Positions 1 to 64,000 of a stretch of DNA of 64,000 bases are shown here, piece after piece (within the stretch, counting starts at the first letter, position 1; every line of letters begins with the position of its first letter). This DNA comes from Promethearchaeota archaeon. GTDB lineage: Archaea; Asgardarchaeota; Lokiarchaeia; Sigynarchaeales; SOKP01. The stretch is from assembly GCA_019058515.1 (NCBI GenBank), contig JAHPYY010000111.1, forward strand, positions 1 to 64,000. The letters are read 5' to 3'. Position numbers and translations under genes: made by a program. The notes below the pieces were generated by a model. The model was not told the DNA's origin. It did no database searches and worked only from the letters and a program-made list of their open reading frames with translations.

Positions 1-181
1 ACATTTGCGTTACGACACTCCAAAACTGCTCGTTTTAGATCCTTTTACTTTTTTGCTCATGTTAAACAATAAAATGTAAGAGTATTTTTAGAAAACAGTG
101 AAAAATTAATTCAACTTTATAAGATCTAATGGAAATGATATAAAATAATTATTTACAGAATTAAAATAAATTGGGGAGGAA

Positions 182-571
182 ATGAAATATAAAAAACCGA
201 GATTGCAACCTTTGATTTATGTGTCAGATATGGAAGCATCTATAAAATTCTATACGGAAAAACTTGGATTTAAGGTGGTGGAATATTATCCAAATGAAAT
301 AAAACCTACTTGGGTTGCAATGCAAATAGGTGAACAAAGATTTGCAATGGGAAACACTTTCGATAACATCCATCATTTGTATCACCCAAATGGGATAAAT
401 GGCTCTGGAGTACATTTTTATATTATTGTGGATAATGTTGAAGAAGTATATGAAATATTAAAAGCGTGTGTACCTATTATTGATAAACTAGAGACTAAAC
501 CTTGGGGAAACATGGAATTTGCAATTAAAGATTTGGATGGGTATTTAATCTCATTTTCTAATCCTAATTGA
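182..571 (+). CDS. VOC (glyoxalase/bleomycin-resistance) family protein
   Basis: A 129-residue protein of the usual length for one VOC unit made of two beta-alpha-beta repeats. The first repeat is seen at residues 13-30 (YVSDMEASIKFYTEKLGF) and the second at about 75-90. His78 and Glu112 sit where VOC metal ligands usually lie, but the first ligand position holds Gln9 rather than His, so metal use is uncertain. VOC members include lyases, dioxygenases and antibiotic-binding proteins, and the sequence does not say which this is. The ATG directly follows a GGGGAGGA Shine-Dalgarno-like stretch. It stands alone upstream of thiC and no functional link is evident. Confidence 0.85.
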   Translation: MKYKKPRLQPLIYVSDMEASIKFYTEKLGFKVVEYYPNEIKPTWVAMQIGEQRFAMGNTFDNIHHLYHPNGINGSGVHFYIIVDNVEEVYEILKACVPIIDKLETKPWGNMEFAIKDLDGYLISFSNPN

Positions 572-689
572 TATTGTCGTAAATTGAAAAGATATATACA
601 AGTTTGTAATTCTTTTTTGTTAAAATTTTGAAATATTGTCTATATTTTTAATTCCTATAACCAGAAATTCTTTATTGATGAAATATTAG

Positions 690-704
690 TTACCTTAATG
701 GTAA
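690..704. promoter_or_regulatory. Short inverted repeat upstream of thiC
   Basis: TTACC and GGTAA are separated by five bases, about 65 bases before the thiC start, in an otherwise featureless AT-rich leader. This could be an operator half-site pair. I see no TPP riboswitch core (no CTGAGA element) in the 198-base leader, so if thiC is thiamine-controlled it is probably at transcription. A 5-base arm can arise by chance. Confidence 0.2.
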
Positions 705-769
705 TTTAAGATTTTACAATAATACTCTATTTTAAAAATACTCAAAATTAGGTTATAAGGGATAATAAA

Positions 770-2080
770 GTGTCGCAGTTGATGAAGATCGCTAGAAACG
801 GTCAAATATCCAAGGATATGGAAGTCGTCGCGAAAAAGGAACAATTAGACGTAGAAATCATTAGACGAGGTATAAAATCAGGCAGAATCATAATTACGAA
901 GTCTAATAGAAGGAATTTGGAGGTCCCTATCGGGATAGGCAAAGGATTATTAGTAAAGATTAACGCAAATGTGGGTAGCAGCAAAAAAGTTTACAATGCT
1001 AACATGGAACTCGAAAAAGCAAAAATTGCGGTGAAATATGGAGCAGATACTGTTATGGATTTAAGTACGGGGGTTACTGAAGAAAATGTTGTTGACATTA
1101 GGAAAAAAATATTAAATGAAGTTCCTGTTCCTTTAGGAACAGTCCCTATCTATCAGACTGCTCTAAGGTCATTGGAAAGAAAGAGAGCCATAATACATAT
1201 GAACGAAGACGACATGTTTAATGTAGTAGAAGAACAAGCGAAAGAAGGAGTAGATTTTTTCACCATCCACGCAGGAATAACCCAAGATTTGGTTAAATAC
1301 TTAGTTGATCACCCTAGAACGATGGGAGTTGTCTCTCGAGGGGGTACTTTCCTCGCAGCCTGGATTTTAGAAAACGACTCAGAAAATCCCTTTAATAAAA
1401 ACTACGATTACCTATTAGAGTTAGCAAATGAGTACGATTTTAGTTTATCTCTTGGAGATGGTATGAGACCTGGAGGAATTTTCGATTCGACAGATTATGC
1501 ACAAGTTCAAGAGCTTCTCGAAATATCAAAATTAGTTGAGAGAGCTTGGGAAAAAGATGTTCAAGTAATGGTGGAAGGTCCTGGACATATTCCCGCCCAC
1601 GAAATCGAAAGAAACATAAAACTCCAAAAATCTGTATGCCACGAAGCTCCTTTTTATGTGCTCGGACCTCTTGTGACGGATATTGCCCCAGGATACGACG
1701 AGATAGTTAGTGCTATTGGTGGTACTATTGCGGGTCTAGCTGGAGCTGATTTCTTGTGTTATGTGACTCCCTCTGAACATTTAGGCTTACCGACATTAGA
1801 AGAAGTAAAACGGGGCGTAATCGCATCGAAAATCGCTGCGCACGCTGTAAATATCGCCAAGTATGGTAAAAAAGCCTCAAATTGGGATTACAAAATGAAT
1901 CTGGCTCGTAAAGCCCTCAATTGGAAAGGAATGATAGATCTGGCGATTGATTCTGAGACAGCCGAAAAGATTCACTTTAGAAGCGAAAAAACTGCTATAG
2001 ACGAAGATGTATGTTCTATGTGTGGAGAATTTTGCGCTATTAAACTCCTAAAAGAAGCGTTGGATAAAAAAAAAAATTAA
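770..2080 (+). CDS. thiC: Phosphomethylpyrimidine synthase ThiC
   Basis: Radical-SAM HMP-P synthase, which converts aminoimidazole ribotide to the thiamine pyrimidine HMP-P in the cytoplasm. The 436 residues match the short archaeal/anaerobe form. The C-terminal cluster motif is C415-X2-C418-X3-C422, one residue tighter than the CX2CX4C of long bacterial/plant ThiC. Family landmarks such as MVEGPGHIP and the DFLCYVTPSEHLGLP block are present. The GTG start is preferred over the ATG four codons later because it gives the usual N-terminus MSQL and has an AGGG element upstream. It converges with thiDN, the stops overlapping by a few bases, so pyrimidine synthesis and its phosphorylation/coupling are side by side. 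Confidence 0.97.
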   Translation: MSQLMKIARNGQISKDMEVVAKKEQLDVEIIRRGIKSGRIIITKSNRRNLEVPIGIGKGLLVKINANVGSSKKVYNANMELEKAKIAVKYGADTVMDLSTGVTEENVVDIRKKILNEVPVPLGTVPIYQTALRSLERKRAIIHMNEDDMFNVVEEQAKEGVDFFTIHAGITQDLVKYLVDHPRTMGVVSRGGTFLAAWILENDSENPFNKNYDYLLELANEYDFSLSLGDGMRPGGIFDSTDYAQVQELLEISKLVERAWEKDVQVMVEGPGHIPAHEIERNIKLQKSVCHEAPFYVLGPLVTDIAPGYDEIVSAIGGTIAGLAGADFLCYVTPSEHLGLPTLEEVKRGVIASKIAAHAVNIAKYGKKASNWDYKMNLARKALNWKGMIDLAIDSETAEKIHFRSEKTAIDEDVCSMCGEFCAIKLLKEALDKKKN

Positions 2081-3495
2081 GAACCACTTTCTGATTTAAC
2101 ACAGTTTAAAATCGTATCTAATTTTTCAATCATTTCTGTATGCGTCCTTCCAAATACTCTTATCATAGGTTCTTTTCCATACTCTCCCTTATCCCATATA
2201 ATATCTGGAATTTTATTGTGCTCCGTATAACTTCGTTCGATAATCCACTGCATCGTTGAATGCTCTTTAGATTTGATGGATTCTGGTTGTTCTCCTCTCA
2301 TTACCTCGTGTAGTAGCAACTTGGATTGCGATTGTAATCTTTTTATCCATTCGGGGCGATATTTGACATTGCATACGAACTTAATGGTTGGATCGTAATG
2401 TTTTGCCGTTAATAGTAATCTTGCGGTGTGATTAGAAGCTCCGAATTTGATTTCACCGCTTGCAATTGGATATCCGTTAATTATAGTTATTCTACCGTCA
2501 AACCCCGCTACTTCTTCCTTACTTTGTGCATTTAGCATCGCTCCAGATATGTTCATCCTAACCTCTGGTATAAGAATGCTGAAATCTGGATTTTGCGATA
2601 AGTGTCTATATATGGCTTTAATTTGTAATAGAATTTCTTCCTTTCCCTTAAGATTGGACACATCAAGTACATGTCCACCGCCTGGAAGCGTTAAAACGGT
2701 TTGGAAGGCGTGATCAAAAAAATCTTCCGCTAACCGAATTGATTCAGAAAGCGATAGATTTTTTGACATGTACGCCGTTATAGCGGAGGAAAACACGCAT
2801 CCCGTTCCGTGTACATTTTCCTTGATATCTACTTTTCGTTTACTGAAAAACATATGCTCTACATCCAATTCTCGTTGTTGGTTGAGTTTAGTAAAACACG
2901 CCACATCGTAGATATTATTTCCATCCTCGTAAGCGCTTTTAATCACTACGGCTTTTTCGATATCTATAAATGCCTTTTGTGGATACAACATCATTAACAA
3001 ATCTACAGACAATTGTTTCACTTCACTTAATGAATAACTTTTGTTAATGTCTGCGCTTTTATTAGTAATATTTAACGTTTCTTGAAGATTAGGTGTGATA
3101 ACCTTAACTTTTGGAAACAACTCTTTGACAATTTGAGTTTCTAAACCGAATTCAGATAATCTATCTCCAGTACTCGCTATAGTTACGGGATCTAACACTG
3201 CATTTAAGTTGTATTCCTCTATATATTTTGAAATTGCCTTTAAACTTACTTTATCGGGAATCATACCAATTTTAACATGTCTAACAGGATATGCTTCTAG
3301 TATAGGTGACAACTGCGCTTCCAAATAACCAGAAATAGAGTGATATCCACGAACTTCCTTTGCGGATTGAAATGTAATAGCAGTAATGGCAGAAAACCCA
3401 TACGCTCCACATTTCTCGAAAGTTCTAATATCAGCTTGAATTCCTGCTCCCGATGAGGGATCTGAACCGGCTATTGTTAGACAAAAACTAGTCAT
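2077..3495 (-). CDS. thiDN: Bifunctional HMP/HMP-P kinase - thiamine phosphate synthase (ThiD-ThiN)
   Basis: Fusion of ThiD (about residues 1-270), which phosphorylates HMP and HMP-P, with ThiN (about 290-472), the archaeal thiamine-phosphate synthase used instead of ThiE. ThiD shows the N-terminal GSDPSSGAGIQAD substrate loop and the GTGC anion-hole motif (NVHGTGCVFSSAI). ThiN shows its FGASNHTARLLLTA block. The frame stays open to an ATG at 3627, but the start chosen is the Met of MTSFCLTIAGSDP: ThiD proteins begin there, and the longer version would overlap the upstream RING gene. With ThiC next door this covers the pyrimidine branch and coupling; no thiazole genes are in the window. Confidence 0.95.
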   Translation of the reverse strand: MTSFCLTIAGSDPSSGAGIQADIRTFEKCGAYGFSAITAITFQSAKEVRGYHSISGYLEAQLSPILEAYPVRHVKIGMIPDKVSLKAISKYIEEYNLNAVLDPVTIASTGDRLSEFGLETQIVKELFPKVKVITPNLQETLNITNKSADINKSYSLSEVKQLSVDLLMMLYPQKAFIDIEKAVVIKSAYEDGNNIYDVACFTKLNQQRELDVEHMFFSKRKVDIKENVHGTGCVFSSAITAYMSKNLSLSESIRLAEDFFDHAFQTVLTLPGGGHVLDVSNLKGKEEILLQIKAIYRHLSQNPDFSILIPEVRMNISGAMLNAQSKEEVAGFDGRITIINGYPIASGEIKFGASNHTARLLLTAKHYDPTIKFVCNVKYRPEWIKRLQSQSKLLLHEVMRGEQPESIKSKEHSTMQWIIERSYTEHNKIPDIIWDKGEYGKEPMIRVFGRTHTEMIEKLDTILNCVKSESGS

Positions 3496-3577
3496 ATATT
3501 GAAAATGCAAGCAAGAAAGCATTAAATATGTTTTTAATGAAAAGATTTGCAAAAACGAAACTATAAATGATTTAGGA

Positions 3578-4159
3578 TTATTTTTTGGGTTTAACTCTTT
3601 CAAAAGCCCATTTAGCTTTATCTTCAAGTCCTAATTCTTTATACGCTTTTCCTAAATAGAAGAAAGCGTCCGGATAATCAAACTTTTCTTTTACTAACTT
3701 AAAAAGGTTAGAAATTGCGAGGTCAAATCTTCCTCTAAGGAAATTGATTTTTCCTTTCAAAAAAGCGACCATTTGCCCTTTATAATTATCAAGTCCATGA
3801 TGATTAAAGCTTTCTAAGCATTCCAGGGCTTGATCGAATTTTTTCTGGTCAGTAAAAGTGTTTACAGTTTCGATTTTTTTTAGAAAGGCAATTTTTTCCC
3901 CCACTTTTTCCACATGCTTTAAGATCTCCTCCTTTTGCAGTTTTTTAAATTCCTCCTCCTTCTCCTTTTCTTTTTGGTCCAAAAACCCTTGATATTTTTC
4001 AATAAGTTGCGTTGGGAAAGGCTCGTTACATAACGGGCAAACATGGGAATGAACTATCCACCCTTTTAAACAATCAGAGTGAAGAGGGTGATTGTTAGCA
4101 CACAGCTCTTGTTGTTCAAAGTCAGTATTAATCTCCATATGGCAAATTATACATTTCAT
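3578..4159 (-). CDS. RING-H2 finger protein with coiled-coil and TPR-like C-terminus
   Basis: A 193-residue protein. Residues 3-44 carry all eight RING-H2 ligands in order: C3-X2-C6-X13-C20-X3-H24-X2-H27-X2-C30-X10-C41-X2-C44. Trp34 lies four residues after C30 and CPLC closes the finger, as in eukaryotic RING E3 ligases. Residues 55-90 are highly charged (K/E-rich) and probably coiled coil. Residues 100-193 form helical pairs like TPR units (for example PDAFFYLGKAYKELGLEDKA). By analogy it could bring a ubiquitin-like conjugating enzyme to a TPR-bound partner, but no ubiquitin, E1 or E2 gene is in the window, so ligase activity is inference. It lies 82 bases upstream of thiDN on the same strand. 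Confidence 0.85.
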   Translation of the reverse strand: MKCIICHMEINTDFEQQELCANNHPLHSDCLKGWIVHSHVCPLCNEPFPTQLIEKYQGFLDQKEKEKEEEFKKLQKEEILKHVEKVGEKIAFLKKIETVNTFTDQKKFDQALECLESFNHHGLDNYKGQMVAFLKGKINFLRGRFDLAISNLFKLVKEKFDYPDAFFYLGKAYKELGLEDKAKWAFERVKPKK

Positions 4160-4305
4160 ACGGTAAAAGTGAGCTCAGATATTTATTTAAAAACTAACTT
4201 GATTTATTAAATAATGATGTTACATATTTTTAAATCATGTTATTTCGTCTGTTTGTTGTCTCACAATCATAATCAAAATTATATTATATTATTAGGCTTC
4301 TAAAG

Positions 4306-5862
4306 ATGCGTGTTAACCAACTCTTTGACTTGTTATTTACAGAATTTCTAAATGTTAGTAAAGATATTGAAGCTGTTATAGTATCTGACCAAGATGGATT
4401 GATCATATCTGGAAAAAAAAGAGAAAATGTAGATATGGAACTAATTTCGGTGTTATCGCTAGTAATAAACCCTATTCTAAAACGTATTCGAATGGAATTT
4501 TCGTTTAAAAAGTTAGGAATGGCATCATTTGATACCGATGAATTTAGATTACTTTTCATTTCAATTAACGAAGAGATTACTTTAAGTTTAGTACTTCATC
4601 ACATGGCTTCAGTTGACGCTCTTTCGCCTTATGGCTTTTATGTCGCTGAAAAGGTGGCCCAAATTTTACTTCATAAAGATGGGGATGTTTTAGACTACAC
4701 AATTCCAAACCTTGATTTAGAAGCCGAAAAAAAACAATATGAAAAGGAAAGGATATATCAGCTGAGGTTAGATACTGGCGGCATTTTTAAGTTAAAGGTT
4801 ATTATTCTTGGAGATCAAGAAGTCGGAAAAACCTCTATCGTCCGTAGGTTTGTTGATGGAGTTTTCTCTGATGATTATAGATCCACATTAGGCGTAAATC
4901 TTATGACTCACAGCGTCGACTTTCACGAAAACTCATTTAAATTTATGATTTGGGATTTAGGAGGGCAATTATTTTTCAAACGCTTGAGACAAACTTATTA
5001 TCGAGGAACGCAAGCAGCATTTATAGTGTTTGATTTGACAAATAGGAAATCGTTTGAGAATTTAATTAAATGGTATGACGAATTATTAAGTTTAGTAAGA
5101 GAGAAAGAATTTCCAAGTGTAATTATCGGTAATAAATCTGATTTGGTTGATGAGAGAAAGATTGAACGGACAGAGATCACAAAATTCATCAATGAATTGT
5201 ACGAAAAAGATAAGCAAATGATATCTTACATCGAAACTAGCGCATTAACCGGTGAAAACATTCTCGAAGCTTTTAATTTAATTTCTTATCACTTTATCGT
5301 AAAAAGCAGGCAAGTAGAAGAAGATAGTTTAAAGGTCGACATCGTTCAACACATTGATGACATTTTGGCTAAAAAGGAGAATTTGGCGATAACATTTGTT
5401 ACTGAAGATTTACATTGGGTTCCTGGTTTAGAAATTTTTTCAGAAATAAAAGAAATTGGCAATCCTGTTAATCTTGAAAAAACAGAAAATACAATAATTT
5501 ATGAATATCCTAATGGGCTTAAATTGAAGGGAATTCACTATACAGATTTCGAACTAGACGACTCAGATGGATTTTTCATCATTTTCGATTCTACCAGTGA
5601 GAGTTATAGTTTTGATATTTGGAAAGAGTTCATCGTAGGCTTAGTAAAAAACATTCCTGCTAATAGAGCGATATTTATCGGTATTAAATCCTCTGAAATT
5701 GCAAATTGGTCTCAATTGATTGAAAAATTCGATATTAACGAGTATTTAGAAGAAAAACCATCCCCCTTAATTTTTTTCAAAGTAGGCGGAAGTTATAGAC
5801 TCGAAGTTTTCGACCAACTAATAATACTATTAGAATACATAAGGAGTCTATCTGAAATGTAA
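4306..5862 (+). CDS. Roadblock-Rab/Arf-like small GTPase fusion protein (copy 1)
   Basis: A 518-residue, three-part protein. Residues 1-125 resemble a Roadblock/LC7 domain (IEAVIVSDQDGLIISG). Residues 163-335 are a Ras-superfamily GTPase with all G boxes: GDQEVGKTS (169-177), T194 in switch I, WDLGGQ (216-221, Arf-like wording with the catalytic-type Gln), NKSD (276-279) and ETSA (310-313). Residues 350-518 form an extra domain whose strand/helix order (GFFIIFD, then AIFIGIKSS, then LIFFKV) recalls the second half of a small GTPase without its G boxes. No transmembrane helix and no C-terminal prenylation cysteine (it ends SLSEM), so probably cytosolic. Its paralogue follows directly. A role in membrane traffic or polarity is inference. 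Confidence 0.9.
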   Translation: MRVNQLFDLLFTEFLNVSKDIEAVIVSDQDGLIISGKKRENVDMELISVLSLVINPILKRIRMEFSFKKLGMASFDTDEFRLLFISINEEITLSLVLHHMASVDALSPYGFYVAEKVAQILLHKDGDVLDYTIPNLDLEAEKKQYEKERIYQLRLDTGGIFKLKVIILGDQEVGKTSIVRRFVDGVFSDDYRSTLGVNLMTHSVDFHENSFKFMIWDLGGQLFFKRLRQTYYRGTQAAFIVFDLTNRKSFENLIKWYDELLSLVREKEFPSVIIGNKSDLVDERKIERTEITKFINELYEKDKQMISYIETSALTGENILEAFNLISYHFIVKSRQVEEDSLKVDIVQHIDDILAKKENLAITFVTEDLHWVPGLEIFSEIKEIGNPVNLEKTENTIIYEYPNGLKLKGIHYTDFELDDSDGFFIIFDSTSESYSFDIWKEFIVGLVKNIPANRAIFIGIKSSEIANWSQLIEKFDINEYLEEKPSPLIFFKVGGSYRLEVFDQLIILLEYIRSLSEM

Positions 5863-5950
5863 ATAACCTATTTAAGAAAGAAAAAATATCATTATCATAT
5901 TAATTCCATAATTTCAATGTTAAATATTACATAATAGAGATGAATTCATA

Positions 5951-7504
5951 GTGGTAGTCCAACGAGAGCAATTGTTTTCTAAATTACTTAACAATTTCTT
6001 AGAAATCAATAAAGAAGTTGAGGCGGTAATTGTTTCAGATCGCGAAGGTTTAGTTATTGCGGGTGAAAAACGAGAAAATATCGACATGGAGATTGTATCC
6101 GTATTATCCAGCGTTGTAAGCCCTATTCTTGAGAGGATTAGAAGAGAGTTTGCATTTCAAAAGTTCGGGAGCGCTAGTTTCGATACTCTGGAAAATAGAT
6201 TATTATTTATTTCTGTGGATGAGGATATTACTTTGAGTTTGGTTTTAAATACTATGGGTTCTATAGACCATGTATCTCCTTATGCATTTCTTTTAGCAGA
6301 AAAAACCGCTCAGATTCTTGAAGCGGAAGAGGAAGATCAAATTCAAGTTAAAATACCTAACTTTGAATACGAACCTATCAAACAGGCTGCTGATAAAATT
6401 GCCAATCAAATTTATCAGATGAGGTTAGATGGTGGAGAATACCGATTTAAATTTGTGATTATAGGAGATCACGAGGTGGGTAAAACCTCTATTGTTCGTA
6501 GATTCGTTGAAAAACGATTTTTAAAAGATTATCGCGCTACTATTGGATTAAATATTATTTCACATAAGTTTGATTTTCTTGGAAACAAAATTAATCTTAC
6601 ACTGTGGGACATCGGAGCACAGAGCTACTTTAAAAGATTTAGAAAGACCTATTACTCCGGAGCTCAGGCAGGATTCATCGTTTTTGACCTAACTCAACGC
6701 AGTTCTTACGATAATCTTAAAAATTGGTATGATGAGCTTCAAGCGTTTGTAACTAACCCCAAACTTCCAATAGTAATCGTAGGTAACAAAACCGACCTAA
6801 CTGATGAAAGAGTTGTGAATTACCAAGAGGGAGTGAAATTAACTAGCGAATTTGGTAAAAAGGGGATCTCTTACATCGAGACAAGCGCTTTAACGGGTGA
6901 TAATGTTGAGGACGCGTTTAATCTTATAAGTTTCCATTACATTTCCAAGAGTAAGGAAATTGAAGAAGGAAGGTTGCAAAAAGGTCTTTACACCGATATT
7001 AACCAAATTATAGAAAGTAAAGGTCATTTAGAGCTTACATTCGTATCGCAGAATCCATATTGGAGCCCCGGCTTACAGATTTTGATGGAACTATCTGAAT
7101 TAGGAGAAATAGAGTCCAAAACAGAATCTAAAGGAGAAAAAACATATAGATACACCAGCAATTTGACTTTACACAATTACTTATACGACACATATCAAGT
7201 CAACAATTCCGATGGAATTTTTATAATATTTGACGCACGAGAGAGAACAAATATTTATCCTAAGTGGAAAGACATCATCGTTGATATAATATCGAAGATT
7301 CTTGAAAATAAAGTCATTCTAATAGGTATTAGGGTGTCAGAAAGCGTAAATTGGTCAGCTATGATGGAAGAGTTTAATGTAAACGATTACTTAGAGAAAA
7401 AGATGGTCTCTTTGTTGTTTTTTAAGATTGGGGTTGAATACAGACTCGAAATCTACGACCAATTGGAAGTTATGTTATCTTCAATCAGCACCTTAATGAA
7501 ATAA
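5951..7504 (+). CDS. Roadblock-Rab-like small GTPase fusion protein (copy 2, altered switch II)
   Basis: Tandem paralogue of the preceding gene, 517 residues, with the same order: Roadblock-like 1-125, GTPase about 166-335, extra C-terminal domain 350-517. G1 is GDHEVGKTS (172-180), G4 is NKTD (279-282) and G5 is ETSA (310-313). G3 reads WDIGAQ (219-224), so the glycine equivalent to Ras Gly60 is Ala223. That glycine normally senses the gamma phosphate, so this copy may cycle abnormally while copy 1 keeps the Gly. Translation starts at GTG; 88 bases separate it from copy 1, so the two may share a transcript. The similarity of all three domains shows duplication of the whole gene. Confidence 0.9.
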   Translation: MVVQREQLFSKLLNNFLEINKEVEAVIVSDREGLVIAGEKRENIDMEIVSVLSSVVSPILERIRREFAFQKFGSASFDTLENRLLFISVDEDITLSLVLNTMGSIDHVSPYAFLLAEKTAQILEAEEEDQIQVKIPNFEYEPIKQAADKIANQIYQMRLDGGEYRFKFVIIGDHEVGKTSIVRRFVEKRFLKDYRATIGLNIISHKFDFLGNKINLTLWDIGAQSYFKRFRKTYYSGAQAGFIVFDLTQRSSYDNLKNWYDELQAFVTNPKLPIVIVGNKTDLTDERVVNYQEGVKLTSEFGKKGISYIETSALTGDNVEDAFNLISFHYISKSKEIEEGRLQKGLYTDINQIIESKGHLELTFVSQNPYWSPGLQILMELSELGEIESKTESKGEKTYRYTSNLTLHNYLYDTYQVNNSDGIFIIFDARERTNIYPKWKDIIVDIISKILENKVILIGIRVSESVNWSAMMEEFNVNDYLEKKMVSLLFFKIGVEYRLEIYDQLEVMLSSISTLMK

Positions 7505-7517
7505 TTTAAGCTGATTT

Positions 7518-8585
7518 CTACTTTTTTAACATTTCTTTTAATTTCTTGGAAATTAAGGTTCCCATTTCACTTGTACTTAAGGTCTTAATATTGGGATTAT
7601 CAATGTCTACCGTCCTACCTTCGTTCAAAGCAAGTTCTACCGACTTTTCAATTGCTTGTCCAATTTCTAAAGCACTGAAAGATTCTTCCATCATTAATTT
7701 TACGCTTAAAATTGCTCCTATTGGGTTTGCAGCATTCTTTCCTGCAATATCAGGGGCAGATCCGTGAATTGGCTCGTACATAGATACTTTTCCGGGATTG
7801 ATGTTACCGCTTGATGCCATCCCAAGACTACCTATTAGAAACGCTCCTTCGTCACTAATGATGTCTCCAAACATATTTCCTGTGACGACAGTCTGAAATG
7901 CAAATGGTTTGCGAATTAACCATTGACAGAATGCGTCTACATAGATATCTTCTTTAGCGATTTCTGGATAAATATCTCCAATTTCGTGGAAAATTTTTCT
8001 CCAAAGCTTACTAGGGCTTAATAAATTTGCTTTATCAACAGAAGTCACCTTTTTGTGACCAAACCTCTTGGCGTAAGTAAACGCAAATTTAATAATTCGT
8101 TCGCAACCCTTTCGCGTGGAAAACATTAAATTTTCGGCGTGGTCGTCTTTTAACACTGCTCCTTTATTAGTGTACAAGCCTTCCGTATTTTCTCTGACAA
8201 ACGCTATATCAATTCCTTCTCCTATAAATTCTTCTTTTAAAGGACACCTATCTCGCATACTCTCGTACAATTTAATGGGTCTTAAATTTACATAAAGATC
8301 TAATCCTTGTCTAATTTTTAGTATCGCAGATTCAGCTACACCTGGGGCTAGATCTGGAAGTCCAACAGCTCCAAATAAAAGCGCATCGGAACTTTTAATG
8401 ATTTCAAATGAGTTATCCGGGAGATTCGTGCCGTGTTGTTTCCAAACAGCTCCCCCCGCAGGGGCTTCAATAAGTCCGAATTCAAACTCAGTATAATCAG
8501 AAATGACCTTTAACACCTTTATTCCCTCGTTTACTACTTCTGGACCTACGCCGTCACCTTTAGTAATCGCTATTGTATTTTTCAT
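7518..8585 (-). CDS. 3-isopropylmalate/isocitrate dehydrogenase family enzyme
   Basis: NAD(P)-dependent beta-hydroxyacid oxidative decarboxylase of 355 residues, the typical IPMDH length. Visible are the N-terminal GDGVGPEVV, the substrate Arg region VNLRP, the catalytic-lysine motif VDKANLL, the metal-binding aspartates of GDIISDEGAFLIGSLGMA, and the cofactor loop EPIHGSAPDIAGKNAANPIG, which is most like LeuB. No leuA, leuC or leuD is nearby, so homoisocitrate, tartrate or isocitrate as substrate cannot be excluded and I give no gene symbol. It converges with the second GTPase gene and is separated by 29 bases from the deaminase upstream on the same strand. Confidence 0.88.
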   Translation of the reverse strand: MKNTIAITKGDGVGPEVVNEGIKVLKVISDYTEFEFGLIEAPAGGAVWKQHGTNLPDNSFEIIKSSDALLFGAVGLPDLAPGVAESAILKIRQGLDLYVNLRPIKLYESMRDRCPLKEEFIGEGIDIAFVRENTEGLYTNKGAVLKDDHAENLMFSTRKGCERIIKFAFTYAKRFGHKKVTSVDKANLLSPSKLWRKIFHEIGDIYPEIAKEDIYVDAFCQWLIRKPFAFQTVVTGNMFGDIISDEGAFLIGSLGMASSGNINPGKVSMYEPIHGSAPDIAGKNAANPIGAILSVKLMMEESFSALEIGQAIEKSVELALNEGRTVDIDNPNIKTLSTSEMGTLISKKLKEMLKK

Positions 8586-8614
8586 TATTCCTCAACATAA
8601 AGTATATTATTGTA

Positions 8615-9496
8615 TTAATCACGACAGATTATTGCTTCTTCGCAATATTCCGCAAATGGTCTTATAAGATTATAATTTCTAACAAATTCTAATTTTGGGT
8701 TTACCAGTTTTATAAATTTATTGGTAGATTCTTCGAAAATTTCCTTACAGATAATTCTTGTGTCTAACCCCAAGATTTTACACGCTTCAAGCGTAGGACA
8801 AAAATTTTTCGAGTGAAAAACCAGTTTTTTTTCGGATTTTTCAACCACAGATATCTCTTCTTGATTTATTTTTAATTTCATTAGTAACATTTGATAAGCT
8901 ATTTCAAGAGCACTTCCAGTAAATTTATTTATTTGAGATTCGTTATCGTTAAACCAATCCATCCTTTTTCTCAAAATCTCCTTCTCGAATCGTTTCCAAT
9001 GTTCATGCGAAGTGTTTCTTAATAGCTTTATTTTATCGCGTATTTTTAAATTATAAAGTTTCAAGCATTTTTCCCTTAAAATCCCTTTTCTTATTGAAAT
9101 TCCTGCGTTTGAACGAGAATTGATTTCATTACTCGAGATATTAATCATGTTCCTACCTTCCCCCAATGAATCTTCTATACTAACACCATACAATAATTCA
9201 GGAATTTTTGACCAAGCTATTGCTGTCATACACATTGGACAAGGTTCATGAGTAGAAATTAATATGGAATTATTCAAATATCCACCCACAATGCTACAGG
9301 CTTTTTTTATAGCATTCATTTCAGCGTGAGCGGTAGTATCGTTACTTGTTACTTCAGTATCGTGCGCATTGGCTAATATTACATTATCTTTTACGATTAC
9401 AACTCCAAATCCCTTATTACCTTCCTTTAAAGACAATTTTGCTTTTTCGATCGCAATTTCCATATAATTTTCGTAATTTTCTTTGGGAAACGTCAC
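8615..9496 (-). CDS. Cytidine/deoxycytidylate-family (guanine deaminase-like) deaminase with extra C-terminal domain
   Basis: Residues 1-150 form a zinc-dependent nucleoside/base deaminase with the catalytic HAEMNAI (zinc His, proton-shuttle Glu) and PCPMC (two zinc Cys). The wording around them (TAHAEMNAI, EPCPMCMTAIAWSKI) resembles guanine deaminase/TadA relatives. Residues 150-293 are unusual for these enzymes: a helical stretch, then a segment with Cys in FCPTLEACKILGL and EEAIIC, unassigned. Start is GTG. The gene probably forms a pair with the dehydrogenase downstream. The substrate is not readable from sequence; a free base (guanine) is a reasonable guess. Confidence 0.8.
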   Translation of the reverse strand: MTFPKENYENYMEIAIEKAKLSLKEGNKGFGVVIVKDNVILANAHDTEVTSNDTTAHAEMNAIKKACSIVGGYLNNSILISTHEPCPMCMTAIAWSKIPELLYGVSIEDSLGEGRNMINISSNEINSRSNAGISIRKGILREKCLKLYNLKIRDKIKLLRNTSHEHWKRFEKEILRKRMDWFNDNESQINKFTGSALEIAYQMLLMKLKINQEEISVVEKSEKKLVFHSKNFCPTLEACKILGLDTRIICKEIFEESTNKFIKLVNPKLEFVRNYNLIRPFAEYCEEAIICRD

Positions 9497-9568
9497 ATTT
9501 TAAAACGGAAATATCTTTTTATTAGAACTAGAATTGTTAATTATAATTTGTTCTATAGTTAATTGTTT

Positions 9569-9682
9569 TTATTCTTTGAGCTCATTGAGATTATCACAGA
9601 GGATATCACTTTTATCTGGGAAAGTTGCTACATTTATGATTTTTGTTCTTATATCTTCTATAGAGTAACATTTCTTCTTCAT
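9569..9682 (-). CDS. Possible small protein, 37 aa
   Basis: An open frame from ATG encoding 37 residues (starts MKKKCYSIEDIRTKIINV, ends LNELKE), with a protein-like mix of charged and hydrophobic residues. No known domain and no convincing ribosome site. It could be a remnant or chance in this AT-rich gap. Confidence 0.2.
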   Translation of the reverse strand: MKKKCYSIEDIRTKIINVATFPDKSDILCDNLNELKE

Positions 9683-9824
9683 TCTGTTGTTTTAATACGA
9701 ATATAGTTAATTTGTTTAATAAAGATATAGATTAAATAGGTTTAAATTAGATTAAGAATATTAGCTAAGAATTTTTGGGCTAAATTATGGCTTAAACTTA
9801 ATTATATCCAACATTTTCCATAAC

Positions 9825-9905
9825 CGAAAAAAATCTCTGATCTAATGGCTCGGAATTAGTTTTGCACCAGTTCTTCTCTGACATCGCAACTTGGTAGATC
9901 GGAAG
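9825..9905 (-). ncRNA. Candidate structured RNA upstream of the histone gene
   Basis: A GC-richer island in an AT-rich gap. On the minus strand it starts with TCCGATCTA and ends with TAGATCAGA, a 9-bp closing stem with one G-U pair (9895-9903 with 9836-9844), followed directly by a run of seven T. Inside, CCAAGTT pairs with AACTGG around a 15-base loop with one bulged A. An alternative CTAAT/ATTAG hairpin would compete with the closing stem. It has no tRNA T-arm and I find no C/D or H/ACA boxes. Family unknown; no expression evidence. Confidence 0.35.
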
Positions 9906-9947
9906 ACATTGTTAACCCAATCATATATTTGCGATAATTTTACACAA

Positions 9948-9960
9948 TTTTTATATATTT
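9948..9960 (+). promoter_or_regulatory. Probable TATA box of the histone gene
   Basis: TTTTATATATT-type box in a 552-base gap, about 90 bases upstream of the histone ATG. That implies a 5' leader of about 60-65 bases containing a short AGTTCA/TGAACT inverted repeat at about 9985-10008. A GGAGGA ribosome site sits about 10 bases before the ATG. Confidence 0.5.
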
Positions 9961-10048
9961 GAATGAAGTAATATTATTCAATAGAGTTCAAATTGAAAAA
10001 TGTGAACTTTAGAATTTTTAATTACTAAACGTGGAGGAATGAATAAAA

Positions 10049-10261
10049 ATGGCTAAGAAAGTCTTCGCATGGTCGCCTGTTCGCAAGTTAATGAAAGATA
10101 ACGGAGCTGAGATGGTAGCCCGTGATGCAGTTGACGCGTTAATCGATTATTTAGAAAAGCTTGCGAAAACAATGACTAACAAAGCGTTAGAAATGACGCG
10201 CCATGCAGGAAGAAAGAAATTAACACTCGAAGATATGGATATCGCTTTAAAATTAAAGTAA
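10049..10261 (+). CDS. Archaeal histone (HMf family)
   Basis: A 70-residue minimal histone fold (alpha1-loop-alpha2-loop-alpha3) with no tails. Family residues are visible: ARDAVDALIDYLEKLAK for alpha2 and HAGRKKLTLEDMDIALK for the last loop and alpha3, including the RKKLT DNA-contact/dimer segment. It should dimerise and wrap genomic DNA. A strong GGAGGA ribosome site and TATA box suggest high expression. It is monocistronic and followed by a long T-run. Confidence 0.97.
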   Translation: MAKKVFAWSPVRKLMKDNGAEMVARDAVDALIDYLEKLAKTMTNKALEMTRHAGRKKLTLEDMDIALKLK

Positions 10262-10283
10262 AAAGGTTAAAAAATAAATTAAT

Positions 10284-10300
10284 TCTTTTTTTTCTTATTT
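10284..10300 (+). terminator. T-rich terminator after the histone gene
   Basis: A T-run of about 17 positions broken by single C and A begins about 23 bases after the histone stop. Oligo-T tracts are the usual archaeal termination signal. Confidence 0.45.
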
Positions 10301-10416
10301 TCCGTATCCTAGTTCGAACATATTCAATTAATAAAGTTAAATCTTAATAATTATAAAATAAGATATGGCTATTTAATTTACCAATAAGTATAATTTTACA
10401 TTAGAGTGTGAGATAA

Positions 10417-10782
10417 ATGTCTATGGATAACGAAATTTTAGAGGAATTGAAGGAAATTTGAAAACTATTAACACCTGCACCCCCTCCACCGCCACCAAAA
10501 AATGTAGTGGAAGAATTTAAAAGATTCTTATTGGAATACAAAGTCTTAGGTCTTGCGGTTGCGTTTATCATGGGTATCTACATAGGAGCTGTTATTCAAG
10601 CTTTGGTTGACGACTTAATCATGCCAATAGTGAGTCTATTTGTCCCAGGGATAGACTGGGAACTACTTACGGTTGGACCGTTCCGTATAGGTCATTTTAT
10701 CGGTATTCTGATTACATTTCTTATAGTAGCGTTAGTAATTTTTGTGATCGTGAAGATAACCAAAAAAATGGGGATAAAATAA
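10417..10782 (+). CDS. mscL: MscL-family mechanosensitive channel with an in-frame TGA
   Basis: The frame opened by the ATG at 10417 reads MSMDNEILEELKEI, then TGA (10459-10461), then KLLTPAPPPPPPKN and, without a break, the channel. Two transmembrane helices follow (LGLAVAFIMGIYIGAVIQAL and about residues 91-113), with the MscL-typical DLIMPIVSLF between. Both the charged N-terminal helix and the proline linker look like the normal cytoplasmic start of archaeal MscL homologues, so the TGA splits one ancestral gene. Otherwise a GTG at 10507 could start a shorter, nearly complete channel of 91 residues, but no ribosome site precedes it. Causes: nonsense mutation (CGA to TGA would restore Arg), readthrough or recoding, or a base error. 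Genes here use TGA as a stop, so a changed code is unlikely. Confidence 0.75.
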
Positions 10783-10846
10783 AGCATAGAAATTAAAGCT
10801 AAGAAATAGTAATTAATATAAAATTGACGACTTTCATACTTGACGG

Positions 10847-11422
10847 TCAGATTAAGCTCACATCACCAATAATTTCTATTTTTTTTCCATCATAAGCGAT
10901 TGCAGAACCGTCTGATATAGCGTATACTTGTTTACCTTTAGAATATTCTTTAATTAATTTCATTTTCTTTCTATATCTGTGAAAATGTGGAATTATTTCA
11001 TAAGGGAATAAATTTAAACCCCATGGGTCGTTTCCTTTCATTTTAGGGTAAAGGGTCTTATAGATATCAAACCTATTCGATAGCGCCAATGAACTGCCAC
11101 TAGTAGTTACAATGAGTTGATTAGTGGCGCGCAAATATTCTAGATACCCCGAGATCTCCATATTATCTCTTATGTTATAAGGATTTCCCCCGTGATTTGC
11201 TATTACATCGAAGATTGCTAACTCTTTTGGGTTAAATCCTTTCTGGATCTGAGTAAAATTAACTTCAAAAAAGCCATAATCCTCGATTCTTGCGCAGTAT
11301 TTACGTGCAGTGTTTGTGAACGCTGTATAAAGAATTGTCGAGTTAATCTTCTGGTTTTTAATATATTCAGCGATTAACTCGTTATTTTTCATTGGAAAAC
11401 TACTTGTTAATAACAATCTCAC
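10847..11422 (-). CDS. Peptidase family S51 (PepE-like) protein
   Basis: A 191-residue protein resembling alpha-aspartyl dipeptidase/cyanophycinase relatives. It starts MRLLLTSSFP, then has the GGNPYN strand-loop, a nucleophile-like Ser in TTSGSSLAL and a PHFHR histidine segment. The C-terminal acid usually seen as Glu in PepE is Asp in AISDGSAI. The nucleophile elbow is not the standard GxSAG. Cytoplasmic, no signal peptide. Activity on Asp-X dipeptides is therefore uncertain; it may act on another substrate or be inactive. The neighbours give no further clue. Confidence 0.65.
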   Translation of the reverse strand: MRLLLTSSFPMKNNELIAEYIKNQKINSTILYTAFTNTARKYCARIEDYGFFEVNFTQIQKGFNPKELAIFDVIANHGGNPYNIRDNMEISGYLEYLRATNQLIVTTSGSSLALSNRFDIYKTLYPKMKGNDPWGLNLFPYEIIPHFHRYRKKMKLIKEYSKGKQVYAISDGSAIAYDGKKIEIIGDVSLI

Positions 11423-11521
11423 AATAATGATAAGAATCGATTTATATATATATTAATCAATCTTTAACATCAGAGAGTAGCTTTAAAAGTCTCAGAGAGA
11501 GAAAAATAGGAAAAAAAAAAG

Positions 11522-12958
11522 TTAAAGATTTAATTCTTTTAATTGCTCCTTAATTTTTCGGGTCTTTTCTGGGCGTAAATCGTAAACGAAAGCAAAAATA
11601 ACGAAGCCAATAAGCGTTAAGATCATGGGAATCAATGCCGTGTGCATCCGTATTCCTAATTTAGCTAATTCGGTCTGTGTAGTCACATTTGCGTCAAATC
11701 CCGTTAACCAGTGTACAATAGCGAATATCCATCCCTGAACGATTAAAGATAAACGAAGGAAGAATGTATATACTCCCATAAAGGATCCTTCAAGATGTCG
11801 TTTATTCCTAACAGTTGCTTCGTCTATCACATCTGCGATTACGGGATTTCTTCCAATTCTCAGCGCCCCTCCACCGATCCCTAGAAAAATGGTGCATAAA
11901 ATCATTCCTATTAAATCTTGAGCAAACATGAAAGGTAATAAGAAAATTGTGTTGAGAAAAACCCCAAGAATTAACATCTTACGATTATTTTTCCATCTTT
12001 GCGCAATAATTAACCACGGGAAGATTGAACCGAGCGCTCCTAATAAGAATCCTGCTAAGAGAAAAGTAGAAAGCTCAGCTTCTCCTTCTAACAAGTATTT
12101 TGTGATGTAATGTATTGAAGCTGTTAAACTTGCCCCAATTATCGAATCGAAAAATAGTACCAACATTACTACGATAAAATTCTTCTGAGTTACTACTAAT
12201 TTCAGACTTTTAAGAAAAGATTCTTTTTCTTTTGATGCTTCGCTTATGTATCGTTGTTTCAACGCTTTTGATTCTCTGTGTCCCGGGATTATTGTTGCAA
12301 ATATAATTACATTAATTATTACAAAAATCCAACTCATAGCTGTGTAAGATTGTCGGACGCCATAGGTCACAAATAAAGGAGGAATAATAAAACCTACGGC
12401 AGTTCCTACTAAACTTAAAGCCATTCGAATTCCACCCACTTTTCTTCGGTCTTCATCTAAGCGAAATTTATCGGGGTACAGTGCAAAGTGATTTAACGAG
12501 AGAAAAGTAAAAAAGAGCTCGTAAGAACACGCAGTGATTAAGATCCACGCAAAGTATATCCAAGCCCCACTTATTGGATCTAAATAAGGTGGTGAAAACA
12601 TCGCAGATAAAAGTAGAATTGCTGGTATCCCCGCAGTTACCACATAAGGAAAACGTTTACCGTACTTTTTCCAAAATTTTTTAGGACGATCTGCTATATA
12701 TCCTACAAGAGGATCGTTAACAGCGTTCCATATAGCATATATTGTGTAAGCGAGAGCAACTATAAACACATTTAATCCGACTTCCGTTTCCCAAAACAGA
12801 AAGAAGAAAGCAGCGTATACTCCATTGAATACTTCAAAAAGAAAGTCAGCCATCCCAAACGAGACCATTGAAAGATTTGACTCCTTTAACTCGTCGATTT
12901 CAGAATCGAGTAAATCTCCCTCTTTCTTTTCGTATTTATTATTGTTATTTGTTTCCAC
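11522..12958 (-). CDS. GPH-family (MelB-like) sugar:cation symporter
   Basis: A 478-residue MFS protein with about 12 hydrophobic helices. The N-terminal half carries the GPH signature WNAVNDPLVGYIADRPKKF followed by KYGKRFPYV, which in MelB holds cation-site Asp residues. It likely imports a glycoside, pentoside or hexuronide with Na+ or H+ across the cytoplasmic membrane. A related symporter at 16355-17782 flanks the aldehyde oxidoreductase on the other side. The substrate cannot be read from the sequence. Confidence 0.9.
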   Translation of the reverse strand: METNNNNKYEKKEGDLLDSEIDELKESNLSMVSFGMADFLFEVFNGVYAAFFFLFWETEVGLNVFIVALAYTIYAIWNAVNDPLVGYIADRPKKFWKKYGKRFPYVVTAGIPAILLLSAMFSPPYLDPISGAWIYFAWILITACSYELFFTFLSLNHFALYPDKFRLDEDRRKVGGIRMALSLVGTAVGFIIPPLFVTYGVRQSYTAMSWIFVIINVIIFATIIPGHRESKALKQRYISEASKEKESFLKSLKLVVTQKNFIVVMLVLFFDSIIGASLTASIHYITKYLLEGEAELSTFLLAGFLLGALGSIFPWLIIAQRWKNNRKMLILGVFLNTIFLLPFMFAQDLIGMILCTIFLGIGGGALRIGRNPVIADVIDEATVRNKRHLEGSFMGVYTFFLRLSLIVQGWIFAIVHWLTGFDANVTTQTELAKLGIRMHTALIPMILTLIGFVIFAFVYDLRPEKTRKIKEQLKELNL

Positions 12959-13200
12959 TAATCATCACCTTATTCAAATTTTAATTTTTCTATTAAAATG
13001 TTGTGAACGAATAATTGCAATAACGATTTTAGTCTAAATAAAGATTTAAGAAATTAATTTAAAATTATTATTCTTTAATTGAGAAATTTCGTAGACTCTA
13101 GGTTTATAATAATTAAAAAATGATAGAGTGAGTTGATAAAACATAAATTCTATGGAAGCTTTCAACGGTTAACTTAAAAGGAGAAAAATGTGAGAAAAAT

Positions 13201-13779
13201 ATGAATAAAGAGGAAAAAGTACCCTATACTCCCTTTATTGAAGGCGAAACTATAGATCTCGTGGCGGGTAGTTCAGAACACGCGAAACTTTATGCAAAAT
13301 GGAACAACGATCCCGAAGTAAGGAAATACATGAGAAACACTTTTCCTACATCTATCGATGACACGAAAAATTGGTTTAAACCGAGAGAACACCACGAAAT
13401 GAGAGATTGGGTGGTATTCGATATATGGCACAAACAAGACAAGAAGTTAATAGGATCTGGAGGATTAAACCGCATAGACTACACAAATCGGAATGCTAAC
13501 ATATTTGTAAAAGTCGGGGAGAAAGACTACTGGGGAAAAGGCGTAGCGACAGAAACCGCTAGGTTGCTTTTTGACTACGCGTTTAAAGAACTTAACTTAC
13601 ATAAAGTATACGCTAGATATCACGCTCCAAACATAGGCTCTCAAATTGTAGCCGATAAAAAACTAGGATTGATTAAGGAGGGTGTACACCGAGAAGAAGT
13701 GTACATCGATGGCAAATACCACGATGTCCATTATTACGGAGTGTTAAAAAAAGATTGGCTTGAACAAGAAGATAAGTGA
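13201..13779 (+). CDS. GNAT N-acetyltransferase, RimJ/RimL type
   Basis: A 192-residue GCN5-related acetyltransferase. Residues 15-60 match the RimJ/L start (IDLVAGSSEHAKLYAKWNND). The acetyl-CoA loop is GEKDYWGKGVATETARLLFD, followed by the LHKVYARYHAPNIGS strand with its usual Asn-Ser. It acetylates an amine, possibly a protein N-terminus or small molecule. It stands alone between divergent and convergent neighbours. Confidence 0.88.
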   Translation: MNKEEKVPYTPFIEGETIDLVAGSSEHAKLYAKWNNDPEVRKYMRNTFPTSIDDTKNWFKPREHHEMRDWVVFDIWHKQDKKLIGSGGLNRIDYTNRNANIFVKVGEKDYWGKGVATETARLLFDYAFKELNLHKVYARYHAPNIGSQIVADKKLGLIKEGVHREEVYIDGKYHDVHYYGVLKKDWLEQEDK

Positions 13780-13851
13780 ATTTAAACTTATATTATTATT
13801 TTTTTTAGTATAAATCTAAAATAAAAAAAAAAAGAAAGAAATTTTGAGTAG

Positions 13852-14082
13852 TCATCCTCCCGCAATTATTGGGAAGATTGCTACAACATCTCCATTGTTA
13901 ACTTTAATTGTCTCCTCTCTACGAGGGAGAGTATTAATCATTATTATTAGTTGTTTTGCTTTTTTGGGTACTTTATACTTCTCAAGTATGTCGTTGACCG
14001 TACTATTATCTGGTAAATCAATTTCGGCTTTTTCTGGTCCGTATTGTCTTAGATCAGCGAAAAATTTAACTGTGACTTTCAT
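13852..14082 (-). CDS. MoaD/ThiS-like sulfur-carrier protein
   Basis: A beta-grasp protein of 76 residues ending in the free Gly-Gly that, in MoaD and ThiS, is adenylated and thiocarboxylated. Typical blocks are MKVTVKFFADLRQYGP and NGDVVAIFPIIAGG. The frame extends to 14115, but the ATG at 14082 is chosen because it gives the standard MoaD start and follows the upstream stop directly. It lies in a unit with the aldehyde oxidoreductase, which points to a tungstopterin role, though thiamine sulfur transfer is also possible. Confidence 0.85.
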   Translation of the reverse strand: MKVTVKFFADLRQYGPEKAEIDLPDNSTVNDILEKYKVPKKAKQLIIMINTLPRREETIKVNNGDVVAIFPIIAGG

Positions 14083-14084
14083 AT

Positions 14085-14372
14085 TCAATCGTCTTCTTCT
14101 CTGCTGAAATACCACTTATATAGAAGACTCATGTTCCTCGGAAAAAACGACACTCTGTCGCCATTAACCACTTTCTTCCTAAATCCCGAATAACGCGAGT
14201 TAACGAAGATATGGCTCGTTTCATCTTTACTAATTCCAAATTTACTCAATATATCTTCAATATAAGTAATTCCAGATTCTTCAATTGAAAGCAGAAGTGG
14301 TATTCCAGTTTCAGTTTTGTGATCTGGGAATTTTTTCTTAAGATCTCCAAATATTTTTATCTGTATTGGCAT
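14085..14372 (-). CDS. MoaD-like beta-grasp protein without C-terminal Gly-Gly
   Basis: A 95-residue protein with a ubiquitin-like beta-grasp pattern (MPIQIKIFGDLKKKFPD, then VNGDRVSFFP) but ending in SREEDD, with no diglycine. It therefore cannot be thiocarboxylated in the usual way. It may be a structural partner or regulator of the true MoaD-like protein next to it, or bind the oxidoreductase. It is 18 bases downstream of the oxidoreductase gene and 2 bases upstream of the second carrier gene, so the three are almost surely cotranscribed. Confidence 0.7.
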   Translation of the reverse strand: MPIQIKIFGDLKKKFPDHKTETGIPLLLSIEESGITYIEDILSKFGISKDETSHIFVNSRYSGFRKKVVNGDRVSFFPRNMSLLYKWYFSREEDD

Positions 14373-14390
14373 TGGATGACTCTCAATAGG

Positions 14391-16091
14391 TTAAAACACG
14401 CTATCTAAATGGTCGTCGGAAACATTAAAAACTTCATTGGTTGGAGGGAGGGGTTCTTCTTTCATAAATTCAGGCAACCTATCATCGACTTCGGTGAATC
14501 CCGCTGCTTTATTAAATGCAAGTTCCATGTCTATTATGCTCTTACCAATTACAGGCACATCGTTTACTGTTAACTCAGTACCTAATACGCCGTTCAACGA
14601 TTCTACAACACCCTCTAACCCCGAAGGTATATCAAGGACGGCAAACGCAATGAACAGGCAATAACCTGATGCGTCTACAGCAGCGGTAGCAATTTGTAAA
14701 CCGCGTGAAAGTTCTGCTTTATTTGTGTCTCTTGGGTCTGCTTGACCTCCAACACCCATAATTTCTGTTGCAATTGCATAACCTGCCGTGTGATCGGCTC
14801 CCATAGGCGTAGTAGCGTATGTTACGCCAATACCCTTAATCGCTCTTGGATCGTAGGCCGGCATTCCTTGACCCTTAACTACTGGAATTCTTGTAACTCC
14901 TAATGCTTTTCCAGTGAATAAAGTACCATTAGCAATAATTCTACCGAGTGGTGTCTTCTTTCTGATTTCTTCCATTAATTCTAAAGCTTTCGCACTATCG
15001 CCGAACTCGGCAAGTCCTCCTTCCATTGCTACACCTAATGTATCTCCTGCCTCAATTGTGTCCATTCCAAGGTCGTTACAAGCTCTGTTCAATTCACCTA
15101 CAGCATCTAAGTCGTAAATTCCACAATTTGGACCTAATGCCCAAACAGACTCGTATTCTAATACACCAACGGGTTTTGTTCCGTCTTCCTTAGTCCAAAC
15201 TTCAGAACATTGAATGATGCACCCTGGATTACACGCATGAGGTCGAGCTCCACCTCTCTTTTTAACTTCCTCTGCTTTCTTTTCTCCAGATACCATAGAG
15301 GATAAATCAGCACTTCCAGCAGACCAATTTTTCTGCGGTAATCCTCCAGCTTCGTTAATAATGTTTACTAGAACACTAGTGCCATAGGCGTTTAAACCAC
15401 CACCCGGTTTAGTGACATCATGGGTTTGAAGTGCTTCTCTTAACTTCTTAATTCCTTGACTAAATACTTCTTCATTTTTTATTTCAACCCCTGGTGCTCC
15501 TTCCGGATCGACTATTATAAACTTCAAGCCCTTAGAAGCCATGATAGCACCTAAACCTCCTCGACCAGCGTATCTACTTGGTAAACCTTCTGGATCGGCA
15601 AAACATAAACCGCTATTTGCAGCCAGCAATTCAGCAGAAATTCCTACTCCACATATTCCAACTTTTTTACCGAACTTGTTAAATAATTTCTCGTACGCCT
15701 CGTATAATCCCATTCCAACCCACTCGTTAGCGTTCATGAATTCCACGCCATTCATAGTGATTTTAGCCATCTGCATATTACCTTTATGTTTTCCTTCAAT
15801 AATAATTGCCCCTATTCTCATTCTCCCGACCATTTGGGAAAAGGGTGTACCTGCGTTGGCCTCCTTAATCCCACTAGTTAACGGAGATTTACCACCCACA
15901 GAAATTCTCCCTGAACTTGGAGCTCTTGTACCTGTTACTAACCCAGGAGCCAAAACCACTTTATTGTGAATTCCTAATGGTTCACAGGTCGGAGGAACCT
16001 CTTTCGATACGATAGTTGAAGTCATTCCACGTCCACCGAGTGCGTAATATTCATCAGGCAAGTCAGAGTACTCCGCTTTCAAATTTGACAT
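14391..16091 (-). CDS. Tungsten-containing aldehyde:ferredoxin oxidoreductase
   Basis: A 566-residue member of the AOR family, oxidising aldehydes to acids with ferredoxin as acceptor. Landmarks: LGGRGMTST near the N-terminus, LVTGTRAPSSGRISVG (pterin binding) and GGKSPLTSGIKEANAG. The 4Fe-4S ligands are C287, C291 and C295 plus the distal C478. The first spacing is CX3C instead of the CX2C of Pyrococcus AOR. It starts about 15 residues later than Pyrococcus AOR. Cytoplasmic. It leads a unit with two MoaD-like genes and lies between two GPH sugar symporters, which suggests a part in sugar breakdown (inference). Confidence 0.93.
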   Translation of the reverse strand: MSNLKAEYSDLPDEYYALGGRGMTSTIVSKEVPPTCEPLGIHNKVVLAPGLVTGTRAPSSGRISVGGKSPLTSGIKEANAGTPFSQMVGRMRIGAIIIEGKHKGNMQMAKITMNGVEFMNANEWVGMGLYEAYEKLFNKFGKKVGICGVGISAELLAANSGLCFADPEGLPSRYAGRGGLGAIMASKGLKFIIVDPEGAPGVEIKNEEVFSQGIKKLREALQTHDVTKPGGGLNAYGTSVLVNIINEAGGLPQKNWSAGSADLSSMVSGEKKAEEVKKRGGARPHACNPGCIIQCSEVWTKEDGTKPVGVLEYESVWALGPNCGIYDLDAVGELNRACNDLGMDTIEAGDTLGVAMEGGLAEFGDSAKALELMEEIRKKTPLGRIIANGTLFTGKALGVTRIPVVKGQGMPAYDPRAIKGIGVTYATTPMGADHTAGYAIATEIMGVGGQADPRDTNKAELSRGLQIATAAVDASGYCLFIAFAVLDIPSGLEGVVESLNGVLGTELTVNDVPVIGKSIIDMELAFNKAAGFTEVDDRLPEFMKEEPLPPTNEVFNVSDDHLDSVF

Positions 16092-16198
16092 ATCTATTCT
16101 TAATATTTTTCTTGGAATAATTATACACCTTGTTTATTGGTAGGGTATAGTAATGTCTGAAAAGTATTTAAATCTAAATATAGTAAAATATAGCTAAC

Positions 16199-16222
16199 CG
16201 ATATGCACAGCAGGAAATATCG
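16199..16222. promoter_or_regulatory. Inverted repeat upstream of the aldehyde oxidoreductase gene
   Basis: CGATAT and ATATCG are separated by 12 bases, about 110 bases upstream of the oxidoreductase start on the minus strand, in a 263-base gap between it and the symporter. A possible operator; no regulator gene is adjacent. Confidence 0.2.
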
Positions 16223-16354
16223 TACTAGGGCAAAGCTTCTGTTGATTTTTATTCATACCTTAATTTTAATTATCCTATTGAGACCTAACAAACTATTTCA
16301 TAGGTTTTAATGACCACAGAAATATTTGACATTTATGATGTTAAAAATAGGCAT

Positions 16355-17782
16355 CTAAATTTTCCCCTTTTTTCTCAAGTGTTCTACAAAAGCTTCTTCT
16401 TTTTCTTTGTGAACTTTTTGGATTTCTTCTTTCTTCTTAATCCAATCTTTACCGTGAAGAGGATAAAACACTATTATAGCAGCACTAATAAAAGCGAATA
16501 TGCTTGGTACCAGAGTTGCCCCAATCATGATTCCTAGTTTAGCGAAATCAGATTGGGAAACTCCTGGAGCGTTTACAAATCCTGTTAAGTCAATTATCGT
16601 AAGAAAGATCCAAGGAGCTAACGACACGGCGGGTTTTGTTATTAAAGCGTTTACGCCCGCGTAACTGGTCTCTCTTCTTTTTCCGGTTCTGATCTCGTCG
16701 TAATCAATTATATCAGCTACAACCATTTGAGAAGTCATTAATAGTCCTGATATGCTTATCCCTACCAAAGAGACAACAAATATAGTGTTAAGTAGGTTCC
16801 ATCCTAATAAAAACCATAGGAAAAAGCTTAAACCCCATAAAATAAGGTTCCACATAAACACGCTTTTCAATTCGAACTTCTTCAATAATTTATTGAACAC
16901 CAACGAAAACGCAAAGCTGATTATAAAGAAAAGCATCAATGGAATGACGGCTACTATACCAGTTAGTTCTAAGACAAAGTCGAAATAATAGAACATCGAT
17001 GAGGTAAGGATATATTGGGCAATAGTTATGAAGAAATTACCCGCTTCAAATATTAAAAACGGTTTGTTTTTAAATGTCTCCGCTATACTGCTCCAATAAC
17101 TTAAAGATTCCTCCAACACGGCGTATCTGTTCTCTTTTACGAAATAACTTCCTACAAAAATCATTAAACCGCATATAATTCCTAAAATGACCATAGTTGC
17201 TAAAAAGATCTCGACGGGAGGAGCGTCAGAGCCCGTCAACAATAAAATAGGCAGTAAGTAAGTTAATACCCCCCCAAATGCACCAAAAATTGACGAGAAA
17301 ACCATAATTCCGGAACGAGCTTTAGAGGTAACGGCCATTTCAGCTGGCATGGAGTAGTATATAAGTCCTACAATTGTGAAAATCGTATCAAAAGCGTAAA
17401 GAATGAATAGAAAATTGAAAAACAATGCGATCTCATTATTTACATCAACGAGAGGAAACCAACAAAAAATAAAAAGAATGGTATATATCGGCGCTCCAAA
17501 TCTTAAATAGGGGATTCTTCTTCCGTATTTCTCCGATTTGGTACGATCCTCGATGAATCCAAACAACGGGTCGTTTATCATGTTCCAAAATATAAATAAC
17601 AACCATGCAATTCCGACCAAGGATTCTTCTAAACCTAAAAATACATTGTAATAATAGGTTATTGGTCCTAACCCTAATCCCGATAAAATATTGCTTCCAA
17701 ATACGGAAAATCCGTAGGTAACTTTTGTTTTTAAGGGGATAACTTCTTTAAATGGTTCAATATTTGTTGATTTCTGTGTCAT
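16355..17782 (-). CDS. GPH-family (MelB-like) sugar:cation symporter
   Basis: A 475-residue, about 12-helix MFS transporter with the GPH signature WNMINDPLFGFIEDRTKSE followed by KYGRRIPYL. It is related to the symporter at 11522-12958 but clearly diverged, so the two probably carry different sugars or glycosides. The C-terminus is a charged, Lys/Glu-rich cytoplasmic tail of about 30 residues. It is upstream of the aldehyde oxidoreductase on the same strand but 263 bases away, so cotranscription is uncertain. Confidence 0.9.
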   Translation of the reverse strand: MTQKSTNIEPFKEVIPLKTKVTYGFSVFGSNILSGLGLGPITYYYNVFLGLEESLVGIAWLLFIFWNMINDPLFGFIEDRTKSEKYGRRIPYLRFGAPIYTILFIFCWFPLVDVNNEIALFFNFLFILYAFDTIFTIVGLIYYSMPAEMAVTSKARSGIMVFSSIFGAFGGVLTYLLPILLLTGSDAPPVEIFLATMVILGIICGLMIFVGSYFVKENRYAVLEESLSYWSSIAETFKNKPFLIFEAGNFFITIAQYILTSSMFYYFDFVLELTGIVAVIPLMLFFIISFAFSLVFNKLLKKFELKSVFMWNLILWGLSFFLWFLLGWNLLNTIFVVSLVGISISGLLMTSQMVVADIIDYDEIRTGKRRETSYAGVNALITKPAVSLAPWIFLTIIDLTGFVNAPGVSQSDFAKLGIMIGATLVPSIFAFISAAIIVFYPLHGKDWIKKKEEIQKVHKEKEEAFVEHLRKKGKI

Positions 17783-17860
17783 CTGATGTTGACCTAATTA
17801 ATCTATAAACTTCAGTTATTATTAGCTAATATTCGGTGTAAGTTTTTAAAAATGTTTCAC

Positions 17861-17883
17861 AAAAAAAATAAATTAAGAAAAAA
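17861..17883 (-). terminator. T-rich terminator after the tRNA-Arg gene
   Basis: On the minus strand, six T follow just after the tRNA 3' end and a run of eight T comes about ten bases further on. Confidence 0.5.
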
Positions 17884-17884
17884 G

Positions 17885-18007
17885 CAGGCCCGGGGGGATT
17901 AATTCAACACAGAAGAGGTTTCTGAAGCTATTGAACCCCCGATCGTCAGCTTACTCCAATTTTAGGTTTAGGAGGCTGCCGCGATATCCATGCTTCGCCA
18001 CGAGCCT
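17885..18007 (-). tRNA. tRNA-Arg (anticodon CCT) with two introns
   Basis: A cloverleaf can be folded if two introns are removed. Acceptor stem: AGGCTCG pairs with CGGGCCT (one G-U), discriminator G. D-arm: GCGA/TCGC with A14, G15, G18-G19 and A21 in place. Anticodon stem: GCAGC/GCTGA (outer G-A mismatch), loop CTCCTAA, giving anticodon CCT. T-stem: GGGGG/CCCCC with TTCAA opening the loop. Intron 1 (17 bases) sits at the canonical 37/38 site; CTCC pairs with its GGAG, leaving a TAA bulge on each side as in a bulge-helix-bulge. Intron 2 (31 bases) lies inside the T-loop, framed by TTCAA/TTGAA with an inner CAGAA/TTCTG hairpin. Mature length 75. CCA is not encoded. A20 and G73 fit arginine identity. 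Confidence 0.85.
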
Positions 18008-18062
18008 AAAAACAATTCTTAAGAATTAAAAAGAACCGTTAAATAAAATCTATTGTAAAAAC

Positions 18063-18218
18063 TCAAAGACTAAGAGTTGTCCTGTACATTGCCACTCCAC
18101 ATGTTTTACAATAATATTCTCCCGAGATTATCATAGCATCTTTCCGGTGTATTTCCTTTTGACAATTTTTCACCACACACTTAACTAAAATGTCTCCATC
18201 CTCGTCTGATTTGGTCAT
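18063..18218 (-). CDS. Small zinc-ribbon protein, 51 aa
   Basis: A 51-residue protein with C14-X4-C19 and C37-X2-C40, a two-knuckle zinc ribbon, plus His24. The spacing and the EYYCKTCGVAM second knuckle look like a real protein rather than chance. It may be an adaptor or nucleic-acid binder; function unknown. It lies just upstream of the tRNA gene on the same strand and divergent from another Cys-rich small protein. Confidence 0.65.
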   Translation of the reverse strand: MTKSDEDGDILVKCVVKNCQKEIHRKDAMIISGEYYCKTCGVAMYRTTLSL

Positions 18219-18395
18219 AATTGTATTATAACAGCTTAATTATGACTTAAATAAGAATGATAGCTTTATAATTAATGCGATAATACAATAAGCTTAAATC
18301 TACCTAAAATTAGTAATTTTGAAGGGATTTATGTTTATAATTAGTGTTCGATCTTCTTAAAATATCACAGACTCTCACACCTTTAGTGTATTCTC

Positions 18396-18635
18396 GTGCA
18401 AGAAAACAAATTATGTGTAAAAAAAAATTGCGTGGAATGTGGCAAATCCATTACATTCGAAGAATTTTGTAGAGACAATCCCGCAGTTTCGGAAAAGAAA
18501 GCTAAACTTCTTTGGTCCACATCGTATATTTCAGTTTTTTGCCCAGACTGTTTTTTTAATTGTCAAGAAAGACCATTCAAAACGAAGCGAGGATACGATA
18601 GATGGAAATTGAGGTCTTCTTATTGGAAACACTAA
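18396..18635 (+). CDS. Small Cys-rich (zinc-finger-like) protein, 79 aa
   Basis: A 79-residue protein with Cys pairs in KKNCVECGKS and VFCPDCFFNC plus a further Cys at EEFCRD, enough for one or two zinc sites. The C-terminus is basic and aromatic (KRGYDRWKLRSSYWKH), which suggests nucleic-acid binding. GTG start. I do not recognise a named family. Monocistronic, with a convergent LSm gene downstream. Confidence 0.65.
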   Translation: MQENKLCVKKNCVECGKSITFEEFCRDNPAVSEKKAKLLWSTSYISVFCPDCFFNCQERPFKTKRGYDRWKLRSSYWKH

Positions 18636-18720
18636 TCCTGTTATCAATTAACAAGATTTGTGAATGAAAGAGATTTAAAAACAATTTAAACTACAAAAAA
18701 CACCTAAAAACAGGCTTACC

Positions 18721-18984
18721 TTAAGTTCCTGCTAAATTTATGAAAATGACATTGTCTCCGCGAACCACGATAGAACCCAGGTTTTCGTGTTCTTCGCGAA
18801 TATTGCCTTCTTCGTCTTGATATTCGAAGATCTGGCTTGTATTTTCCAAATACAAGTTCAAGTGGTCGTCAAATCCTCCAAGTTGTCCTCGAAAAAGTCT
18901 ATTTCTTTTTACTTTGATGAGGATAACTTTATTAATACTACTTTTTAGGTAATCGATTGGTCTTTGGTATGGTTTTCGTTCCAT
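18721..18984 (-). CDS. Archaeal Sm-like (LSm) RNA-binding protein
   Basis: An 87-residue Sm protein. The Sm1 motif is KVILIKVKRNRLFRGQLGGF with the DDHLNLYLEN RNA-contact segment. The Sm2 motif is GSIVVRGDNVIFI, close to the canonical IRGDNV. It forms a ring that binds U-rich RNA. The frame stays open to 19047, but the ATG at 18984 is chosen because LSm proteins begin about ten residues before Sm1 and the extra N-terminus is just AT-derived hydrophobic residues. Confidence 0.95.
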   Translation of the reverse strand: MERKPYQRPIDYLKSSINKVILIKVKRNRLFRGQLGGFDDHLNLYLENTSQIFEYQDEEGNIREEHENLGSIVVRGDNVIFINLAGT

Positions 18985-19325
18985 TTTAAAACACGAGTCA
19001 AAAAAAACTATTTCTATATTTAAGAAAAATCTTAGTAATAAAAACACAATTGTAAATTAAAACCTTTCGTCAATTGATTATTAGGAACAGACTCTCAAGT
19101 GTAACAATACTTCTTTAAGTTGGAAGCCAATTCTTTAGAATAATAAAAATATCTTGAAAATTGAATGTTATTTAGAGTTGCTTGCTGCTCAGAAGTACAA
19201 TAGCATTTATTCTGTCCAAGTCATATTTCCTACAAAAAATTTTTCTATGTGTATTATTTATTCGTGCATAGATTCTAATTTTTTAATTGTCAAACTATTG
19301 ATGAGGAAATTAGGAATAATCTTTG

Positions 19326-21407
19326 ATGAGCAGTATAAATTCTATAAGAGAAGAGGAATTAGAGGTTGTAATAGTAAATCCAAATATTGGTCATCCAATA
19401 TTTCTAGGTTTTAAGGATGATGATATAAGTGGAGACTACGAAACAGAACTGATTTTTCTAACTAATTCAGACGATGAAAAATTATTAAGAAGAATTGTAA
19501 AAGAAAACCTCTGGTTGGCACCAATATTAGATTATAAATTAGAACTAAGTCGAACACTAAAAAAGAAGAGGAAGGAAAAAGAAAAATTAGAAAAGATAAA
19601 AAAGAAGGGTTTTTTTAAACGAATAAAAGATAAGATATTTCGAAAAAGAAGAGTAAAGGAACTTATTCCTCCAGGTGTCGATGTTGATAAATATCGAAGG
19701 TTAAAAACGCGTCCAATTCGTGGGGATCGTTTGGGGACATTTATCACGAATTTAGAAAAGATTTCCCCGATCTCTATAAATTCTCAAGCTTTTATAGCAG
19801 AGAGAAATAGTATCCAAGATTACGTGCTTAGGCAAAAAGTTTTCACAGGCGTAAATTATGCCTATAAAATTAAAATTAATTTCACTTTAACTCCACAGAT
19901 AATCTATTTCCTGAACTTTAGAAAATTCGTTATGTTTGATATCTTATATATTAATAACTTAAAGCAAACCCGTACAAATCTTCACTCAATCGTAATTACT
20001 AAACAAAATTGGCAGAACTTTAAGTTTGTTCACGCTACAGATCTTCACATCGCTGAAAGAAATGATAAAATATATGGATTAGTTAAAAAATGGACCAAAT
20101 CTGCGATAGTTAAGGGCACAGATAACTTTTTTAAGCAGCTAGGACGAAAATTGAAAATTAAAAAGTTACTCAGTAAAAATAATGAGGAATTAGAGAGACT
20201 TAAAATCCCATTGAGAAAACGATTAGTTAATCCCAATAACCAATTTCGGACTTTTATAAAACTAATGAATCAAAAGATTTATCAAAACGACTTAGATTTC
20301 GTAGCATTAACGGGAGATTTAATTGATTTCGCAGTTCTGAGTAAATGGTCAAAGCAATTAAAGAATTTGGTAAATTTTAATTACGATTATAGCAACTGGT
20401 CGACATTTAAAAATATATTGATGAATAATACCAATGAGGAAACGCAAAGAGGAGTTATAAAAGGTGAAGAACTCTTATTCCCTATTTTTACGGTTCCTGG
20501 CAATCACGATTATAGACCGTACCATTATGATATAACATGGGCAGGAATGTATCGAAAAATTGGATTAAACGCCGCTGAAGCAGTTGCTTTGAACGAGTTA
20601 TTCTCATCTTCTCCTATTACTGCGATAACTAAAACCCCTCAAGCATTAAAGGGGTACTTCTCTGACATTAATCCTTCCCTAGATTTTCACTACAAATTTG
20701 GTAACAACTTGTTTATTTTCCTTAATTCTGGAAGCGATTCCTTCAAAAATTTAAAGGATTTGATTTCGGGGCATCCCGCATTGACAGGAATTTCTAGTAA
20801 ACAAATCTCCTATTTAGAAAACTTAATTAATACAACTTATAACGAAAGCGATAATATATTTCTCTTTCTCCACGGTCCGCCGATAAATACAACTAAGAAA
20901 AGGTTTGTAATAAAGTGGTTGGAAAAAAAATCCGCAGACTTAAGGAAGAAAATCGATGAATTTAGTGAATCTGTAATTCAAAAACTTGGCAAAACGCTTT
21001 CAAAAGCGAGGATTGACGGCAAATTCAACGTAAAAATTGGAGGAATCTCAAATAATTGGGAAAAGGTGGTGAATTTTTGTAAGGATTTTTGTGTTTTAAC
21101 ATTAACTGGCCATACTCATTCCCTTAAAGAATATAGACTCTCCGATCCGGAAACGAAAACTTCAGTTATTGATTCTATCCCTTTTAGTCTTAAAAGAGTA
21201 GAAAACCCCGCGGCCGTATATTACGACATGTATTCCGAATTATTTGACACAGTGGAAGAAGTAAAAAAGCACGCTCCATTTGTTGTTCAAACTCCTGCTT
21301 TAGGGTTGGGAGGGTATAAAAATCCTGAAACGGTGGGTGCGTATCGTGAAATGGTGGTAGAGAGAGGTAAATTACGCTCGTTTAAAGTACACTTTTTAAG
21401 AAGGTAG
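19326..21407 (+). CDS. Large calcineurin-like metallophosphoesterase
   Basis: A 693-residue protein. Residues 1-230 are a unique N-terminal region including a highly basic Lys/Arg stretch (about 80-125). The phosphoesterase domain follows with all metal-binding blocks: HATDLHIAER, LTGDLIDFAV, VPGNHDYRPY, LFLHGPPIN and LTGHTHSLKEY. Long insertions between the blocks make it about twice the usual size. No signal peptide, so probably cytoplasmic. The substrate is unknown; nucleotides, phosphoproteins or lipids are all possible. The ATG at 19326 is preferred over the adjacent TTG. It converges with the oxidoreductase gamma-like gene. Confidence 0.85.
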   Translation: MSSINSIREEELEVVIVNPNIGHPIFLGFKDDDISGDYETELIFLTNSDDEKLLRRIVKENLWLAPILDYKLELSRTLKKKRKEKEKLEKIKKKGFFKRIKDKIFRKRRVKELIPPGVDVDKYRRLKTRPIRGDRLGTFITNLEKISPISINSQAFIAERNSIQDYVLRQKVFTGVNYAYKIKINFTLTPQIIYFLNFRKFVMFDILYINNLKQTRTNLHSIVITKQNWQNFKFVHATDLHIAERNDKIYGLVKKWTKSAIVKGTDNFFKQLGRKLKIKKLLSKNNEELERLKIPLRKRLVNPNNQFRTFIKLMNQKIYQNDLDFVALTGDLIDFAVLSKWSKQLKNLVNFNYDYSNWSTFKNILMNNTNEETQRGVIKGEELLFPIFTVPGNHDYRPYHYDITWAGMYRKIGLNAAEAVALNELFSSSPITAITKTPQALKGYFSDINPSLDFHYKFGNNLFIFLNSGSDSFKNLKDLISGHPALTGISSKQISYLENLINTTYNESDNIFLFLHGPPINTTKKRFVIKWLEKKSADLRKKIDEFSESVIQKLGKTLSKARIDGKFNVKIGGISNNWEKVVNFCKDFCVLTLTGHTHSLKEYRLSDPETKTSVIDSIPFSLKRVENPAAVYYDMYSELFDTVEEVKKHAPFVVQTPALGLGGYKNPETVGAYREMVVERGKLRSFKVHFLRR

Positions 21408-21413
21408 TTAAAA

Positions 21414-22070
21414 TCAGTATTCATTACTTACAAGATTAAATCCTAGCTCTAGGGCGCTCAAGTTTTCTTTATTGTCCTTAGAAGAGTTATTTATGAAAGA
21501 TCTAAACATTTCCAAATTGAAAAAACCATCGAAATCTCTTATTGCCACTCCTAATGCGATAATATGTGCGAATTTCGCGCTATTAAATTTTTTAAAAGAT
21601 AACTCGTCAAAGTTCGTCGCTACAACTCTTCGGGCGTATTGATCCAAAAGATCGATAATTACAGCATTAGAAGGAAACCTTATTGATTCATTTCTTTTTT
21701 TTAATAATTTCATCGGAAAGGAATTCTGTGTGTTTAGAATAACTTCAGTCTTTTCAGAGATATACCTTAAACACCTTAGAGTTTCTAATGGTTCCAAGCC
21801 TAAAACTAAGTGGGCATCCTTCGCCGGAATTAAGGGAGAAACTAAATCATCGTTTCGATAATTTTGATCTAGGTAATAAATTTTACTTTCGAATAAATAT
21901 CGTGTTGTAGATATTACTGAATCGTTCCTTTTAGAAATCCCTCTCGATTCGGTACCTATTACTTTTTTTACAAAGCCGATCTTTGATCCGTATTCTCTAA
22001 AAATTTTACCTAAGGCTACACAACCACGATTTTTAACTCCACAAATTAATACATTGAAGATAGCTCCCAG
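21414..22070 (-). CDS. 2-oxoacid:ferredoxin oxidoreductase gamma/IorB-like subunit, non-ATG start
   Basis: The frame runs from 22070 to 21414, about 218 residues, similar in length to indolepyruvate oxidoreductase beta subunits. Recognisable parts are NVLICGVKNRGCVALGKIF (the place of the GVGGQG loop, here degenerate), SRGISKRNDSVIS, VSPLIPAKDAHLVLGLEPLE and the C-terminal helices. After the last upstream stop there is no ATG, GTG or TTG until TTG 21797, which would remove the core strand. The first codon after the stop is CTG, about seven bases after a GGGTG element, so CTG initiation is likely. No partner alpha/beta subunit is nearby. Confidence 0.7.
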   Translation of the reverse strand: MGAIFNVLICGVKNRGCVALGKIFREYGSKIGFVKKVIGTESRGISKRNDSVISTTRYLFESKIYYLDQNYRNDDLVSPLIPAKDAHLVLGLEPLETLRCLRYISEKTEVILNTQNSFPMKLLKKRNESIRFPSNAVIIDLLDQYARRVVATNFDELSFKKFNSAKFAHIIALGVAIRDFDGFFNLEMFRSFINNSSKDNKENLSALELGFNLVSNEY

Positions 22071-22135
22071 TTAAACACACCCTCTTTCAATTAATTTTAT
22101 TGTTGATTGTAATACCTAATTTCATGATGTTAAGT

Positions 22136-22471
22136 TTATTCTTCTTGAGGCCAGCAATATAAACCACTTACTGAACTAGCTGCCTTTATAGCTAAAGCTG
22201 CGTCAAAGTAATTTCTTCGGATAATTTCGTTCCAGATTTCTAGTCCACCATCGGCTTCGGTTGGAATCACATAACTCTCTTCTCGCTCGCTTGTAAAAAT
22301 ATAAATATCGTCACTAGCTAAAAAATCAGCAGGTTGAAAACAAATTCGAAGTATTTTAATCCATTCAATTTGAGCTTCCCAACCGTCTGAAGACGGAGGA
22401 TTTACTTCAATTAGGATGTAATCGTTGTTAAATGATACGTGAAACCAAGTATCTAATGCCATAATATACAT
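22136..22471 (-). CDS. Conserved-looking protein of unknown function, 111 aa
   Basis: A small soluble protein of mixed alpha/beta character, rich in Trp (five) and acidic residues, with an ASDDIYIFTSEREESYVIP segment and a helical C-terminus (RRNYFDAALAIKAAS). No signal peptide. An alternative start is the ATG three codons later (22462). I do not recognise the family. It lies between the oxidoreductase gamma-like gene and dihydrolipoyl dehydrogenase on the same strand. Confidence 0.6.
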   Translation of the reverse strand: MYIMALDTWFHVSFNNDYILIEVNPPSSDGWEAQIEWIKILRICFQPADFLASDDIYIFTSEREESYVIPTEADGGLEIWNEIIRRNYFDAALAIKAASSVSGLYCWPQEE

Positions 22472-22597
22472 TTATTTACTAAGCTTTAAAGGCTAATTAT
22501 TCAGGCTAAAATTCAATGTTTTATAATATAAAAAGAAAAAGGAACTAAAAAAGAAAGTTTTGGTTTTACAGATTGTCGATATTCGATAACACGAAAG

Positions 22598-24076
22598 TTA
22601 ATGGCGAATAGGATGTCCTTTCTTATGCACTGCCATTCCTACGACATCTTCAGCGCCTTCAAGAACCATTTCCGAAATCGTCGGATGACTATGGATCGTC
22701 TCAGCTATATCGTGTACCGTCAAACCGTGTTTCATTGCTAGCGCAACTTCGGCAATCAATTCAGGAGCTTCAGCACCTATGCACGAAGCACCTACAATTT
22801 TATGGTTCTCCTTATTTGCTAAGATTAAAATGAAGCCATCTTCGTGACCTGCACATTTTGCTTTTCCCAAAGCCGCGAAAGGGAATCTTCCCATTAGTAA
22901 ATCTATGCCTAACATCTTAGCTTGTTTTCTCCTAATACCCACTGAACCTATGTTTGGATTAGTAAAGATCGTAGCAGGAACGACAGTATAGTCGGGAGTT
23001 GTGGGCTCGATGGAAAATCCTCCAATGCTAGCAAGTGCATTAGCTACTGCGATATCTCCTTCATAGGAAGCTACATGAGCAAGCATTATACCTCCCGTTA
23101 CATCCCCAATCGCATATATTCCAGGAACAGCGGTTTCTAAGGTTTTCTGACTTACTTTGATCGCTCCTCTCTCCATCTCAATACCCATTTCTTCTAATCC
23201 AAGATTTTTCGACTCTTTAGCTCTACCTATTGACACTAAACAGTAATCTGCTTCAAAATAGGATTTTTCCGCTGTTTCTATTTGATCTCGTGGCACATCT
23301 GCAGAACAAGTTGTAGCTTTAACTCCTGTGCCTGTGTTATCCACAGATAGCACATTCTGAGAAACATGAATCTCTACACCAAGCGAATTGAGCTTTTTTT
23401 GTAGTTCCTTAACTAGCATCGGTTCTTCGGTAGCAATTGGCGAATCTAAATATTCTAACATGATAACCTTGCTTCCAAATGTTGCGAAAATGTTTGCAAA
23501 TTCACAGCCTATTACACCAGCTCCAATAACGAGCAGTCGTTTGGGAACAACCTTAAAATTAGGATCTAGAATATCGTCACTTGTTAAGATTCGTTGGTGA
23601 TCAATGTTAAATGCTGGTATTAACGCAGGAGAGGATCCTGTCGCAAGAAGTACTCGTTTTGTCTTAATAGTTTTAGCCTCTTCACCCTCAATTGAGATAT
23701 CAAACCCGTCATTGACATTTCCTCCCATTAACTTTCCATAACCCATATACACATCGTTTTTCCAAGCTTTTTGAAGTCCTGCTATTCCTTCTACCAATTC
23801 CTTAACCACTTTATTTTTTCTCTCAACTGCTTTTGCGAAATCAAGTTTAGGTTCGCACATCACACCAAATTCGTTACCATGCTCTCTTAAATTTTGGATC
23901 ATTTCGGATGAAGCGTATAGGGCTTTTGTAGGGATACACCCCCAGTTTAAACACGTACCGCCCAAGTTTTTCTTTTCGATTAATGCCACCTTCGCGCCAT
24001 ATTGTGCTGCTCTTATCGCAGCGTGATATCCTCCAGGTCCAGCACCAATGACTGCGATATCGTACATTTCACTCAT
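22598..24076 (-). CDS. lpdA: Dihydrolipoyl dehydrogenase
   Basis: A 492-residue FAD disulfide oxidoreductase that reoxidises dihydrolipoyl groups with NAD+. Seen: the FAD-binding GAGPGGYHAAIRAA, the redox-active pair in GGTCLNWGCIPTK (C42, C47), the NAD loop VIGAGVIGCEFANIF, the second FAD motif YAIGDVTGG, and the interface catalytic dyad HSHPTISE (His464, Glu469). An insert of about 20 residues near 255-275 explains the slightly long length. No 2-oxoacid dehydrogenase or glycine cleavage gene is adjacent in the window. Confidence 0.95.
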   Translation of the reverse strand: MSEMYDIAVIGAGPGGYHAAIRAAQYGAKVALIEKKNLGGTCLNWGCIPTKALYASSEMIQNLREHGNEFGVMCEPKLDFAKAVERKNKVVKELVEGIAGLQKAWKNDVYMGYGKLMGGNVNDGFDISIEGEEAKTIKTKRVLLATGSSPALIPAFNIDHQRILTSDDILDPNFKVVPKRLLVIGAGVIGCEFANIFATFGSKVIMLEYLDSPIATEEPMLVKELQKKLNSLGVEIHVSQNVLSVDNTGTGVKATTCSADVPRDQIETAEKSYFEADYCLVSIGRAKESKNLGLEEMGIEMERGAIKVSQKTLETAVPGIYAIGDVTGGIMLAHVASYEGDIAVANALASIGGFSIEPTTPDYTVVPATIFTNPNIGSVGIRRKQAKMLGIDLLMGRFPFAALGKAKCAGHEDGFILILANKENHKIVGASCIGAEAPELIAEVALAMKHGLTVHDIAETIHSHPTISEMVLEGAEDVVGMAVHKKGHPIRH

Positions 24077-24205
24077 TTAAGTTTTTCCTCTTCTAGAATA
24101 TTATATTCTTTTCGAACTGTATAAATTCGTTATAATCGATTGATATGTTTAATAGTAGATTAAATATTAAGTTTAATTATATCTGATTTGTCATTTTAGG
24201 GTCAC

Positions 24206-25633
24206 ATGCATATGATAATAAAAAATATTAGTGAATTAATTCCCCCTCATCTCAGTTCTGTCGCATCTGAGTTAAGAAGAACGGCTTTAAATGCACTAGA
24301 GATCGCTATTGAAGAAGTAAAGCCATATAACCTTATGAAGAATAAAATCAGTTTAAAAAATTCTACATTGGTAATTAATGGATTAAAAATCAACTTGCTT
24401 AAGCATAAAAATATTTATGTTATTGGAGGAGGAAAAGCTTGTTATCATATGGCGTCATTTCTCGTAGAAATCTTCGAAAAAGCTGGTTTTCACTCGTACG
24501 AGGGAGTAATTAACATTCCAAAAGGCTTAGATATCGGTCCTAATCAAAAAATTGGAGAAATAATAATCAATCTCGCTTCCCATCCTATCCCCGACGAGGA
24601 CGGTCTAAATGGAACGATTAGAATGATGGACCTTGTAAGAAAGGCTAAACCAAATGAACTCATATTATGTTTAATTTCGGGGGGTGGTTCAGCGCTTTTA
24701 CCTTTACCAAAGAAAAGTGTATCTTTATTGGATTTAAAACAAGTAAACGAACTTCTTCTCTCTTCAGGAGTATCTATTCACGAAATTAATACTATTAGAA
24801 AACATTTGTCCGATTTTAAAGGGGGTAATCTTGCGAAAATTAACTACATACACGGTAATTCTAATTTAATTTCGTTGATAATTTCAGACGTAATAGGAGA
24901 TGACTTGGATTCAATAGCATCTGGACCTACAGTTGCCGATACCACTACATATGAAGATGTGCTAAGTATTGTAAAACGATATGAGTTGGAAAATAATTTA
25001 CCATATTCAGTTAAAAAGATAATATTAGAGGGAATTAAGGGAAAAATTAGGGAAAATCCCAAATCCGATGATCCTTGTTTCTTGAATGTTTCAAATTTTC
25101 TGATAGGAAGCGTCAAATCAGCGATAGACAGAGTAGAGGATTTTTTAGCTAAGAAAAATTATACAGTGCTCCATTATCCTATGAGTATGGCAGGAGAAGC
25201 GAAATCGTTTGGTACTTCTTTTGCTAATTTTTTCATTAAGGAGAAAGAAAAGTCCCGTCAAGATAAAGCGACCAATTTGTTAGCGATTATTGGAAGCGGC
25301 GAATTAACTGTGACGATTTTAGGTAATGGTATTGGAGGAAGAAATCAAGAAATGTTGTTAAGTTTCCTAAATAAAATAGCTCGAATGAATTTGGATTTCT
25401 CTTTCTCCGTCATTGCTGCGAATTTAGACGGTATTGAGGGAAATAGTAAAGCAATGGGTGCACTCATTGATAATGATATTCAAGATAAAATAAGAAAATA
25501 TAATATAAATCTAAATAACTATCTAGCAAACAATGATTCAAATTCATTCTTTAAAGCAGAAAAATTAGAAATTATTACGGGACCAACAGGGGTTAATGTA
25601 AATGATTTATTAATAGCTTTATTTCAGCTATAA
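24206..25633 (+). CDS. Glycerate 2-kinase (MOFRL family)
   Basis: A 475-residue type II glycerate kinase, phosphorylating D-glycerate at C2, as in archaeal non-phosphorylating Entner-Doudoroff routes. Seen: GGGKACYHMA near residue 75, SHPIPDEDGL, LISGGGSALLPLP, the HLSDFKGGNLAK block, LIISDVIGDDLDSIASGPT, and the C-terminal MOFRL part with GIGGRNQEM and ANLDGIEGNSKAMG. Two ATGs lie at the start (24206 and 24212). It fits with the aldehyde oxidoreductase and sugar symporters in the same window. Confidence 0.93.
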   Translation: MHMIIKNISELIPPHLSSVASELRRTALNALEIAIEEVKPYNLMKNKISLKNSTLVINGLKINLLKHKNIYVIGGGKACYHMASFLVEIFEKAGFHSYEGVINIPKGLDIGPNQKIGEIIINLASHPIPDEDGLNGTIRMMDLVRKAKPNELILCLISGGGSALLPLPKKSVSLLDLKQVNELLLSSGVSIHEINTIRKHLSDFKGGNLAKINYIHGNSNLISLIISDVIGDDLDSIASGPTVADTTTYEDVLSIVKRYELENNLPYSVKKIILEGIKGKIRENPKSDDPCFLNVSNFLIGSVKSAIDRVEDFLAKKNYTVLHYPMSMAGEAKSFGTSFANFFIKEKEKSRQDKATNLLAIIGSGELTVTILGNGIGGRNQEMLLSFLNKIARMNLDFSFSVIAANLDGIEGNSKAMGALIDNDIQDKIRKYNINLNNYLANNDSNSFFKAEKLEIITGPTGVNVNDLLIALFQL

Positions 25634-25674
25634 TGGAAAGAAATAAAATTGTATAAATCAATAATTAATTAGAA

Positions 25675-25860
25675 ATGAACGATAAGAGGGAAATAAAAAA
25701 AATTAAAGGATTATTGAATCCATTTGTTACAATTTGTCCCGTGTGTGGGTACAGTTTCAAATCTAGAGATATTGGCGTTTTAAAATCCAAACCACTTTGT
25801 TGCCCGATGTGTGGACATACATTTTATTCTCCAAATTCTCTTAAAAAAGAGTATTATTAA
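25675..25860 (+). CDS. Small double-CxxC zinc-ribbon protein, 61 aa
   Basis: A 61-residue protein with ICPVCG at residues 20-25 and CCPMCGH near 42-48, a classic two-knuckle zinc ribbon. A Lys-rich N-terminus suggests nucleic-acid or protein binding. It starts 42 bases after the glycerate kinase stop and may be on the same transcript. Function unknown. Confidence 0.75.
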   Translation: MNDKREIKKIKGLLNPFVTICPVCGYSFKSRDIGVLKSKPLCCPMCGHTFYSPNSLKKEYY

Positions 25861-26043
25861 CTCAAAGCAAAATTTATCTAGACACTGATCTAATGATATA
25901 AACCATGGATTAAAGATGAATCCATGAATTCTAGGATAAAAGTTTTTTAACTAAGTTTTTTTATTTTATTTTACCTCAGAAATTATTTATTAATCCATAA
26001 ATAACATAGATTTTGTCAAAAATGGAAACCTAAGGGATATAAT

Positions 26044-28242
26044 ATGGCTAGAAAAAAAGATAAAGATAAGAAAAAGCCAGAAGAAACTAAAGGCGCATAC
26101 GGCTGGGGAGAAGAAGAGAAAACCGAAGAACTTGCTGCTGAAGGATTAAAAAGAACAGATATGGATGAAGGAAGAGTAGAACTCGTCGATAGAGATTTAT
26201 CTACTCCAGTAATTGAGACTTACGATAAAGATACTGGAGAAATTGAAGGTGCAGTTTTACTAAAAGACGGAAATCGAGAAGGATTACTGGCACAAGTGAA
26301 GATAATCGAAGAGGTGAGCGTAGAGCAAGACCACTACGCCAGTCTTGAATCAATAGGCTTTAACGGTAAATTAAATGTAGAAAATCCGAGTTCGAAGGAT
26401 AGATTATGGGATATAGACATTAAGCTTAAAAACATCGAATCTACCAATCTAAAATCAGACGAGATCTCAATTAGAGAACTTGGAGTTGATGAGGACGACA
26501 ATGTAGATTCTCGGGAATTTGAAATAACTGGTGAAGCGAAAAACTTACTGTTAATTAAAGAATTTATCAATACATTACCTAATGCAGATGATATTCTAAA
26601 TATTAGCGACATCGAAACCGAATTATTAAAAATTAGGGATAAAACCAGCGAAGACGTTAAAATCACGAAAAAAGAAACTTATAGTGAAGATGAGGAGGAG
26701 GAGGAAGAAGAGGACGAGGATTACGACGCGGGAGCGGAAGAATATAGCTTAGAATCTTACGGAATATCTATTGATAAAGAAAATACAGTAACATTCGCTA
26801 TAGCTATGAGGAGTTTGTTTGAAAAACCACTTGCAAATGTTAAGGTTACGAAAACCATCCTAAACGAGTTCGATAAACCAAGAATTGTGGATACTACAAT
26901 AGGTAAAGCCGATCAAGAAGGAGACACGATTGTCTGGACTATAGATCGCCTTGAACCAGAAACCACTGCGCTATTGAAGTTTACTTGTACAATCACAGTT
27001 AACGATATCGATGCTCGAAAAACGGGACCAATTGAAGTAGAGTATCAAGCCGCTTCCTCGTTTGCTGGAGGGATGGAAATTGATCAATTCGACGCATATA
27101 CGAGAAATCGATTTTACGTAGAAAAAGTGGAACGAGACGAGGAACCTGGCGTATGGGACTGTAAACTAGTCTTTGCAAATACCTCCGAGTTTATTTTGGG
27201 ACTTTTTAACGCAGATGTATACGCCACTGACGATGCATCCACCAAATTTGTCGACATTGATCCCGAAGAAGTACCAAGGCTACCTGCAGGTGCAGAGTGG
27301 CATTCCACTAAATGGCAATACGAAAGCGATGATTTTCCCCAGTTTAGAAAGAAAATAGAATTCAGAGTCGTACCTGATTTTCAAACCATTGTAAACGGGG
27401 CTATAAGCATTGGAGAAGTGGAGCTTGCGATCGCTAGCATCACCGGCTCAGTAGTGTATAGCCTTAAAGAAGAAATTCCTGAGAGAGAAGAAGAAGCTGA
27501 AGAAGTCGAAGAAGCACCCCTTATTATTGTACCTACCTTTAAAGAACAGAATGTCTGGGCTTCACTAAAGATGGCAAATAACGGTTCAGCTCCATTAAAC
27601 GAGGTTTCAATTGTACAACAATTTTTCACGGATGAGTTCCAACCACCCAACTCAGATGAAATAAAATTAATTTGGAACGGGGGAGAAGTGGAATTAGATT
27701 CCTCCGCAGTTAGCACGGGAGGAAACGAACTCAGAATAGAGCTCACCGACCTTAAAGATTCCAGTACGGGCATGCTTGACCCAGAAGGCGAAATTGAATT
27801 TCAATATCCGATTCATTCAATTAATCCTGCAGTAGAATCCCGGTTCGAGTCAGAAATAGTGTATGTTGCAAATACATTTCCACAATCCGAAGAACTTGAA
27901 TTTCGACCGGTCGTTCCAATCATCGAGGCAGTACATATACGTCGCAAATTTCGTGTTGGAAAGGAAGTGGTTCCAATCTCAAGCCTCGGAGACTACCAAA
28001 TTATACTTTATGTTGAGAATATCTCCGAGAGCCCACTTGAAAATTTCGTCCTATTAGATAAAGTGCCTGATAATTTTGAATACGGGGATTATTCAGTTGA
28101 ACCTGAAATAACCGATGAAGTCGGCTCTGATACCCTTAAGTGGGAATTAGATCCATTAGAAGAAGGCGATAAATTGGAAATCACTTACGAGATTCACGGC
28201 AAGGGCGATTACAAACCATCCGATGCGCAAGTAGCGTATTAA
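26044..28242 (+). CDS. Acidic multidomain protein with Ig-like/DUF11-like beta-sandwich repeats
   Basis: A 732-residue protein with no signal peptide and no transmembrane helix. It starts with a Lys-rich stretch (residues 1-20), then acidic linkers, including a run of Asp/Glu near 215-230 and another near 485-500. At least three beta-sandwich units recur with patterns of the type VTFAIAMRSLFEKPLANVKV, WASLKMANNGSAPLNEVSI and IILYVENISESPLENFVLLD. Each is followed by a GDTIVWTIDRLEPE-type turn, resembling the DUF11/CARDB fold usual in exported adhesins. Its lack of export signals implies a cytoplasmic scaffold or an unrecognised secretion route. Function unknown. Confidence 0.8.
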   Translation: MARKKDKDKKKPEETKGAYGWGEEEKTEELAAEGLKRTDMDEGRVELVDRDLSTPVIETYDKDTGEIEGAVLLKDGNREGLLAQVKIIEEVSVEQDHYASLESIGFNGKLNVENPSSKDRLWDIDIKLKNIESTNLKSDEISIRELGVDEDDNVDSREFEITGEAKNLLLIKEFINTLPNADDILNISDIETELLKIRDKTSEDVKITKKETYSEDEEEEEEEDEDYDAGAEEYSLESYGISIDKENTVTFAIAMRSLFEKPLANVKVTKTILNEFDKPRIVDTTIGKADQEGDTIVWTIDRLEPETTALLKFTCTITVNDIDARKTGPIEVEYQAASSFAGGMEIDQFDAYTRNRFYVEKVERDEEPGVWDCKLVFANTSEFILGLFNADVYATDDASTKFVDIDPEEVPRLPAGAEWHSTKWQYESDDFPQFRKKIEFRVVPDFQTIVNGAISIGEVELAIASITGSVVYSLKEEIPEREEEAEEVEEAPLIIVPTFKEQNVWASLKMANNGSAPLNEVSIVQQFFTDEFQPPNSDEIKLIWNGGEVELDSSAVSTGGNELRIELTDLKDSSTGMLDPEGEIEFQYPIHSINPAVESRFESEIVYVANTFPQSEELEFRPVVPIIEAVHIRRKFRVGKEVVPISSLGDYQIILYVENISESPLENFVLLDKVPDNFEYGDYSVEPEITDEVGSDTLKWELDPLEEGDKLEITYEIHGKGDYKPSDAQVAY

Positions 28243-28368
28243 TCTACATTAAAATTAATTTTAATTTTTTTATCTATTTTTATATTATTTTTGTAAGTCT
28301 TGTCAAAATTCAAGACAATATTTTGAAATAAAATAAAAATTGAGTTAGGCTTAAGATCGCTATAATAT

Positions 28369-28560
28369 CTACTTTCTATCTGTAATCACAAGGATATCAT
28401 CAAGAGAGATATAAGATTGGTTATTGTTTTTGTCTTCTAGAATCAAAATATCTGTTTCAGTAATAGATTTTATTACTCCAGCAAATTCTTTGTTAATATC
28501 TTTGATATAAATATAAACATAGTGATCAATTAAATCCTTTACAATTTGTTTCGGAATCAT
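28369..28560 (-). CDS. Short Sm-like fold protein, 63 aa
   Basis: 63 residues with a short helix (IPKQIVKDLI), a strand pair HVY-like YVYIYIKDINKEFAGVIKSI resembling Sm1, and YISLDDILVITDR resembling Sm2 without the RGDN motif. It may be a minimal Sm/Hfq-type protein, distinct from the canonical LSm at 18721-18984. It is divergent from the propeller gene with a 188-base shared upstream region. Confidence 0.6.
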   Translation of the reverse strand: MIPKQIVKDLIDHYVYIYIKDINKEFAGVIKSITETDILILEDKNNNQSYISLDDILVITDRK

Positions 28561-28748
28561 ACCAATCTCTTGTTTTTTTAGTTTTGACCTTTATTTTATG
28601 AAAAGTGACTTAAATCTATTATATGTAAAGTGATGTGCAAGTTAATATATTTTTTACTCCCTAGTTTTGTTATCAAAACTAATAAATAACCGTTATTTTT
28701 CTATATTTTTAGGAATATAGAGACTTGACAGAAGTATAAGATGATACG

Positions 28749-30068
28749 ATGATCCGAAAAAGATTTCACTTAGACTGGATTTTCGAGTGTTCCGACGCAG
28801 TACTTGCCTGCTCGGCTCTACGATACAAGAATAAGGAATATTTGGTGTTTGGAGGACACGATAAAACCCTTTACTTGATGGATACAGAAGAAGGAATGGA
28901 AATTATTGACGAGGTGAACTTCGACGGCTGGGTTCGATGCATTTATGTAATTGACATAGATAGAGACAATAACCAAGAAGTACTGGTTGGTTCTGGCGAT
29001 GGAAGCTTCTTAGTAGTGAAAAACGATACCACTACTGACAAATTCGTAGGAATTCTAAGGTATCATTCAGATGGAAAAGTTCTTTGTTGTACAGCCGGCG
29101 AATTTGCAAATAATGGAGAGGTTCAGTTAATTTTTGGAGGAGAAGATAAAACTTTAAAAATTTTTAGCAGTATAGAGTCCAAAAATCCAGATTTTACGCT
29201 ATATTACGATTCTTGGGTAACTGTTTGCGCGTTGGGACACCTAAAGCTACCAGACTCTAGAAAACCTCAACTATGTTTAATTGTGGGAACTAAAACGGGA
29301 ATTCTTCAAGTAATTCGCATGATCGATGGTAAACCGGATATTTGTTGGCAGCGAGATTTCAACTCACAAATTAATGTGATCCAAATTGGTGATGTGGCAC
29401 ACGATGGTTACAACGAAATTGTGTTAGCAACAGACGATTCATATATCAAAATAATTGATTCATTAGGTAAAAACCTTAAATACATTAAAGTACATAACGG
29501 TCGTCCTTTATCGATCGTTATTGAAGATGTGGATGGTGATAACGCCAATGAAATTATTGCGGGTTGCGCCGACGGATCGCTTAAGGTGTACGAAAACACT
29601 TCCAAGGATTCTACGGATTTTCGCCTAAAATGGAAAACTAAAGTGTCTACTTCCATAAAGGATATGTTCATTATCGACGATTCAGTAGGAGGGATAAAGC
29701 ACATTATTTTTGGGGGATACGATAGGACTATAAGACAAGTTACGGATTTTGAATGGGGAAAGAAACCTACACTTGATGTTCCAAAGTACATCGAACCACC
29801 TAAAGTATCTAACGCTCAAAAAAGAAGAGATGCGAAAAGAGAAAGAAAATTAAAACCAATTCCCACGAATTTAAGGGGTTTTATAATAGGTATTTTCAAA
29901 AAACACAAATTTTTAAACTCTTTAGATGTTCTCAAGCAAGAGTTAAGTGATATAGGATATTCGGATGATGTTATAAAAAATGAGATCGAGATATTAAAAT
30001 CTGAAGATCATATTAAACAAGAAGAACAGAATCTGAAAGTTTGGGTTATAAACAAGGATTTGGTTTAA
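28749..30068 (+). CDS. FG-GAP/WD-like beta-propeller protein with C-terminal basic linker and helical domain
   Basis: 439 residues. Residues 1-340 hold about seven repeats of the form [strand]-GGxDKTLxxx (for example FGGHDKTLYLMD, FGGEDKTLKIFS, FGGYDRTIRQV). Asp-rich loops DIDRDNNQE, DVAHDGYNE and DVDGDNANE look like the calcium loops of FG-GAP/integrin-type propellers. Residues 350-370 are a strongly basic linker and 375-439 look like a winged-helix or small helical domain. No export signal, so likely a cytoplasmic scaffold, perhaps nucleic-acid linked. The architecture recalls eukaryotic trafficking propellers (BBS-like), but this is fold-level similarity only. Confidence 0.75.
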   Translation: MIRKRFHLDWIFECSDAVLACSALRYKNKEYLVFGGHDKTLYLMDTEEGMEIIDEVNFDGWVRCIYVIDIDRDNNQEVLVGSGDGSFLVVKNDTTTDKFVGILRYHSDGKVLCCTAGEFANNGEVQLIFGGEDKTLKIFSSIESKNPDFTLYYDSWVTVCALGHLKLPDSRKPQLCLIVGTKTGILQVIRMIDGKPDICWQRDFNSQINVIQIGDVAHDGYNEIVLATDDSYIKIIDSLGKNLKYIKVHNGRPLSIVIEDVDGDNANEIIAGCADGSLKVYENTSKDSTDFRLKWKTKVSTSIKDMFIIDDSVGGIKHIIFGGYDRTIRQVTDFEWGKKPTLDVPKYIEPPKVSNAQKRRDAKRERKLKPIPTNLRGFIIGIFKKHKFLNSLDVLKQELSDIGYSDDVIKNEIEILKSEDHIKQEEQNLKVWVINKDLV

Positions 30069-30093
30069 TGACGAATTTTTTGTCACATCATTT

Positions 30094-30549
30094 TTACATA
30101 AAAAAATTCCTCATTTCATCGGAAAATGGTTTGAATTGGTCTAGCTCCGTAAAATCTTTGTGATTGTACTTCTGTTTGAACAATTCTATAATGGGAGTAG
30201 CTTTTTCGAAAAATTTCCTTACAAATTTATCAGCGTTCTTTCTTTTTCTCTCTACAAGTCCGTATAAAATAACAGGTTCTTCCTCATTGTTATCAGATGG
30301 TTGAATTAAATTAATTTTAAATATAAAGAGGAAGTTCTGCATTTCTAAATATTCCAATGATGTGTTGCCAAAAGCACTCTCTGCAAAAGTTGTTATGGCT
30401 GAAATAAAAGCACTTCTTAAATCTACATCTGTGCTTCTTGCATCTTTTACAACGGGCAATTTTTTGAATTTATGGTTGACTAAAAGAAAACCTCTGAAAA
30501 CTATGCCTATTTCGTATAGATCTTTCATAATACCCGTCTCAGATTGCAA
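30094..30549 (-). CDS. Longin/roadblock-type small protein
   Basis: 151 residues with the order beta-beta-alpha-beta-beta-alpha expected for longin or Roadblock folds: LYEIGIVFRGFLLVNH, helix DLRSAFISAITTFAES, strand YLEMQNFLFIFKI, strand PVILYGLVERK, then a long helix. In Asgard archaea such proteins accompany Ras-like GTPases and may be regulators or scaffolds. The assignment rests on pattern rather than clear motifs. It converges with the propeller gene (25 bases between the stops). Confidence 0.6.
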   Translation of the reverse strand: MQSETGIMKDLYEIGIVFRGFLLVNHKFKKLPVVKDARSTDVDLRSAFISAITTFAESAFGNTSLEYLEMQNFLFIFKINLIQPSDNNEEEPVILYGLVERKRKNADKFVRKFFEKATPIIELFKQKYNHKDFTELDQFKPFSDEMRNFFM

Positions 30550-30688
30550 GAATACTTGAATAAATACAGATGCTAAAGTTTAATAGAGAACTAATTTGGA
30601 ATTATAAACTATTTATTTAGATTACCATAGAAAACTAAGTATTTATTTTTATAATATTTTATTACGGGCGTAAACAAATCAATAAAAA

Positions 30689-31495
30689 TTATAATTCCCC
30701 CTTTTTTTCAAGAATAATCACCTCTTGAGGACATTTGGAAACACATACCCCACATCCAAAGCATTTCTTTGGGTCGAAATTAAGGTGCATTTTTACAAGC
30801 CTTCTAGCCCCAAAATAACACCACTGCTCACAAGTTCCACAATTTGTACATTTTTCAAGATTAGTGGAAGCTATAAAATCGCTTTTAACAATATGGGGTG
30901 CACCATGCTTTAAGAAGTTCTTTAGCACTATACAACAACAAGGACAGCAATTACAAATGACATAATAAAATTCGGGGCTTGGAAAATAAATAAATTGATG
31001 AACTAACCCTCTCTCTTCAGTCGCTCGGAGTAAATTCCTTATTTCTTCTTTTGAAACGCGTTTTAACCTTTCAGATTTGAAGGGGATTTCTCTTAACGAT
31101 TTACCGTACCCTACATGTATACACGTATAGAGTGGATTATCGCAATTAGGTTCATTGTACTTTCTCTGAACGCTTCGGCAATAACACCAACCAATACCAG
31201 TTACATTAGATTTCTCTAATAGCGCTTCAATTTCTTGGGTGGGTAAAAATTTTGTATCTACATCGATATTTATATTTAAAGGTAAAACTCGACCTCCCCA
31301 ACGATTTCTTATTAGATATTTATTTAGGATTCCCATGGAATAAATATTGAAGCGTAAATCTATTCTCCTCAAAAATTCTAAAAGAGAGACCTCGAATAAT
31401 CCGAAAATTCCAGAAAGTAATTTTCCTAACGATGTTGATTTTTGAAGTAGACGATCGACCCAATGGTATTTCTTAATTTTCGAGAGGTTTGACAT
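30689..31495 (-). CDS. Fe-S protein with Cys-rich domain and two C-terminal 4Fe-4S clusters
   Basis: 268 residues. The C-terminus has two ferredoxin motifs: CTNCGTCEQWC (third Cys spacing typical, following CP replaced by CY) and CFGCGVCVSKCPQEV. The middle holds more Cys, in GWCYCRS, YTCIHVG and VICNCCPCCC, which may bind further clusters or another metal. The N-terminal 90 residues are basic with a hydrophobic stretch near 25-45, possibly membrane-associated. Electron carrier is the safe call; partner unknown. Confidence 0.8.
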   Translation of the reverse strand: MSNLSKIKKYHWVDRLLQKSTSLGKLLSGIFGLFEVSLLEFLRRIDLRFNIYSMGILNKYLIRNRWGGRVLPLNINIDVDTKFLPTQEIEALLEKSNVTGIGWCYCRSVQRKYNEPNCDNPLYTCIHVGYGKSLREIPFKSERLKRVSKEEIRNLLRATEERGLVHQFIYFPSPEFYYVICNCCPCCCIVLKNFLKHGAPHIVKSDFIASTNLEKCTNCGTCEQWCYFGARRLVKMHLNFDPKKCFGCGVCVSKCPQEVIILEKKGEL

Positions 31496-31595
31496 ATTAG
31501 ATAAATTGTCACGATACTAAAAACAGTAATTTTAAGTAATCTTTATTGTTTGGGTTTTGCTTGAAAGATTAGCTAATAATACTCGTTTTTTCAAG

Positions 31596-32405
31596 TTAGG
31601 AGCAATACAAAACAAAATTGTGAGAATTGGTATAAAGTTTAAAATTTGGTAGATTAGAGCTCTCCTCTCTTAAAATTGAAAATTCAATTTTGTTCTGAGG
31701 AATCCCTGTGAGACTTTGATAAAAATTTAGATTTCTACGCAACGATTCAAGTGAGATCTGCATGGTGGTTTCTTTCACTAGTTCTATACTACTTGGAATT
31801 TTCAAGCAAAAGAATTTTTGAGTTTTTACGCCTTTCAACTTAAGGAAGTCAATTAATTCATAGGTACGAACCGAGGGTATTGTTTCAAAAGGATCGATAA
31901 TTTTTCTACAAAGAAAACTTAAATTATCGTTTTCTATATTACGGAAAATAAAACACTTTAATACTATATCGTAAAATACGTGAAACTGGTTATTGCAATC
32001 CTTCCAAAACAAAATCACTTGTAGGAATTCGTTGTCAATTACATCGTTGACAAGTAGTTCGCGATTATATTTCTGTTGTAGCGCTTCCTCAATAATAAAA
32101 TTGAAATTTTGGGGAGTTGAATCAATAAGATTAATGATTTTTACATTGTAATTTGGATCGTTTAGTAGACTCCACCGAATTAGCTTCTTTCCAGCTTTTG
32201 GAAAGAATTGGTAAATTAATTTTAAGACTTGGTATCTTAAATCGTTATTATTATGATTTAAAATGAGATGTTCTAACTTATCATAAGTAGCACTGCTACT
32301 AAAATCACAACCCTTCAATTCTGAGAGAATTTTAAGCTTTTCATCATCTGAAATTGTATTGTTAAGAGCGTATATGATAGAATTCGACAGGCTTTTGTTT
32401 GACAT
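31596..32405 (-). CDS. Helical-repeat protein of unknown function
   Basis: 269 residues. The N-terminal half shows HEAT-like helix pairs (LRYQVLKLIYQFFPKAGKKLI). The C-terminal half is mixed, with a strand-rich end. No catalytic motif, signal or membrane segment. The N-terminal half resembles the helical protein at 35440-35982 in style, but I cannot call them homologous with certainty. Confidence 0.6.
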   Translation of the reverse strand: MSNKSLSNSIIYALNNTISDDEKLKILSELKGCDFSSSATYDKLEHLILNHNNNDLRYQVLKLIYQFFPKAGKKLIRWSLLNDPNYNVKIINLIDSTPQNFNFIIEEALQQKYNRELLVNDVIDNEFLQVILFWKDCNNQFHVFYDIVLKCFIFRNIENDNLSFLCRKIIDPFETIPSVRTYELIDFLKLKGVKTQKFFCLKIPSSIELVKETTMQISLESLRRNLNFYQSLTGIPQNKIEFSILREESSNLPNFKLYTNSHNFVLYCS

Positions 32406-32603
32406 CAGATACTATAAGTTCAAATGTGGGTGAATAGTTTCGAGTAATAATTAAAAAATGCTTGAATCTATATAAAGAAAAAATGGTAAATAGCTTAATT
32501 TCTAGAAGTATATCCACTTCTTGGTATCGAATGACACGCTACTTGTTTCTTAGTGTCACCTTCAAACATACTCTCAATTAAACCAGCAGTAGAAATAACA
32601 ATT

Positions 32604-33455
32604 CTACGCAGTTGACATAGGTAAATCGTCCGGATTTTGCCCTTCCATAATATACTCGTGCCTTTTTCTTAGTAAATCTTTCCACCAAGATAAATCGTCG
32701 GTCACTATATAAAATCGGTTTTTTTTAATGCCATCAAAAGTTTTTTCTGCTATTATATCGCAAGTAATACCTGTCGTTAGAACCTTTCGAAGTCTCCTCA
32801 ATCTTCTTTTAGTCACGCTTGCAATCTCCTTTTGTTGGTTCGTTAATTCTATAGGCCTATGAGCTTCTGATTCGGATAGTTGCGTATTGGCATAAGAGGG
32901 GCAAACAACTGACACATTCACGTTAGCTTTTAATTCATTTAGCTCAGAGTAAAGAGTTTCTGATAGAGCAACAATTGCTTTTTTGGTAATTCCGTATATT
33001 CCTTGACCAGGTAATAATCCCGTAATGGAAGCAGTATTAATTATATGGCTTTCTATTTGCTGTTTTAGAAGGATCGGGACGAAAACTTTGACACCATAAA
33101 TTACACCCCACAGATTGACACCTAAAAGCCAATTCCAATCTTCTATGGTATGTTCCCACAAATAGTTTGTAGTGAAAACACCAGCGTTATTAAACAACAT
33201 GTGGATTTCATTAAATCGATCCAAAGTCTTGTCAGCTAAAGATTGAACATCTTTGTACTTGGAAACATCAGTCTTCACTAGTAATATGTCATCATCTTGT
33301 GCGTTTATCTCTCTTCTTGTTTTTATTAGTTTTTCTTTGTCAATATCAGCTAATACTACCTTCATTCCTTCGTCGACGCATTTAACTGCAAGAGCGTGTC
33401 CAATTCCGCTTGCTGCACCAGTAATTACGGCTATTTTATTTTTAAATTCATTCAT
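32604..33455 (-). CDS. Short-chain dehydrogenase/reductase
   Basis: A 283-residue classical SDR. TGAASGIG (about 13-20) binds the nucleotide, Asp37 after VVLAD suggests NAD(H) preference, NNAGVF is the structural NAG motif, and the catalytic Ser in NTASITG and Tyr/Lys in YGITK are all present. The substrate is a carbonyl/alcohol of unknown nature; the C-terminal 60 residues are unusually basic. The 198 bases downstream hold only a short fragmentary frame. Confidence 0.93.
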   Translation of the reverse strand: MNEFKNKIAVITGAASGIGHALAVKCVDEGMKVVLADIDKEKLIKTRREINAQDDDILLVKTDVSKYKDVQSLADKTLDRFNEIHMLFNNAGVFTTNYLWEHTIEDWNWLLGVNLWGVIYGVKVFVPILLKQQIESHIINTASITGLLPGQGIYGITKKAIVALSETLYSELNELKANVNVSVVCPSYANTQLSESEAHRPIELTNQQKEIASVTKRRLRRLRKVLTTGITCDIIAEKTFDGIKKNRFYIVTDDLSWWKDLLRKRHEYIMEGQNPDDLPMSTA

Positions 33456-33740
33456 TTTATTTGTATAAAGATGTAATGGTTCTAATAAGATTATTTAAAA
33501 TGTAATAAAATTATAATTCCCAAGAAAATTAAAAATCTATTGGGAAATCATCGGGATTTATTTTGTAAATTCATAATATTTTATAGCTAAAGTCAGGATA
33601 AATGTTGTAAAATCTTAAGATTTTAATTTATATTTTAAATATTAATTTTAGAAATATCTTAATCTAATTTATTCGTAGTAAAATGTTATAAAATTAGGTG
33701 TACCTAATATTTATAATTAAAAAAATCTATTATTTGCTTA

Positions 33741-34613
33741 ATGACTGATAATGAAATTAAGTTTCCCGATATTACAAATTTATCAGAGCAATGGCAATTT
33801 TTTAATAAAGCAATTCAAAGTTTTAATAAATTCACTCTTGAAATTAAGGATCAACCTTGGGATTACTGGCGTTATGGTACTGGAGATAAAGCTTTGATTT
33901 TATTTCACGGAGCAATGATTGGACCAGAGATGTTCTTTTATCCTACTTATACATTATCAGAAAAGTACAAAATCATAATCCCGTTTATACCCGATAATTT
34001 ATCAAATACCAACGATTTGATCGCCGCGTTTAATGTCTTTATCAAACAAGAAAACATTAATCATGTAACTATCTTAGGTTATTCTTATGGGGGAGGGTTA
34101 GTTCAAGCGCTATTGGATTTCATACCCGAGAAAATAGATAGGGCAGTTTTAAGTCATACGGGAATGCTATGGGGTCGAGAAAAACCAAAAAGCATGAAGG
34201 TGTTAAAGCTACTGATTAAGTTAATCCCTTTATCTGTTCTAAAGAAGGCTTTACTAAAAAAGAGAATGCAAGAATATCCGAATGCTCCCTGGAACGACTT
34301 TTATCAAGAATATTTTAGTGGAAGAATGAATAATCTTAAAAAAATCACTCTCTTCCGTTATTTATCCACCGCAAACGAATTCCTTAAAAATTATCAACTA
34401 AACGAACCGAAGGAACGGAGATATAAAGGAACAGTCATACTTTTAGGAACTATCGGAGATGAAGACACATATCATCATTTTGATGCATTTCAAAAGATAT
34501 TTCCCGATGCTTTGGAACATGTGTTTAGCGAATCGGGAGGACACCATTTTATATTCTTAAATCCTAAGAAGTACACAGCAGAGCTGTATAAGTTATTAAG
34601 ATCTACTGAATAA
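33741..34613 (+). CDS. Alpha/beta hydrolase
   Basis: 290 residues. The oxyanion region is LILFHGAMIG, the nucleophile elbow GYSYGGG, and the likely catalytic His is in ESGGHHF near residue 275. The cap region (about 150-210) is basic and helical. Esterase, lipase or C-C hydrolase cannot be told apart. The 285 bases upstream hold nothing but an AT-rich promoter region. Confidence 0.88.
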   Translation: MTDNEIKFPDITNLSEQWQFFNKAIQSFNKFTLEIKDQPWDYWRYGTGDKALILFHGAMIGPEMFFYPTYTLSEKYKIIIPFIPDNLSNTNDLIAAFNVFIKQENINHVTILGYSYGGGLVQALLDFIPEKIDRAVLSHTGMLWGREKPKSMKVLKLLIKLIPLSVLKKALLKKRMQEYPNAPWNDFYQEYFSGRMNNLKKITLFRYLSTANEFLKNYQLNEPKERRYKGTVILLGTIGDEDTYHHFDAFQKIFPDALEHVFSESGGHHFIFLNPKKYTAELYKLLRSTE

Positions 34614-34635
34614 AGTCAATATGAAAAACTATAAG

Positions 34636-35295
34636 TCACTCCTTAATTTTAAGATTGCTAACGACTATCTGTTCGCAGATAAATTGATTATACGCCGCAA
34701 CTTGCGACATTCCCAGTGGTTCTTTTATTCCAGTGAATAAGTACTCTTCTAAGTAAAAATCATCTACTTTCCTTACCTTATTGAACACTTCTTCGCTGGA
34801 AAACCCCAAAAACGCGACAAATTCTGAGCGATTAGAAATGTTGTGGAAAACTCTCATCCATTGGGGGATGTGTTTAACTTCTTCGAATCGCATTCTCCTT
34901 ATATCTAAGAACTCCTTGATTAGTTTTTCGTTAATTAACCCGTGTACAACAATAAAGAATTTGTTAGCATTTAAGAACTCTCCAACCGATAAGCTTTCGT
35001 CAGAATTACAGAAAATTTCGAAGTAAGGCGTGGGTCCGAACGCTACCGAAGCAAAACGGTCGTCTCTTCTGGTTTTTAATATCGATTGAGCCGCATCGTG
35101 GTGTGATTTAGCATTATCCCATTCTGTAACAGCCCATATTACATGTGGTTGAATTTTACACTGAAAAAATTTCCTAAACAGCACTCCAATTTCATTAGTA
35201 AATTTCTTTTCGGATTCGACCAAACCCTCGAGATATTCATCCAGCGTACCATTTTCAACATAATCAGTACATACAGTATACATAATCACATTCAT
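34636..35295 (-). CDS. Possible dimeric alpha-beta barrel (ABM-like) protein
   Basis: 219 residues. The first half (to about 110) has a beta-alpha-beta pattern with VIWAVTEWDNAKSHHDAA, typical of antibiotic-biosynthesis-monooxygenase-like dimeric barrels, and the second half may be a second degenerate copy. No cofactor motif is visible. Function unknown. It converges with the alpha/beta hydrolase. Confidence 0.5.
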   Translation of the reverse strand: MNVIMYTVCTDYVENGTLDEYLEGLVESEKKFTNEIGVLFRKFFQCKIQPHVIWAVTEWDNAKSHHDAAQSILKTRRDDRFASVAFGPTPYFEIFCNSDESLSVGEFLNANKFFIVVHGLINEKLIKEFLDIRRMRFEEVKHIPQWMRVFHNISNRSEFVAFLGFSSEEVFNKVRKVDDFYLEEYLFTGIKEPLGMSQVAAYNQFICEQIVVSNLKIKE

Positions 35296-35439
35296 TCTTA
35301 GTTTGATATAATAACCAAAATTAAGACAATCATAGATTTATACTAAGCCATTTTAAAAAATAACCTATAATCTTAGAATAAACTCGAATTAAAAGGAACT
35401 ATTTTTAAGGTCGTTTAATACACTATAAGAGGGTTTCTA

Positions 35440-35982
35440 CTAATACACATTTCGTTCTAGCATTTCTCTTTTCATGTCGTACGAAATATGCTGGTAATAT
35501 CTAATAGTATCGTTATTTCTCGTCCTTAGGTTATCAATTAAAAGATAGCGAAAAGATAATTCTTCTTTGGTGAGATTCTTTGCGGTTAGAATGTTATCAA
35601 CCACATACTTCACGAATTTAACCGACTCGTATGGGAAAAAATATGTCAACAGGTGTAATGAAAATAGTGAAACCATTTTATCGTCTTCTGTAAGGATAAT
35701 CTCCTTTAACAACGGTTGGATGGTTGAAGGTTTAAAAAGGGTAGTTTTAAGGTGGCATAAAATTAAGAGAGAAAATTGCCTTGTGAGGGTTTGTTTAGAA
35801 TGTTCGATGATAAATCTCAATGTGTCTATAACATTTACCAACGATATTTTAGATTGTTTGAACGCCCTATAAATTCTAAACGGTAATTGGCGCGAGTATT
35901 TCTTGTAGATTAGGTCAAAAGGATCGTTGAATAAGTCTAGAGCAATGTTTTCAATGCGGATTCTTCTACTTGATCGCTTCAA
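35440..35982 (-). CDS. Small helical protein of unknown function
   Basis: 180 residues, almost entirely helical and basic, with HEAT-like periodicity (TLTRQFSLLILCHLKTTLFK). No motif recognised. No export signal. Confidence 0.55.
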   Translation of the reverse strand: MKRSSRRIRIENIALDLFNDPFDLIYKKYSRQLPFRIYRAFKQSKISLVNVIDTLRFIIEHSKQTLTRQFSLLILCHLKTTLFKPSTIQPLLKEIILTEDDKMVSLFSLHLLTYFFPYESVKFVKYVVDNILTAKNLTKEELSFRYLLIDNLRTRNNDTIRYYQHISYDMKREMLERNVY

Positions 35983-36300
35983 ACCATCTCCTCCAATTAT
36001 TTTAAATGCCTTTTAGTTAACTTCGAGTTAAATCAACCATACTTTTCCTATATAACTAATAAAAAAAATCTATTAATAATAATTACGATATTTTACTCGT
36101 CCTTATATATAAGTTCATATTATTTTAAGAATAAACAATTCCCATTTAATAAACATCTTAGGAGTATCTCTAAGAATTACAGCACTTAAACAAATTTCAA
36201 ATAACTTTTAATCCGCAATTTTAAATTTTCTTGAATTTTTACTTATCTGGATTATTGCTGTAAGTAGAATATATTAAATCAAACTAAAATTCTTATTACT
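35983..36300. other. AT-rich intergenic region with a small hairpin
   Basis: 318 bases without a gene, holding the divergent promoters of the flanking genes. TCTTAG and CTAAGA (36156-36175) form a 6-bp hairpin with an 8-base loop. Nothing else seen. Confidence 0.5.
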
Positions 36301-36876
36301 ATGGGATTTCTAAAGATAAATTTTGAGGACATTTCCTTTAGTCCTCAAACTCAAGAGATGTGCGTATCATCGAGTTTTAAGTGTCCGTTTTACGAACACT
36401 CCTGGAGTTGTCCTCCCGCAGCACCTTATTTGGAAAAACAGGTTTCTACTTATAAAGACTACTTCCTAGTGTATTCTCAGTTTGATTTAGAGGAGTATAT
36501 AAAAAAAGAAAGAGAGAAGAATCCAAAAAGATCGGAGTTTTACATTAAAAATACCTATTTCTTAAAAAGCGTAATGACCAATCTGTTGGATAAAGAATTT
36601 AACGAACTCTTGAGCCATTTCAATAAAGTTTTTAGAAAGAAATTACTTCTATATTACGGAACTTGTAATTTTTGCCACATACAATCCGCAGGGAAGTGTA
36701 CCTATGATGATGGAGTCCCTTGTCGATTTCCTAAGGATCGCAGGTATTCAATGGAAGCTGTAGGAATAGAAGTTATTAAAACCGTATTAGAGTTAAAAAA
36801 AAAGGGAATTGAGTTAGGTTTTGAGTATCCTTCAAGCAAATACGATTACAAATTTGGATTAGCGTGCTTCAAATAA
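36301..36876 (+). CDS. DUF2284 family cysteine-rich metal-binding protein
   Basis: 191 residues. Two Cys sets: C21-X6-C28-X8-C37 followed by PPAAPYLEK, and C122-X2-C125-X7-C133-X7-C141, then the conserved RRYSMEAVGIEV. DUF2284 proteins are annotated as predicted metal binding; the Cys number would allow an Fe-S cluster or redox metal site. A second member at 38480-39022 has the same N-terminal Cys positions. They bracket an HxlR regulator and a Cys-rich micropeptide, suggesting one redox or metal-response locus (inference). Confidence 0.85.
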   Translation: MGFLKINFEDISFSPQTQEMCVSSSFKCPFYEHSWSCPPAAPYLEKQVSTYKDYFLVYSQFDLEEYIKKEREKNPKRSEFYIKNTYFLKSVMTNLLDKEFNELLSHFNKVFRKKLLLYYGTCNFCHIQSAGKCTYDDGVPCRFPKDRRYSMEAVGIEVIKTVLELKKKGIELGFEYPSSKYDYKFGLACFK

Positions 36877-36893
36877 TAAATTGAGTTGGTAGT

Positions 36894-37577
36894 TTAAATA
36901 ACTTTTACCTTCGGATAAGGATTTTTCTGGATATTATAAGCAAACCCCGCTATGATTGTGTAGATCATAAGACTAAGGTCAATTAGACCAGTTGTGGTCA
37001 AAAAATCAACAGCTTCAATCGGAGTCAAAAAGGGTACCCCAAACATCCCTCCCATAATGGTAAGTACAAAAATGATAGTTGATACTACTATACTTATAAG
37101 CCAAGATTTGGAGATATAGGTGCCTGCGCTTCCAGAAAACATTTTTCTCCAGAATTTCAAGGGTTTATTGATAGTTATCGCTACGACGCTTATTAACACC
37201 CCAAGCATGAAGAAGGCTATTCCACCTCCAAACAAGAGTTGGGTTATTTGAAGAATTAGCAATCCTAGTGCTCCATATTTCCTATCTACGAATTTTAAAG
37301 ACCAAATTATAACCAAGATGCCAATTATTATCGCAATTATACCAGTTACGAGAAAGTTGGGAATCAAGGTCAAAGCCATTTCACCTCCCTCTTCCCAATA
37401 ACCTTGACCAGGCGCGATTGCATCTATTACTATACCATTCGTAGCAATATTGCCTTGTAGAACCTCGAAAAAACCGTGTTCCATACTTATAAAACCCCCA
37501 ACAACTCCTATGGTTGAAACATTTATTTTAGTTGCATTGGGAGTAGATATTTCATATTCTGAAACTTCTGACAGCAT
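36894..37577 (-). CDS. Polytopic membrane protein of unknown function
   Basis: 227 residues with about five hydrophobic helices from residue 72 on, preceded by a polar N-terminal region rich in Thr/Asn/Gly that could be extracellular. No transporter motif recognised. It lies between the first DUF2284 gene and the HxlR regulator. Confidence 0.65.
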   Translation of the reverse strand: MLSEVSEYEISTPNATKINVSTIGVVGGFISMEHGFFEVLQGNIATNGIVIDAIAPGQGYWEEGGEMALTLIPNFLVTGIIAIIIGILVIIWSLKFVDRKYGALGLLILQITQLLFGGGIAFFMLGVLISVVAITINKPLKFWRKMFSGSAGTYISKSWLISIVVSTIIFVLTIMGGMFGVPFLTPIEAVDFLTTTGLIDLSLMIYTIIAGFAYNIQKNPYPKVKVI

Positions 37578-37795
37578 TTATCGCATCTTTGTAACTTTCG
37601 ATTTCTGAAATTTAAAAGGTGAAGAGAATTTCCTTTGAGAATTTTAAGATTAAATGTTTATATTAATATAATGGGAGCCAATAATTGATTTTTAAGAGAG
37701 TTTAAATCAATCATGCAGGAGAAAAGGATAAAATAAGAATGCAAGTTTAATTAACCCTAACAAGTCAAAAAGCGCTGTGTTTAGAGGCTGCTAAC

Positions 37796-38158
37796 TTAAA
37801 TATTACTACATGACTCTTTTTTAGATACCCACTTCATAAGCGGTATCATTGCTTCTCTCACTTCAAATCCGTCCTGAGTTAACGAATATTCAACCCTAGG
37901 AGGAATTTCTGGAAATATCTCTTTTTTTACAAGACCAGCGTCGTTCAATTCTGTTAATCTATCGGATAAGGTTGTTGGATTAATAGTTTTTAAATTCTTC
38001 ATGATTTCGTTAAATCTAATTTTCTCGTGGTTTCCAATCAAACCTATGATGAGAAGAGCCCATTTCTTTGATAATAATTTGATGATACCTTCAATAGAGC
38101 ACAAACAAATTTCATTATCAGCAGTTATCTGGCAAAAATTATCGCTATCTTTTTTCAT
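37796..38158 (-). CDS. HxlR-family transcriptional regulator
   Basis: A 120-residue winged-helix protein of HxlR type. Its core is GIIKLLSKKWALLIIGLI, then KIRFNEIMKNLKTINPTTLSDRL (recognition helix) and the wing VEYSLTQDGFEV. Cysteines at positions 9, 18 and 20, and C117 near the end, fit thiol-based sensing as in YodB/HypR-type members. It is divergent from a Cys-rich micropeptide gene with a perfect palindrome between them, its likely operator. Confidence 0.92.
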   Translation of the reverse strand: MKKDSDNFCQITADNEICLCSIEGIIKLLSKKWALLIIGLIGNHEKIRFNEIMKNLKTINPTTLSDRLTELNDAGLVKKEIFPEIPPRVEYSLTQDGFEVREAMIPLMKWVSKKESCSNI

Positions 38159-38228
38159 AGTTACTTTCTTTATTTGTAGTCTCTATGAAGAAATTGACTT
38201 ACTAATTTAAATACTTTATTATGTATAA

Positions 38229-38249
38229 TTACTATAAAAAATATAGTAA
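38229..38249. promoter_or_regulatory. Perfect palindrome, probable HxlR operator
   Basis: Arms TTACTATA and TATAGTAA, 8 bp each, separated by AAAAA. It contains the TACT...AGTA halves typical of HxlR/YodB-type operators, though with a wider spacer. It lies 14 bases before the micropeptide ATG and 70 bases from the hxlR start, so binding could control both genes. A TTTAAATA box lies just upstream (about 38207-38214). Confidence 0.55.
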
Positions 38250-38262
38250 AAAAGATATAAAA

Positions 38263-38376
38263 ATGGCTGACTTAAAAATGGAAGAAAGTGAATGCTGTTG
38301 CGGTTGCGGAGGAGTAAAGAATCAAGAAATTGAATCTGAAAGCTCTAAAGAAGACGACACTTCATGTTGCAATTAA
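38263..38376 (+). CDS. Cysteine-rich micropeptide, 37 aa
   Basis: ATG to TAA, 37 residues. C11, C12, C13 and C15 with intervening Gly form a dense thiol cluster, a Glu/Ser-rich linker follows, and C35-C36 lie before the final Asn. Low hydrophobicity, very acidic. The pattern suggests a metallothionein-like chelator or thiol substrate. Being divergent from a Cys-containing HxlR regulator, with an operator-like palindrome just before its start, argues that it is a real gene. Too short for most gene callers. Function unproven. Confidence 0.6.
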   Translation: MADLKMEESECCCGCGGVKNQEIESESSKEDDTSCCN

Positions 38377-38479
38377 AAAAAGCTAAAACTATTTGGTAAA
38401 AAGGATTAGAATTCAAAAAATTTCAATTCAAAGCGTCTTAGATTGCAATATCTAAGAAACTGCTACTTTTTTTGTTTCT

Positions 38480-39022
38480 TTAGTTTCGAGAATTTTTAAC
38501 GCAAATCAAACCAAAACGAATAACATAATTCTTAGGGGGCCATTCTAAGTCTAGTTCGAGATTTTTTCCCGTTGCGGTTACATTAATTCCTACAGCTTCC
38601 ATAGAGTATCTTAGTTTATTGGGATAACGACAAGGAATGTTTTCCGGGTAAGTACAACTTTTTCCTTCTTTTTCACATATTTGGCAATGTCCTTCCCAGA
38701 GTATTTTTATGGTCTTATTATTTACCTTTAGCTCTTCTGCAAGATTTATAATTTCTTGTTTTAATCCCTCTCTCATTTTCTCCCAATTTCTTAAAGAAGA
38801 ATATTTTTGTCGTTTCATTTCTGCGTCTTTGGGTAGAAATTCTTTTTTATACACTAAATAAAACTTCTCGTAAGACATAATTTCTTTTTCTAAGTAAGGC
38901 GCAACAGGGGGGCAAGCCCAGGATCTCCGATAGTTAGGGCATCTAAACTTTTCATTAACACAATAGGTTTGCACGCTTGGGTCAAATACGATAGAATCCT
39001 TAGTTATCTGTTTCCAGGGCAT
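38480..39022 (-). CDS. DUF2284 family cysteine-rich metal-binding protein (second copy)
   Basis: 180 residues, paralogous to 36301-36876. C21, C28 and C37 are at identical positions, then PPVAPYLEKE, then C113-X2-C116-X6-C123-X7-C131 and LRYSMEAVGINV. The second Cys set differs by one residue in spacing. Same inferred metal or Fe-S binding. It is convergent with the micropeptide and divergent from the C_GCAxxG_C_C gene, keeping all thiol-rich genes together. Confidence 0.85.
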   Translation of the reverse strand: MPWKQITKDSIVFDPSVQTYCVNEKFRCPNYRRSWACPPVAPYLEKEIMSYEKFYLVYKKEFLPKDAEMKRQKYSSLRNWEKMREGLKQEIINLAEELKVNNKTIKILWEGHCQICEKEGKSCTYPENIPCRYPNKLRYSMEAVGINVTATGKNLELDLEWPPKNYVIRFGLICVKNSRN

Positions 39023-39102
39023 ATAATAGTAGAAAAATAATAGTTAAATAAGTTTAATCCAATAATTATATACCAATTAAATTCAACGGAAGATTAAATA
39101 AA

Positions 39103-39618
39103 ATGAGTATAGATAAGGAAAATATTATAAATAAAGCATTTGAACTAGGAAAAAAATACGAGAAAAAGAATACAGGTTGCGCTCAGACAGCAATTGCGGC
39201 AATTTTTGACGCGTTAGGAATTTGGAACGAAGATGTCTTTAAAGCTGGCTCGGGACTGGCAGATGGATTAGGATTAACGGGAGATGGAACATGCGGTGCT
39301 CTTACAGGAGGTTCTATGGTTATTGGATACCTCTTTGGTCGAGAACATAAAGATTTTGGCGATATGATGAAACCGATGAAGTCCTACGCTTTAGCGAAAA
39401 AGTTACATGATATGTACGTTAAAAAGTATGGTTCTTGCCGATGTTACGATGTCCAAGAGTCATTGGTAGGGAGAACTTATAATTTGTGGGACGAACAGGA
39501 GCTTAAGGAAGCCTTTTCTTCAGGAATGATGGAGCATTGTTCAACACTAGTTGGAACTATTGCAAAGTTCGCTACCAAAATCATCTTAGGAGCAGGATTC
39601 AAACCGACAATAGAATAA
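39103..39618 (+). CDS. C_GCAxxG_C_C family redox-type protein
   Basis: 171 residues with the family pattern: C26 in TGCAQTAIAAI, C64 in GTCGALTGG, C112 and C114 in GSCRCYDVQ, and C146 near the end. The family is thought to be redox-active or Fe-S binding with a possible membrane-facing helix. It lies 80 bases from the second DUF2284 gene, divergent. Confidence 0.88.
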   Translation: MSIDKENIINKAFELGKKYEKKNTGCAQTAIAAIFDALGIWNEDVFKAGSGLADGLGLTGDGTCGALTGGSMVIGYLFGREHKDFGDMMKPMKSYALAKKLHDMYVKKYGSCRCYDVQESLVGRTYNLWDEQELKEAFSSGMMEHCSTLVGTIAKFATKIILGAGFKPTIE

Positions 39619-39812
39619 CTTAGAATTAGTTGATTTATTCACAAAAGTAGTCGTAAAACTTAAATTGGTCGATTAACGCGCTGCAATAAGGTAATAAACC
39701 ATAAACTTAAATTTATGAAATTTACCTAAATTATATCGTTTTAATTAAAAATTTTTTAAACAACTATTTGTTATTTATCTTAATCTAAAAATTATAAAGT
39801 GATTTAATAGCA

Positions 39813-40055
39813 ATGACTGAAGAAACTCGTACATGCCCCTTCTGTGGAAAAACACACTTGAAACATCCGTATTGGACGCACGTTCAACAGAATCACCCGG
39901 AGGAATACAAAAAGAAACAGACATGGATACAACTTTACAAGGATTATCGAGCTATGGGAATGGATCCCGAGATATGCTTTACAGTAATTGGAGAATTATT
40001 TAACTCCGAAGCTAATGAAGTTAAATTCTTTTTAGAGCAAAACGACGCTTTATGA
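39813..40055 (+). CDS. C2H2-like zinc-finger small protein, 80 aa
   Basis: 80 residues. CPFCGKTHLKHPYWTHVQQNH gives C8-X2-C11 and two His in a following helix, as in a C2H2 finger. The rest is helical with one further Cys. Possibly a nucleic-acid or protein binder; unknown family. Monocistronic. Confidence 0.7.
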   Translation: MTEETRTCPFCGKTHLKHPYWTHVQQNHPEEYKKKQTWIQLYKDYRAMGMDPEICFTVIGELFNSEANEVKFFLEQNDAL

Positions 40056-40691
40056 AATTTTTATTTTTGTCTAATTTCTTTTGAATTTAGCTTTGAAACA
40101 CGCTACTTAACGATAGTTCGTAAAAAAGTTTTAAATAAATTTCAAGCTTCTCGTCTTCTGCTTTTAAAAATCCAGATAATTGAAGTATGTTTTTGAAGGT
40201 ATTCCTATTTCTTTTAAAATTCCCATATGGTAAAGAATTAACTTGGAAATATAACACCTAATTATCTTGTCGTATCTCTTATTTTTAGGGTTTTATTTAA
40301 AGTGTAGAAGCAAAGAGTAATAAGAAACGATAATGATATAACTCCCATAAGATTGCTCGTAATTAATTGTATAGGTGAAGCTGTAGAGAATGAAAATGGG
40401 CTAATGTCTGATAGATAAAAAAAAATTGAGACGATTCCTGAAACTACTATAATAAATAACCATTAAAAAGTGGTGCAAAGACAAAACACAATAAGTATAA
40501 AATAACATACATTAGAAAAGAATGCCTATTTGGAAATTTTTTGCGTTTCTTTATGGTTCTTGATTTATTATTGGACCGCTCCACAAATTTTTTTTAGAAT
40601 GAAGGGTATTTAAGCGTTATCTATTCACATTTTTCCCCATTGTTAGGTTTTAAAAAAAGCAAGTAAAAAAATTAAAAAATTTAATTAAGAA
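40056..40691. other. Long intergenic region, one doubtful small frame
   Basis: 636 bases, very AT-rich, with no recognised gene, RNA or repeat apart from the 56-codon minus-strand frame listed separately. The overall look is of decayed sequence. Confidence 0.5.
40087..40257 (-). CDS. Doubtful small protein, 56 aa
   Basis: A GTG-started frame of 56 residues that directly follows a TAG stop. The translation (for example NTFKNILQLSGFLKAEDEKL) is amphipathic and protein-like, so it may be the end of a decayed gene. No ribosome site and no domain. Confidence 0.25.
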   Translation of the reverse strand: MLYFQVNSLPYGNFKRNRNTFKNILQLSGFLKAEDEKLEIYLKLFYELSLSSVFQS

Positions 40692-40982
40692 TTAGAATTC
40701 TTCCTCTTCGTCTTCTTCCTTTAACAACCCAGATTGCTTGAGTAAATCTTCTACGGTATCTCTTGCTTTGATAACTTGTTCGTTTTCTTTTAGATTTAAG
40801 TTTTCTATTACACTGTCAGTAAATTCCATGAATTTTTTTATTGAGGTTGACGAGAAATCCGAAACTTTCTCAGATGTTTCTTCGATAAACGAGCGCCCAG
40901 ATTCTCCAAATACATTGCCAACAAAGTCCTTAAAGGCGTTGTTCATTTTGTCCAAAATATTTTCGTTCTTTTCTTCGCTCAT
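40692..40982 (-). CDS. Small acidic helical protein, 96 aa
   Basis: 96 residues, all-helical prediction with amphipathic repeats (KMNNAFKDFVGNVFGESG) and an acidic tail EEDEEEEF. No Cys or motif. Possibly a membrane-surface or coiled-coil protein. Family not recognised. Confidence 0.6.
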   Translation of the reverse strand: MSEEKNENILDKMNNAFKDFVGNVFGESGRSFIEETSEKVSDFSSTSIKKFMEFTDSVIENLNLKENEQVIKARDTVEDLLKQSGLLKEEDEEEEF

Positions 40983-41068
40983 AATTTAGTTCACCAACAA
41001 TTATGATTAGAAACGATAAGAAAGGATACATAAAGCAGTAAATAAGTTTTATCATATCTATTCAAATA

Positions 41069-41440
41069 TTAAATAACGGCAATTCCTTCGATTTCGATTT
41101 TCCAATCGGAACTAAAAAGAGACGAAACCACCATCGCCGAAGAAGCTGGGAACTCTGTTACTCCGTTATTCGTAAAAAACTCAATGTAGCCTCTTCTAAA
41201 TCCTTCGATTTCATTGTAGTTTTTTAAAAATATGGTCATCTTAACTAAATTGCCTACACTTCCTTCCGCTTCTACGAGAATATCTTTAATTTTGTTAAGA
41301 CATATGAATGTCTGCTCAGTGATGTCTTCAGGAATGCGGTTATTTTCTATAGGTACTTGCCCAGAAATGTATAATGTATCATTTACCTTTATGGCTCCAC
41401 TGTAAGGAATTCCACCTTTATATATTTTTTTTTCAACCAT
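41069..41440 (-). CDS. RidA-like (YjgF/UK114) protein, catalytic Arg replaced
   Basis: 123 residues with the Rid fold: SGAIKVNDTLYISGQVP at the start and FPASSAMVVSSLFSSDWKIEIEGIAV at the end (split across two strands). RidA enzymes hydrolyse enamines/imines using an Arg in PAR(S/T). Here the residue is Ser (PASS), so deaminase activity is doubtful and it may bind another ligand. It is a stand-alone gene. Confidence 0.88.
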   Translation of the reverse strand: MVEKKIYKGGIPYSGAIKVNDTLYISGQVPIENNRIPEDITEQTFICLNKIKDILVEAEGSVGNLVKMTIFLKNYNEIEGFRRGYIEFFTNNGVTEFPASSAMVVSSLFSSDWKIEIEGIAVI

Positions 41441-41716
41441 AGTTAGCTATAATTATGTGTTTTTATTGAATAGACACAGAGAATATTAAAGGTTTATTAT
41501 ACGGTAGCAAGAGGATTAATAAAATAAGAAGGTATACAGTTGGTGAGCATCTGTGGAAAAAAAGATTTATTCCAGATTTGGAACTTCTTTAGTATTTACA
41601 ATAAAGCTGCTTTTTTATCAAGGGAATTATATTTCAAGTCATCATTAAAATTAATATAATGCATAAAAGCTTTTTTTACAAGTTTCATTCTAATAAAAAA
41701 ATTTAAAAAAGAAAAG

Positions 41717-42455
41717 GTGTCAAAGAATTTTCAGTGAATTTGATGGGCTCCCTTTTAAAATACCGTTAGTAATGGTGGGAAGCTCACCTTGGGCGGGAAG
41801 TCCTCAGTTTGGAAATAATGCGCGCCTATATCTAAAGAAATTTCTTAGAAAACTAGATGCTATGCTTGAAACTTTAGAAGCTACTTACGAAGTTGGGGCT
41901 CGAGGTATCCATTGCGTTCCTATTGGGAAAATGGGTGAAGCTGCTAGAGTGATGGTAGAAAATTACGACGATTACTTTGTCGTTGGGAGTTGTTTTCCAG
42001 AACCAAATACTATGCTAGAAGATGTTGTAAAAATAGAGCCAAAAATCATCTTTCTTCACGCAAGCGTTTCTGACAAAAAGGACAATGCGTTTCTACAATT
42101 ATTGGACGATGTTTCCTCCAGAGGTTTTATCCCAGGAATTGCCGTACATAACCCTGTACCTACGCTAAGGTTTTCACTTAAGAACGCTAAGGATGTAAAG
42201 TGTTTCTTAGTCCCCTTTAACGCGAGAGGGTTCATGATGGGGAAAAGGAAAGAATTGGAAGAATTAGTAGATGAAAATAAAGATAAAGCCTTTTTTGGTA
42301 TGAAGACATTAGCTGCAGGAAAATTAGATTTCAAAAAAGCGTTCGAATTCATTGGACAGCACAACATCTGCTCGGTTATTTTAGGACAAGTAGATGTAGA
42401 AGAAGCCAGAGAATCGACTAAAGCTGCTTTATCAGTTTTACAAAATGGGATTTGA
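41717..42455 (+). CDS. TIM-barrel-like protein with a 5' frame break
   Basis: Beyond the ATG at 41772 (228 codons, including stop), the same frame is open upstream and reads FSEFDGLPFKIPLVMVGSS, clearly coding, yet has no ATG, GTG or TTG before its stop. A GTG at 41717 behind AAAAGG encodes MSKNF and joins the frame perfectly if one T in the TTTT at 41728-41731 is removed. So either a 1-base frameshift, a sequence error, or initiation at 41772 of a shorter protein. The domain looks like an (beta/alpha) barrel, with alternate strands such as GARGIHCVPIG and FFGMKTLAAGKL (aldo/keto-reductase-like end). Function unknown. Confidence 0.6.
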
Positions 42456-42606
42456 AGAAATGGAAAAAAAAGTGGAATTCCTAATGAAAGAGGTTCCTGG
42501 TAAAGAGCTTCCCAGCGAATATAAGGTCAAGTGTAAGTACCGAAATATGGTAAGCCTTTCTAAAATTTTTGGAATAAGGGACGAAAAATTTATGGAACCA
42601 GAATAG
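42445..42606 (+). CDS. Small protein overlapping the previous gene, 53 aa
   Basis: Starts inside the last codons of the barrel gene (ATGGGATTTGA overlap), a typical translational-coupling arrangement. 53 residues, charged, with one Cys (KVKCKYRNMVSLSKIFG). An internal ATG at 42460 is an alternative start. No family recognised. Confidence 0.45.
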   Translation: MGFEEMEKKVEFLMKEVPGKELPSEYKVKCKYRNMVSLSKIFGIRDEKFMEPE

Positions 42607-42759
42607 CAGGGAATTATTGCGTGTCATGCGTTTACTAACTTTTATTCAGGGTATTAATCTTCTATTTAAAACAATATTACTCCCGTATTCTTCAATTACG
42701 AGCATTTGTTTTTTATAGTAAAAAAAATTATGCAAATAATAGAATTTATGGTGAATAAA

Positions 42760-43605
42760 ATGTCAGAATATAAATATCAACATATTAAAATAGATTTACC
42801 AAAATCCAAGGAAGGCGGAACGATTGATGGTAATTACACTGTAATTAATATGAACAGACCTGATAAATTAAACGCGCTTCAAGTGTTAACACTTAAAGAA
42901 ATTGCTTTAGCTTTGGATACGATGGATTTAGACCCTGATATTAGATGCGTAGTGTTAAGAGGGACAAAAGAGTTTTCCAAGAAACCCGCTTTTTCTGCGG
43001 GAGCTGATTTGGCAGCACCTATGGATAATAGGGTTAAGCCTAACATACCGATGCATATGATGCATACACAAGAATATCGACATAAGTATTACGATCAGAT
43101 TGAGCGGTTTATTAAACCATTAATTGGAGCTGTAGACGGATACGCGTTAGGTGGAGGTCTTGAATTATGTTTAGTATGCGATGTGATAATCGCAAGCAAG
43201 CGATCTCAATTTGGATTTCCAGAGATAAAAAGAGGAATCTTTCCCTCTAACGGTGGTACGCAGAGAATGGCTCAACACATCGGAGTAGCAAGGACGATAA
43301 ATATGATGTATTTTGGAGAACATTATTCTGCTGAGCAAATGCACGAGTGGGGATTTGTGACCCACCTTTTAGACGACGATAAGTTTGAGGATTATGTTCA
43401 TGAAAAAGCAAAATGGTTGAGTGAAGCTGCTACAACGAGTTTAGCTATGATAAAAAAATCGATAAGATATGGCACCCAAGTACCCCTAAATATTGGCTTA
43501 CAATTTGAACAATTTGGATTCGGCATCAATTCAGGCGCAAAGGATGTATCTGAAGGTATTTCAGCTTTTCTCCAACGAAGAGAGCCAAAATTCAAGGGAT
43601 TCTAA
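42760..43605 (+). CDS. Enoyl-CoA hydratase/isomerase (crotonase) family protein
   Basis: A 281-residue crotonase for beta-oxidation-type chemistry. Oxyanion-hole loops are FSAGADLAAP and DGYALGGGLELCL. The first catalytic Glu is present (GFPEIKRGIFPSNGGTQR), but the second (Glu164 of rat hydratase) is replaced by Asn in TINMMYFG. Such single-Glu members may be isomerases, hydrolases or hydratases of unusual substrates. The frame is open to 42706, but the ATG at 42760 is chosen because a GGTGA lies five bases before it. It precedes the hydroxyacyl-CoA dehydrogenase by 70 bases. Confidence 0.93.
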   Translation: MSEYKYQHIKIDLPKSKEGGTIDGNYTVINMNRPDKLNALQVLTLKEIALALDTMDLDPDIRCVVLRGTKEFSKKPAFSAGADLAAPMDNRVKPNIPMHMMHTQEYRHKYYDQIERFIKPLIGAVDGYALGGGLELCLVCDVIIASKRSQFGFPEIKRGIFPSNGGTQRMAQHIGVARTINMMYFGEHYSAEQMHEWGFVTHLLDDDKFEDYVHEKAKWLSEAATTSLAMIKKSIRYGTQVPLNIGLQFEQFGFGINSGAKDVSEGISAFLQRREPKFKGF

Positions 43606-43675
43606 ACATATATTTTTAATTTATTTATTTTTAAATTTATAAATTACATACTAGTAAATTAAGGTGAATAAAAAT

Positions 43676-44848
43676 ATGAATGATATAAATAATGTCGTAG
43701 TTATTGGAACAGGCTTGATGGGTTCGGGAATCGCTCAAATTTCACTTATGGCAGGATATAATGTTACGATAGTAGATATAAACGATGAAATCGTTGACAA
43801 AGCTTATAATCAAATTAAGTCTGGATTAGTAAAGCTTGAGGGAAAAGGGCAATTAGGGAACGCCTCATCGGTCGAATTGTTAGGAAAGTTAAATAAATCA
43901 TTAGATGTGGCTTCTGCAGTTAAAGACGCGGATTTTGTGCTTGAAGCTGTGGTTGAGATTATGGATATAAAAAAAAAGATTTTTAAAACCTGTGATGAAA
44001 ATTCGCCATCCCATTGCTTGTTAGCTTCTAATACATCTTCGATGTCAATTACTGAAATCGCTTCTGCAGCGAGTAGAGAAGACCAAGTGATTGGTATGCA
44101 CTTTTTTAATCCACCCATATTAATGAGGTTAGTTGAAATTATTGCGGGTAAGAAAACTTCTGAAGAAAGCATGAAATTAGGAGTTCGTATCGCTCAAAAT
44201 CTTCCCTGTATTAGAGGAGAGAGATATGTGGCTGAATGTTTAAAAGATAGACCAGGTTTTATCGTGAATAGAATTAACGCTCCTGTAGGAATATATTCAA
44301 ATTATATTTTTGATCTTGCCTATGAAAAAGGTATACCATGGGGACAATTAGACGCAGATGTAGAGAGTGTAATGCCAATGGGACCATGTGAGTTAGCTGA
44401 TTATACAGGATTAGATTTGAGAATACCTATATCTGAATATTATTCTAAAACCCTTTCCCAAGATTTTGGAGTAGCTAAAGTTATTACCAAAATGGTTAAT
44501 GAAGGTAAAACAGGAAGAAAAAGTGGTCAAGGATTTTACGATTGGACTCAGGGAAGACCCAAAATTGATAAATCTGTAAAGGCGGGCCTTTATGATTTAG
44601 AAATGCGTACGGCAATCATGTTAAATGAAGGGTGTAGACTTCTAGAAGAGGGGGTAGTTAAAGGATACCAAGTAATCGATGATGCAAATATGGCAGGAAT
44701 GAACGTTCCAGGACCTTTTAGTGAAGGGGTAGAGAAATACCAGAAATTTAGCAACATGTTAGAAGACTTTGCCGATAAAAGCGGAAAAACTTATTTAAAA
44801 CCTTGCAGATTAATGAAATCAGGAGAATTTGTTAAAATGAGAAACTGA
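43676..44848 (+). CDS. 3-hydroxyacyl-CoA dehydrogenase
   Basis: A 390-residue NAD-dependent enzyme oxidising 3-hydroxyacyl-CoA to 3-oxoacyl-CoA. Seen: NAD loop VVVIGTGLMGSGIAQIS, NTSSMSITEIAS, the catalytic His in IGMHFFNPPI, and DRPGFIVNRI at the domain hinge. The extra 90 residues compared with the short form are a second C-terminal helical domain. The GTG four codons earlier (43664) is part of an AAGGTGA ribosome site, so the ATG is taken as the start. Paired with the crotonase upstream. Confidence 0.95.
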   Translation: MNDINNVVVIGTGLMGSGIAQISLMAGYNVTIVDINDEIVDKAYNQIKSGLVKLEGKGQLGNASSVELLGKLNKSLDVASAVKDADFVLEAVVEIMDIKKKIFKTCDENSPSHCLLASNTSSMSITEIASAASREDQVIGMHFFNPPILMRLVEIIAGKKTSEESMKLGVRIAQNLPCIRGERYVAECLKDRPGFIVNRINAPVGIYSNYIFDLAYEKGIPWGQLDADVESVMPMGPCELADYTGLDLRIPISEYYSKTLSQDFGVAKVITKMVNEGKTGRKSGQGFYDWTQGRPKIDKSVKAGLYDLEMRTAIMLNEGCRLLEEGVVKGYQVIDDANMAGMNVPGPFSEGVEKYQKFSNMLEDFADKSGKTYLKPCRLMKSGEFVKMRN

Positions 44849-44922
44849 TAAATTTTTCCTTACATTTTTATTTTATAATCCTTGCTTATTAAATTAAGAA
44901 ATTGTTTCTACCTTTAATAATT

Positions 44923-45121
44923 TTAAAATAAGAAAGTATTATTACATGAATTTAATTGGTTTTTGAACTGTTTTTGCATGTATTTTATAACTTGAGCTCG
45001 TCTTTTTTGAACTTCCGGGAATGAAGAATCTAAACCGAGAAATCCGTGAATCATATTCTCCCATACTGCTAGTTCGACCTCAACACCTGCTTCTTTTGCG
45101 TAATTAGCAAGGCGAATAGAT
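44923..45121 (-). pseudogene. 3' remnant of an alpha/beta hydrolase (HSL/acetyl-esterase type)
   Basis: The frame ESIRLANYAKEAGVEVEL then NMIHGFLGLDSSFPE is the C-terminal part of HSL-family esterases, including the catalytic His of the IHGF motif. The nucleophile and oxyanion parts are missing: upstream, the sequence becomes the end of the ferredoxin gene at an A9 run. A rearrangement joined the two genes there. It is unlikely to be expressed as an enzyme. Confidence 0.7.
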
Positions 45122-45679
45122 TCACTTTTTTTTTGGATTAAAGGTAATTGCAGGTTTAGTCCTATCAGAATAAACAAAATTATCTGCTTCGTCAACACCG
45201 TTGTATTTTAACTTCAACTCCTCAAGAAACCCAGAATCAATCGCTCTGGTGCGACAGGCTTCAACGCAGACTGGTAATTTATTTTCCAAAAATCGATCTA
45301 AACAAAAATTACACTTCCGCATTTTCCCACCCTTCTCGAGTCCAAATTGAGGAGAATTATATGGACAGGCTTTTTGACATTTAACATCACACTCTTGGTT
45401 ACCTATACATTTAGCACTATCGACGACGACAATCCCATCTTCTTCTCGCTTTGTTATCGCACCGACCGGACAAACAGGGATGCACACGGGATCCTCACAG
45501 TGAAAACATGGATTGATCCGATAACTAACAAACACATTTGGAAATTTACCTTTCTCGTTATATTCTATTCTCATCCATCGCTCAGGTCCTGCGGGAATGT
45601 CGTGCCAATCTTTACACGCTACAGCACAGGCATAGCATCCAATACATCGTGTTTGATCAAAGTAAAACCCTACTTGCAA
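45122..45679 (-). CDS. Four-cluster [4Fe-4S] ferredoxin subunit (DmsB-like)
   Basis: 185 residues with four Cys groups: CIGCYACAVACKDWH, CFHCEDPVCIPVCPVGAI, CIGNQECDVKCQKACPY and CNFCLDRFLENKLPVC (then ACRTRAI), the DmsB/PhsB pattern. It should pass electrons between the Mo/W subunit encoded upstream and a membrane or soluble partner. The frame is open to 45715, but TTG 45679 is chosen: it follows the catalytic gene stop by one base and has a GGAGGG site before it. The 3' end abuts a hydrolase remnant, so the last residues (NPKKK) may not be ancestral. No membrane-anchor gene (DmsC) is next to it. Confidence 0.9.
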   Translation of the reverse strand: MQVGFYFDQTRCIGCYACAVACKDWHDIPAGPERWMRIEYNEKGKFPNVFVSYRINPCFHCEDPVCIPVCPVGAITKREEDGIVVVDSAKCIGNQECDVKCQKACPYNSPQFGLEKGGKMRKCNFCLDRFLENKLPVCVEACRTRAIDSGFLEELKLKYNGVDEADNFVYSDRTKPAITFNPKKK

Positions 45680-45680
45680 T

Positions 45681-47921
45681 TTAAGTCCCTCCTTCAAACT
45701 TTTTAATTTCAACAAGACACGACTTTAACGCGGACGCGCCCCCAGGAGAGTAGGCGTCTTTCGTGAGAGTATTCACACAACCACCCCTATCAATTCCATT
45801 CTTATCAGGATCGTACCAAGCTCCTTCGCAAATGCTAATTACTCCCGGTACTATCCTTTCTGTTAACCACGCCTTAATTGTAAGCTTACCTCTATCGTTA
45901 AAAACCAAAATTTCGTCTCCATCTTGTATTCCCCTAGCGTTAGCATCCACTGGATTTATCCACGCTACATGGGGGTCCACTTCTTTAAGCCATTCAACTA
46001 GATACATTTCTGAGTGAACTCTATTCTTTGGATGGGGAGATAACAATTGAAGAGGGTACTTTTTGATTAAAGGATCGTATCGCCCTTCCCATCGTTCTAT
46101 ATATTTTGGAATTGGAGGGTTTTCAGGATCATTTAGATCAGCGATTCGCTGAGAGAAAATTTCGATTTTCCCAGAGGGGGTTTTAAATGGATTATTCTCT
46201 AAATCCTCAATCTGTTTCTTAAAAGCTACATATGGTTCATCTATAGTAAGCCTATGGATTCCTTCTTCCTTAAATTTATTTACATCTCTTAGATTCTTTC
46301 TCGTGTCTTCTCGTAATTTTATCAAAAACTTAATCGCTTTTTTTTCATCGGGATACTTTTCGAATTCTTCAATTCCTAGTCTATCCGCTAACTCTTCGGC
46401 AATTCTTAAATCAGATTTACACTCTCCTATAGGTTCTATGGCTTGATTAATATACGCGAAATACGGTCCTGAAGGCCACGGTCGCACAAAATCGTTTTTT
46501 TCTGCTGAACTAGTTACAGGAAGTATTATGTCAGCGTATTTAGCTGTAGGAGTAAGCCATAAATCAGCAACTACCATATAATCGAGCTTTTTTAGCGCTT
46601 TTGCTGATTTATTAGCGTTTCCTAATTGGTTCAAGAAGTTATTATTAACAAACCACGCAAACTTTACATCAAAAGGATATCCCCCCTCTTTTCCCTTCAG
46701 GATCGCATCAAATATCTTATTTGTATGACATCTCGCTTGAAATCTTAGTTGCAAATCCAAAGATCCTCTAACAGACTTAAGCCCTTGTTCAACGGGATTT
46801 CTATAGGGAGGAGGAATTCTAGAAGCGAAAAACATATGTCCATAAGGAATTCCCATGAGTCCACCTGCGGCACTTCCTCCAAATTTACCTACATTTCCAG
46901 TCATTGCAGTCAAAGTCATTGCACATCGGTTGTACAACTCTCCGACCGCGCTTCGAGCAGGTCCTTGACAATCCATCAAAGCAGCGGGTTTTGCGTTCGC
47001 GTATTCGCAAGCAAGGTTTACAATAGTCTCAGAGGGGACTGAAGTGATTTTTTCTGCCCAATCGGGTGTTTTTGGAATGCCGTCTTCTTCTCCTAGCAAA
47101 TATTCCTTGAAATTGTCAAATCCTACTGTAAATTTATCTAAAAACTCTTGATCATAAAGGTTTTCGTTAATCATAACATAAGCCATAGCTACCATCATCG
47201 CGGTATCGGTTCCTGGAATAATAGGTATCCATTGATCCGCTAAAACCACTGCGGAATCAGTGTATTTTGGGTCAATGCAAACAATTTTAATTCCTTTTTC
47301 TTTTGCTTTAATCAGGTTGTAAATAGTATCTGTTCCCGATATCATTCTTGCAGGATCCCAACCCCACATTATAATAAGCTTGGAATTTAGTAAGTCAGGG
47401 CGACTGTGTCCAACGAAAGGAGAGGTGTATTGAGTCTGAGTGGCGTATACTGCTCCTTCAGAGGAAACGTTACCATAATGAGTCGAGTATCCACCAAATT
47501 GAGTGAACAATCGAATCATTGCGAACACACCATCGTGATAAGCGCCCTGATAAGCACCACCTATTGCTAAAAAGATACTAGAATTACCGTATCTTTCCTT
47601 TACATCTTTAAGTTTTTCAGCTATTTCTGTTAAGGCGTCATCCCACGAGATCCTTTTAAATTTGCCAGAACCTTTGGGACCATCTCTCTTTAACGGATAT
47701 TTCAAGCGTTCGGGGTGATATATGTATTGTCTGAGTGCTCGACACCTTAAACATGATCTAAGTTGCTCATCTTCCTTTTCGTAGTCGTCTCCTTCTATTC
47801 GTACTATTTTTCCGTCTTTCACATGAAATCTCAAGGGACATCGTCCACCACAATCAAATGTTGAACTTGTTCTCACAATCTTAATTTCTGTTTCATTTGA
47901 ACTTGATTCTTGATTTTCCAT
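45681..47921 (-). CDS. DMSO-reductase-family molybdenum/tungsten oxidoreductase, catalytic subunit
   Basis: 746 residues, bis-pterin enzyme. The N-terminal cluster region DCGGRCPLRFHVKDG then LRSCLRCRALR aligns with DmsA, but the first cluster Cys of DmsA is Ser20 here; C24, C28 and C57 remain, and C60 is an extra Cys. Ser153/154 in HYGNVSSEGA aligns with the serine metal ligand of DMSO/TMAO reductases. No Tat leader, so cytoplasmic. C-terminal pterin domain: SPHPKNRVHSEMY, then GDEILVFNDRGKL. The substrate is unknown; its place among acyl-CoA genes suggests linkage to fatty-acid or hydrocarbon-derived electron flow (inference). Confidence 0.93.
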   Translation of the reverse strand: MENQESSSNETEIKIVRTSSTFDCGGRCPLRFHVKDGKIVRIEGDDYEKEDEQLRSCLRCRALRQYIYHPERLKYPLKRDGPKGSGKFKRISWDDALTEIAEKLKDVKERYGNSSIFLAIGGAYQGAYHDGVFAMIRLFTQFGGYSTHYGNVSSEGAVYATQTQYTSPFVGHSRPDLLNSKLIIMWGWDPARMISGTDTIYNLIKAKEKGIKIVCIDPKYTDSAVVLADQWIPIIPGTDTAMMVAMAYVMINENLYDQEFLDKFTVGFDNFKEYLLGEEDGIPKTPDWAEKITSVPSETIVNLACEYANAKPAALMDCQGPARSAVGELYNRCAMTLTAMTGNVGKFGGSAAGGLMGIPYGHMFFASRIPPPYRNPVEQGLKSVRGSLDLQLRFQARCHTNKIFDAILKGKEGGYPFDVKFAWFVNNNFLNQLGNANKSAKALKKLDYMVVADLWLTPTAKYADIILPVTSSAEKNDFVRPWPSGPYFAYINQAIEPIGECKSDLRIAEELADRLGIEEFEKYPDEKKAIKFLIKLREDTRKNLRDVNKFKEEGIHRLTIDEPYVAFKKQIEDLENNPFKTPSGKIEIFSQRIADLNDPENPPIPKYIERWEGRYDPLIKKYPLQLLSPHPKNRVHSEMYLVEWLKEVDPHVAWINPVDANARGIQDGDEILVFNDRGKLTIKAWLTERIVPGVISICEGAWYDPDKNGIDRGGCVNTLTKDAYSPGGASALKSCLVEIKKFEGGT

Positions 47922-48335
47922 ATTTTTATCTCTCTATTAGTTAAGTAATCTTGATTTTTTGAGATTTAATTAGAATAAAATATATTATATAATTTTATTA
48001 TTACTTCTAGAATTTTCAGTATAGTATACATTAGCGGTGAGGTAGAGCGGTTTCCTTCTACTCGAGGCATTCTACGATCTTTACAATCATTTGTATGCCT
48101 GAACCTATTTCTATAGAGAAAAGTAGTTTATTGAGATCCTACGGAATTAATGAAAAAATTTTAATAAATAACATTTCCATTCGTAAATCCAATACATATT
48201 TAAGTTCTACTTGTAACGTTTTTAATGTCTCTTGGATTAATTCACATATATATAATTTCTAACCCTCAGCTTATTATGTTCAAATTAGTATTGTTAATCC
48301 AAATTATTATTCTATGTCAAACTTAACAATAATAG
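47922..48335. other. Intergenic region between divergent genes
   Basis: 414 bases, AT-rich, with the promoters of the Mo/W enzyme and the DM13 gene and one GC-richer hairpin island (listed separately). Confidence 0.5.
48034..48121. ncRNA. Candidate structured RNA or leader element
   Basis: Three hairpins in a GC-richer island. GTAGA/TCTAC (48042-48061) has a 10-base loop. AGGCA/TGCCT (48065-48100) encloses TACAA/TTGTA with a TCAT loop. TTTCT/AGAAA (48108-48121) has an ATAG loop. It could be a leader of either divergent gene or a free RNA. I could not match it to a known family and the strand is unclear. Confidence 0.3.
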
Positions 48336-48854
48336 GTGATTTTTATAGTCAAATTATCAAGACCTGCTTTAATAGGGATCGCTGTTGCCGTTGTTGCCGT
48401 TGTAACTGTTTCAATAATACTCGTAGGAGTATTGCCTTTTCTCGTGGGACCAAATGGTGGAACCAATGAGGATGATACAATTGAAGGCATTCCTGATAAA
48501 ACCGACATTATCTTAGCTGAAGGTGAGCTAGTTCGATTTGATGCGGCTCATTGGGGAGAAGGAAAAGTAAGATTATTCTTAAAATCTAATGGGAATTATT
48601 ATGTATCGTTTGTTAGTGTCACCATCAATCCAGGGCCAGATTTGTATGTGTATCTTTCAAAGAAAGTTTCCTTTTCTGGACCTTCGGATACTCCGGGAGA
48701 GTATTTAGACTTAGGTAAGTTACCAGATAATTCAGGAACATTTGAAGTGGGAATAACAGAAAACATTGATCCTTCAGATTATAAGTCAGTAATAATCTGG
48801 TGCCTTCCTTTTAGTGTAGTGTTTACATACGCTACTTTAACTTCACTCAAGTAA
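48336..48854 (+). CDS. Membrane-anchored DM13-domain protein
   Basis: 172 residues. A hydrophobic segment at about residues 10-38 should anchor it with the rest outside. The DM13 fold follows: EGELVRFDAAHWGEGKVRL, GPDLYVYLSKKVS, LDLGKLPDNSGTFEVGI and SVIIWCLPFSVVFTYA, with the single conserved Cys. DM13 domains are proposed to act in electron transfer or redox. GTG start; it overlaps a GGTGA element, so the exact start is unsure. It lies divergently from the Mo/W enzyme. Confidence 0.85.
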   Translation: MIFIVKLSRPALIGIAVAVVAVVTVSIILVGVLPFLVGPNGGTNEDDTIEGIPDKTDIILAEGELVRFDAAHWGEGKVRLFLKSNGNYYVSFVSVTINPGPDLYVYLSKKVSFSGPSDTPGEYLDLGKLPDNSGTFEVGITENIDPSDYKSVIIWCLPFSVVFTYATLTSLK

Positions 48855-49035
48855 ACAGCTTTTAGAAAATCATCAGATTTTTTTATTCTTCAATTTTGAC
48901 TTTTTTTACTTGTTAATTTGTCACTTCTTTCTAAAAATTACAATATGCATTATACAAATCTACACTTAAAACGTAAAAGTTTAAAAAAAAAACCGTTGAA
49001 GTAATAAATAATCCTTTTATAAAAATAGGGGATAG

Positions 49036-50748
49036 ATGATTTCAGAAAAAGTATGGTTTAAATCTTACGACAAACATGTACCAAAAACATTAACTTACCC
49101 AAAAAAGGATTTGGGGACAGTTCTTACCGAAGCTTTGTCAAAATATCCGGATAAGGTAGGATTTTACTTTATGGACAGTAAATTTCTTTTTAAAGAAATA
49201 TTAGAGAAAGTTCAAAGTCTAGCGACTTTTTTTCAGAAGAACGGTTTAGAAAAAGGTGATGTGGTTGCAATCCTTTTACCGAACTCTCCGCAATTTTTAT
49301 TTAGCGCTTACGCAACATATATCGCAGGAGGTACGGTATCAGGTTGTTCGCCCTTATTGAGTCCAGACGAAATCGCATATCAATTAGAAGATTGCGGCGC
49401 TAAATTCGTAGTAACTATGGATATTATCCACGAAAAAGTATTATCGAAGGTATATGATAAATTACCAGACTTAAAAGTTATTGTACCAACTAACATATCA
49501 GAATTTATGGGATTTGGTGGCTTTAAAGTATTCATGGGAAAATTGATCGGGAAAATCCCGAAGGGTAAATTAATTCCCTGGCCAGGTAAAAAAGTCGTAC
49601 CGTTTCTTGAAGCTATAGAGACACCCATTGATTTGAAAAAAGTGAAGATCGATCCTGAAAACGACTTGGCATTGATTCAATATACGGGTGGTACTACAGG
49701 ACGACCAAAAGGAACTAGAATTGTACACTCAAACTTGGTTTCTAATATGCACCAATTCGACAAGTGGCTCAATAGAGAAAAGGGTAAGGAGCTAGTTCTT
49801 TCTGCATTTCCCTTTTTCCATATAGCGGGATATTTTATTGGACTATTCCTTACATATATAGGTGGAGGACAAATCTTAATTGCTAATCCAAGAGATACGG
49901 ACCACATTATAAAGGAACTTATTGATAAGAGACCAACTGCGTTTGGTAACGTACCTACTCTATTTTTAATGGTTCAAAAAAATCCCAAGTCGAAAGAAAT
50001 TCCCGCCGATGTATTAGACAAGATTACCTTATATGTAAGTGGAGCAGCCCCGTTTCCCCCTGAAGCGATAAGAGAATTTGAAAAACAATTCCACACGGAA
50101 AACAAATTTGTAGAAGTATATGGTATGACAGAGACTGCTGTTCTTGCCACTGTAAATCCTGCAAATGGAGAGAAAAAAATAGGAACGGTTGGATTACCAC
50201 TTCCCGACACAGATATCAAATTAATAGACACGGAAACTGGAGAAGAAGTCACAGAAGTTGGAAAACCTGGAGAAATAATAATTAAAGGGCCGCAGGTGTC
50301 CAAAGGATACCATAACAAGCCAGAAGAAACTAAGCATGCATATGATAAAGAAGGGTATTTCCACACCGGTGATGTCGGTACTTTCGACGAAGATGGATAC
50401 TTGAAAATCGTAGATCGTACGAAAGATATGTTAATCGTTAGCGGATTTAAGGTATATAGCGTACATGTTGAAGAAGTTATGACCAAACATCCTGATATTA
50501 GTATAATAGCCATCATTGGAGTTCCAAATCCTGACCGACCTGGTGCAGAAATTGTCAAAGCTGTAATACAACTTAAGGAAGGCGTTACGGCTACCGAAAG
50601 CGTAAAGGAAAGTATTAAGAAGTACGCGGTAGACAACTTATCCAAATATGAGGTTCCCAAACTTTGGGAGTTCAGGGAAGAAATTCCGCTTACCATGGTT
50701 GGTAAAGTACTTAAGAAAGCACTAAGAGAAGAAACTAAAAAATCCTAA
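49036..50748 (+). CDS. Long-chain acyl-CoA ligase (AMP-forming)
   Basis: A 570-residue ANL enzyme. P-loop-like YTGGTTGRPKGTR, VYGMTETAV, FHTGDVGTFDEDGYLKIVDR (A5/A8 hinge), KDMLIVSGFKVYSVHVEE and the C-terminal catalytic Lys in MVGKVLKK. It activates a fatty acid to acyl-CoA at the expense of ATP, the entry step of the acyl-CoA genes here. A small insertion near 145-190 is usual in long-chain types. Confidence 0.94.
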   Translation: MISEKVWFKSYDKHVPKTLTYPKKDLGTVLTEALSKYPDKVGFYFMDSKFLFKEILEKVQSLATFFQKNGLEKGDVVAILLPNSPQFLFSAYATYIAGGTVSGCSPLLSPDEIAYQLEDCGAKFVVTMDIIHEKVLSKVYDKLPDLKVIVPTNISEFMGFGGFKVFMGKLIGKIPKGKLIPWPGKKVVPFLEAIETPIDLKKVKIDPENDLALIQYTGGTTGRPKGTRIVHSNLVSNMHQFDKWLNREKGKELVLSAFPFFHIAGYFIGLFLTYIGGGQILIANPRDTDHIIKELIDKRPTAFGNVPTLFLMVQKNPKSKEIPADVLDKITLYVSGAAPFPPEAIREFEKQFHTENKFVEVYGMTETAVLATVNPANGEKKIGTVGLPLPDTDIKLIDTETGEEVTEVGKPGEIIIKGPQVSKGYHNKPEETKHAYDKEGYFHTGDVGTFDEDGYLKIVDRTKDMLIVSGFKVYSVHVEEVMTKHPDISIIAIIGVPNPDRPGAEIVKAVIQLKEGVTATESVKESIKKYAVDNLSKYEVPKLWEFREEIPLTMVGKVLKKALREETKKS

Positions 50749-50845
50749 AGTTATACAAATTATTCACAATTCTTTTTTTTTAATCTTTTTATAGTATTTC
50801 TCGTTAATATTTACTTAATAGAAGGTAACTATAAGAAAAAATAAA

Positions 50846-52399
50846 ATGACATCTCAATTAGAATCCGGGATAAATGTAATTGACGAATTTCCCGTCATCG
50901 TAATTGGTTCTGGTCTTGGAGGTTTGGGAGCTGCTTGTCAACTTGCCGTTTTGGACGAAAAGGTTTTACTACTTGAAAAACATAATGTGCCTGGTGGATT
51001 CGCAACATCCTTTGTTCGAGGGAGGTTTGAATTTGAAGGAGCATTACACATGCTTAGCGATATAGGGACTCGCGAAAACCAAGGAGCGTTGTATAGATTC
51101 TTAAACAGAATTGGATTAGTTCCCGAACATTTGCAATTTAAACAAGTCCCAGAGTTTTATAGAAGTGTTTTTCTTGACGGTTACGATGTAACGATTCCCT
51201 ATGGAATAGAAGAGTATTTTGATAAATTACATGAATTATTTCCAGGAGAGAAGGAAGGAATTGATAAATTTAAAGAAATTTGTTTAGCTACTTACGAAGG
51301 GATAAAATTTGTTGGCCAAAAGCGGGGAAAAGTTAGCCCACAGGAGATATTGAAAGAGCACCCTTGGTTAGCAAGAGTGGCGGGTTTAACTCTAAAAGAC
51401 GTGTTTGACAAGTGTTTTACCAATCAAAAGTTGATTGCGGTGATTTCTCAACCTTGGGGATTTTTGGGGCTTCCTCCTTCGGGCGTAAGCGCCTACTCAT
51501 TTATAGGTATGGTCATGATATATTTAGTGTGGGGTGGAGCGTATCCTGTAGGACGGTCTCATTCATTAACAAGCGGGATGGCAAAAGCTTTTCAAGATTT
51601 AGGAGGACGAATAAGATTTAACGCCTTAGTGAAGAGAATTTTGGTAGAAAACGAAAAAGTGTGGGGTATAGAGCTTCAAAATGGAGATGTGTATAAGTGC
51701 AATGCGGTAATTTCTAATGTTAATCCTATCTGCACTGTGATGAAAATGCTTCCGCCAGAGTCGGTATCTGAGCAGTATAAAAAGAAAATCTTCGCACCAG
51801 AAGTCGGTCCCTCGGGATTTTCAGTGTATATAGGTCTAAATGGAACTCCAAAAGAACTAGGTTTGACTGCTCACGAAACCTTCATAAACGCTACCTATGA
51901 TTTGGATGAGGCATACAAGGGATTTACCATGATCGAAGAACCAAAGTATATTGTAGCCGCATGCTATAATAACATCGATCCAACCATTACACCACCTGGA
52001 ACATGTCAATTAGTACTAACTACTCTTCAGATGGGACATTTATGGCACAATATTCCACCAGATCGATATGTTTCGGTAAAAAATAGCTTCGCTGATAAGA
52101 TGATCAACATGGTGGAAAGAACAATTTTTCCAGACATAAGAAAGCACATCGAAGTGGCAAAGGTTGCAAGTCCACTCACTTATTATCGATATTCCAAAAA
52201 TTACGATGGCGCCATTTATGGCTATAACCAAGATGTAATCACAAGTCCTATGTTTAGGTTAAATAGTAAAGGACCGGTTAAAGGGTTGTACTTAGCGGGT
52301 GCGTGGACAAACATGGGAGGAGGTTTTTCTACCTCGATATTAGGAGGAAGAATTGCTGCAGGTATGTATATAGGCGACAAACGAGAAGGAAAGATTTAG
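50846..52399 (+). CDS. FAD-dependent oxidoreductase, phytoene desaturase/retinol saturase-like
   Basis: 517 residues. The FAD motif VIVIGSGLGGLGAACQLA is near the N-terminus, then LLEKHNVPGGFATSF, and GLYLAGAWTNMGGGFSTSI at the C-terminus, as in the CrtI family. Members desaturate or saturate long isoprenoids or fatty chains, so it might reduce isoprenoid lipids or act on unsaturated acyl chains. No carotenoid genes nearby. It follows the acyl-CoA ligase by 97 bases. Confidence 0.88.
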   Translation: MTSQLESGINVIDEFPVIVIGSGLGGLGAACQLAVLDEKVLLLEKHNVPGGFATSFVRGRFEFEGALHMLSDIGTRENQGALYRFLNRIGLVPEHLQFKQVPEFYRSVFLDGYDVTIPYGIEEYFDKLHELFPGEKEGIDKFKEICLATYEGIKFVGQKRGKVSPQEILKEHPWLARVAGLTLKDVFDKCFTNQKLIAVISQPWGFLGLPPSGVSAYSFIGMVMIYLVWGGAYPVGRSHSLTSGMAKAFQDLGGRIRFNALVKRILVENEKVWGIELQNGDVYKCNAVISNVNPICTVMKMLPPESVSEQYKKKIFAPEVGPSGFSVYIGLNGTPKELGLTAHETFINATYDLDEAYKGFTMIEEPKYIVAACYNNIDPTITPPGTCQLVLTTLQMGHLWHNIPPDRYVSVKNSFADKMINMVERTIFPDIRKHIEVAKVASPLTYYRYSKNYDGAIYGYNQDVITSPMFRLNSKGPVKGLYLAGAWTNMGGGFSTSILGGRIAAGMYIGDKREGKI

Positions 52400-52437
52400 A
52401 ATGCTTACAGACCACTAATTTTAAAATTTATTTTTGC

Positions 52438-53259
52438 TTATTTACCTATAAAAACGGGATCTCTTCTTTCTTTAAGAGATTGCATCGATTCAAAAAAATC
52501 TCTCGACCTGAATAGTTTTCTTAACCCTTCATTTTCTAAATCCAGCGTTTGCTCTGCGATTAGTACAAAGTAGGAATGCATCGTTTTTTTCATTAAATTA
52601 ATTGCCAATGACGGTCCTTTTGGGGGGATTAACCTTAACGCTTGCTCTCTCGCATAAGGGAGAAGCTCTTCCTTTGGAAGCACTTTGTTCACCAAACCTA
52701 GCTCGTAAGCGCGTTGAGCGTTAATTTTGTCTCCAAAATAACATATTTCTTTTGCTTTTTGGAAGCCTAAATAAAAGGGTAACACAAAAGTGGCACTAAA
52801 TTCCGGAATAATAGCCCGTTTTCCGAAATAGAACCCAAACCAGGCATCTTCGGCCATGTAAATTAGGTCACTTCCTGCAAGAGGCATGGTAATAGCACCT
52901 CCAATTGCTAAACCGTTTATAGCGGTTATTACAGGTTTATAAAATGTCCAAAGTCTCATGCACAATTTCTTCTGAGCGATATCATTTAGATCTATTTCGT
53001 TTTGAACATCTTTGTGTAGTTTTTTAAAGAAATTAGGCTCAAAATACCCTCCCGATGAGAACGCATTTCCCTTAGGATCTCCCGTAATAATTAACACTTT
53101 AGCGTTTTTATCTTGTTCCATATCTTCGATAGCGGTAAACATCTCGAGAAAAGTAAGATGAGACACGGCGTTTCTTCGCTCAGGACGACTAATCGTAATG
53201 GTACAAATTCCATTGTCTTCCTTTTCGTAAATTACATCTTCAAAATCCTCAATATTCAT
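52438..53259 (-). CDS. Enoyl-CoA hydratase/isomerase (crotonase) family protein
   Basis: 273 residues. Oxyanion loops are FSSGGYFEPN and NGLAIGGAIT. The first catalytic Glu position (PEI in rat hydratase) is replaced in GFYFGKRAIIPEFSA, but the second Glu is kept in KAKEICYFG. This pattern fits enoyl-CoA isomerases, which use that single Glu, so delta3-delta2-enoyl-CoA isomerase is more likely than hydratase. It converges with the FAD oxidoreductase. Confidence 0.9.
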   Translation of the reverse strand: MNIEDFEDVIYEKEDNGICTITISRPERRNAVSHLTFLEMFTAIEDMEQDKNAKVLIITGDPKGNAFSSGGYFEPNFFKKLHKDVQNEIDLNDIAQKKLCMRLWTFYKPVITAINGLAIGGAITMPLAGSDLIYMAEDAWFGFYFGKRAIIPEFSATFVLPFYLGFQKAKEICYFGDKINAQRAYELGLVNKVLPKEELLPYAREQALRLIPPKGPSLAINLMKKTMHSYFVLIAEQTLDLENEGLRKLFRSRDFFESMQSLKERRDPVFIGK

Positions 53260-53422
53260 TCCTGTTTAAACCTATTAAAAATAGTATCGTATAATTTACT
53301 TACGTTTCAATACTATAAAAAAACTTTCAAATATGAAGTACTTGGCAGTTTGTATTGATTGCTTTATCAATTAACCGTAAATCGTTTCTAAGTATGAAAG
53401 ATTTTTATAGAACTTAAAACCT

Positions 53423-53433
53423 ATTTATATATT
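53423..53433 (+). promoter_or_regulatory. Probable TATA box of the thiolase/DUF35 operon
   Basis: TTTATATATTA about 55 bases before the first thiolase-like ATG; transcription would start near 53455, about 30 bases before the gene. Confidence 0.5.
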
Positions 53434-53484
53434 AATCTAATTTCCAAATAAGATTCAAGTTTTAACAAGAAGGTAAAAACCAAA

Positions 53485-54639
53485 ATGGATAAAGTTGGAA
53501 AGTGCGCAATTGTAGGAGTTGCGCAAACGAAATACGAAGAAGACAAAATTGATCAAACGATTTCCGAGATGGTATTCGAAGTAGTTGATCAACTTTACAG
53601 GCAACTTGGTATTTCTAACGACGATGTTGGAAGCGTTATAACTAGTTCAAACGACTTTAACGACGGCCGGACCATAGCAAATATGGCAATACAAGATGCA
53701 GTAGGATCAGTTAGAAAGTCAGAATCAAGAGTTTCAGGAGATGGTGCTTTCGCGTATGTTTATGGTGCGATGAGAATTCTCTCTGAAGCTTACGATACAA
53801 TAATGGTTGTATCTCACACTAAATGTTCTGAAGGAGATCAATGTCTTATTAACAACTCTATATTCGACCCCTTTTACCAGAGACACTTAGGATTAGACCA
53901 AAATTCTTCAGCTGGGCTTATGGCAAACATATACATGACGAAATACGGTATAACCGAAGAACAAGCAGCCAAGGTTGTAGTGAAAAATCGTAAAAACGCA
54001 ACTAACAATCCTTATGCTCATTTACAATCAGCAGTAACGCTTAAAGAAATTTTAAATTCTCCTTTGCTTGCATATCCTTTGAAGGAATTAGAGTTTCCAC
54101 CTTATTCGGACGGTGCGGTAGCGATGTTATTAACGAATGAAGAAACGGCTAAAAAATTCACCGATACTCCCGTTTGGTTGAAGGGTTATGGAAGCTGTAC
54201 CGATAATTACTATTTAGGACATAGGACGATGACAGATCTTGTTGCGTTAGAAGGCGCCGCAAAAGAAGCATATAAAATGGCAGGAATTACGGATCCATTA
54301 AAACAAATAAATGTGTATGAGCTTAGTGAATATTTTAGTGTTCACGAGTTAATGATTTACGAGGCGCTTGGATTGTGTGAAAAAGGAAAAGGTGGAGAAT
54401 TTATAGAAAGTGGGGAAACTTCAATGAGTGGCTCAATCCCAGTTAATCCTTCTGGTGGAGTGCTTTCAAGTAATCCAACCATGGCAAATGGTTTAATTCG
54501 AGTCGCTGAAATCGCTCTACAATTAATGGGAAAGGCTGAAAAACGGCAAGTACCGGGAGCAAAGGTCGGTTTAGCTTACGGAATGAACGGTCTTTGTTCT
54601 CAAGGTAATTGCGTGTTAATTTTTGGAGGTGAAAACTAA
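53485..54639 (+). CDS. Thiolase-fold protein A (SCP2-like), catalytic residues altered
   Basis: 384 residues with the thiolase fold and the PVNPSGGVLSSNP loop of SCP2-type members. The nucleophile position in thiolases (CASG) reads SRVSGDGAFA, without Cys. The HD/HE position reads ELSEYF. The GHPxGATG loop reads SSNPTMANG, with no His. A Cys remains at NGLCSQGNC. It is unlikely to run the standard thiolase reaction alone. It is followed directly (no gap) by a second thiolase-fold gene and two DUF35 genes, so a multi-subunit complex is likely. Confidence 0.88.
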   Translation: MDKVGKCAIVGVAQTKYEEDKIDQTISEMVFEVVDQLYRQLGISNDDVGSVITSSNDFNDGRTIANMAIQDAVGSVRKSESRVSGDGAFAYVYGAMRILSEAYDTIMVVSHTKCSEGDQCLINNSIFDPFYQRHLGLDQNSSAGLMANIYMTKYGITEEQAAKVVVKNRKNATNNPYAHLQSAVTLKEILNSPLLAYPLKELEFPPYSDGAVAMLLTNEETAKKFTDTPVWLKGYGSCTDNYYLGHRTMTDLVALEGAAKEAYKMAGITDPLKQINVYELSEYFSVHELMIYEALGLCEKGKGGEFIESGETSMSGSIPVNPSGGVLSSNPTMANGLIRVAEIALQLMGKAEKRQVPGAKVGLAYGMNGLCSQGNCVLIFGGEN

Positions 54640-55809
54640 ATGCCAGAAAAAGTTGCTGTAATTGGTGTAGGTCAGACAAAATTTAGAAGTAAAAGAAGAG
54701 ACGTCAATATCCCGGAAATGATATACGAGGCGGTAAAGATGGCGTTAGACGACGCTCAGATGGAACCTAAAGACATCGATGCGATCCTAATTGGTAATAT
54801 GGACCATTTCGAAGGCATAAATTTCTCCGAAATGTGGACGGGTTTGGAATCTGCTCCAGGATATATGAAACCAGTAACAAAAATAGCAACCGGTGGAACT
54901 ACGGGTTCATCGTTAGGGATTTGTGGATATTACAATATAGCATCTGGAATATATAAAAATGTATTAGTCGTTGGTTGGGAAAAGTTAAACGAAGGAGGGG
55001 CCACTACTGGTATTATTACCGCGTTCGATCCTTTATGGGAACGACCCTCGCTAGCAGGAGCTTTAGGACCTTTAGCTCTTATGGCTAACATCTATGCAGA
55101 TAAATACGGAATTACACCAGAACAAGCGGCGAAAGTAACGGTAAAAAATCGGAGTAACGCAGCTAATAATCCATTTGCTCATTTACAAATGCCTAATATC
55201 ACGTTAGATTATGTAATGAGTTCTCAAATGATATCTTATCCCTTAAGATTGCACGATTGCTGCCCACAGAGCGAAGGTGCGTGTGCATTGATTTACGCTA
55301 ATAGGGAAGAGGCTAAAAAATTCTCAGATAATCCTGCGTGGTTCAAATGCGTATCTACTGCTCATTATTATACATTTGGAACTGACGATTTAATGTACGA
55401 TCTCCCAACAGCTACAATCGCCTCAAAAGAAGCGTATAAAAAGGTAGGGATTAAAGATCCCATAAAAAATTTAGATGTTGCGGAAATATACGAACCTACA
55501 TCTTGGGCGGAACTTAGCTGGACAGAAGCATTAGGATTTGCGGAGCCCGGCGGAGGAGGTAAGCTATTAGACGAGGGGATTACGATCATGAGCGGAGAAT
55601 TACCTGTCAATCCCTCAGGAGGAGTATTAAGCACTAACCCTATAGGAGCTACTGCTTTAGTAAGATTTGCAGAGGCCACTATCCAAGTAATGGGGCGCGG
55701 AGAAAAGCGACAAGTCCCCGACGTAGAAACTGCGTTAGCAATGGGATTTGGTGGCAGTTTATGGACTGAACTTGCGATATTAGGAAAAGATCCAAACCCG
55801 CTGAGGTGA
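54640..55809 (+). CDS. Thiolase-fold protein B (SCP2-like), catalytic residues altered
   Basis: 389 residues, paralogous to the preceding gene. The nucleophile region reads KIATGGTTGSS (no Cys), the His-motif position reads YEPTSWAEL, and the last loop reads PVNPSGGVLSTNPIGATAL (Asn instead of His). Its ATG follows the previous stop with no gap. The pair probably forms a heteromer, as with thiolase plus OB-fold complexes known for benzylsuccinate and archaeal HMG-CoA chemistry. The reaction is unknown. Confidence 0.88.
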   Translation: MPEKVAVIGVGQTKFRSKRRDVNIPEMIYEAVKMALDDAQMEPKDIDAILIGNMDHFEGINFSEMWTGLESAPGYMKPVTKIATGGTTGSSLGICGYYNIASGIYKNVLVVGWEKLNEGGATTGIITAFDPLWERPSLAGALGPLALMANIYADKYGITPEQAAKVTVKNRSNAANNPFAHLQMPNITLDYVMSSQMISYPLRLHDCCPQSEGACALIYANREEAKKFSDNPAWFKCVSTAHYYTFGTDDLMYDLPTATIASKEAYKKVGIKDPIKNLDVAEIYEPTSWAELSWTEALGFAEPGGGGKLLDEGITIMSGELPVNPSGGVLSTNPIGATALVRFAEATIQVMGRGEKRQVPDVETALAMGFGGSLWTELAILGKDPNPLR

Positions 55810-55813
55810 TATT

Positions 55814-56302
55814 ATGGCTAAAAGAAAAGATAAAGAGAAAGTATTTGAAATAAAGTGGAAAACAGACTTACCATATAGATGGTCCATCGGACCATTAGCA
55901 GTCAAATTTTTAGAAGAATTGAAGAATAGCAAGCGATTGATGGGAAGTAAGTGTCCTAAATGTGGCAAAGTTCACTTTCCTCCAAGAAGTGTGTGCGCAG
56001 AGTGCATGGTAAAAATGAGGATAGAGGACATGCTAGAATTACCTCCTAAAGGCACATTAGAAGGATTTACCGTTGTAAATTATCCTTTTGTAGATCCAAA
56101 TACGGGAGGAATGCGTCCGTTCCCTTACGGTTACGCAATATTCAAATTGGACGGTGCCGATACTTATATGATGCATTTCGTGAACGAAACCGATCACACT
56201 AAGTTCAAAATCGGCCAACGGGTTAGAGCGGTATTTAACGAAGATAGGAAAGGCGATTTAGTGAACGATCTTCCTTATTTTGAGATTGTTGAAGGTGAAT
56301 AA
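55814..56302 (+). CDS. DUF35 OB-fold protein with zinc ribbon (copy 1)
   Basis: 162 residues. N-terminal helices are followed by a rubredoxin-like zinc ribbon GSKCPKCGKVHFPP/VCAECM, then an OB-fold (GTLEGFTVVNYPF). DUF35 proteins bind thiolases and CoA substrates. It is the third gene of the operon, 4 bases after thiolase-fold protein B. Confidence 0.92.
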   Translation: MAKRKDKEKVFEIKWKTDLPYRWSIGPLAVKFLEELKNSKRLMGSKCPKCGKVHFPPRSVCAECMVKMRIEDMLELPPKGTLEGFTVVNYPFVDPNTGGMRPFPYGYAIFKLDGADTYMMHFVNETDHTKFKIGQRVRAVFNEDRKGDLVNDLPYFEIVEGE

Positions 56303-56310
56303 TACTAAAG

Positions 56311-56769
56311 GTGACAACAATGAGCGAAGAAATGGAAAAAAAAGTATTTAGAGGTAGAATAAAAGTACCCTATAAACATACTTCTGGGGTATATGTAGAG
56401 AAATTTATTACCGATATCGGTAAAAACAACAAAATAATGGGCGTCAAGTGTCCTAAGTGCAATAAGGTGTTCGTTCCTCCCAAAATGATTTGTTACGAGT
56501 GTTTCGAGAAAATGGAGGAATGGGTAGAAGTTGGCAATCAAGGTACATTAGAAGGCTTTACCGTGGTGACACATTCGACCTCTGTAATGCCTTTAGAACC
56601 CCCATTTGCTTACGGAAGAATAAGGCTTGATGGAGCTGACACGGATTTTGTTCATGTGCTAATCGAAGGCGATCCAACCAAGCTTAAGAAAGGGATGCGA
56701 GTCGAAGCGGTTTTCAAAGAAAAACCCAGGAAACGCATTTTAGACATCGAGTATTTCAAACCAATTTAA
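56311..56769 (+). CDS. DUF35 OB-fold protein with zinc ribbon (copy 2)
   Basis: 152 residues, paralogue of the preceding protein: VKCPKCNKVFVPPKMICYEC, then QGTLEGFTVVTHSTS. Last gene of the operon, 8 bases after copy 1. Two thiolase-fold and two DUF35 proteins give one partner each, matching a two-by-two complex. Confidence 0.92.
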   Translation: MTTMSEEMEKKVFRGRIKVPYKHTSGVYVEKFITDIGKNNKIMGVKCPKCNKVFVPPKMICYECFEKMEEWVEVGNQGTLEGFTVVTHSTSVMPLEPPFAYGRIRLDGADTDFVHVLIEGDPTKLKKGMRVEAVFKEKPRKRILDIEYFKPI

Positions 56770-57175
56770 TTTTTTTATCAATTTTTTTTAATAATATCCA
56801 TATCCAACATATTATTCTTTATACTCAGTAATTTCAATGTCTTTCAAACTAGCCTATACTATATCTTCTCGCAATTCGTTCTCGTCAAAAATTCTCGTGG
56901 AATTTGTTGAATAATAAATCTCTGATAAAATATTAAGAATTCTAACAGAACCTATTAAAATAATGTTTAAATTAAAGATTTTAATTTAACTGAATTATAA
57001 ATGTATTATAAATGTATTCAGATGACCTTTAATCTATAATAAACGGAATTATAAACATATATTTTTGAACCTATAGTGCATATATAGCGATTATTCCTAC
57101 TCTAATTCGAGACTTCAATTGAAAAGTGCATTTAAGGTCTTATTAAATATAAAATTATAAGAAGGCAATCTGAAT
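56770..57175. other. Intergenic region with a short tandem repeat
   Basis: 406 AT-rich bases without genes. ATTATAAATGT occurs twice in tandem at 56994-57015, then ATT again. The rest is promoter-like sequence for the downstream gene. Confidence 0.5.
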
Positions 57176-57823
57176 TTGGATGTTCAAATTTCGATGATTA
57201 ATATTTTTGTAATAATAATGGGATATGGAATTGGCTCCATAATGCCATCCTACCTACTAGGAAAATTAAAAAAGACAGATATTCGGACTTTAGGTACTGG
57301 AAATGCAGGTACTACTAATACATTTCAATCTTTAGGTTTGGTTTACGCAATTCCTACAGCGTTTATAGATACAATGAAAGGAGTATTTTCAATTCTGATC
57401 GCATTAATTTTAGGAGCTGACTTCATTTTTGGACAAATTGCCGGGTTTGCGGCTATCGTTGGTCATGTTTTCCCTTTTTATATGCGTTTTAAAGGAGGAA
57501 AAGGTGTAGCTTGCGCTGCTGGTATAATGCTTTACTATTTTTTAGATTATATTGCCACCAGCTTGGCAATTTTACATATTCTTTTTTTTTGGTAATTGTC
57601 GTAACGATTTTTTATTTTGTATCAAGGACAGCGAAAAATTTTAGAATTTATAACGCTTCCCGTAATTTGCTTTTCGATTTATTATATCTATCCTACTTCC
57701 CCCTTAAATATTTTTATCACCATAATTATTGGTTATATCATGCTTATCGGCGTTATCGAAATTATAGAAAATAAAGAAATAGAGATTAGCGATGAAAGCT
57801 TCAAACAATATTGTGGCGCGTAG
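57176..57823 (+). pseudogene. PlsY-like glycerol-3-phosphate acyltransferase, frame-broken
   Basis: Residues of the first segment match PlsY: GYGIGSIMPSYLLGK, then LGTGNAGTTNTFQSLG and MRFKGGKGVACAAGIM, which are the three conserved PlsY loops. At a run of nine T (57584-57592) the frame stops. The next frame continues sensibly (LVIVVTIFYFVSR), and the first frame resumes from about 57617 (ILEFITLPVICF). Two breaks thus cut a membrane protein of several helices, which then runs to 57823. Archaeal lipids use ether links, so a PlsY homologue is itself notable. Homopolymer sequence error cannot be excluded. Confidence 0.65.
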
Positions 57824-58386
57824 CACTTCGTTCTTTTGCGTTCCTATTTGTGATTATTTTCCTTTACAACTCGCAATTAATGACGCTATTAATAATAGGG
57901 ATCGTTTTGGTCTGTTTTCTTGGATTAGATTTGTATAAGCTATTTAATAGGAAAAAAAATAGCTTTCCTTCAGAAAAAATGAACTTAATTTTCAGGAAAA
58001 GCGAGTTTACGAAATTTTCCTCAATGACTTTATTTCTTCTAGCTGCGTTTATAACAATTTTTTTGTTTGAAAAGAGTATTGCAATTATTGGGCTCACATT
58101 TCTTATCTTCGGAGATCTCTTTTCTAAAATTTTTAGATTAGCATATGGAAGAAATAAATTGTTCAAGAATCGTACTTTAGAAGGTACATTAGCATATATT
58201 GGCTCGGTATTACTGTGTGGATTTTTCCTATACATCGCCCTTGGCTTTCCCTTGATTACTTTCGTCGTTGGAGGAATTACCGCACCAACTATTGAACTTT
58301 TTTCATACAAGATTAACGATAATTTCACCGTACCTTTAATAAGCGGAGCTGCAATGACCTTAGCGCTAATTTTCATTATATACTAA
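57811..58386 (+). CDS. Dolichol/phytol kinase-like (CTP-dependent) membrane protein, possibly part of a PlsY fusion
   Basis: 191 residues with about six hydrophobic helices and a signature like that of CTP-dependent lipid kinases: FGDLFSKIFRLAYGRNK then NRTLEGTLAYIGS. The frame begins at TTG 57811 inside the end of the PlsY-like frame, and the joined reading SFKQY then LWRVALRSFA looks continuous. So it may be the C-terminal half of one ancestral bifunctional protein separated by a third frame break. Function in lipid phosphate metabolism is inferred. Confidence 0.65.
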   Translation: MWRVALRSFAFLFVIIFLYNSQLMTLLIIGIVLVCFLGLDLYKLFNRKKNSFPSEKMNLIFRKSEFTKFSSMTLFLLAAFITIFLFEKSIAIIGLTFLIFGDLFSKIFRLAYGRNKLFKNRTLEGTLAYIGSVLLCGFFLYIALGFPLITFVVGGITAPTIELFSYKINDNFTVPLISGAAMTLALIFIIY

Positions 58387-58480
58387 GAATTCGGCGGTTA
58401 TAATGGAAAATAGCGTCAGAATTGTTGGAATATTGCATGTAACATTAATTAATTGAGGTATTAATCAATTGACTCTCTTT

Positions 58481-58549
58481 CTATTTTTCACCATCCAATC
58501 TTTGAGCAAAGTCTGTCATATCTCTCATCGATAACAAGCGAGAGTAATC
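58481..58549 (-). pseudogene. Decayed 3' end of an AAC(3)-like acetyltransferase gene
   Basis: 22 codons ending at a stop: SRLLSMRDMTDFAQRLDGEK resembles ACLLPIREMVDFAQNWMVKN at the end of the intact gene 60186-61019. DNA similarity continues for about 15 bases past the stop. A TAG precedes the fragment, so it is not a gene. It shows an older duplication flanking the ICMT/TetR pair. Confidence 0.6.
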
Positions 58550-58598
58550 CTAGCATATAGTTAAGGGGGCAGAAAAATTAATCTTTCAAAGAGAGTTA

Positions 58599-59288
58599 CT
58601 AGTAAATGAATGGTATTAGACGCTTGGTTTTTTTCGTATAGAGGGTATAGTCTTCACCAAAAGCGGATTGTAACATTAGTTCTTCATTCTGCAGTCTTTT
58701 TAAAACAAGCACGGTGTATAAAACCATAAATACAATCATCGATATAAGAGAGCGAAACGCAAAGAAGGGTCCTAACATCATTAACATTCCTCCAAGATAC
58801 ATTGGATGACGAACGAATTTGTATATTCCATTAGTTTTGAGACGGTGTTCCTCTTCTATTACAAGAACGGGAGTAGCAAATATACCAAGCTGAATCCTGC
58901 TTATAAGCATTATGATCCCCCCAATAAGAGTAGTTATTATTCCAATGAAGGCGACAATAGAATTGTTCCACCAGGGGATAAACTGAGAAACAACGATTAG
59001 ATTTTCGTAATATGCTAAAATAAGAACAAATGGTTGTACAAATCCCATTAAAGCAATAATTATTGACAATTTATCCATCTTTGGTCTATCTTCGGGGATC
59101 GGTCTTATTATAATATCAATTGACCCGATAATGTAAAACATAATGATAATTATGAGATCAAATGGATCGCTAAATATTCCAGGCGCTAAAAGCCAAAACA
59201 TGAGAGTATAGAACAGTATAAAGAACACGAATATCGCTATAAGCTTTCTTATTAATATTACCTTGCTAAATCTTTTTACTTCTTTCAT
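58599..59288 (-). CDS. Isoprenylcysteine carboxyl methyltransferase family protein
   Basis: 229 residues with about five membrane helices. The C-terminal catalytic block reads NGIYKFVRHPMYLGGMLMML, then NEELMLQSAFGEDYTLY, the SAM-binding signature shared by ICMT and phospholipid methyltransferases. It methylates a membrane-embedded acceptor, protein or lipid; no CAAX proteins are seen in the window. It is divergent from a TetR regulator, with palindromes on both sides of the shared promoter. Confidence 0.9.
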   Translation of the reverse strand: MKEVKRFSKVILIRKLIAIFVFFILFYTLMFWLLAPGIFSDPFDLIIIIMFYIIGSIDIIIRPIPEDRPKMDKLSIIIALMGFVQPFVLILAYYENLIVVSQFIPWWNNSIVAFIGIITTLIGGIIMLISRIQLGIFATPVLVIEEEHRLKTNGIYKFVRHPMYLGGMLMMLGPFFAFRSLISMIVFMVLYTVLVLKRLQNEELMLQSAFGEDYTLYTKKTKRLIPFIY

Positions 59289-59304
59289 TTTAACACCTCC
59301 AGAT

Positions 59305-59325
59305 TTAGTGAGCTTTGCTCACTAA
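59305..59325. promoter_or_regulatory. Perfect palindrome, probable TetR operator O1
   Basis: TTAGTGAGC and GCTCACTAA separated by TTT, 17 bases upstream of the ICMT start, covering the likely transcription start. It matches O2 in the core. Confidence 0.6.
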
Positions 59326-59452
59326 TCTCAATTAAAACATAGCAAAGTATATTTATAAAGTTTTCCACAATTTATAAGCATAAAAGATGTTTAGAAAATT
59401 AAGGAATCTTTTGAAAAGTAAGATAAAAAAATGTTTTTACTCATTATGACTA

Positions 59453-59469
59453 TGAGCATTGCTCACTAA
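59453..59469. promoter_or_regulatory. Second TetR operator-like site O2
   Basis: TGAGC and GCTCA around ATT, with the right arm identical to O1 (GCTCACTAA). It lies about 63 bases before the TetR start and fits autoregulation. Confidence 0.5.
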
Positions 59470-59531
59470 GACTTAAATACTTAAAAATTATTTATCTTAT
59501 TAGAAATAAGCAGATTTCAGACATTAGGCTG

Positions 59532-60152
59532 ATGGCTAGAAAAATTATTCGTAATAAAGAACATAAAATAAACAAAATTTTGTTGACCTCCTTAAAATTG
59601 ATACAAAGTAAGGGCTACGATAATGTAAGTACAAACCATATTGCAGAGAAAGCGGGTGTTGCAATAGGTACCGTATATAAATATTTTCCAAAGGGTAAAC
59701 TAGATATATTAAGAACCATTTATAAAAAGGTTCTTGAACAAGGAATTGAGGAATCAGAGCCAGAACCAATTGATCTAAAAAAAATCGAGGATTTAAGAAC
59801 TTCAACTTATTACAAAGACAACTTATTAAAAAATATTTCAGACCACCGTGAATTCAAGTCTTTTATTGAAGCGTATGAATTAGAATGTCTCTCGAATAAG
59901 AGCTTTTATTTAGAGCTAAAGGGTACGTATTTTGAATCTAGAATTCTAAATGAAGCTATTAAAAAAATGTTTAATGAAAGTATTGAGGATGTCGAAACTT
60001 TTAAAGAAAGACTATATTTGATTTCTCAAATTAAAGATATTTTAATACATCGACATGTGCTGTTCCCAGACCTCTTTGAATCTGACCAAGAATTAGCGAA
60101 TTTGATAATTGAAATTACCATCGCAATAATTAATTATTACCTGAGAGAGTAA
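59532..60152 (+). CDS. TetR-family transcriptional regulator
   Basis: 206 residues. The N-terminal HTH is NHIAEKAGVAIGTVYKYFPKGK, the standard TetR DNA-binding domain; the rest is a helical ligand domain. It is divergent from the ICMT gene and flanked by matching palindromes, so it likely represses both itself and ICMT, in response to an unknown ligand. Confidence 0.93.
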   Translation: MARKIIRNKEHKINKILLTSLKLIQSKGYDNVSTNHIAEKAGVAIGTVYKYFPKGKLDILRTIYKKVLEQGIEESEPEPIDLKKIEDLRTSTYYKDNLLKNISDHREFKSFIEAYELECLSNKSFYLELKGTYFESRILNEAIKKMFNESIEDVETFKERLYLISQIKDILIHRHVLFPDLFESDQELANLIIEITIAIINYYLRE

Positions 60153-60185
60153 TTTTAGAGTCTTTTTGTATCTCCAATCACGCAA

Positions 60186-61019
60186 TTAACTTTTGTCCCT
60201 ATTTTTTACCATCCAATTTTGAGCGAAATCTACCATCTCTCTGATAGGTAGCAAACACGCTTCAGCTTGACCTACCTTTTTCGGCTGATATCCGATCGAT
60301 TGCTCGTAGGCGAGTCCTAATTCGTCAAAATCGTCACTAAAATTGTCCATTTCTTTCCAAGTTATCCATTCTCTTTTATTATTTCTAAATACTGCAGCAC
60401 CCTGTTCTATAAAGGTTTTATCGGGATAATCGCATCGATATTCTGCTAAATGAAGCATAGTGTTGTTGGTATGGGGTACTCCCAATAGTAAAATCTCTCC
60501 ATTTAGGTCGTATAATCGCGCTAATGGGGAGCCTTCCCCTAAATCTGATTCTAATTGGTGATTATCCGTTACGAATCTTGCGTGTTTTCCCCAAGCCGAA
60601 AAGGAAGAAACTGGGTGGTTACTTCTTAACACGCCAGGATATTTTCTAAAAGTTTCAGGAATTTTTCCCATTCCTCTCGTGGGTGTTTTATCAGGGTGGA
60701 ATGCCGGGGTGTTTTCGCGTATTATTGACCACCAACTTTCAGGGACGGGAGGATTTTGGCATTTGGATGGTTCGGTATTAGATCCCGTACATGTCGGCAT
60801 AACCAGGGTACCTTCTGGAGTCAACACATCCATAATAGCATCTATAACCGCCACGGATCCACCGGCAATCCATCCAATCTTACTTAAAGAGCTGTGCATA
60901 ATGATGACAGCACCAGGTTTTACGCCGAGAGAAATAAAATCTCGTTTAAGCGAATTAATAGTGTTGGGAATTTTGGCTTTTGTAATAGAATCTAGTTCTT
61001 TTTTAATCCGGTTATCCAT
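60186..61019 (-). CDS. AAC(3)-family aminoglycoside N-acetyltransferase-like protein
   Basis: 277 residues. Typical blocks: MHSSLSKIGWIAGGSVAVID, LTPEGTLVMPTCTGSN, SNHPVSSFSAWG (the catalytic-type His in NHPVSSF) and LLLGVPHTNNTMLHLAEY. The family N-acetylates aminoglycosides with acetyl-CoA, but many genomic homologues act on other amines and resistance should not be assumed. It converges with the TetR gene, whose insertion with ICMT seems to have duplicated its 3' end. Confidence 0.92.
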   Translation of the reverse strand: MDNRIKKELDSITKAKIPNTINSLKRDFISLGVKPGAVIIMHSSLSKIGWIAGGSVAVIDAIMDVLTPEGTLVMPTCTGSNTEPSKCQNPPVPESWWSIIRENTPAFHPDKTPTRGMGKIPETFRKYPGVLRSNHPVSSFSAWGKHARFVTDNHQLESDLGEGSPLARLYDLNGEILLLGVPHTNNTMLHLAEYRCDYPDKTFIEQGAAVFRNNKREWITWKEMDNFSDDFDELGLAYEQSIGYQPKKVGQAEACLLPIREMVDFAQNWMVKNRDKS

Positions 61020-61187
61020 ACTTGCTTTAATTTTACTTTAATCAAAAATTTAATTCAAGTTAAAAAAAGATTGAATAAACGCGCTTATAATTTAATTAAA
61101 GTATATTATTGTTTTTGGCCTATTTAATGTTTAATAGTTTAATATTCATACCAAATCAAAATAATAAATAATTAGAGGTTGCATGAA

Positions 61188-62054
61188 TTGGGTGAAGTAA
61201 AAGAATTCGAAACCAAAAACCTTTGCTTGTTTTTTATCATATCTTTTGTTTATTCATGGTTTTTTTGGTTATTAGGGAAAGCGTTTCCAGAATTTGCTGT
61301 GATTCCACTAATTGGGGGATTCTCTTATCCTTTACTGGGTTGGATTGGCAATTGTGGACCTTTGGTAGCTGCGTTTGGTCTTACTTATTTTAACGAGAGA
61401 AAGGTAGGAGTTAAAAAATTACTAAAACGAGGAATAGACGTATCTTTTAAAAGAAAATGGCTCCTACCAACATTCTTATTAATGCCTATTATTATTGTAG
61501 GAAGTTTTTTGCTCGCGGCGTTTCTTGAAGGTCTATCATTAAATACTACATTATTATCTAACTGGTGGGAAATAATTCTCCCTCTAGTTGTAGGTTTCAT
61601 TTTACTCCTTACCATCGCACCAATTGGTGAAGAATTTGGTTGGAGAGGTTACGCGCTTGATCGATTACAACAAAAATGGAGTGCCTTAACTTCGAGTGTC
61701 ATTCTTGGAATAATATGGGGTTTTTGGCACTTTTTGAATTATTTTCCTAATGCGTTACCTTTACTGCTCTTACAGTTTATTCCCTTTACGATATCAACTT
61801 CAATTGTCTTTACTTGGATGCACAATAACACTGGGGGTAGCGTTTTTGTAGCGTTGATTTTGCATACACAGATTGATTTATTCGCAAATTTTATGCCATT
61901 ATTAGTGACTGGTGAAACCGTTTTCGCTTTTTGGTTTATTACTTTGTTTTTCGTTGTTGTGGCTGTGTTTCTCGTATTACTCACTGGTTCAAAGAATCTG
62001 GTTAGAAAAAAAAAAATAACAGAAAAAGTTGAGTACCAATTCTTTAAAGATTAA
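61188..62054 (+). CDS. CPBP (CAAX-protease-like) intramembrane metalloprotease
   Basis: About 288 residues and eight helices. Catalytic motif GEEFGWRGYAL (EExxxR), then WGFWHF (FxxxH-like) and the later His in LHTQIDLF. The family includes Rce1-like proteases and bacteriocin immunity proteins. TTG 61188 is chosen because AGAGG lies nine bases before it; TTG at 61179 directly abuts the ribosome site and is less likely. It lies near the ICMT gene but is separated from it by TetR and AAC(3)-like genes. Confidence 0.88.
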   Translation: MGEVKEFETKNLCLFFIISFVYSWFFWLLGKAFPEFAVIPLIGGFSYPLLGWIGNCGPLVAAFGLTYFNERKVGVKKLLKRGIDVSFKRKWLLPTFLLMPIIIVGSFLLAAFLEGLSLNTTLLSNWWEIILPLVVGFILLLTIAPIGEEFGWRGYALDRLQQKWSALTSSVILGIIWGFWHFLNYFPNALPLLLLQFIPFTISTSIVFTWMHNNTGGSVFVALILHTQIDLFANFMPLLVTGETVFAFWFITLFFVVVAVFLVLLTGSKNLVRKKKITEKVEYQFFKD

Positions 62055-62061
62055 TTATCAA

Positions 62062-63195
62062 TTAATCGTTTTCTTTTTCTCTATAAATGTCCTCTTCCCT
62101 ATATTCCTCGCTAAATACATCTTGAATTAGGGCTAATAAACTTATTTCTATCTCGATTTGTTTTAAACTATCGTTTGTTTTATATTCCGTATAGGGAATA
62201 CAATAAAGAAGTAAGTTGTAAAATAAAATTGAGAACAGTAAGAAGACCAGGAAAATGTTAATTATAGGATCTATGGGATAAATAATGATTTTAATAAATC
62301 CAGTCAATAGATTTTTAATAAATTTATTGACAATTAAATTTGTGGTAATGCAAACTATTACAACGATATTGAAGAATCCTAAGTAGAAATGCATTGGTTT
62401 ATAATTATTATTGTAATAATCGAATTTCTTATTTACTACATCCAACTTCTCTTTAATCTCGTTATAATTAAAAAAATTGCTTATACTCTGAGTATAATCA
62501 AACAGTAAATTAATTTTTTTCTTGAAAATTAGGAAGAGTTTCCTAATAAAGGGGTATTCCATCTTTTCGATAGTATTTTTGTTTGTTTCAATTAATAGAG
62601 ACAAAAAAAAGGCGATAACTAGACATAAATAAACGAAAAACATCGTATTCATCACATTAATAAAAGTAAATAAGATAGAAATGAACAATACCACTGATTT
62701 ATAACTTATTTTTGTAAAGGTAAACAATTTGACATGAGAATTTTGTTTTTTTAGATAGTAATCGATTTCATTTTCCATTTCATCGATACTTAACTCCATC
62801 TTGGACAATACATCTTCAAACGTGTGATAATATTCGTTCTTTAGTTTTAGACTCCGGTTTTCTTCTAAAAAACGGAAAAATTTTCTAAAAGAAAAAATAT
62901 CTGCCGCTTGAAATCTATTGCTTAGTCTGAACAACACAAAGAAAAGAATTAAGCTTGGAATGATTATAAATACGAATATTATCATGCAAATGAACAAGCC
63001 AGAGAGGAAGTTATACAATAAAATTATCGAAAATAGAAACTGATTATAGGTAATAATCAAATTTACGAAAAACTCAGAGAGAAAAAGGTTTAACAAGACA
63101 ATTATATAGGAAAAGGTGTAGAGTGCGATTAGCACTTTTAAAACTGTCTTAATAAGTGGAAAATACCAAGTAATAAACGAATCTACTTTTCTCAT
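62062..63195 (-). CDS. Polytopic membrane protein of unknown function
   Basis: 377 residues with about seven to eight hydrophobic helices and a central charged segment (about 105-160) that may be cytoplasmic. No motif recognised. AT-rich codons (Lys/Ile/Phe/Asn), like its surroundings. It converges with the CPBP gene. Confidence 0.6.
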   Translation of the reverse strand: MRKVDSFITWYFPLIKTVLKVLIALYTFSYIIVLLNLFLSEFFVNLIITYNQFLFSIILLYNFLSGLFICMIIFVFIIIPSLILFFVLFRLSNRFQAADIFSFRKFFRFLEENRSLKLKNEYYHTFEDVLSKMELSIDEMENEIDYYLKKQNSHVKLFTFTKISYKSVVLFISILFTFINVMNTMFFVYLCLVIAFFLSLLIETNKNTIEKMEYPFIRKLFLIFKKKINLLFDYTQSISNFFNYNEIKEKLDVVNKKFDYYNNNYKPMHFYLGFFNIVVIVCITTNLIVNKFIKNLLTGFIKIIIYPIDPIINIFLVFLLFSILFYNLLLYCIPYTEYKTNDSLKQIEIEISLLALIQDVFSEEYREEDIYREKEND

Positions 63196-63269
63196 GCTTT
63201 TTAATTAAGCATTAAGTTTTGATTAATTTTAAGGTAGGCATTTTCAAATTATGATTTAAAGCCTTATAA

Positions 63270-63393
63270 CTATTTTTGGTTTTTTTTTGAGATTCTTTGA
63301 AAAATTTTTTTTTCAAACATTTTTATTCGAAATATTTTTTGAAAAAAAAAACTTTCAAGCGAATTTCTTTTGAAAAAAATTCTTTTCAAAAAC
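63270..63393. repeat. Array of TTTGAAAA/TTTTCAAA inverted repeats
   Basis: Several copies of TTTGAA- and TTCAAA-type motifs alternate in about 120 bases of almost pure A/T, for example TTTGAAAAA with TTTTTCAAA at 63296-63317. It lies upstream of the sugar-binding protein gene and may be a regulator-binding or DNA-bending region. Low complexity could also explain it. Confidence 0.3.
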
Positions 63394-63478
63394 TTAATTT
63401 GTAAAAAAAAAGAAGATTTATAAGTAATAAAATTAAAATTGTTCAATAGCAAAGAATTTAATAAAAAGTGAAAGAGAT

Positions 63479-64000
63479 ATGGAAACAAAAACTAAATATG
63501 CTCTCGGACTCATTTTAGCTATTGTAATTACAGCAGGCGTGGTAGGCGGGGTTTCTTTCGTTGCGTTTGGACCAAGACCAACATCAAATACTCTTGAAAT
63601 ATATCATTGGTGGACATCAGGAGGAGAGGCAGCTGCGATAGCGGCTCTTATTGATGTATTTGAGGACGATTATCCTGACGTTACGGTTATTCAAAGCCCA
63701 GTTTCGGGAGGAGCAGGGTATACAATGTTAGGGATTATAAAATCATTAGTATTGGCGGGAGAGGCTCCAGATGCTTTTCAAATGCACGCGGGATACGAAG
63801 GTGCCCCCTACTATGATGCGGACTTATTAGAACCTATTGATAATGTGTGGACAGCCGAATTGAAGGCGGCTGTTCCCGATGTAGTTGAAGATATGAACAA
63901 ATTTGGTGATCATTACTATTCAATGCCCGTAAACATTCATCGGAGCAATATAGTTTGGTATAATATGAAAGCACTTACCGATGTTGGTATCAATCCTAAC
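63479..64000 (+). CDS. ABC transporter sugar-binding protein (extracellular family 1), 3' end cut by the window
   Basis: 174 codons are visible. Residues 8-32 are a hydrophobic N-terminal anchor with no lipobox Cys. The mature part starts with LEIYHWWTSGGEAAAIAALI, then APDAFQMHAGYEGAPY, typical of maltose/sugar family-1 binding proteins. It should deliver a sugar to a membrane permease that would lie further downstream. The stop is outside the window. Confidence 0.9.
   Translation, partial: METKTKYALGLILAIVITAGVVGGVSFVAFGPRPTSNTLEIYHWWTSGGEAAAIAALIDVFEDDYPDVTVIQSPVSGGAGYTMLGIIKSLVLAGEAPDAFQMHAGYEGAPYYDADLLEPIDNVWTAELKAAVPDVVEDMNKFGDHYYSMPVNIHRSNIVWYNMKALTDVGINPN

Follow-up and report, generated by a model that had tools for sequence, protein, structure and literature searches.

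Genes and signals at the locus

The features found at 36301–39618 of the window (the whole 64,000-nucleotide stretch of DNA that was analysed), together with two genes to the right, are listed in Table 1. An earlier note had described six genes here and their cysteines, and that description was borne out. All six are ORFs at the positions listed, Pfam confirmed the two DUF2284 proteins, the HxlR regulator and the C_GCAxxG_C_C protein, the regulator has four cysteines and the 37-residue peptide six, and C21, C28 and C37 occupy the same positions in both DUF2284 proteins.

Table 1 Genes and sequence signals of the locus, with positions in the window.
Feature	Position	Strand	Remarks
DUF2284a, Cys-rich protein	36301–36876	+	PF10050, 88 bits (cut-off 25); neighbour, outside the conserved pair
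Predicted membrane protein, 227 aa	36894–37577	-	Membrane nature judged by eye from sequence; neighbour
HxlR/DUF24-family regulator, 120 aa	37796–38158	-	PF01638, 71 bits (cut-off 20.8); N-terminal C9-x8-C18-x-C20 before the winged helix
TTTAAATACTTTA, TATA/BRE-like element	38206–38218		Candidate promoter core for both directions (putative role)
Perfect 7+7 bp palindrome, TTACTAT-N7-ATAGTAA	38229–38249		Candidate operator over the expected micropeptide transcript start
Cys-rich micropeptide, 37 aa, 6 Cys	38263–38376	+	ECCCGC core, SCCN tail; acidic
DUF2284b, Cys-rich protein	38480–39022	-	PF10050, 107 bits (cut-off 25); neighbour
C_GCAxxG_C_C protein	39103–39618	+	PF09719, 82.8 bits (cut-off 27); begins a separate conserved block
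Small zinc-finger-like protein, 80 aa	39813–40055	+	Second gene of the C_GCAxxG_C_C block; zf-Di19 below cut-off
96-aa protein	40692–40982	-	Third gene of the C_GCAxxG_C_C block

Both DUF2284 proteins belong to their family by domain match and conserved cysteine set, and from their sequences the shared cysteine positions are plain homology. C21, C28, C37, C113, C116, C123 and C131 were invariant among 23 aligned proteins; among 70, C21, C28, C37 and C123 were invariant and C113, C116 and C131 at least 90% conserved. PDB sequence searches with DUF2284b and the C_GCAxxG_C_C protein returned nothing useful, and two DUF2284b models (pLDDT 75 and 91) gave weak fold matches to flavin nitroreductases, the methionine-synthase activation domain and CblD/MMACHC. 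DUF2284a-type genes were accompanied by URO-D in 7/15 loci and by B12-binding genes in 6/15. The C_GCAxxG_C_C protein, a family member by its domain match, was followed on the right by the zinc-finger-like gene in 14/30 loci (12 by clustering) and by the 96-aa gene in 10/30, with strands as in the window. The predicted membrane protein matched no Pfam family over cut-off and had no counterpart in the 53 DUF2284 loci considered below.

A Pfam scan of 30 window proteins (19.3–55.8 kb) recognised no metal-resistance gene. Nor did merA stand beside the regulator among these proteins, the arrangement of a mer operon that was found in locus L106 and in haloarchaeal plasmids. The flavoprotein at 22598–24076 scored as a dihydrolipoyl dehydrogenase and not as a MerA.

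The divergent HxlR and micropeptide genes

Starting from 62 HxlR matches in 227 Asgard genomes plus the window, we dropped two matches with <300 nt upstream, compared the rest, and classed as CxC-type those in which a CxC motif precedes the DNA-binding domain. A back-to-back Cys-rich micropeptide was present at 12/17 CxC-type genes (window included) versus 1/44 other HxlR genes (Fisher test, P = 4e−8); a narrower CxC pattern that left out L118 gave 12/16 versus 1/45. All 12 paired peptides point away from hxlR. The 35-aa peptide of L110, which has a Cys-Cys tail, fails the strict rule and would make a 13th pair, and the CxC-type gene of L112 had no Cys-rich ORF beside it. A comparable Cys-rich ORF arose in 38/3200 shuffled upstream regions, so the presence of one in the same divergent place at 12 of the 17 CxC-type genes is more than chance. 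In a profile search, 6/33 micropeptide-like proteins appeared to share a source assembly with one of 119 listed HxlR homologues. The divergent pair at 37796–38376 is conserved and is probably the functional unit.

The window micropeptide has the traits of a metallothionein-like protein, being very small and Cys-rich, with CxC and CC motifs and no aromatic residues (no F, W, Y or H). Peptides of this type vary, with 4–7 cysteines each and Cys-Cys ends (SCCN, SCCE, KCCE, SCC and SCCV) in 5/13; their common descent is suggested by position and a short motif. No micropeptide matched a Pfam or NCBIfam family over cut-off or a solved structure in the PDB, and we do not file the window peptide as a metallothionein: it would work like one, given the metal binding that we infer. 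Weak matches of 2/12 peptides to DUF5320 (PF17253; E 0.023) probably reflect long helical-tailed forms. That tail is absent from the window's short peptide, and the match is too weak for membership. A RiPP precursor was also considered and set aside, as no modifying enzyme was recognised near the micropeptide in the window.

The regulator meets the description of the HxlR/DUF24 family, with a winged-helix domain (PF01638) and a conserved N-terminal cysteine before it. In 30 homologues C18 and C20 were invariant, C9 was at least 90% conserved and C117 was not conserved. C20 aligned with the N-terminal cysteine of a Bacillus subtilis HxlR chain, which has no cysteine opposite C18. The window protein thus resembles the redox regulators HxlR, YodB and HypR in its domain and in the cysteine directly preceding the winged helix, but differs in having three conserved N-terminal cysteines with a CxC, and in that the partners of its relatives include metal genes. 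Homologues also occur in Methanolobus, Methanohalobium, Methanoperedens and others, while viral contigs scanned with the HxlR alignment yielded no relative. In the HxlR tree the backbone was poorly resolved and peptide-bearing sequences did not form one group; the haloarchaeal merA-linked sequences grouped together, as did the labelled ATPase-linked sequences L116 and L117.

Between the two genes, AAAGTATTTAA was present in 9/12 HxlR–micropeptide intergenic regions (shuffle mean 0.04). The palindrome at 38229–38249 was the sole exact match within the 64 kb and had none in 191 other loci; related imperfect sites lie upstream of other CxC-type HxlR genes. The operator motif was modestly stronger there, with a mean of 11.1 of 14 versus 10.3 upstream of other HxlR genes, and a score of 11 was reached at 13/16 CxC-type versus 21/44 other genes.

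Metal genes beside related regulators

Several Asgard regulators of this kind adjoin metal genes. The CxC-type HxlR of L116 faces an HMA-domain heavy-metal ATPase (Pfam and NCBIfam), that of L118 faces a heavy-metal ATPase 62% identical to it, and L117, a CPH variant, likewise faces an HMA-domain heavy-metal ATPase. The L113 regulator faces an FTR1 permease, L114 has FTR1 beyond its peptide, and in L107, L108 and L115 a CopD-like gene follows the peptide on the same strand. In L106, hxlR and genes for thioredoxin-like, MerB-like and MerA proteins lie on one strand with the micropeptide divergent; its MerA scored 539 bits (cut-off 454), and its MerB-like protein 69.7 bits against PF03243 (cut-off 27), yet under the NCBIfam cut-offs. 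In L105, the sister of L106, 12.5 kb held no match to MerA, MerB or thioredoxin. Besides L106, 12 Asgard loci at the best MerA-like matches had no HxlR, some of these loci being partial or at contig ends. MerB-family matches occurred in 7/227 Asgard genomes, with G125 the one examined beside HxlR.

Outside Asgard archaea, where partner genes were read from plasmid records only, 16 of the best 20 tblastn records from haloarchaeal plasmids showed an annotated merA divergent from hxlR. These plasmids are mutually related, and two of the records come from the same strain. Among the best 20, merA is split in two pieces in one (H13) and a truncated remnant in another (H7). Both MerA proteins scanned from these plasmids (2/2) passed the MerA equivalog cut-off, all ten HxlR proteins tested carried the CxC, and in the first six loci examined HxlR was 43–49% identical to that of the window. 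These loci share with ours a divergent CxC-type HxlR, but their partner is merA: ten regions held no micropeptide by the strict rule, save a GC-rich, chance-like ORF in L126.

A putative soft-metal switch and its alternatives

The pairing is kept in relatives, some of them near mercury- or copper-type metal genes, and the pair is therefore probably a heavy-metal alarm and sponge. More exactly, we favour, as likely, a thiol-based soft-metal repressor that controls a miniature metallothionein-like peptide. HxlR-family proteins are dimers, and a dimer bound to the palindrome would block both promoters, perhaps with a second site beyond the shared TATA-like element, towards hxlR. The trigger would be a soft metal ion with an affinity for thiols, which may be Hg(II), Cu(I) or a similar ion; its capture by the thiolates of C9, C18 and C20 would make the repressor let go of the DNA, and the partner genes suggest that Hg(II) may be sensed. 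Once made in bulk, the peptide would bind the metal with its CxCxC core and its Cys-Cys end, and would either keep it, like a miniature metallothionein, or carry it to a pump or a detoxifying enzyme. A broader and more tentative proposal is that archaeal three-Cys HxlR proteins are a widespread, unrecognised class of mercury/copper-type sensor. They would control merA in haloarchaea and, in Asgard archaea, heavy-metal ATPases or a new family of micro-metallothioneins; the Cys-Cys tail of these peptides, where present, might pass on Hg(II) as the MerA tail does.

Rather unlikely, in our estimate, is a peptide that serves as a metallochaperone or co-regulator and supplies HxlR, MerA or a pump with metal instead of storing it. 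The tails speak for such a role: the MerA proteins of L122 and L106 end in SCCIE and the L106 MerB-like protein in KCCE, resembling the Cys-Cys tails of 5/13 micropeptides. The peptides also have just 4–7 cysteines, and in L106 one shares its locus with MerA. Yet no metal enzyme was recognised near the window peptide among the 30 proteins scanned, and 8/16 CxC loci examined, several of them short, had no match to the metal genes tested.

The pair might instead answer thiol or electrophile stress, the regulator sensing oxidants or electrophiles like YodB or HypR and the peptide acting as a sacrificial thiol buffer. This is in keeping with the alignment of C20 and with the ligands of HxlR-family members characterised so far, namely aldehydes, quinones, diamide and hypochlorite according to the available text of one source (PMC6943732). 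We consider it unlikely, as C18 and C9 are conserved in addition, the former with no counterpart in the B. subtilis chain, and where partners were identified at other loci they were merA, MerB-like and heavy-metal ATPase genes.

Being short and Cys-rich, the ORF could also be a leader peptide or attenuator sensing cysteine supply and not a working protein, and the same-strand genes next to it (CopD-like in L107, L108 and L115, FTR1 in L114) would suit that role. In the window, however, the next gene lies on the opposite strand, leaving nothing to attenuate. The peptides of L077 and L078 keep 5/6 cysteine positions while other residues differ (pN 0.19 versus pS 0.34, from a single short pair), and several micropeptide starts are preceded by a Shine-Dalgarno-like GGAGG or GGTGA (judged by eye). 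A leader is accordingly very improbable.

The earlier note had joined DUF2284a, DUF2284b, HxlR, the micropeptide and the C_GCAxxG_C_C protein in one redox/metal-response locus; they are physically close in the window, and two DUF2284 genes are also close together in L002, but their alternating strands mean that they are not an operon, the C_GCAxxG_C_C gene has its own conserved block, and a five-gene unit is extremely doubtful. The expected conservation of the neighbourhood and the tie between DUF2284 and HxlR both failed: DUF2284 occurs in 101/227 Asgard genomes, and at 53 DUF2284 loci of Lokiarchaea, flanks reaching at most 6 kb in either direction (shorter at contig ends) held no match to HxlR (0/53), C_GCAxxG_C_C or the membrane protein. 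Sixteen genomes carry a CxC-type HxlR; among the matches listed, at least ten of these also have DUF2284, at least one of them on the same contig, ~7 kb off. DUF2284a, DUF2284b and C_GCAxxG_C_C look like chance neighbours, separate from the HxlR–micropeptide pair; what survives of the proposed locus is a metal/thiol-response element, which would be this pair.

Pairs of a metal-sensing repressor and a small Cys-rich metal-binding protein are known from cyanobacteria (SmtB-SmtA, with divergent genes) and mycobacteria (RicR-MymT), where SmtB and RicR are ArsR- and CsoR-family regulators. The Asgard pair, with its putative metal roles, likewise joins a repressor to a small Cys-rich protein, but its regulator is HxlR-family and its peptide matches no described metallothionein family. 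In the open literature, most subscription papers lying outside the search, we found none joining HxlR with metallothionein, on archaeal metallothionein, or on HxlR as metal-responsive or as a mercury/merA regulator; a few papers do mention HxlR together with merA, with mercury and archaea, or with Asgard. To our knowledge, mercury and soft-metal sensing in archaea outside Sulfolobus is little studied. Sulfolobus merRHAI is likewise an archaeal mercury response under a repressor, there called MerR, and includes MerH with a TRASH domain; HxlR is absent from the available portion of that text (PMC3600143).

A direct test of the soft-metal reading would need no more than the 120-aa protein, the 37-aa peptide and the 21-bp DNA site. 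If true, this reading would supply haloarchaeal merA with a regulator and extend to metals a regulator family that is known for sensing electrophiles; Asgard archaea would have candidate metallothionein-like peptides.

Conservation of the cluster and of the pair within it

The six genes lie where the earlier note had placed them and belong to the families it had named. The window is Asgard DNA, as the best named matches of DUF2284b were Lokiarchaeota/Promethearchaeota proteins. The note had also read the five Cys-rich genes as one redox/metal locus, and this did not hold. A DUF2284 alignment search retrieved 53 Lokiarchaeal loci, with at most 6 kb on each flank and less where a contig ended. 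Eleven proteins of the window, used as tblastn queries against these loci (E 1e-3), gave DUF2284 matches only, with no HxlR or C_GCAxxG_C_C (0/53), membrane protein or other tested neighbour. Across 227 Asgard genomes, DUF2284 was present in 101, C_GCAxxG_C_C (E 1e-12) in 58 and HxlR (E 1e-15) in 55. A CxC-type HxlR (C-x-C before the DNA-binding domain) was encoded in 16 genomes. At least 10 of them carried DUF2284, and among the matches listed for these genomes the two shared a contig once, ~7 kb apart; C_GCAxxG_C_C occurred in seven, never on the contig of HxlR. The Asgard gene-neighbourhood search that the note had proposed thus shows that the five-gene cluster is not a conserved unit, whereas the hxlR/micropeptide pair within it is conserved. 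This pair is the interesting part of the cluster.

Conservation of the pair was scored around all 62 HxlR matches from the 227 genomes plus the window, leaving out of the count two matches with <300 nt upstream. Micropeptide genes were defined as ORFs of 22–80 codons, located no more than 600 nt upstream of hxlR, with at least 4 Cys, three of them in a stretch of six residues. Such ORFs accompanied 12/17 CxC-type HxlR genes, all 12 in divergent orientation, versus 1/44 without CxC (Fisher test, P = 4e-8), and occurred in 38/3200 shuffled upstream regions. In the downstream 600 nt, none of the 16 CxC loci in an initial count had such an ORF, and five turned up across all 63 HxlR loci. Locus L094 combines a non-CxC HxlR with an unlike divergent peptide (44 aa, 8 Cys).

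Coordinates of features in the window and in fetched loci
Feature	Location	Strand
BBS7-like protein (439 aa)	window 28749-30068	
Adaptor-complex-like match	window 26044-28242	
Six-gene cluster	window 36301-39618	
hxlR	window 37796-38158	-
Upstream in-frame ATG	window 38221	+
TTACTAT-N7-ATAGTAA	window 38229-38249	
Micropeptide (37 aa)	window 38263-38376	+
C_GCAxxG_C_C to 96-aa gene	window 39103-40982	
Zinc-finger-like gene	window 39813-40055	+
96-aa gene	window 40692-40982	-
DUF2284b to DUF2284a	L002:6001-9439	
Non-CxC HxlR and peptide	L094:1195-1848	
Second HxlR of the L106 genome	L119:1083-3190	

Other genes of the window

Neighbours of DUF2284 orthologue groups differed from those in the window. 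Among the 52 loci with a match in this count (15 DUF2284a-type, 37 others), a B12-binding protein was found at 6/15 DUF2284a-type loci versus 0/37 others, and the others carried PurA (25/37) and a PHO4 transporter (21/37). URO-D-type methyltransferase genes stood at 7/15 DUF2284a-type loci versus 0/37, from which we would guess at a role for DUF2284 beside corrinoid methyl transfer. Fold searches with DUF2284b models yielded nothing beyond weak matches, to flavin nitroreductases, the methionine-synthase activation domain and CblD/MMACHC. At the fetched locus L002 the order is DUF2284b, a B12-binding-group gene, a URO-D group gene and, on the opposite strand, DUF2284a. PMC13188914 lists an arsenite methyltransferase/DUF2284 fusion selenoprotein. 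Since Asgard genomes (e.g. contigs G142:C79, G007:C5 and G176:C54) encode DUF2284 as adjoining genes or as ~360-aa ORFs with two matches, DUF2284 may function as paired copies.

Across 30 C_GCAxxG_C_C loci of ~3.5 kb each, the zinc-finger-like gene was present in 14 (12 by clustering) and the 96-aa gene in 10 (also 10 by clustering), always 3' of C_GCAxxG_C_C and on strands matching the window.

Farther left in the window, a 439-aa protein matched the beta-propeller of BBS7 (E 3e-16, 59.9 bits, cut-off 27), a family known from eukaryotic cilia, and a second region gave a weak match to an adaptor-complex medium subunit (28.9 bits, under the cut-off of 31.6).

The micropeptide and candidate operators

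A CxCxC-like core was found in 12/13 aligned micropeptides, the Cys at position 15 of the window peptide was invariant, and five had a Cys-Cys that was either C-terminal or followed by a single residue; longer forms carried a charged, helical-looking tail. Profile searches (E up to 1) recovered 33 similar proteins, many of which duplicate the input peptides or are closely related to them, and 32 had the core pattern. The micropeptide is metallothionein-like in its length and amino acid content and would work like a metallothionein; we do not call it one because it matched no metallothionein family. Its reading frame contains an additional in-frame ATG further 5', and the 37-aa form is favoured over a longer product since this start falls between a TATA-like element and the candidate operator.

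AAAGTATTTAA occurred in 9/12 HxlR-micropeptide intergenic regions, including that of the window (shuffle mean 0.04), and ATAGTA in 19 copies over 9/12 (shuffle mean 5.4). Within 130 nt upstream, ATAGTA was present at 11/16 CxC versus 6/47 other HxlR genes. The window holds one perfect TTACTAT-N7-ATAGTAA, at about the transcript start expected from the TATA-like element, and the exact sequence was absent from 191 other loci. Excluding the window, palindrome scores (of 14) averaged 11.1 at CxC loci, 10.3 at other HxlR genes (P = 0.0035) and 9.2 (sd 0.2) in shuffles. On these scores, such palindromic sites look like operators of the family, somewhat stronger at CxC loci.

Metal genes around hxlR and the proposed regulation

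In Asgard loci L116 and L117, hxlR faces a heavy-metal ATPase with an HMA domain, and in L118 the start of an ATPase 62% identical to that of L116, its gene running into the contig end; in L223 and L233, also Asgard loci, MerA-like genes adjoin ATPases 50–52% identical to that of L116. A CopD-like gene follows the peptide in L107, L108 and L115 (the two proteins scanned, of L107 and L115, score under the Pfam cut-off). L113 has hxlR facing an FTR1 permease; in the sister locus L114 the peptide gene comes first, with a 90% identical FTR1 farther out. In L106, thioredoxin-like, MerB-like and MerA genes follow hxlR on one strand with gaps of ~160–520 nt. Counter to a link with metal genes, L105, the sister of L106, gave no mer match, HxlR was not matched at 12 further Asgard loci centred on MerA-like hits (some of them partial), and 8/16 fetched CxC loci had no match to any metal gene tested. 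At L119, the L106 genome encodes another HxlR, which has CPLC in place of CxC and faces a further thioredoxin-like and MerB-like pair.

Haloarchaea topped the list when plasmids were searched with the window HxlR (tblastn). All 20 best plasmid records were inspected, and annotated merA was divergent from hxlR in 16, usually at a spacing of 77–78 nt; these plasmids cover many genera but are related to one another, and a single strain accounts for both H13 and H14, so they are not 20 independent cases. H13 has merA in two pieces, H7 a truncated remnant, H3 only a flavoprotein (32% identical, ~600 nt away) and H20 no merA near hxlR. Both plasmid MerA proteins scanned exceeded the cut-off of the MerA equivalog model, and 3/3 MerA proteins read had a C-terminal Cys-Cys. 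L158 and L197 show damaged merA copies next to hxlR, truncated to a remnant in Natrinema zhouii and split in two in one Haloarcula marismortui record; another record of the latter strain has the gene in one piece.

In the window HxlR, C20 aligned with the family cysteine of an HxlR chain, and C18 and C9 are additional. C9, C18 and C20 lie close to the DNA-binding domain, and their thiolates could bind a soft metal with three-fold coordination, as those of bacterial MerR do. HxlR would repress both hxlR and the micropeptide gene, and metal would release this repression.
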